Below, piece by piece: positions 1-20,746 of a stretch of 20,746 bases of DNA. The number at the start of each line of letters is the position of its first letter. The first letter of the stretch is position 1. Below the pieces are notes generated by a model that saw only the letters and a list, made by a program, of their open reading frames with translations, ran no database searches and had not been told where the DNA came from. The stretch is from IMG/VR virus record IMGVR_UViG_3300018080_000678, positions 1-20,746 of that record; one strand, 5' to 3'. Both the position numbers and the translations under genes were made by a program. The stretch is from a virus.

Positions 1-31
1 CTTCAAAATTTTTCATATGTTTACCCTATTT

Positions 32-39
32 TATTTATA
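32..39 (-). promoter_or_regulatory. T4-type late promoter box TATAAATA
   Basis: On the minus strand these bases read TATAAATA, an exact match to the T4 late-promoter -10 element used by the gp55/gp33/gp45 system. It lies just beyond the stop codon of the tail protein ending at 49 and would drive a gene left of the window. The motif is short and could occur by chance in AT-rich DNA; its location immediately downstream of a gene end on the expected strand is the support. Confidence 0.5.
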
Positions 40-48
40 TACAAAATA

Positions 49-1116
49 TTATAAAAATCGCTTTTTTGCTTTGGATACAAGCTCGTTGGCTAAATTGTTT
101 ACTTTAGCATTTCCTGATCCTACCATATCGATTACATCATTTTGTATTTGTTGCCTAACATCATCAGTAAAATCCTGATATTCTTGCACCGCTTCTCCAA
201 AACTCTGAACAGTATCAGAAACCAATCCCAGGCTGTATACTTTACTGGACAGAGAATCCAAGTCTTCTGGGTTACTAGTTAAATGATCTACCACCCTCTG
301 CGATGAGAAACTTCTAAAATCTTCTTTAGAAATCAACGGTTGAGCAACAGTTTGAGCAATATCAGATATTGAAGGGAATGATACATCGCTTATTCCGCTT
401 AGTGCTTGATCTAATAATGTTTCAGAAGACGCAAGGCTTTCTAGTTGTATATCTAGAGATAAATCAATACCAATGTTCCCTAGTCGTATATTCAAACCCA
501 TGTCACTAAGAGTAAGGTTTTCTTCTGATGAAGATATTTGTGAAAAATTAGCATCATCTAGTAAACTAGTTCCATTGTCATAATGAGAAGAATCTCCAAA
601 AGATTTAGGTGCATTACCCGGATCTATTAGACCGTCAGCATAAAACACAGATTCATATGATATTTGCATTGTACTAGACGCAGTTTCTGCACCCGCTGAA
701 TAATCCATTGTATCATGATGCCAACTATTAATCATAGGGTTGACTAACGTCATCGTTGTATATTTTCCCCTTGACATTTGGCTTATCTGTATGCTAGTAA
801 AAAAAGGTTCATAACTATCGTTGTCCAAACCGTATCTATACTGACCGCTGGACTTATAAGAATTAAACCTATCGAACGCAACTGATGTATCTACAGGATT
901 TCCTGCTGAATCAACACTGGAATAAGTGCCGTCTGCAAAATAATACTGATAGTATGCTGCCCACAACTGAGTAGTGAGTCCTTGATTATCATCATGGAAA
1001 GTTATACTAACAGGTGAATATTTTATACCTGTTTGTACTATTTTTTTTCTGTTATATGCATTTTTTACATCAACTTCTATATCAAACTTAGGTAGATCTA
1101 CTGTTTTTACAAGCAT
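49..1116 (-). CDS. Tail-tube-family baseplate/tail protein (gp54/gp48-like), main open part of an interrupted gene
   Basis: Structural tail protein, 355 aa as an open frame. The early segment LVKTVDLPKFDIE followed by YNRKKIVQTGIKY and SITFHDD resembles the tube-fold proteins of T4-type phages that join the tail tube to the baseplate (gp48/gp54 relatives, same fold as gp19). A second conserved-looking block (TLVNPMINSWHHD, then QISYESVFYADG) follows near residues 120-165; the last 150 residues are Ser/Asp-rich and helical. The first ATG (1116) has no convincing ribosome-binding site and sits in the middle of a conserved stretch. The frame runs upstream without shift to another ATG at 1293, interrupted only by TGA at 1144-1146. 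The natural protein was therefore probably 414 residues. It follows gp19 on the same strand. Choice among gp48, gp54 or another tube paralogue is uncertain; the tube-family assignment is from remembered family patterns. Confidence 0.6.
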   Translation of the reverse strand: MLVKTVDLPKFDIEVDVKNAYNRKKIVQTGIKYSPVSITFHDDNQGLTTQLWAAYYQYYFADGTYSSVDSAGNPVDTSVAFDRFNSYKSSGQYRYGLDNDSYEPFFTSIQISQMSRGKYTTMTLVNPMINSWHHDTMDYSAGAETASSTMQISYESVFYADGLIDPGNAPKSFGDSSHYDNGTSLLDDANFSQISSSEENLTLSDMGLNIRLGNIGIDLSLDIQLESLASSETLLDQALSGISDVSFPSISDIAQTVAQPLISKEDFRSFSSQRVVDHLTSNPEDLDSLSSKVYSLGLVSDTVQSFGEAVQEYQDFTDDVRQQIQNDVIDMVGSGNAKVNNLANELVSKAKKRFL

Positions 1117-1143
1117 GTTTATTTCATAACCATGTCTGGTATC

Positions 1144-1293
1144 TCAACCAGTAGCCACACGATTGATAGCACGTTCATTCAAATTAAATGATACATGATA
1201 TAAAAATTTAGTTTTAGGTGCTAGTCTATAGTTATTTGATAAAAATAACCTAGACGCATGAGCATAATCACCTAGATCGCCTTTTGTACTCAT
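1144..1293 (-). pseudogene. 5' part of the same tail gene, cut off by an in-frame TGA
   Basis: From ATG at 1293 the minus strand encodes 49 residues beginning MSTKGDLGDYAHASRLFL, continuing through NNYRLAPKTKFLYHVSF and ending NRVATG before TGA at 1144-1146. After the TGA the same frame continues DTRHGYEIN and enters the open frame starting at 1116, with no length change. The N-terminal text (LAPKTKFLYHV) is what I expect at the start of this tube-like family, so both pieces are one gene. Possible explanations are a nonsense change (from TGG, CGA or GGA), a sequencing error, or stop-codon readthrough. No clear Shine-Dalgarno precedes the 1293 ATG, and a strong hairpin lies just upstream. Confidence 0.65.
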
Positions 1294-1304
1294 AGTTCAA
1301 TTAT

Positions 1305-1329
1305 ATAGTGCTAGTTACACTAGCACTAT
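1305..1329 (-). other. Perfect inverted repeat (11-bp stem, 3-nt loop) between gp19 and the next tail gene
   Basis: Bases 1305-1315 are the exact reverse complement of 1319-1329 with a TAC loop, built around CTAG. It lies between the gp19 stop (1341) and the ATG at 1293, about 11 bases upstream of that start. No T-run follows on the minus strand, so it is not a typical rho-independent terminator. It could be an RNA-processing or stability hairpin, or control translation of the downstream gene, which lacks an obvious ribosome-binding site and any late-promoter box of its own. Confidence 0.55.
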
Positions 1330-1340
1330 CATAGATATGA

Positions 1341-1979
1341 TTATCCGGCTATACCAGAAGCTAGACCAGTGGAGCCATCAGCATTTAATCTGCCGACATC
1401 TGTTCCTATACCAGGCGCATTAGTCTGTATAGCGTTATCGAACTTGATGGTCAAACTTATAGTCACTGCATCACTTGTCGCATATGCTAGAGTGTTATAG
1501 TTCGCTGACTCTATATAACAACCATATAACTCAAAAGTTTCTAGTATAACAGGTTGATAGTTTCCGTTTCCACCATCTAGAATATCTATCTTAGTAATAA
1601 ATTTATAATCTCTACCGCTAGCAGCACTTGCTTGTTCCATGAAATCAAACTGTCGCTGCATTTGCTGTCCTACTAGACGTTGAGTAGTCCCTACTGCATC
1701 ATCTCTGAGATTTAGTGTGATAGCTTCCCATGTATGTTTACCTGCTAGATAAACCTTGGAGTTATAAACATCAAGAGTTACCTGTTCAAAACCAACGCTA
1801 GGTCTTGTAACATCAACAACTTGTTTAGTTAACTCTATAAGTTCTCCAGTGTCCACACCAAAATTATTCAGTGTAACACGGAATCTATACTGCATTTTAG
1901 GCATCAGCAGTCCCTGGAAACTGCTAGTAGCGTTTGAATCTAAAGGCACTGTTAATTTAGCTAATGAAGTGCTGGACAT
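1341..1979 (-). CDS. 19: Tail tube protein (gp19)
   Basis: Subunit of the inner tail tube that the contractile sheath surrounds and through which DNA passes. The protein has 212 aa, somewhat longer than T4 gp19 (163 aa) but in the range of marine T4-type tubes. Typical parts are the N-terminal PKMQYRFRVTLNNFG strand, a central block RPSVGFEQVTLDVYNSKVYL, WEAITLNLRDD, and the C-terminal strand pair LYGCYIESANYNTL and AVTISLTIKFDNA. The start at 1979 is supported by a strong Shine-Dalgarno (AAGGAG, about 8 bases upstream) and a late-type box at 2006-2013. It sits directly downstream of the sheath gene, the canonical 18-19 order, but separated from it by a terminator and its own promoter, so it can be made in larger amounts than the sheath. 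The C-terminal tail (about 25 residues, Gly/Asp/Ser-rich) is probably disordered. Confidence 0.9.
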   Translation of the reverse strand: MSSTSLAKLTVPLDSNATSSFQGLLMPKMQYRFRVTLNNFGVDTGELIELTKQVVDVTRPSVGFEQVTLDVYNSKVYLAGKHTWEAITLNLRDDAVGTTQRLVGQQMQRQFDFMEQASAASGRDYKFITKIDILDGGNGNYQPVILETFELYGCYIESANYNTLAYATSDAVTISLTIKFDNAIQTNAPGIGTDVGRLNADGSTGLASGIAG

Positions 1980-2005
1980 AAAACTTACTCCTTAATATTT
2001 TATTG

Positions 2006-2013
2006 TATTTATC
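2006..2013 (-). promoter_or_regulatory. T4-type late promoter box GATAAATA for gp19
   Basis: The minus strand reads GATAAATA, one base from the T4 late consensus TATAAATA, 26 bases upstream of the gp19 ATG. The predicted transcript start would lie a few bases downstream, leaving a short leader that contains the AAGGAG ribosome-binding site. The same GATAAATA form recurs upstream of the genes starting at 6730 and 11917, which supports it as this phage's late box. Confidence 0.65.
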
Positions 2014-2040
2014 TATAATTTATATTTTCTATATATATGA

Positions 2041-2067
2041 AAAAAGCGGCTTCTAGCCGCTTTTTTC
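2041..2067 (-). terminator. Rho-independent terminator after the sheath gene
   Basis: An 11-bp perfect stem (A-run plus GCGGC / GCCGC plus T-run) encloses a 5-base loop. It starts about 18 bases past the sheath stop codon, on the strand of sheath transcription. Because A and T runs flank the GC core symmetrically it could act in both directions. It separates gp18 from the gp19 promoter just downstream. Confidence 0.85.
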
Positions 2068-2084
2068 ATAGTTCCTACGAATGT

Positions 2085-5000
2085 TTAACTGCCGGAAATT
2101 TCACCAGTATTTTTTATTCTCAAAGGTACATAAATGAACTCAACTGCTTTGGTAGGCTCAAGAGCTACATCCATCCATAGTTCCTGTCTGTCTATTCTAG
2201 CAGGTGTGTTGTTAGTTTCATCACAAACAACAACAAAGTCATAGATACCTCGTGTAGCTACTAGTTCAAGCATTAAACCTTCTGCTGCTTGCTTTAGCTG
2301 ATCGCGAGTGATCTTATCATTTGGTTCAAATATATAGGGAGTACATAGTTGTTCCATTCTGCCTCTTAGATAAACCATCAGTCTTGCAACATTTATTCTA
2401 TCAAGAGCACTAGCGCCTCTAGCACGAGTTTTCTGTCCAAATGCCACTAGACCTGCACCTGTAATCAAGGTGATAGGGTTAATGCTGGAAGCTAGCAGTG
2501 TAGATCTAAGTCCTTCGTTAAAGATAGCAGGTAAAAACTCACCTTCATCTGTGACATAACCAGATGTAGAAGCGTTTGTTATACCACCTCTGCGAATTCC
2601 TGCTGGTGCAAACCAAGGATAACTAACCTGATCACTGAGAATAATAGTTCTTAGCATCATGTGACTGGGAGGCACAACAATGTTATTTCCTAGATTATCA
2701 CTAGTATAACCCCAAGGATAATATATGCCCAAGTATTCGTCACGTGTAACCAGACCATCATCACCATCTTCTGCAGCTAGACCTGTATTTTCACCCCAGT
2801 TATTGATAGAAGTGCCGCTAGGCTCTAGTCTAGCAGGAGTGTCACCTAGTACAAATGCACTAATTCCACGATCATAGTTTAGGTTAACCATTTCTCCGAT
2901 GAGTTCAGGATAACCTGGTGCTGCCATCAAGTTAAATATCTTGGTGTTAGTATCTCTGATTTCTAGGTTAGAATTCAGCATAGCCTGCATGCGCTGTACA
3001 ACAACTTTACGCTGAGCTTTTCTTCCGAAACTACCAGATCCATCTATGTTATTCTGTGATTCAGTTACCCATCTATGAGGATAGTAATCACTCATAGATT
3101 CATCTTGATAACGTAGATTGAATTCTGTATTATCAATATAGAGTCGCTTCAGGCTTTTTACGTTAAATCCGCTCCTTCTTAGATTCCAAAGAATCATTCC
3201 CCTGGGATAAAGAACAGGTTCCGGAGCATCAGGATCTAGATAATCACTTTCCAATAACTGTTCAATGGTTCCTTCTGGTTCTCTGAGATCTTCTAGTGAA
3301 CCTCCATCGATCCCTTGTCTAGCATCTGCAAACAGTACACCATTTTCTGTGGTTTGGTCTGTGTTATCTAGTAGAACCCATTTACCAGCAACCGTGCTGA
3401 ATTTATATATTCTAGGGAAGTTTTCTAGATCTGAAGTATCTACCCAAAGGTCACCTGTGACTAGTGGAGAAAATCCATCGTTTTGCGTTTCTGGCATAGA
3501 AGCTGAAACGATAGGGCCTTGTGGATCTGTATCTGGATACACATTTCTGTAACCTCTCCATGTGTTCCCGTCATTTACCATGATGTCAACTTCATCAATT
3601 ACTGTGCTATACCAAAGTGTTCCATCAGGAACTAGTGAATCAGGTGCTTCAAAGTCAGGAATATATACGAGTGTTTTCCAGCCTGAGATGACATATTTCT
3701 GATCTTGTGGATCTGTGCCGTCTTGATAATAGAAATTTGTTGTACCTTCATTGGTATTTACATTAAAAGGAACGAACCCTATCAAAGAGAACAAATTACC
3801 AGCCATGTCGTTTATTTGAATCTCACCTCCTAGTTCATGTTCTAGTACGACTCTGTTGCTAGCATCTACGCTTGCTATCACATGCTGAAAACCTGCGTTA
3901 TTTATTGCAGATACGATGTCATCTGCATCTGATGCAAGGCTTTTTAATTCGATTATAATTTCTTTATATGGACTAGCGTCAGCTGGAGAATCGTAATCTT
4001 CGCTCATTGATTCTTGTCCTGCTAAAGATTCTCTAATCCCGATAGTAAAGAATGATGATCTAGGGCCTACACCGGTTGTAGGATCAGCTACGTTTTCTAT
4101 AATAGCACTTCTAGCTGAAACTAGTCCTTCATTGGCACGTTCTAGTATCTTAAAGTCTGCTTCTTTCACAGGACCAGATTCATTTATGTTTGCTTTTACG
4201 TAATAGCTACCTAGTCCTAGATTTTGTCCACCGCCAGTTCTATCAAGATTGAATACTGCTGATGCATTTGACTGGTAAACAGGAGCTTCCACAGATTCCC
4301 ATGATGAAGTTGCACTGCTCCATCTTTTTAGTTCAAACTTTGAACCTCTTCCTGGTTCTGTTGTCTTAATCCAAAGAGATCCGCTAGGTCTGGGCATAGA
4401 ATCAGTTAATCTAAACTCAGGAACTCTGCTATGAGGTGATATTTCCACCATAGCCGTGTATCCTTGGACTGCTTCATCTTGATCTGTTTCAAATCCCAAG
4501 GTATTAGCTGCATCTCCGCTAGTGCCTGTCTTGTTTATAATTTCAACATAAACTGTTTCAGCTGGGTACTTGTTGTAAATTATAGAAAACTTACTGTCTT
4601 TTAGTTCAGCAGTTAACGGAGTGTCAGATCCTCCGAAAGTCAGAGCATTTATCTGAGTTATGATATCGTTAACTGATACTGGGGTAGTCCCTACATCTGA
4701 AAAAGTCAGTGTCTCAGTGGTAGCAGTAGTACCTTCATGTAGTACAATTTCTATAGTAGAATCGTCGCCTAATATTTCTGCACCGGTCAAATTTTTACTG
4801 CCTTGTAGAAGAGGGAATTCTTTGATCCATTCTTCGGAACCTACTTTAATCCACTTAGAACTTGCAGGTATGCCCCCGATTAAATCTGCAGGTATACCTT
4901 TTTTATAAAACAATTCCAATTCAGTAGTGCCATATGTTAATATAGCATAATCACCTACTGTGCCTATGGTAGTTTTTGGTATTGTTTTAGTGGTACTGGG

Positions 5001-5537
5001 ATCTATTGTGGTTTGATATTCTTCGTTTACAATTATGGGAATAACTTCAGTAAAAGTCTGTCCGTTAAGTACTGTTTCCGGATCTCCGTTCCACACAAAA
5101 ATTCCATATCGTGTGGTATTTAGATCTAGCCACATAGTACCGTCTACTGGATTCGCACTAGGTGCAAATGCGCTGCCTTCTAGTTCAGAAAGATCAACAT
5201 CTGCTCGTGTAACAAATACACGATTAGTCACGCCTAGAGCTGAATAAGCTGTTTGTAAACCATACTCGTTTAATTCGCCTGCGTTAACAGGATTGTTGTT
5301 AAAATCTGTATAAAATTTTGGATCGCCGAAGTTTTCTGTTAATTCTCGCTGAGATGTAATCAAATATACACGCTCTGCGTTTTCTTTTAACGTACCTGGA
5401 GCGATCCCTGTGCTAGAGCCGTTTAATTTGTTTTGAGCACTAGCGACAAAAATCATTGGAACTGTACCTGGTCCTGCAGTAGAATAAAAACTTTCATCTA
5501 CTACAGTAACCTGTACACCTGGTGAAGTTAAAGCCAT
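2085..5537 (-). CDS. 18: Tail sheath protein (gp18), enlarged with inserted modules
   Basis: Contractile sheath subunit, 1150 aa against 659 in T4 gp18. The N-terminus (SPGVQVTVVDES, then SQRELTENFGDP and GVTNRVFVTRADVDLS, residues 1-120) and the C-terminal third (about 770-1150) carry the conserved sheath core, including the final WMDVALEPTKAVEFIYVPL strand that interlocks with neighbouring subunits. Between them lie about 650 residues of insertions. Modules of the form G-x-(L/M)W-(hydrophobic) ... G-x-W occur near residues 130-152, 384-414, 637-660 and 694-720. Two segments near 275-333 and 525-577 share a 'DI(I/V)xxINxxxF' layout reminiscent of flagellin hook IN-type motifs. The insertions probably decorate the outside of the sheath. 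Start: AAGGGAG lies about 7 bases before the ATG, and a late-type box lies at 5570-5577. The core assignment is firm; the role of the insertions is inferred. Confidence 0.95.
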   Translation of the reverse strand: MALTSPGVQVTVVDESFYSTAGPGTVPMIFVASAQNKLNGSSTGIAPGTLKENAERVYLITSQRELTENFGDPKFYTDFNNNPVNAGELNEYGLQTAYSALGVTNRVFVTRADVDLSELEGSAFAPSANPVDGTMWLDLNTTRYGIFVWNGDPETVLNGQTFTEVIPIIVNEEYQTTIDPSTTKTIPKTTIGTVGDYAILTYGTTELELFYKKGIPADLIGGIPASSKWIKVGSEEWIKEFPLLQGSKNLTGAEILGDDSTIEIVLHEGTTATTETLTFSDVGTTPVSVNDIITQINALTFGGSDTPLTAELKDSKFSIIYNKYPAETVYVEIINKTGTSGDAANTLGFETDQDEAVQGYTAMVEISPHSRVPEFRLTDSMPRPSGSLWIKTTEPGRGSKFELKRWSSATSSWESVEAPVYQSNASAVFNLDRTGGGQNLGLGSYYVKANINESGPVKEADFKILERANEGLVSARSAIIENVADPTTGVGPRSSFFTIGIRESLAGQESMSEDYDSPADASPYKEIIIELKSLASDADDIVSAINNAGFQHVIASVDASNRVVLEHELGGEIQINDMAGNLFSLIGFVPFNVNTNEGTTNFYYQDGTDPQDQKYVISGWKTLVYIPDFEAPDSLVPDGTLWYSTVIDEVDIMVNDGNTWRGYRNVYPDTDPQGPIVSASMPETQNDGFSPLVTGDLWVDTSDLENFPRIYKFSTVAGKWVLLDNTDQTTENGVLFADARQGIDGGSLEDLREPEGTIEQLLESDYLDPDAPEPVLYPRGMILWNLRRSGFNVKSLKRLYIDNTEFNLRYQDESMSDYYPHRWVTESQNNIDGSGSFGRKAQRKVVVQRMQAMLNSNLEIRDTNTKIFNLMAAPGYPELIGEMVNLNYDRGISAFVLGDTPARLEPSGTSINNWGENTGLAAEDGDDGLVTRDEYLGIYYPWGYTSDNLGNNIVVPPSHMMLRTIILSDQVSYPWFAPAGIRRGGITNASTSGYVTDEGEFLPAIFNEGLRSTLLASSINPITLITGAGLVAFGQKTRARGASALDRINVARLMVYLRGRMEQLCTPYIFEPNDKITRDQLKQAAEGLMLELVATRGIYDFVVVCDETNNTPARIDRQELWMDVALEPTKAVEFIYVPLRIKNTGEISGS

Positions 5538-5569
5538 TTTTTTCTCCCTTTGGTATATCTTGTTACTAT

Positions 5570-5577
5570 TATTTAGT
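5570..5577 (-). promoter_or_regulatory. T4-type late promoter box ACTAAATA for gp18
   Basis: The minus strand reads ACTAAATA, 32 bases upstream of the sheath ATG. It differs from TATAAATA at the first two positions but matches the plus-strand boxes at 6779 and 11965, so it is likely the second recurring form of the late box in this genome. The rest of the 76-base gap to the next gene is featureless AT-rich DNA. Confidence 0.5.
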
Positions 5578-5613
5578 GTAAATCACAGAAAATAACTTAT
5601 TTTAATGATTTAT

Positions 5614-5967
5614 TTAATTAATTCCGTTTACAACATCTATTACAGCATTAACTTTTTGAAATGCTTGTCTGAGATTATCACCTGACCTATCATTTGGCTG
5701 CTTTCCTAGATCAACTTTTACCAAATTACTAGAAATGTAACTAGAGTTGAGGGCATCTATAGCAACATTTATTTTTTGAAATGCGGTTCTAAGATCATCC
5801 CCGGTTCCATCATTGGCGAATATCCCTATATCTACTATATCTAAATTAACTGAAGTAATGTAATCAATTTGCTGTATCAATTTATTAGCTTTTTCAAAAG
5901 CTGTACGTAGATAGTCACCCGTTCTATCGTTATCTATCTGCCCTGTGTTAATTTCGTTTAAGACCAT
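5614..5967 (-). CDS. Small protein made of three GDxLRxAFxKxN repeats
   Basis: A 117-aa protein consisting almost wholly of three repeats of about 38 residues: NDRTGDYLRTAFEKAN, NDGTGDDLRTAFQKIN and NDRSGDNLRQAFQKVN, each followed by a short helical/hydrophobic stretch (IQQIDYI, AIDALNS, VIDVVNG). This N-D-G-(T/S)-G-D-x-LR-x-AF-x-K-x-N unit is familiar from phage tail-fibre and other virion proteins, usually as one unit at a protein end; a free-standing three-unit protein is less usual. It starts 4 bases after the gp13-like stop, with AGGT about 8 bases before its ATG, so it is translated from the gp13 transcript. It is probably a virion or assembly protein; exact role unknown. Confidence 0.7.
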   Translation of the reverse strand: MVLNEINTGQIDNDRTGDYLRTAFEKANKLIQQIDYITSVNLDIVDIGIFANDGTGDDLRTAFQKINVAIDALNSSYISSNLVKVDLGKQPNDRSGDNLRQAFQKVNAVIDVVNGIN

Positions 5968-5971
5968 TATA

Positions 5972-6730
5972 TTAACCTATCAAGAATCCATAGCCAGGGC
6001 CTCCTGGGATAGACTGAGCTAGTTCTATTTCTAGCTTTTCCATTTCTGCTTGTGCTTCTGCTTTGAGTGCGTCACCATTTAATGAAGATCCCCCTTGAGG
6101 TCCTGCTATGGATTGAAATTTACTTCTTGCCTCACCTAACATATATTTACAAACTGACAGTGTGTAATCCCTGACCCACTGTTTAGCCAAATAATCATTG
6201 AGTATTTCACTGTCAGGTCTATGATTATATGTCCAGAGCAACACTTCTTCAATTGTTCTAGGACGCTGTAGAATAGTTAACTTTTTTGTAGGAGAGTTCC
6301 ACTTGAACTCTATGAAACTTCCAAACATTCTACCTACTAGTTCTTGATATCCTGCAAACATTTCATATGTTGCCAAGCCCCCCATATTAGAGCTAGACAA
6401 TAAATAAGTATTTGTATAAGCAAGATTAAAAGGTTCAAACAATGTTCCTCCGTCGCCGCCGCCTGTTCTAGATCCTATAGATCTACGATATATTTTCCTA
6501 ACTTCAATAACTTCATTAGGTAATATATAATCATTTTGATCTATATTAAGTGTTAGAAACATGTATGATTCCTCAACCGCATGACTAGCCCTTTGTCTAT
6601 ATTTTGACAACGCTCGATTTAAAGCTACTTCGTAGTGTTCAGAATCTAGCTCGACATCGATCATTCCCCCGCCTAGCATCCTATAAGCATAATCAAATAC
6701 TTCTTGTTTCTGTGTTTGCACTGTTGACAT
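5972..6730 (-). CDS. 13: Neck protein, gp13-like (head completion)
   Basis: A 252-aa protein proposed to form the neck ring at the portal with gp14. The N-terminus (QEVFDYAYRMLGGGMIDVELD, then a helix with ALSKYRQRAS), the strand SYMFLTLNIDQNDYILPNEVIEV and the C-terminal helices (RDYTLSVCKYMLGEARSKF ... EAQAEMEKLEIELAQSIPG) follow the pattern I associate with the gp13-type neck proteins of marine T4-like phages. The frame is open further upstream, but ATG at 6730 is chosen because AAAGGA lies about 6 bases ahead and the late-type box at 6748-6755 lies between this start and the longer one at 6808. The genes across the divergent promoter are gp14- and gp15-like, which supports the assignment, although in T4 all three are collinear. 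Function is from family resemblance plus context. Confidence 0.6.
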   Translation of the reverse strand: MSTVQTQKQEVFDYAYRMLGGGMIDVELDSEHYEVALNRALSKYRQRASHAVEESYMFLTLNIDQNDYILPNEVIEVRKIYRRSIGSRTGGGDGGTLFEPFNLAYTNTYLLSSSNMGGLATYEMFAGYQELVGRMFGSFIEFKWNSPTKKLTILQRPRTIEEVLLWTYNHRPDSEILNDYLAKQWVRDYTLSVCKYMLGEARSKFQSIAGPQGGSSLNGDALKAEAQAEMEKLEIELAQSIPGGPGYGFLIG

Positions 6731-6747
6731 CGTTATTCCTTTTAGAA

Positions 6748-6755
6748 TATTTATC
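6748..6755 (-). promoter_or_regulatory. T4-type late promoter box GATAAATA for the gp13-like gene
   Basis: The minus strand reads GATAAATA, 17 bases upstream of the ATG at 6730, with the AAAGGA ribosome-binding site between. It forms a divergent pair with the plus-strand box at 6779-6786; the two boxes are 23 bases apart. Confidence 0.65.
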
Positions 6756-6778
6756 TTCATAGATAGTTTGATTTGCAT

Positions 6779-6786
6779 ACTAAATA
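6779..6786 (+). promoter_or_regulatory. T4-type late promoter box ACTAAATA for gp14-gp15-Nudix
   Basis: ACTAAATAC precedes the plus-strand neck operon. GGAG follows at 6796-6799 and the inferred ATT start at 6807. The same ACTAAATA form precedes the amidoligase operon (11965-11972) and, on the other strand, the sheath gene. A start codon at the upstream TTG (6768) would lie before this promoter, which is one reason to reject it. Confidence 0.55.
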
Positions 6787-6806
6787 CAATAAACTGGAGA
6801 ACTGTC

Positions 6807-8288
6807 ATTCCTAGGTTATCTTTATATCGTCCTGAACGAAAAAACGATTATTACTTTATTGATCGAGTTATCGAAGAACAATTTACTGTCGGTGGTACTG
6901 ACTTGTTTATACACAAGTACATAGGCACTGATGATGGAGAAGTGGTAAAAGATCATCGTCAGATACAAGACATGCTATTTCTAGAAAACAGAGATAGAAA
7001 GTATGATGCGGACATATACAAAATAAGGGGAGTATATACTGTACAAGATCTAGACTTTGACCTGAGTCAATTTGGAATAATGCTTTCTAATGATGTTTTA
7101 TTCTTGAATGTTCATATCAATGCCAGTGTAAGGATATTAGGTAGAAAAATAATGTCCGGTGATGTAATAGAACTTCCTCACTTAAAAGATGAATACGCTG
7201 AAAATGACTATTCAGTTGCATTAAAAAGGTTTTATGTGGTAGAAGAAGTAGCGAGAGCCTCTGAGGGATTTTCTCAATTATGGCTGCCGCATCTGTATCG
7301 AGTAAAGATAAAACAACTAGTTGATGATCAGATATATCAAGACATATTCAACACTCCTTTGGATGAAGACTTGTTCGAAGGTGAATATGACTCTTCCAAA
7401 ACTTATCAGCAAGGACAAGTTGTGAGATACAAGGGTAATCTATTTTCAGCACAAGAAATAACATCAGGCATTGTACCGTCCGATACTTCAGTATGGTCTC
7501 CCTATAGTGACAATACCTTGAGAGACTTGATGAGTTCTTATAACACAGAAATGCAGATATCCCAAGCCGTAGAAGCAGAAGCAGAAGAAAATACGCCAAA
7601 AAGTGGATATGATGTAAAACACTACTATACACTAGCAGTAGATGAAAGAGGAAATGCTAGCATTACTTCAGTCGATGACCAAGGCAATGTTATAACAAAT
7701 ACTCCTACAAATCTAGGCTATGATGGGTTCTTGTTAGGGGATGAATTTGCCCCTAATGGTTCTGCATTTTCTTCTGGTATCAGTTTTCCTGTTGACGCAC
7801 AAGAAGGTAATTATTACCTAAGAATAGACTTATTACCCAACCGTTTATTTAGATATGACGGATCTAGGTGGACCAAAGTATACGATATGCAGAGAACCAG
7901 TATGAGTAATCAAAATGATAAGACGCTGCGTGGTTCATTTATCAACAATGTAAATGAATTTACTTATACTGATCTAGTTGCGTCTGACGCTGTTCGTATT
8001 TCAGAAGGTAATAATACAATAGATACCAAAATAAAATATATAGAAGCCAAATACCTAGAACTAGTATATAATTTACCCGAACAAGATTCAAAAATAGTAA
8101 CTCATTATATCATAGACGACTATGCTGACATGATTACTGTCTATGAACAAGATAGCGAAGAATACATAAAAGTCACATTACCTTCACCTGTTGATATTTC
8201 AGGATTATATATCATTAATTTATATAATCACCGAGAACAACAAAGACAGTCATTATCTGAGTTATTAAAACCTAAAGCCGACAACTAA
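6807..8288 (+). CDS. 14: Neck protein, gp14-like, with C-terminal extension; probable ATT start
   Basis: Proposed head-tail neck protein, 493 aa (T4 gp14 is 256). Residues 1-185 track gp14 in layout: DRVIEEQFTVGGTDLFIHKY, then SQFGIMLSNDVLFLNV, the segment RKIMSGDVIELPHL (compare GDLIYFP in T4), RFYVVEEV, and LYRVKIKQLVDD. Residues 194-235 look like a small CBM5/12-type carbohydrate-binding module (YDSSKTYQQGQVVRYKGNLF ... W). Residues 333-360 hold an EGNYYLRID...RYDGSRWTKV module like those in the sheath. Start: no ATG or GTG fits. An open frame extends back to TTG at 6768, but GGAG at 6796-6799 lies 7 bases before an in-frame ATT at 6807, giving the sensible N-terminus PRLSLYRPERKND. Followed 9 bases later by gp15. 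Family call is good for the N-terminal half; the extension is of unknown role. Confidence 0.65.
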   Translation: MPRLSLYRPERKNDYYFIDRVIEEQFTVGGTDLFIHKYIGTDDGEVVKDHRQIQDMLFLENRDRKYDADIYKIRGVYTVQDLDFDLSQFGIMLSNDVLFLNVHINASVRILGRKIMSGDVIELPHLKDEYAENDYSVALKRFYVVEEVARASEGFSQLWLPHLYRVKIKQLVDDQIYQDIFNTPLDEDLFEGEYDSSKTYQQGQVVRYKGNLFSAQEITSGIVPSDTSVWSPYSDNTLRDLMSSYNTEMQISQAVEAEAEENTPKSGYDVKHYYTLAVDERGNASITSVDDQGNVITNTPTNLGYDGFLLGDEFAPNGSAFSSGISFPVDAQEGNYYLRIDLLPNRLFRYDGSRWTKVYDMQRTSMSNQNDKTLRGSFINNVNEFTYTDLVASDAVRISEGNNTIDTKIKYIEAKYLELVYNLPEQDSKIVTHYIIDDYADMITVYEQDSEEYIKVTLPSPVDISGLYIINLYNHREQQRQSLSELLKPKADN

Positions 8289-8297
8289 GAGAATATC

Positions 8298-9746
8298 ATG
8301 GAACATTTTTATGACGGGCAAATAAGAAAATATATCGTACAGATTATTAGAATGTTTAATAATCTTTCATACAAAACTGGAAATGGAAATATCATTCAGA
8401 TTCCGGTAATGTATGGAGATATGACTAGACAAGTTGCGAGTATTATAAAAAATAATTCTGAAAATACCGTTCCCACTGCTCCTAGAATGGCTGTTTATAT
8501 AACAGGTCTAGAAATTGATAGAGAACGAGCTAGCGATGCTTCGTATGTAAACAAAAAACATATAAGAGAACGTGCTTATGATGAAGAAGGAAAAGAGTAC
8601 CTAACAGAACAAGGAAAAAACTATACTATAGAACGAATCATGCCTACACCATACAAGTTATCTATAAACGTAGATGTATGGTCAACGACCACTGATCAAA
8701 AACTTCAAATACTAGAACAAATACTCATGCTATTTAACCCTAGTCTAGAAATACAGACTAGTGATAACTATTTGGACTGGACTAGTTTGAGTGTGGTATA
8801 TTTAGAATCTATTCAGTTTAGTTCTAGATCAATACCTACAGGAACAGAGACTGAAATAGATGTAGCTACTCTGAGTTTTTCCACTCCTATATTCATATCC
8901 ATGCCTGCTAAAGTAAAAAAACTAGGAGTAATAAAAAACATAATTACGCAAGTATTGAATGTCAATTATGATACAGATACAGAACTTTCTAGCTCTGCAT
9001 TCTATACAGGATCACTATCCAAAGATATAAAGCAAGAATTAAACATACCAAATCTAGATGAATCTTTAGATATCAGTGAGTATGTTACTAGGTCGTTCAG
9101 AGACTGGGAACATTCATTTGGATACGACTTACTAGTATTGAATAACACAGCAAAACTTGTAAAAGACGGAATGATTTTAGACAAGACTTGGACTGAGTTC
9201 TTTCTAGAAATATCTGAAAATATAAATCAAGGAATAGCTTATATATTTTTAAAAAAACCCAATTTTGAAAATAATATAATAGGAAAGATCGAAATAAATC
9301 CCGCAGATGAACATCAACTATTAATAAAATTTGATCTAGACACTGTTCCTTCTAACACCGTATTAAACGGACCAGTAAGAAATCTTAACCAATTATCAAC
9401 AATAGACTATGCGATAAATCCACAAGATTTTAACCCTACAGATATAAAAATACCCGGACTAAGACTATTATTACTAGATAGCATAGGAAGTGACTCTAAC
9501 ACAGACGGAGCAGACGCATGGAAAAATTCTGATGGCACAGATTTAGTAGTTGATAAAAACAGCATCATAGAGTGGGACGGTTTTGAATGGAGAACTATAC
9601 TAGTCCCAAGGCTAACTGATGCCGGAAATATATTCTTAACTAACTTAAAAACCGGACTTCAAATATTCTGGGATGGAAAGGACTGGCTTTTGAGTATTGA
9701 CGGAGAATATAGAAAAGGTGACTGGAGTATCAGGATATATGGATGA
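8298..9746 (+). CDS. 15: Tail terminator / sheath stabiliser (gp15-like) with long C-terminal extension
   Basis: Caps the finished tail and connects it to the neck. Residues 1-225 match the gp15 pattern: FYDGQIRKYIVQIIRMFNNL, then IIQIPVMYGD, PRMAVYITGLEIDRE, MPTPYKLSINVDVWS, QILEQILMLFNPSLEI and a final strand VATLSFSTPIFI. T4 gp15 is 272 aa; here 482, so about 250 residues are added. The extension ends in two short motifs, IIEWDGFEWRTI and IFWDGKDWLLSI, of the DGxxW type also seen in the sheath and gp14. It follows gp14 as in T4. AAGAGA precedes the ATG. The stop is TGA immediately followed in frame by TAG; the ATG of the Nudix gene overlaps the end by 8 bases, implying coupled translation. 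Confidence 0.8.
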   Translation: MEHFYDGQIRKYIVQIIRMFNNLSYKTGNGNIIQIPVMYGDMTRQVASIIKNNSENTVPTAPRMAVYITGLEIDRERASDASYVNKKHIRERAYDEEGKEYLTEQGKNYTIERIMPTPYKLSINVDVWSTTTDQKLQILEQILMLFNPSLEIQTSDNYLDWTSLSVVYLESIQFSSRSIPTGTETEIDVATLSFSTPIFISMPAKVKKLGVIKNIITQVLNVNYDTDTELSSSAFYTGSLSKDIKQELNIPNLDESLDISEYVTRSFRDWEHSFGYDLLVLNNTAKLVKDGMILDKTWTEFFLEISENINQGIAYIFLKKPNFENNIIGKIEINPADEHQLLIKFDLDTVPSNTVLNGPVRNLNQLSTIDYAINPQDFNPTDIKIPGLRLLLLDSIGSDSNTDGADAWKNSDGTDLVVDKNSIIEWDGFEWRTILVPRLTDAGNIFLTNLKTGLQIFWDGKDWLLSIDGEYRKGDWSIRIYG

Positions 9747-10194
9747 TAGCCAAGTTATATGCAGCGGTGCATTATTTTATTCACTCAAAACTAAAAGACT
9801 TCTTTTATTAAGAAGATCTCCGGGAAAATCAGGAGATACGTGGGGAATAGTAAGCGGTACCAACAATCAAGATGAGATTCCTTACAATGCTTTATTGCGA
9901 GAAATAAATGAAGAAATTGGTTTTGTCCCTGATATTATAAAAACAATACCTTTGGAATTATTTATTTCCGATGACTGCAGGTTTTTATTTCATACTTATT
10001 TAATAGTAGTGGAACAAGAATTTATACCTAATTTAAATCATGAAAACAACGGATACGCATGGACTAGCTTTTTAAAATGGCCTCATCCATTACATCGCGG
10101 ACTAAAAAATACACTGCAGAACAGAATAATAATAAGCAAGTTAAAAACTATTTTTAAAATGATAGACTTTTTTTATGATAATCAAGATATTTAA
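9739..10194 (+). CDS. Nudix hydrolase
   Basis: A 151-aa pyrophosphohydrolase of the Nudix superfamily. The Nudix box is complete: G at the start of GTNNQDE, seven residues, then REINEEIGF, fitting GX5EX7REUXEEXGU with all the metal-binding glutamates. It is preceded by TWGIVSG, the usual strand before the box. The substrate cannot be read from the sequence; family members cleave nucleoside diphosphates linked to another moiety, such as NADH, ADP-ribose, (d)NTPs or mRNA caps. Start chosen at ATG 9739, overlapping the gp15 stop, rather than the longer TTG-initiated frame from 9697. Its 3' end (TAA at 10192-10194) overlaps the convergent gene's stop by 4 bases (TTAA). Being last in a neck/tail operon suggests late expression, unusual for a nucleotide-metabolism enzyme. 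Confidence 0.88.
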   Translation: MDDSQVICSGALFYSLKTKRLLLLRRSPGKSGDTWGIVSGTNNQDEIPYNALLREINEEIGFVPDIIKTIPLELFISDDCRFLFHTYLIVVEQEFIPNLNHENNGYAWTSFLKWPHPLHRGLKNTLQNRIIISKLKTIFKMIDFFYDNQDI

Positions 10195-10583
10195 TCAGTG
10201 GGAACTAAAATTAATATATTTGCACTAGAATCATCTTGTATTTCCCAAGTATAACGAATGTTATTAAAATCTATAACAACTCGATTAGTAATTTTTCTAA
10301 TTCTGGTTTCTTCTCCGGTTGTAATAGAATATCCTAGTATCACGAATTCATCAGGGCCAGGAATTTCTTTGTTGACTAGTGTACAAGAACCTTGATTTCC
10401 ACTTTTATCCTGGCGATCATTTATTATAAATTTGGTTTCAGACTGTTGTCTAATTATAATACCAGCATCTGATAAAGGGTTATTACCTACACGAACCAAG
10501 ACTGTAAATCTTTGTTCGTTTAATAAATCTTGTCCTTCTTCAGCAGTAACACCAAAGAATCTTTTGTTTACTGGGCGTCCCAT
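10191..10583 (-). CDS. Small MGRPxNKR-type protein, probably virion-associated
   Basis: A 130-aa protein starting MGRPVNKRFFG. Similar short proteins with this opening occur in marine T4-like phages beside structural genes; I recognise the pattern but not a function. The body looks all-beta: FTVLVRVGN, GIIIRQQSETKFIINDR, SCTLVNKEIPGPDEFVILGY, then RIRKITNRVVIDFNNIRYTW and a final ILILVPTD. No signal peptide or membrane segment. A late-type box (CATAAATA, 10589-10596) ends 5 bases before the ATG and no Shine-Dalgarno is visible, so the mRNA may be leaderless or nearly so. The gene converges with the Nudix gene, stop codons overlapping. Confidence 0.65.
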   Translation of the reverse strand: MGRPVNKRFFGVTAEEGQDLLNEQRFTVLVRVGNNPLSDAGIIIRQQSETKFIINDRQDKSGNQGSCTLVNKEIPGPDEFVILGYSITTGEETRIRKITNRVVIDFNNIRYTWEIQDDSSANILILVPTD

Positions 10584-10588
10584 AGTTT

Positions 10589-10596
10589 TATTTATG
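10589..10596 (-). promoter_or_regulatory. Possible late promoter box CATAAATA
   Basis: The minus strand reads CATAAATA, matching the seven 3' bases of the T4 late consensus. It is only 5 bases from the ATG at 10583, much closer than the other late boxes here (17-32 bases), so transcription would start at or near the start codon. Either the gene is leaderless or the box is coincidental. Confidence 0.35.
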
Positions 10597-10624
10597 AAAT
10601 ATTTTGATTAATTAACCAAAGACT

Positions 10625-11488
10625 TTACATAGTCTTTATAATCTTTTCATACTGTCTATCACTCCATACTATATCTCTGATGTAATCAGGGTGTTTTTTT
10701 AGTATAGATTTCACCTGATCTCTGTTATCTAGATGTGATTTTTGTGCTAAAATTATGTCAACAAACTCATCAAATGTCGGATAATCTCTAGGTCTTATAA
10801 CTTTATTTTTTGAGTTCTGGTATATTTCTGATTTTTTATCAGTGCTTACATCGCCAAATCTAGATGGAAGTTTATTTTGTTTATCTAATTTTATTACTTG
10901 CTGGGGTTTATATCTGATGTAATCTTGTTGCACACGCTCAGGATTACTAGATATCCAAACAGCTTTAATTCCCGAAGTGTCTATATCCCCAATAAATAGT
11001 GCTTGAGGCTCGCCTAGATCATATAAATAACCTGCTAGTTCTGGACGATCACTAGAAGCGATATATTCGTTTTCATCATGCGAATAACTGTCACGTTGTT
11101 GTTTTTTAGAATCTTCACGTTCTTTTTCATTATGAAATATACCTGACATTCCACCCTGTACAGTAAAAGATCCATTTGGCCAAACGGGAATATCTAGATC
11201 AGAAACTCTAGCATGTATTTCTAGCACGTAACTACCAAATTCTTTTGCAGTTTTTAATAATGGAGTAACAAACAATCCCTTGGGATTATTATTAAATTCA
11301 TAACTATAACGCCTGCTGGCTCTCATATCTCCTGTTAAGCCGTATTTTATTGCTGCTATAAGAAAATTATAATCACTAGTGCCGTGGTAAACTACCACTG
11401 ATTCATTATCTCTTAGAGGTTCATTTATATTACCAGGAGTTATTATCTTGACTTCGTTTATTATTTTACTGAATTCTGAATATCTCAT
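10625..11488 (-). CDS. ADP-ribosyltransferase-like protein with putative capsid-targeting N-terminus
   Basis: A 287-aa protein. Residues 32-37 (VVYHGT), a GL at 50-51, GLFVT at 71-75 and TAKEFGSYVLEIHARV at 80-94 follow the YHGT...GL...G(I/L)(Y/F)xT...AxxFG succession of ADP-ribosyltransferase-fold proteins; EYIA or PELA near 141-152 could supply the later Glu. SGIKAVWI near 178 is a typical following strand. If active it would transfer ADP-ribose from NAD+ to a target, as T4 Alt/ModA/ModB do on host RNA polymerase and other proteins. The N-terminus MRYSEFSKIINE resembles T4 capsid-targeting sequences (MKTYQEFIAE) and ends in an INE tripeptide of the gp21-cleavage type, as expected for a protein packaged in the head and injected. 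The C-terminal 80 residues are helical and Lys-rich. Start at ATG 11488 has no good ribosome-binding site; 12 bases separate it from the preceding stop. Fold call moderate, activity unproven. Confidence 0.55.
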   Translation of the reverse strand: MRYSEFSKIINEVKIITPGNINEPLRDNESVVVYHGTSDYNFLIAAIKYGLTGDMRASRRYSYEFNNNPKGLFVTPLLKTAKEFGSYVLEIHARVSDLDIPVWPNGSFTVQGGMSGIFHNEKEREDSKKQQRDSYSHDENEYIASSDRPELAGYLYDLGEPQALFIGDIDTSGIKAVWISSNPERVQQDYIRYKPQQVIKLDKQNKLPSRFGDVSTDKKSEIYQNSKNKVIRPRDYPTFDEFVDIILAQKSHLDNRDQVKSILKKHPDYIRDIVWSDRQYEKIIKTM

Positions 11489-11500
11489 AGGTTTATTTTA

Positions 11501-11917
11501 CTAGATACTGTCATCAGGTTGATATTTTTCCGGGTGAGAGTGTATTTCATCTAAAAATTCATCAAGTAAAAGATCATGAAATTCATTCTTTTGTTGTTCA
11601 CCTAACATACCATATATATCATCTAGAGAAAGACCTGACACAAACTCTTCAAATATAATCTCCCATATGTGTTTTTGCAAGAAAGATACTACCTTACTTT
11701 CTGCTCGCTGTCCCAACAGAGACAAAAGATCGTTTAAATCTTTATCACTATACTCTTCCATCATTTCTACCGCTAGATCGTTATCATACTTGAATGCTGC
11801 CTCTTCTTCTTCATAATCAGGTTCTATTAAGTTGTAATCAGGCAAGTCTCCTTCTGTTATAACTTTTCTGGATTCTAAGCGTTTTAATACCTTTATCATT
11901 TTTTTTATTTCACTCAT
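11501..11917 (-). CDS. Small acidic protein of unknown function
   Basis: A 138-aa acidic helical protein I do not recognise. The first 20 residues are basic and helical (MSEIKKMIKVLKRLESRK), followed by VITE and then a strongly acidic stretch (EPDYEEEEAAF). The remainder forms amphipathic helices (DLNDLLSLLGQRAESKVVSF, EIIFEEFVSGLSL, DIYGMLGEQQKNEFHDLLL). The ITE tripeptide at about residue 22 could be a gp21 protease site, giving a basic propeptide and an acidic mature protein; this is inference. AGGAG lies 7 bases before the ATG and a late box at 11949-11956, so expression looks strong and late. It ends in TAG, 12 bases before the ADP-ribosyltransferase-like gene, with which it forms an operon; a partner or chaperone role for that protein is possible but unsupported by motifs. 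Confidence 0.7.
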   Translation of the reverse strand: MSEIKKMIKVLKRLESRKVITEGDLPDYNLIEPDYEEEEAAFKYDNDLAVEMMEEYSDKDLNDLLSLLGQRAESKVVSFLQKHIWEIIFEEFVSGLSLDDIYGMLGEQQKNEFHDLLLDEFLDEIHSHPEKYQPDDSI

Positions 11918-11948
11918 AATTAACTCCTGTTTAAGAAATATATATTAA

Positions 11949-11956
11949 TATTTATC
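11949..11956 (-). promoter_or_regulatory. T4-type late promoter box GATAAATA for the acidic/ART-like operon
   Basis: The minus strand reads GATAAATA, 31 bases upstream of the ATG at 11917, with AGGAG in the leader. It makes a divergent pair with the plus-strand ACTAAATA at 11965-11972, only 8 bases apart, so the two accessory operons share one compact control region of 80 bases. Confidence 0.65.
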
Positions 11957-11964
11957 AATATACA

Positions 11965-11972
11965 ACTAAATA
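11965..11972 (+). promoter_or_regulatory. T4-type late promoter box ACTAAATA for the amidoligase operon
   Basis: ACTAAATAC lies 25 bases before the ATG at 11998, with GGAG at 11989-11992 as ribosome-binding site. A TATAAT lies a few bases downstream of the box but has no recognisable -35 partner, so the late box is the better candidate. The layout repeats that of the gp14 operon (ACTAAATAC, then GGAG, then start). Confidence 0.55.
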
Positions 11973-11997
11973 CTAGAGTATAATTAGCGGAGTTTCT

Positions 11998-13896
11998 ATG
12001 TTATTAAATCAAATAATTGAAGGTATCAAGATGGGAGGTTCACGGATATCTTCCGCACCAAAAAAAGACTACACCGTGGGTTTTGAATTTGAGGTAGCAG
12101 TGGACAGAAATGAATTATCCGCTGGTGAAGATAATCTTTCAGATTTTATAGAAGAATGGCACGAATTTCGAAGGATCACAGAATTTGATGAATGGTTTAA
12201 CAACATCTTATATCACAGAGAAAAACGAAAATTACTCATAGAAGAAGGTATAGAACCTAAATACGGAAGACCGGATATAATCGAAATTGCTAAACATGAA
12301 TTTATGATTAGAATATCTAAATATGATAGTAAAATCATTGATTCAGCAAAAAAATTTTTAGAAGATTCAGAGTCAGAAAAAAAATACAGTGATGAACAAC
12401 TAGTTAAACTAGTAACTTTATTTAGATATTTTAAAAATGGTGATTTTTATAGTCAACTAGATGATTATGTAGTTAGCATAGACAGTATAAAATCAAAAAT
12501 CTCCGTGTTTGCTGACAAGCACCGCAAATCGTTAGATGATTCTAAAAATGATATTATACAACATATAAAGGAAATTATCAAGAAAACTATTTATTTTAAT
12601 GAAGATGACATAGACCGAGACTCATATGATCAAGAAGATTATATATATGATAAAGCAAGAAATATCATCGATATAGTAGAACTAACTACCGTTGACGATA
12701 TTATAAAACATTTTGATACTGATCGTGAAGAACTAGAAGAGTTATTTGAATATGAATGGGGCGAATTTGATTCTGAAGAAATGATGGATGCGTTCAGAGA
12801 ACAGTCTTATAGCAACGAGTCCGCCATAAGTTATGTAGCAAGTGAGCTAAGAGAAATCGTAGCTGAATTTGTGATAGAATCCGAAGAATCTGATTACAGT
12901 AGATGGACCGTAGGCACTGACGGTACACAAGGAGTAGATGTAGAATTTAGATCACCTGTACTAAACCTAGAAAGAGCAGAACAAGCCATTGATGATATAT
13001 TTGAGTTTATACGCGATGATGAATTAATTGAAACAAACACACGATGTGGTCTTCATATAAACATAGGCACATGGAGCCACGATCAAATAAATGAGATAGA
13101 CTGGCTTAAATTTCATATAATATCAAATCAAAGAAGATTTCTAGATGAGTTTGGTAGACTAGATAATGACTTCACAACAGATAAACTTCCTGAAATAATA
13201 GATATATTAGAATCTAATAATATACATGATTACATAGATAGTATACCTGAGATAAATAATAGGTTGTTTAGACATTCTGAAAAATATTCTGCTATAAACA
13301 TATCTAAATTAAAAACACACGGTTATATAGAGCTTAGATCACTAGGTGGAAACTATGAAGTGCGCGATGATCAAGTCAAACAATATATAAGAATGATGCT
13401 TCACTTTTTAGACATTGCCAGCGATCCATACGCATATAAAAAAGAATATGTAAAAAAACTAACTATTATAACTGGCAATAATATATCAAAACAAAATAAC
13501 AAAATTATTTCGCCTACTGAATTTTTCAATAAATTTTTTCAGACAACAGACTCTGTACGACTTCTGTCTAGAATCCATGGTGTGATAGAAAGAACTATTA
13601 CTGATAATATACCTCAACACTTGCATCGTTTGAAAGAAATCAGGAGCATAGACTATCTATCCGAACATTACTCAACTGAGTCTAGAAGATTGTTATACTC
13701 CATACTACTAAATCCTAGATTTATCAATGAATTAGAAGAGACAAATTATATCAGTGATGCAGAGAAACTACTTGGATTAATTAAGTCACGCATAGAACAA
13801 GTTCCAAGAAATCTATTCTTAAAAGACATGAGAACTATATTAAACAAGATCGTAAACAAAGAATATAAATCTAATCTATCGAACAAGGAACAATAA
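11998..13896 (+). CDS. Predicted amidoligase, copy 1, with putative capsid-targeting N-terminus
   Basis: A 632-aa protein of the putative amidoligase (carboxylate-amine ligase, glutamine-synthetase-like fold) family. Seen motifs: DYTVGFEFEV (24-33, first metal/ATP glutamates), WTVGTDG followed by VDVEFRSPVL (303-322), TRCGLHINIG (348-357) and KYSAIN ... GYIELRSLGG (to about 451). Together these form the expected Glu/Glu, Asp/Glu-Arg, His and Glu-Arg active-site set, so the enzyme looks intact. Members are predicted to form amide bonds with ATP; the substrate here is unknown. The region between residues 60 and 290 is a long acidic helical insertion, and the last 150 residues form a helical tail. 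The N-terminus MLLNQIIEGIKMG places an IIE tripeptide at residues 6-8, of gp21-protease type. GGAG precedes the ATG. The second copy starts 2 bases after its stop. Confidence 0.75.
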   Translation: MLLNQIIEGIKMGGSRISSAPKKDYTVGFEFEVAVDRNELSAGEDNLSDFIEEWHEFRRITEFDEWFNNILYHREKRKLLIEEGIEPKYGRPDIIEIAKHEFMIRISKYDSKIIDSAKKFLEDSESEKKYSDEQLVKLVTLFRYFKNGDFYSQLDDYVVSIDSIKSKISVFADKHRKSLDDSKNDIIQHIKEIIKKTIYFNEDDIDRDSYDQEDYIYDKARNIIDIVELTTVDDIIKHFDTDREELEELFEYEWGEFDSEEMMDAFREQSYSNESAISYVASELREIVAEFVIESEESDYSRWTVGTDGTQGVDVEFRSPVLNLERAEQAIDDIFEFIRDDELIETNTRCGLHINIGTWSHDQINEIDWLKFHIISNQRRFLDEFGRLDNDFTTDKLPEIIDILESNNIHDYIDSIPEINNRLFRHSEKYSAINISKLKTHGYIELRSLGGNYEVRDDQVKQYIRMMLHFLDIASDPYAYKKEYVKKLTIITGNNISKQNNKIISPTEFFNKFFQTTDSVRLLSRIHGVIERTITDNIPQHLHRLKEIRSIDYLSEHYSTESRRLLYSILLNPRFINELEETNYISDAEKLLGLIKSRIEQVPRNLFLKDMRTILNKIVNKEYKSNLSNKEQ

Positions 13897-13898
13897 AG

Positions 13899-15686
13899 AT
13901 GAGACTGAAGCAAATACTAGAAGGGATCAGAATGGGACATTCTGATCTTATGCAAAAAACTGACAAAGATTATACTGTGGGATTCGAGTTTGAAGTTGCT
14001 ACTTATATTAGCGAGGATGAAAATCCGAGTTATGATAATCTAATACGTGACAGGGAATTTCATGAAAAATGGTTTAACGAAACTCAACTAGAATCTACTA
14101 TAGATAGAATACGTGATGAACATATAGAGCCTGTTTACGGTCGTCCTGACTCTGAAGAGATAATAGAATTTGTAATCAAAGACAGAAAAAGAAAATACAA
14201 CGAATCAATGCGAAAAGAAATAAATGATTTTTTGGATTTCATAGAAAAAGATCTCAATATCTTAAAAGATATTAATATTCTGTACAAGTTAATGAAATAC
14301 TATTATATAATTTTAGCGTCGCATGAAGAAAAACATATTATGATAAGGGTCGATGATGATTATGTAAAACGAATTACAAGATCAAACCATGAAAAATTCA
14401 ATGGACAAGAAAGTGTATTTAAAAATATGAATAAAGCTTTTATAAAAACTATAAGAAGTGCTATCAATATTGATATAAGTGAAATAGATGACACTATTGA
14501 CATAGAAGATTATGCGTATGATGAAAATTATCAAGTTCAGTTTATTCCGTATCTACAATCATTAACAGATATTATCAAAGTGTTTGACTCGCATCAAATA
14601 CAAGATGAAGAAGTTACCATAGATTATGATGAGTATGTACAGGAATATGTAGAAGAAAATTCCATATCTCCTGTAAAATATGTAGTAAATGAGTTAGACT
14701 CAATAATGAGTAGACCTGTTATTGAAAGTGAAGAATCTGATTATGAGATGTGGACTGTAGGAACTGACGGGACTGCGGGAGTAGATGTAGAATTTAGATC
14801 CCCGGTTTTAAGAATACAAGAAGCAGAAAAAGCACTAAAGGACTCATTAGATTTAATAAGCAACGACAGTTTAATTGAAACAAACACAAATTGCGGTCTT
14901 CACATAAACATAGGAACATGGAATAGAAACGAAATAAATGATGTTGATTGGTTAAAGTTTTATGTTATTTCCGGACAAAGTCGCGCACTAAAAGAATTTG
15001 GAAGATCTAATAACTATTTTGCAGTTGATCAACTTCCCGGTATAATCCGATCACTAGAAACAAATAAATTAAACGATTACATAGATAACATACCTTCACT
15101 CAACGAGTTGGCAATATCTTTGAGTGAAAAGTATTCGGCGATAAATTTATCTAAACTACCCACACACGGATATATAGAACTTAGATCGTTAGGGGGAAAT
15201 TATGAAGATAAATATGAATGGATTCAACAATATATTAGAATGATGACAAGAATCTTAGATATAGCTAGTGACTATAGTGCTTATCGACAAACATACCTGA
15301 AAAAACTAATGACTATCATGAGTTCATCAGGAAAAAATCAAACACAAAAACGAGAATTGTCATTAGGAAAAATCATAGGCATTCATTTTGATCTAGATAA
15401 CCACACATCGAATACAAGTTTTTATGGAGACAACTACGCAATTATATCATACCTACCTGATGTTATCGAAGATTCTAACAATATAGGAACAGTATCTTAC
15501 ATCAAAAACAATTACAATCTGTCGATGAGAAGAGAACTTATAAGTGCCATCAATGCAAATATACACCATACACATGAAATGAGAAAATTAGTAGACGCCA
15601 TAACAACAAAATATGGCAGCAATCCTGAAATAATGTTCTTACGAGATATACTAAGATCTGTAAATATACCTGAAAATAATTCGTAA
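13899..15686 (+). CDS. Predicted amidoligase, copy 2, tandem paralogue of copy 1
   Basis: A 595-aa paralogue of the preceding gene along its whole length: MRLKQILEGIRMG (against MLLNQIIEGIKMG), DYTVGFEFEV, EPVYGRPDSEE (against EPKYGRPDIIE), VIESEESDYEMWTVGTDGT, VDVEFRSPVL, NCGLHINIGTW, KYSAINLSKL, GYIELRSLGGNYE and a related C-terminal helical tail ending in a MFLRDIL-like segment. All predicted catalytic residues are retained in both copies, so neither looks dead. The acidic helical insertion (about 60-280) is the most diverged part and may set substrate or partner. ILE at residues 6-8 again fits a gp21-type cleavage. Starts 2 bases after copy 1, its ribosome-binding site (AAGGA) lying inside copy 1's 3' end, so the two are translated as a unit. 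A weak terminator follows. Confidence 0.75.
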   Translation: MRLKQILEGIRMGHSDLMQKTDKDYTVGFEFEVATYISEDENPSYDNLIRDREFHEKWFNETQLESTIDRIRDEHIEPVYGRPDSEEIIEFVIKDRKRKYNESMRKEINDFLDFIEKDLNILKDINILYKLMKYYYIILASHEEKHIMIRVDDDYVKRITRSNHEKFNGQESVFKNMNKAFIKTIRSAINIDISEIDDTIDIEDYAYDENYQVQFIPYLQSLTDIIKVFDSHQIQDEEVTIDYDEYVQEYVEENSISPVKYVVNELDSIMSRPVIESEESDYEMWTVGTDGTAGVDVEFRSPVLRIQEAEKALKDSLDLISNDSLIETNTNCGLHINIGTWNRNEINDVDWLKFYVISGQSRALKEFGRSNNYFAVDQLPGIIRSLETNKLNDYIDNIPSLNELAISLSEKYSAINLSKLPTHGYIELRSLGGNYEDKYEWIQQYIRMMTRILDIASDYSAYRQTYLKKLMTIMSSSGKNQTQKRELSLGKIIGIHFDLDNHTSNTSFYGDNYAIISYLPDVIEDSNNIGTVSYIKNNYNLSMRRELISAINANIHHTHEMRKLVDAITTKYGSNPEIMFLRDILRSVNIPENNS

Positions 15687-15724
15687 TTAAACTAATCTAG
15701 TAAATAATTAAAAAATGGATGATC

Positions 15725-15744
15725 AATCAGGTTGCTGATTTTTT
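15725..15744 (+). terminator. Weak rho-independent terminator after the amidoligase operon
   Basis: A 6-bp stem (AATCAG / CTGATT) with a GTTG loop followed by TTTT, 39 bases after the copy 2 stop. It overlaps the last codons of the convergent endonuclease gene. The stem is short; some read-through is likely. Confidence 0.45.
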
Positions 15745-17235
15745 CCAAACATAAACAGTGTTACCGCAATCTCCTATCTTATACAAACCCAAAGACTTTG
15801 CAAGTTCTTCTTCAGTATCACCAGTTGCTAGTGTATTTTTAAGAAGATTTGATTTAGTATAAGTTGATCTATGGTATCTCTTCAAAAAATCCGTATAAGC
15901 ATACCCGTATGAAGTTTGTTTTAAAAACTGCATTCCAATTTTTTGGTACATCTTTCCTGTGCCCCATCTCATATCACAGTAACTAATAATTGATTCAGGA
16001 TCGTATTTTCTAATAAAATGAGTAAATAATTTTGAGGCTCCTCCAACTACCGTGTTCTTACTAGAATATCGAATTATTTCATATTGATAATTTTTATTAT
16101 ATCTAGGCTTTCCAAATGTCATCAACGCCAGCAAGTCATTTTCATTGTATAACCCTAGATTGATACTAGAACTAGCATAGCCTTGGATATGGGTCGTTTC
16201 TAAAAACATTCTAGAATCACCGCTAGACACTTCTTTTAGTATCAGTTTTCTTGCATAATATCGCTTAGACTGATTTAGAATATTTGATAATCTGGATTTC
16301 ACAATATCTTTTTTATAAATCCATTCATCTTCAAAGATCGTTATTAACCGATACCCTTTATCGTTAGCTAATTTCATCTTATTATAATGATAATCAGCAT
16401 TCTTTCCCTGAGCAGAACTGTGCCAGTATAATCCACAATATTCAATGGCTATTTTTAATTCCGGGAGTACAATATCCAGTTCAAAAGGATTGATCGTAGT
16501 TTTATCGTTATTTAAAATAAGCACCGACGGAAATGTATGCTTGATAAAATTAGTAAGTTCCTGCTCCGCTTTACTACTATAAGACGGTATAGTTGGGTTG
16601 CAAGCTTTGCAAACTGGAATATGCCCGTTATCAAGGTATGTTTCAAATTCTAGCCCGCAATCTAAGCAAGAAAAGTTATAATATTGTTGATTGCTTACTC
16701 CGTAATAGTCTGTTACAGGAGTTAACATTTTTATTCCAAATGTTTTCAATTTGTTTATTAATTTAGCATAACTGTGCTCCAGGAGTGTTAGCTTAGGTTT
16801 TTTTATATTTTTTTTATTTTTTAAATAATACTGTTTGTGTTTAGACTTTGCTTTTTCAGTCTGCCCGGCGTTAATTACTCCATATTTTTTTAAATTGGTT
16901 GATTCTCGTTTTGAATTAATCTGTTGTTTTTCGCTGTCAGATAACTCAGACTTTGACTTTGAAACTGCATTTGATACTGATTTTTTAGCACACAAACATC
17001 GACTCGCAGGCCCGCAAAACTTGTAACCTTCTGTAATTGATTTAAACTTTTTTGTATTACCGTAGTCACAGACTACACGTTCATTATACAAAGCATCGTA
17101 GATACGTTGAGAAAAATTAGTTGATTCTGGTGAATTCTGAATTACCCACTCAGATAATTCATGGTCATTGGCAATAGCTTGACTAATTTTACGAGGATTG
17201 GTAGTTTCAATGACTCTTATTATTTTATCTTTCAT
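15727..17235 (-). CDS. Vsr-like homing endonuclease, free-standing
   Basis: A 502-aa site-specific endonuclease of the phage Vsr-like (PD-(D/E)XK) homing type. Order: an N-terminal region with Cys-rich KFCGPASRCLCAKK; a DNA-binding helical unit ESTNLKKYGVINAGQTEKAK, of the 'KTxxEKYGVxN' kind typical of these enzymes; a zinc-ribbon-like FSCLDCGLEFE ... PVCKACNP; the nuclease core SKAEQELTNFI ... FELDIVLPELKIAIEYCGLY, WHSS, then GYRLITIFEDEWIYKKDIV; and a C-terminal acetyltransferase-like region (MTFGKPRYN ... EIIRYSSKNTVVGGASKLF). ELDI ... IEYCG carries the expected acidic residues. ATG at 17235 is preferred to the TTG frame from 17262 because a strong promoter overlaps that segment. It sits beside the gp23 terminator as a separate transcription unit, the usual place for mobile intronless endonucleases near conserved virion genes. 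Ends in TGA. Confidence 0.82.
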   Translation of the reverse strand: MKDKIIRVIETTNPRKISQAIANDHELSEWVIQNSPESTNFSQRIYDALYNERVVCDYGNTKKFKSITEGYKFCGPASRCLCAKKSVSNAVSKSKSELSDSEKQQINSKRESTNLKKYGVINAGQTEKAKSKHKQYYLKNKKNIKKPKLTLLEHSYAKLINKLKTFGIKMLTPVTDYYGVSNQQYYNFSCLDCGLEFETYLDNGHIPVCKACNPTIPSYSSKAEQELTNFIKHTFPSVLILNNDKTTINPFELDIVLPELKIAIEYCGLYWHSSAQGKNADYHYNKMKLANDKGYRLITIFEDEWIYKKDIVKSRLSNILNQSKRYYARKLILKEVSSGDSRMFLETTHIQGYASSSINLGLYNENDLLALMTFGKPRYNKNYQYEIIRYSSKNTVVGGASKLFTHFIRKYDPESIISYCDMRWGTGKMYQKIGMQFLKQTSYGYAYTDFLKRYHRSTYTKSNLLKNTLATGDTEEELAKSLGLYKIGDCGNTVYVWKKSAT

Positions 17236-17241
17236 AAAACT

Positions 17242-17270
17242 ATTATACACTAGAAGTAACAAATTGTCAT
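17242..17270 (-). promoter_or_regulatory. Sigma70-type promoter for the endonuclease
   Basis: The minus strand has ATGACA (17265-17270; 5 of 6 to TTGACA), a 17-base spacer and a perfect TATAAT (17242-17247). The predicted start of transcription, about 7 bases downstream, falls at or next to the ATG at 17235, and there is no Shine-Dalgarno, so the mRNA may be leaderless. No late-type TAAATA box is present, so the gene is probably early or constitutive, unlike its neighbours. Confidence 0.65.
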
Positions 17271-17284
17271 TATACAGTAACCAA

Positions 17285-17312
17285 AAAAATAGGACCCGAA
17301 GGTCCTATTTTT
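17285..17312 (-). terminator. Rho-independent terminator after gp23 with a UUCG tetraloop
   Basis: A perfect 12-bp stem (AAAAATAGGACC / GGTCCTATTTTT) closes a 4-base loop. Read on the minus strand the loop is cTTCGg, the extra-stable UUCG tetraloop, followed by a T-run, 18 bases past the gp23 stop. The A/T flanks make it potentially bidirectional. It insulates the endonuclease from heavy late gp23 transcription. Confidence 0.93.
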
Positions 17313-17330
17313 ATTAAAACAAAAGTTTTA

Positions 17331-18509
17331 TTACTGGAAGCTTACGTTTCCGTTGTTGATTGCAACTTTGCCTAGATAGTCTGCTGCGTTACCTAGAGAA
17401 CTTGCAGTGTTGTTTAGCTCGACATAACCGTATCGAGTCATGAAGCTAACAACTGGTTCAAAGGTAGCAGGATCTAGTACTGTACCGCTGCTCATTAGTG
17501 GAATATAAGGACAGTAGAATGCGGCTGCATCACTTTCACTAGAACCTTTATAACCGATAAGAACAGGAGCATTATCTGCGGAATATGTATTTACATAAAC
17601 CTTCATAGCATTGTTTAGAGTTCCTACGAACTTGGTGTTAGTAGGTGCCTCAAAAGTACCTTCTGTAGTACGTGCAAATGCTGATGTAGTTGCACTCTGT
17701 AGAATAGTAAGAGTAAACGGACTAACAACTGCCCAGTTACCTGCACCTCTACGAGTACGCTGAGCGATCAAGTTAGCAACGCGGTTGATCTGGACTGCTA
17801 GAGCAGCATGTTCATCACCGACGAATGTAGCAGTACCGCTAACAGAAGCCTGGTCATAGGTTTCAATAGCAGTGCCAGCTAGATTGCTTAGACTTGAAAG
17901 TACTTCTTGGTCAATTTCAGCAGTGATCTCTTGTGCAAGAGCAGCCATGATTTCTGCTTCTACATCGATACCGTGCTGTGATTGAGCATCTTGTGCTGCT
18001 TCAAAAGTCCAACGTGCTGATAGCTTTCTGGTCTTAGCTTCAACAGTTTGCTTCATGATTTGAATGCTTAGTCTGTTTCCGCCTTGTCCTTCTAGTGCTG
18101 CTGTAGCTGCTGCTTTAGCAGTAGCTGGGTCACCAGAATAAGCTTCTGCAATCTTGAACGGGCTTAGAGCCTCTTCACCTGCAGTTGCACCTGATGAGCC
18201 TGTACCGGCAGTATCAGAGTAACGAACACGCAAGGTGTGTATCTGTGACACGGGACCAGTCATTGGTTGTACACCGACTAGTTCGTTTGCAATAACAGTG
18301 GGCATAACACGACGAATAACGGGTAGAATAACTCGGTTTAGAGTTGCAACGTTACCAGCTGATGTTGAGCCTACAGTAGCACTTTCTGATAGTAGGTGCT
18401 TTCGTGTATTCTCTAGAGTTGTTTCCATAACGGTTTTCTTGTTACCGTTTAGGCCTTCTAGAAGTGCTTGTTTGGCTTCACGCCAACGACTTTCTAGTAA
18501 TTCTGACAT
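17331..18509 (-). CDS. 23: Major capsid protein (gp23)
   Basis: Shell-forming capsid protein, 392 aa, clearly shorter than T4 gp23 (521) and nearer the compact MCPs of divergent T4-like phages. Diagnostic is ILPVIRRVMPTVIANELVGV followed by QPMTGPVSQIHTLRVRYSD (residues about 61-100), the conserved gp23 N-arm/P-domain junction. Later segments include RKLSARWTFEAAQDAQ, EIMAALAQEITAEIDQEVL, NRVANLIAQRTRRGAGNW and the C-terminal VSFMTRYGYVEL. A probable gp21 cleavage site is LSE at residues 40-42, which would remove the N-terminal helix (MSELLESRWREAKQALLEGL) and leave SATVGSTSAG as the mature N-terminus. AAGGAG lies about 8 bases before the ATG. It follows gp22 by 12 bases and is ended by the strong terminator at 17285-17312. 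Confidence 0.96.
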   Translation of the reverse strand: MSELLESRWREAKQALLEGLNGNKKTVMETTLENTRKHLLSESATVGSTSAGNVATLNRVILPVIRRVMPTVIANELVGVQPMTGPVSQIHTLRVRYSDTAGTGSSGATAGEEALSPFKIAEAYSGDPATAKAAATAALEGQGGNRLSIQIMKQTVEAKTRKLSARWTFEAAQDAQSQHGIDVEAEIMAALAQEITAEIDQEVLSSLSNLAGTAIETYDQASVSGTATFVGDEHAALAVQINRVANLIAQRTRRGAGNWAVVSPFTLTILQSATTSAFARTTEGTFEAPTNTKFVGTLNNAMKVYVNTYSADNAPVLIGYKGSSESDAAAFYCPYIPLMSSGTVLDPATFEPVVSFMTRYGYVELNNTASSLGNAADYLGKVAINNGNVSFQ

Positions 18510-18521
18510 TGTAAAATCTCC

Positions 18522-19616
18522 TTAATTTAGTCCTGCAAGACGACAAATTTCAATAACATTGTTGTCATTGCTTTGTAGTTTGTGTGTTTTTGTATCTCTG
18601 TTGCCTGTAATTTCTTTGCCTTCGGTTAGAGTTGCCTTGGTTTTTGCTGGAGTTTTACCGTCAATAACAGCCGGTAAATATTTTTCAAACGCAGTTGCTA
18701 ACTTACTTGTTTGAACACTTTCCAGTAGATCTGTCATGATTTCTTTCTGGGATTTAGACAGAGGTGAAATCAATTGATTCAAAGTCTTTTGTCGCTCGAT
18801 GGATTCTTTCAGAGTTTCTTTATCTCTTTTATGTTTCTCTGCAAGCTTTACAGACTTTGCGCTTTGAACTTTTGCTTCTGATAATTGCTTTTCTCGTTTC
18901 CTTAAAAGTTTTGTTAATTTTGCAATTTCACTTTTTTCATTCAAGTAACTACCAGCATATTCTAAAGCAAAGCTTTCAAATATTTTTCTACCAAAATCAT
19001 TCTTTCTAGAAATCTCTATGTCTTCTTTTAGTTGACTGATTTCAGTTTTTAATGCTTTTTCAACTGTTTCTGCAATTAAAATCGCACTTTGTTTAATGAA
19101 TTTCTTTTTGGTACTTTCTATGAGTTTTTTTCCTTCACTTACTAATTTAACTTTGGTTTCAATTATATCTTTTTTATCTTTGTGAAAATCTGTAATTTCT
19201 TCTGCTAGTGATTCTACAACAAATTCTTCAACTTTAGAGAATGATTCTGCTATTTTCTTTTGATCTCTGTGTAATTCTGCAACTTCGTTAGTTAGTTGTT
19301 TAACAACAAAATTCTTTAATAGATTTTGATGTTCGCGAAGTTTTATAGCATATTGTGCTTTTTGTTCCGCTAGTTGCTTTCTATCATCTCGAAATTCTTC
19401 TATTTCAGAATGTAGACGATCAGTAATCATCTCATTAATAGCTTCTGCCATGATAGATTTATCATATTCATACTTTTTTGCAAACTCTTCTCTAAGTTCA
19501 GCAGCGACCGCTCTTTTATTTTCTTTTAGCTTTTGGTCCCATGCTTCTTGAATTTCTTGACGCACTTGCTCAGAAATTGCTTCATTTTCAAAAAGTTGTG
19601 TTAGTGCATCTTTCAT
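18522..19616 (-). CDS. 22: Prohead core scaffold protein (gp22)
   Basis: Internal scaffold around which gp23 assembles, later degraded by gp21. The 364-aa protein is very rich in Lys, Glu and Ala and almost entirely helical. Between residues 45 and 240 it holds several diverged repeats of a helical unit, for example AINEMITDRLHSEIEEFRDD, FVVKQLTNEVAELHRDQKK, FVVESLAEEITDFHKDKKD and ETVEKALKTEISQLKEDIE, consistent with coiled-coil packing. The C-terminal part (LISPLSKSQKEIMTDLLESV ... AFEKYLPAVI) is a conserved-looking gp22 segment. Its place between protease gp21 and capsid gp23, with short gaps (14 and 12 bases), is canonical. ISE near residue 15 could be a gp21 cleavage site. A ribosome-binding site (AGGAGG) lies just before the ATG. 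Confidence 0.92.
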   Translation of the reverse strand: MKDALTQLFENEAISEQVRQEIQEAWDQKLKENKRAVAAELREEFAKKYEYDKSIMAEAINEMITDRLHSEIEEFRDDRKQLAEQKAQYAIKLREHQNLLKNFVVKQLTNEVAELHRDQKKIAESFSKVEEFVVESLAEEITDFHKDKKDIIETKVKLVSEGKKLIESTKKKFIKQSAILIAETVEKALKTEISQLKEDIEISRKNDFGRKIFESFALEYAGSYLNEKSEIAKLTKLLRKREKQLSEAKVQSAKSVKLAEKHKRDKETLKESIERQKTLNQLISPLSKSQKEIMTDLLESVQTSKLATAFEKYLPAVIDGKTPAKTKATLTEGKEITGNRDTKTHKLQSNDNNVIEICRLAGLN

Positions 19617-19630
19617 TATGTCCTCCTGAA

Positions 19631-20251
19631 TTATCGGAGATTGTTGATTATATTTACCAACGATTCCTTAAGATACTTTTCTGCCTTTTTATCGTGCCTT
19701 ACCATATTTGCCAATTCATATGCCTTATATCCTTTTTTAGAATTCAATACTTGTTCGTAAATAGGTGTAGGATAAGCTTCCGGTGCGCTAGGTTGAGCTA
19801 CAATATCTACAGTAACAATCTGAAAATCTGAAACTGTGCCTTGACCATCTTCGCTTACATTACCGCTACCCCGAGACGATACGCCCAGTTTAACTCCGTT
19901 TTCTATCATTACTTTTATAATCTGACCCATAGGTGTGGGAATTATCTTTAATTTCCCACACCCGTTAGATCCTTCCATCCACATTTTTTCAATCGTATGG
20001 CTGACACGTTCTAGATTTATATTAAGTCCTTCTGGATGATCAACTTCTCCGAGAACAGACATTCCTTTTGTTATTTGCTCGTTTAGTGTATTAACGGCAT
20101 TTGATATCTCTCTTATAGGGTAAACTCGCTGATTTGCATTTCGCTTATCACCTTGTATGAATATACCTTTTAAGCAAAGATTTTTGTTATCTTCTTGTTC
20201 AACAACTATATTAGCTTGTTGAAAAGTAAGTTGTTCTCGTAGAGTAGTCAT
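19631..20251 (-). CDS. 21: Prohead maturation protease (gp21)
   Basis: Serine protease that cleaves the scaffold, the capsid protein and internal proteins after (I/L)xE during head maturation. 206 aa, close to T4 gp21 (212). Catalytic residues are visible: His in GEVDHPEG (about residue 73) and Ser in GVSSRGSGNV (about residue 125), the pattern of the U9/herpesvirus-assemblin-like fold; TVDIVAQPSAPEAY near 149-162 is the conserved following strand and loop. The C-terminal helix (KKAEKYLKESLVNIINNL) may be the inhibitory propeptide. Preceded by AAGGT and starting 6 bases after the acidic protein's stop, it is in the 21-22-23 operon. Its specificity is relevant to the (I/L)xE-bearing accessory proteins of this window. 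Confidence 0.95.
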   Translation of the reverse strand: MTTLREQLTFQQANIVVEQEDNKNLCLKGIFIQGDKRNANQRVYPIREISNAVNTLNEQITKGMSVLGEVDHPEGLNINLERVSHTIEKMWMEGSNGCGKLKIIPTPMGQIIKVMIENGVKLGVSSRGSGNVSEDGQGTVSDFQIVTVDIVAQPSAPEAYPTPIYEQVLNSKKGYKAYELANMVRHDKKAEKYLKESLVNIINNLR

Positions 20252-20257
20252 GAAATT

Positions 20258-20746
20258 TTACCTTATTTTTTTGCCACTTATAGTGGAAACTCCTTTTTCA
20301 GCGGTATTTTTTGGAGTTTTAACTGATGATAGTTTAGAAGCTCCTTTAGCACCTGGCTGGTTAACTGTTTTAAAATTCATGTCTTTCACTGAAGGTTTAG
20401 AGGAAGTTGATGGTTCTTCGCCGCCTTGTGCAATATTCTTTGCGTCAGCGGTAGGCATTTTACCATCACGAGCCTTTACTGGGGATTTAGTATTATCTGT
20501 ACCGTCTTGATTAGAAGGTGCTGTTACTTTTTCAACATACTCGCGCATCAACTCGATGTCACTTTTATAAGACTCTTTTTTAACATCAGCAGGACCTTCA
20601 TCATCCATGTCATCCATGTCGTCTGTATCATCAGAATCTTCATCATCTAAGTCAGGCATATCACCCATGTCGTCCATGTCATCAGAATCTTCATCATCTA
20701 AGTCAGGCATATCACCCATGTCGTCCATGTCATCAGAATCTTCATC
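20258..20746 (-). CDS. Acidic Asp-rich prohead-core-like protein, 5' end outside the window
   Basis: The frame is open to the window edge, so the start lies beyond 20746; an internal ATG at 20728 is not a convincing start because the repeat continues past it. The visible 162 residues begin with an extremely acidic 17-residue tandem repeat (DMDDMGDMPDLDDEDSD), then a basic/polar, low-complexity half with KKESYKSDIELMREYVEKV, DNTKSPVKARDGKMPTADAK and NIAQGGEEP, ending ISGKKIR. The second half resembles prohead-core proteins encoded just upstream of gp21 in marine T4-like phages, the position of gp67/gp68 in T4. It probably sits in the prohead core, is processed by gp21, and may counter-balance basic internal proteins. 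Stop is TAA, 6 bases before gp21. Confidence 0.65.
   Translation of the reverse strand, partial: DEDSDDMDDMGDMPDLDDEDSDDMDDMGDMPDLDDEDSDDTDDMDDMDDEGPADVKKESYKSDIELMREYVEKVTAPSNQDGTDNTKSPVKARDGKMPTADAKNIAQGGEEPSTSSKPSVKDMNFKTVNQPGAKGASKLSSVKTPKNTAEKGVSTISGKKIR
20628..20746 (-). repeat. 51-bp direct tandem repeat encoding the acidic repeat
   Basis: About 2.3 copies of a 51-base unit (starting near 20628, 20679 and 20730) are identical as far as I can compare, in frame, encoding 17 Asp-rich residues each. The array runs off the window edge. Exact DNA identity suggests recent slippage or recombinational expansion rather than old protein-level conservation. Confidence 0.9.

What the first reader, a model, noticed from the sequence alone, without database searches (positions are those of the whole stretch)
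10625..15686. Cassette of four accessory proteins with capsid-targeting-like N-termini: candidate injected effectors
Four neighbouring accessory proteins each have an (I/L)xE tripeptide near the N-terminus: SKIINE (ART-like), KVITE (acidic), NQIIEG and KQILEG (amidoligases). T4 packages its internal proteins and Alt using short N-terminal sequences (such as MKTYQEFIAE) that gp21 cleaves after such a tripeptide, and a gp21 gene with catalytic residues lies in this window. The genes have late-type promoters and are embedded among head/tail genes. Together they suggest enzymes packaged in the head and delivered with DNA. Such tripeptides also occur by chance, so this is a hypothesis.
Basis: inference. 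Interest (0 to 1): 0.75.

Follow-up and report, generated by a model that had tools for sequence, protein, structure and literature searches.

The report
Tagged enzymes for phage head packaging
A giant virus of bacteria carries an inserted set of extra genes whose proteins begin with the kind of short address label that phage T4 uses to load proteins into its head and inject them with its DNA; relatives put such a label on about twenty unrelated proteins each, so these are probably enzymes injected at the start of infection.

Summary
The tripeptides are really in the sequence. Taken alone they are weak evidence: about a quarter of control proteins have one that early. Comparison makes the case much stronger. 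The two amidoligases start MLLNQIIE|G and MRLKQILE|G. All five phage amidoligases with a readable N-terminus, from four viruses, have [ILF]-x-E at this place, four of them as an octapeptide with E at residue 8. In two of those viruses the octapeptide M[KR]-hydrophobic-x-x-[LIF]-x-E heads 21 proteins (Agrobacterium phage Atu_ph07) and 24 proteins (a 342-kb contig) where under one is expected, with no such excess for D, K, N or S. The 24 fall into 18 unrelated families. In Atu_ph07 it heads a tandem array of ADP-ribosyltransferase-like proteins inside a gene cluster rich in virion proteins by published mass spectrometry. The window has an intact gp21 protease gene. The cassette plus a homing endonuclease is a 6.7-kb insertion next to gp23 that relatives lack. 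Verdict: capsid-targeting tags are well supported for the amidoligases, likely for the ART-like protein, weak for the acidic one. The late-promoter claim fails. Packaging, cleavage and injection remain inferences. It is a new variant of the T4 internal-protein system.

The parts
11998..12021 (+). Predicted capsid-targeting octapeptide MLLNQIIE of amidoligase 1; predicted gp21 cut after E8
   Evidence: Alignment of five phage amidoligases; relaxed octapeptide background 0.005 per position; SD GCGGAG upstream
11998..13896 (+). Amidoligase 1 (632 aa)
   Evidence: Pfam Amidoligase_2 E=7e-6, above its cut-off; GFEFE, VEFRSP, HINIG and YIELR..GG motifs conserved
13899..13922 (+). Predicted capsid-targeting octapeptide MRLKQILE of amidoligase 2
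   Evidence: Matches the strict octapeptide; SD AAGGA
13899..15686 (+). Amidoligase 2 (595 aa), tandem paralogue of amidoligase 1, about 40% identical
   Evidence: Pfam Amidoligase_2 E=0.016 and PHROG 7469 'amidoligase enzyme' E=3e-5
11453..11488 (-). Predicted capsid-targeting peptide MRYSEFSKIINE of the ART-like protein
   Evidence: Same head as Phosso MRYNEFSKESLDHLSE; no Shine-Dalgarno sequence and no homologue to confirm the start
10625..11488 (-). ART-like protein (287 aa), possible ADP-ribosyltransferase (YHGT...GLFVT)
   Evidence: Weak pairwise match (E=8e-4) to an Atu_ph07 protein that itself matches ART-PolyVal at E=4e-4, below that model's cut-off; no Pfam match of its own; single-sequence model unusable
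11852..11917 (-). Possible 22-residue propeptide ending KVITE of the acidic protein
   Evidence: Tripeptide present; no class enrichment: weak
11501..11917 (-). Acidic protein (138 aa, pI 4.3)
   Evidence: no family match above chance
15727..17262 (-). Homing endonuclease next to the cassette, within the same insertion
   Evidence: PHROG 3339 homing endonuclease E=2.5e-100; Pseudomonas phage Cassandra also has a homing endonuclease after its major capsid gene
10191..10583 (-). 130-aa conserved protein (MGRP[LI]NKR) that normally follows the major capsid gene; marks the far edge of the insertion
   Evidence: 34 homologous ORFs in 80 relatives, 0.15-1.8 kb from the MCP end
17331..18509 (-). Major capsid protein gp23; predicted propeptide ends LLSE|SATVG
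   Evidence: Pfam Gp23 E=4e-98; cleavage site inferred
18522..19616 (-). gp22-like core/scaffold protein
   Evidence: PHROG 10922 E=4e-78 (no function given); position between gp21 and gp23; N-terminus MKDALTQLFE
19631..20251 (-). gp21 prohead protease, the predicted processing enzyme
   Evidence: Peptidase_S77 E=1.8e-26; His and Ser motifs

Best explanation
The cassette is a recently inserted cargo block whose proteins (the two amidoligases most surely, the ART-like protein probably, the acidic protein possibly) carry T4-type capsid-targeting sequences. In the assembling prohead the short N-terminal peptide would bind the gp22-type core and bring the protein inside; gp21 then cuts after [IL]-x-E, releasing the mature enzyme into the head (GIKMG... 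and GIRMG... for the amidoligases); it enters the host with the DNA. There the amidoligases would use ATP to form amide bonds on a host target (protein tails, peptides or a small molecule) and the ART-like protein would attach ADP-ribose, as T4 Alt does, to redirect or disarm the host before phage genes are expressed. Shown here: tag sequences, their conservation and enrichment, the intact protease gene, catalytic motifs of the amidoligases, the insertion. Inferred: packaging, cleavage, injection, targets.
For: (1) Five phage amidoligases from four viruses have ILE, IIE, LTE, LFE or IFE at the same place before the catalytic domain, four of them with E at residue 8 (sources). (2) M[KR]-hydrophobic-x-x-[LIF]-x-E heads 21 Atu_ph07 proteins (0.3-0.6 expected) and 24 proteins of the 342-kb contig G001 (0.24-0.28 expected); the same pattern with D, K, N or S stays at 0-3. 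E is spiked at position 8: 22 and 24 proteins, against 1-2 and 3-6 at positions 7 and 9. (3) The 24 G001 proteins fall into 18 families unrelated outside the tag, the Atu_ph07 ones into 10. (4) In eight ART-like paralogues of Atu_ph07, M1, W3, Q5, L6 and E8 are 5 of only 17 invariant columns. (5) A related pattern finds IPI and IPIII in T4; Bacillus phage G, which has no gp21 match, has none of the strict type. (6) That array, gp54-63 by my mapping of the paper's numbering, lies in CDS 31-76, where 29 gene products were found in purified virions though only two had been predicted structural (PMC6102473). (7) gp21 is present with its catalytic motifs. (8) T4 rule: gp21 cuts after L/I-x-E, CTS propeptides are 10-19 residues and 10 suffice (PMC9026906).
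Against: No virion proteomics exists for this virus, and the table naming the individual virion proteins of Atu_ph07 was not readable. The strict tag is not enriched in Cassandra, Phosso or the half of phage CBB that was read, and only mildly in larger contigs of the window's own relatives (E 5 against 0-3 for other residues; 11 against 1-5 for the wider pattern). Amidoligase 1 lacks the K/R at position 2. The acidic protein fits poorly and the ART-like start is not supported by an SD. The consensus was drawn up after looking at the same sequences.
Confidence: 0.68

Rival explanations
1. Internal but not injected: the tagged proteins join the prohead core and act during assembly, for example modifying or cross-linking capsid or core proteins, or forming an inner body, and have no role in the new host.
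For: N-termini ending [IL]xE also occur on core and head proteins of relatives (gp21, gp22 and the small portal-gp21 proteins). phAPEC6, another T4-type jumbo phage, has an inner-body rod.
Against: The cargo is accessory: absent from the 80 nearest MCP-bearing loci and highly variable between viruses, unlike an assembly factor. In T4 proteins of this kind (IPI-III, Alt) are injected (PMC9026906; PMC12373910).
Confidence: 0.14
2. Chance or shared ancestry: the tripeptides are ordinary N-terminal sequence. The amidoligase similarity is descent, the other two are coincidence, and the enzymes act in the cell that makes them.
For: [IL]xE ending at residues 6-21 occurs in about a quarter of Atu_ph07 proteins. 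Two of the four proteins are paralogues, so the cassette gives at most three independent cases.
Against: The octapeptide background is 0.0006-0.005. The excess is specific to E at position 8 and is found on unrelated proteins. Between the tag and the catalytic domain the amidoligases have diverged while the tag persists.
Confidence: 0.13
3. The N-terminal peptide is a real recurrent signal of these phages but for something other than head packaging, such as membrane association, degradation or binding to a replication compartment.
For: In the two relatives where the tag is strongest no direct virion data could be read here; some tagged genes lie far from head genes.
Against: The requirement for Glu after [LIF]-x matches the published gp21 cleavage rule, all viruses whose genome could be tested have gp21, and the tagged Atu_ph07 array lies in a virion-protein cluster.
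Confidence: 0.05

Closest known systems
Phage T4 internal proteins IPI, IPII, IPIII with their capsid-targeting sequence (MKTYQEFIAE)
   Same: Short N-terminal peptide starting M[KR], hydrophobic positions, ends in [IL]-x-E; recurs on otherwise unrelated accessory proteins; phage encodes gp21 and a T4-type head.
   Different: Octapeptide (E8) of different wording rather than decapeptide; cargo here are large enzymes rather than small inhibitors; about 20 tagged proteins per genome in two relatives against three IPs in T4.
Phage T4 Alt
   Same: A possible ADP-ribosyltransferase with an N-terminal propeptide in a T4-type phage.
   Different: The window protein shows no detectable similarity to known ARTs by Pfam or NCBIfam, and its fold could not be modelled.
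Amidoligase_2 (PF12224), glutamate-cysteine-ligase-like ATP-dependent amidoligases
   Same: GFEFE, E..SP, HINIG and ExR..GG motifs conserved; matches Pfam and PHROG amidoligase profiles.
   Different: Preceded by a predicted capsid-targeting peptide; no annotation in the sources read places this family in phage heads; substrate unknown.
Head-packaged ARTs, Nudix and polyvalent proteins in myoviruses (PMC9503650)
   Same: Same idea of enzymes packaged with DNA and encoded near head genes.
   Different: That survey inferred packaging from fusions to head proteins and gene neighbourhood; in the passages read here it did not use an N-terminal tag, and the word Agrobacterium does not occur in it.

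Membership tests
T4-type capsid-targeted internal proteins | Short N-terminal propeptide ending in [LI]-x-E | tested here: met
   All four proteins; E8 for the amidoligases, E12 for the ART-like, E22 for the acidic, the last beyond the 10-19 residues of T4
T4-type capsid-targeted internal proteins | Same peptide shared by otherwise unrelated proteins of one phage | tested here: inconclusive
   Met in relatives Atu_ph07 and G001; in the window itself the only near-identical pair are paralogues
T4-type capsid-targeted internal proteins | Phage encodes gp21 protease with catalytic His and Ser | tested here: met
T4-type capsid-targeted internal proteins | Protein present in the mature virion with new N-terminus | not testable with these tools
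   Only indirect: the tagged array of Atu_ph07 lies in a virion-protein cluster
T4-type capsid-targeted internal proteins | Delivered into the host | not testable with these tools
   No experiment for these phages
Amidoligase_2 | Match to the family profile | tested here: met
   Amidoligase 1 26.5 bits, cut-off 22; amidoligase 2 15.5 bits, below the cut-off, but 40% identical to amidoligase 1; the relative in L072 31.6 bits
Amidoligase_2 | Conserved catalytic motifs | tested here: met
   G28 F29 E30 F31 E32, E298, S301-P302, H335, N337, E427, R429 invariant in three phage proteins; their catalytic role is from knowledge of the family, not tested
ADP-ribosyltransferase (window 10625-11488) | Profile or fold match | tested here: inconclusive
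   No Pfam or NCBIfam match; weak pairwise link to an ART-PolyVal-like protein; model pLDDT 39
ADP-ribosyltransferase (Atu_ph07 array) | ART fold with conserved Arg and Glu | tested here: inconclusive
   R39 and E235 invariant in eight paralogues; VIA-align best 2aua Z 6.6, then chiefly ART-superfamily chains at Z 3.0-3.4; Foldseek none at E<=0.001

The most novel reading that the evidence does not exclude
T4-superfamily jumbo phages have turned the capsid-targeting sequence into a general, modular loading system: a genome-specific octapeptide code places some twenty unrelated proteins per virus, among them tandem ADP-ribosyltransferases, amidoligases, LRR-like and metallopeptidase-like proteins, into the head for injection, so that injected effector sets can be read directly from genome sequence.
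Probability: 0.5. Interest if true: 0.8.

Novelty: new variant of a known kind. Interest (0 to 1): 0.62.

Why it matters
Most jumbo-phage genes have no known function, and which proteins enter the host with the DNA is known for few phages. If the octapeptide is a packaging and cleavage tag, injected effector sets can be listed from sequence in phages with a T4-type gp21, amidoligases become a new candidate class of injected enzyme, and the idea can be tested on virion mass-spectrometry data that already exist for Atu_ph07 by looking for peptides that begin right after E8.

Tried and rejected
Late promoters: TATAAATA and TATAAAT are not in excess. Tripeptide alone as evidence: rejected, too frequent. 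A second tag class (MS..LRK..ILNE) for the acidic protein: not enriched over residue controls. ART fold of the window protein by single-sequence AlphaFold: pLDDT 39, unusable. Foldseek of the Atu_ph07 array model: nothing at E<=0.001; only the second look by VIA-align points to ART-superfamily chains. Close relatives of the cassette proteins: none for amidoligase 2 in viral contigs by single sequence, none for the ART-like protein in phages or viral contigs, none for the amidoligase profile in genome contigs or in five large contigs of the clade; in phages only Atu_ph07 matches the amidoligases. PHROG 6170 (weak ART-like hit) is not found in the T4-type relatives. Phage CBB as a labelled test of tag against virion presence: its virion list was read and 203 of its 378 kb, but this part has only one strict-tag protein, so it cannot test the rule. 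phAPEC6 is not in the collection. The T4 stretch first put in the gp21 alignment was the wrong coordinates; T4 gp21 was read. One tblastn search was wasted on a peptide typed only to reach a control record.
Full report
What is in the window. The record is a 20.7-kb virus fragment of a T4-superfamily jumbo phage. Its gp21 is closest, among annotated phages, to Sinorhizobium phage Phosso, Pseudomonas phages of the PA5oct group and Agrobacterium phage Atu_ph07. On the minus strand lie gp21 (Peptidase_S77, E=1.8e-26), a gp22-like core gene and gp23. The cassette (10625-15686) holds an ART-like protein and an acidic protein on the minus strand and two tandem amidoligases on the plus strand, followed by a homing endonuclease.

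Check of the observation. The four N-termini are as stated. Shine-Dalgarno sequences support the amidoligase and acidic starts, but not the ART-like start. The tripeptide by itself is common: in Atu_ph07 13% of proteins have [IL]xE ending at residues 6-13 and 11% at 14-21. Inside the window it nevertheless marks the cassette and the head-core genes: four of four cassette genes, gp21, gp22 and gp23 have it by residue 22, and one of the ten other ORFs does. By hand this gives p of about 0.0004 for the seven and 0.005 for the cassette alone against the ten; the grouping was made after the fact. The late-promoter claim fails: TATAAATA is found twice against four expected.

Conservation in homologues. 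Atu_ph07 has one amidoligase, MRWQDISSKKLTELKMN...; IMG/VR gave MKVTDIFEGIPMK... (L070) and MKLDVLFERSMS... (L072), and a fragment without N-terminus (L069). Aligned with the two window proteins, all five have [ILF]-x-E at the same place, four of them with E at residue 8. The start of L070 is my choice: the longest ORF begins ten residues earlier. The stretch between the tag and the catalytic domain is divergent.

The same tag on unrelated proteins. I fetched Atu_ph07 (490 kb), the contig of L072 (342 kb, here G001, which has a gp21 44% identical to the window's), Phosso and Cassandra, called genes, and counted M[KR]-hydrophobic-x-x-[LIF]-x-E at N-termini. Atu_ph07 has 21 against 0.3-0.6 expected and G001 24 against 0.24-0.28; with D, K, N or S in place of E the counts are 0-3. 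The count by position is spiked at E8. The 24 G001 proteins form 18 families with no similarity beyond the first 14 residues; the Atu_ph07 ones form ten, of which the largest is eleven ART-like paralogues. Across 35 such proteins aligned together only M1 and E8 are invariant; E8 is part of the selection rule, so this is descriptive. A related, looser pattern recovers T4 IPI and IPIII among four T4 hits. The strict tag is not enriched in Cassandra, Phosso, 220 kb of phage G, or the 203 kb of CBB that was read, and is modest in five larger contigs of the window's own relatives (E 5 against 0-3; 11 against 1-5 for the wider pattern). Each phage group thus seems to have its own wording. The gene calls are my own simple ones, so counts are approximate; the consensus was derived from the same genomes, but the residue and position controls share that bias and stay low.

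Link to virions. Atu_ph07 has a ten-gene tandem run (41844-50592) of ART-like proteins, nine starting M[KR]W.QL.E and one MRLFQLLE. In eight aligned members M1, W3, Q5, L6 and E8 are five of 17 invariant columns, with the candidate catalytic R39 and E235 among the rest. An AlphaFold model (pLDDT 69.5) is matched by VIA-align best to 2aua (Z 6.6), then chiefly to ART-superfamily chains at Z 3.0-3.4; Foldseek found nothing significant. The Atu_ph07 paper reports 131 virion proteins by mass spectrometry, with CDS 31-76 contributing 29 although only two had been predicted structural (PMC6102473). From the paper's gp2 (ClpX) and gp4-5 (topoisomerases) and the record's feature order, the array is gp54-63, inside that cluster. 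Which of its members were detected is in a supplement that could not be read, so this is strong but indirect.

The insertion. More than 600 IMG/VR loci encode an MCP related to the window's; the best 80, 81-90% identical, were kept. In the 34 homologue calls for the 130-aa protein (10191-10583) it lies soon after the MCP: where both are visible the distance is 0.15-1.8 kb, often with no or one small gene between. In L207 MCP, an MGRP-type gene, a Nudix-like gene and the gp15-type gene follow as in the window. In the window MCP and the 130-aa gene are 6.7 kb apart, filled by the endonuclease and the cassette. No homologue of the ART-like, acidic or amidoligase proteins occurs in these 80 loci. 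The cassette is therefore accessory cargo at a head-gene junction, next to a homing endonuclease, which fits an effector block better than a conserved assembly factor.

Mechanism proposed. T4 internal proteins enter the prohead core by a short N-terminal sequence and are cut by gp21 after L/I-x-E; ten residues suffice (PMC9026906). Some are injected and act on host defence or transcription; Ip1-3 share only the leader sequence (PMC12373910). I propose the same route here: tag, core, gp21 cut, release, injection. The amidoligases keep the motifs of glutamate-cysteine-ligase-like enzymes and would form amide bonds on a host target. The target is unknown and the enzymatic step is inferred from family knowledge.

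Weak points. The ART-like protein is only loosely linked to ARTs. The acidic protein has a long, atypical propeptide. No protein of this virus has been seen in a virion. Head-packaged ARTs have been proposed before from gene context (PMC9503650), so the concept is known; in the PMC library searched and the passages read I found no description of an octapeptide tag in jumbo phages or of tagged amidoligases. That is a limited search, not proof of absence.

Noticed in passing
L006:41844-50592 (Atu_ph07; also L125): Run of ten paralogous ART-like genes, all with an E8 octapeptide, one of them (490 aa) with two LYRGM/IYRGM motifs and so apparently two ART-like domains; an eleventh copy at 304780-305556.
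   Followed up: partly
L040:11860-12612 and 12593-13282 (Cassandra): Two adjacent proteins with HELRHALD-type metallopeptidase motifs and N-termini MRLNEINLIE and MKILEFNLTE: candidate packaged metallopeptidases of PA5oct-like phages.
   Followed up: partly
L083:3975-4796, L085:13888-14628, L085:14625-15356 (G001): Three related proteins that look leucine-rich-repeat-like and carry the octapeptide; two lie a few kb from gp21.
   Followed up: no
G006 39549-39794 and G005 14207-14452 (L209, L235): Small 81-aa proteins MKISELLE|TATAGATSAGNIAT / MKIREIFE|TATAGATSSANIAT whose sequence after the tag copies the region after the predicted gp23 cleavage site.
   Followed up: no
window 10191-10583 and 34 homologous ORFs in L128-L207: A conserved MGRP[LI]NKR protein of unknown function lies next to the major capsid gene and heads a row of likely fibre or decoration genes in relatives.
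   Followed up: partly
L005:27250-27471, L003:21866-22099, L004:22361-22603, CBB_253: Small proteins encoded just after the portal gene with different N-termini, all reaching [IL/F]xE before a similar (G/S)(Y/F)..P sequence: likely core proteins cut by gp21.
   Followed up: partly
window 9697-10194: Nudix hydrolase gene overlapping the gp15-type gene; Nudix genes sit beside gp15-type genes in CBB and Cassandra too.
   Followed up: no
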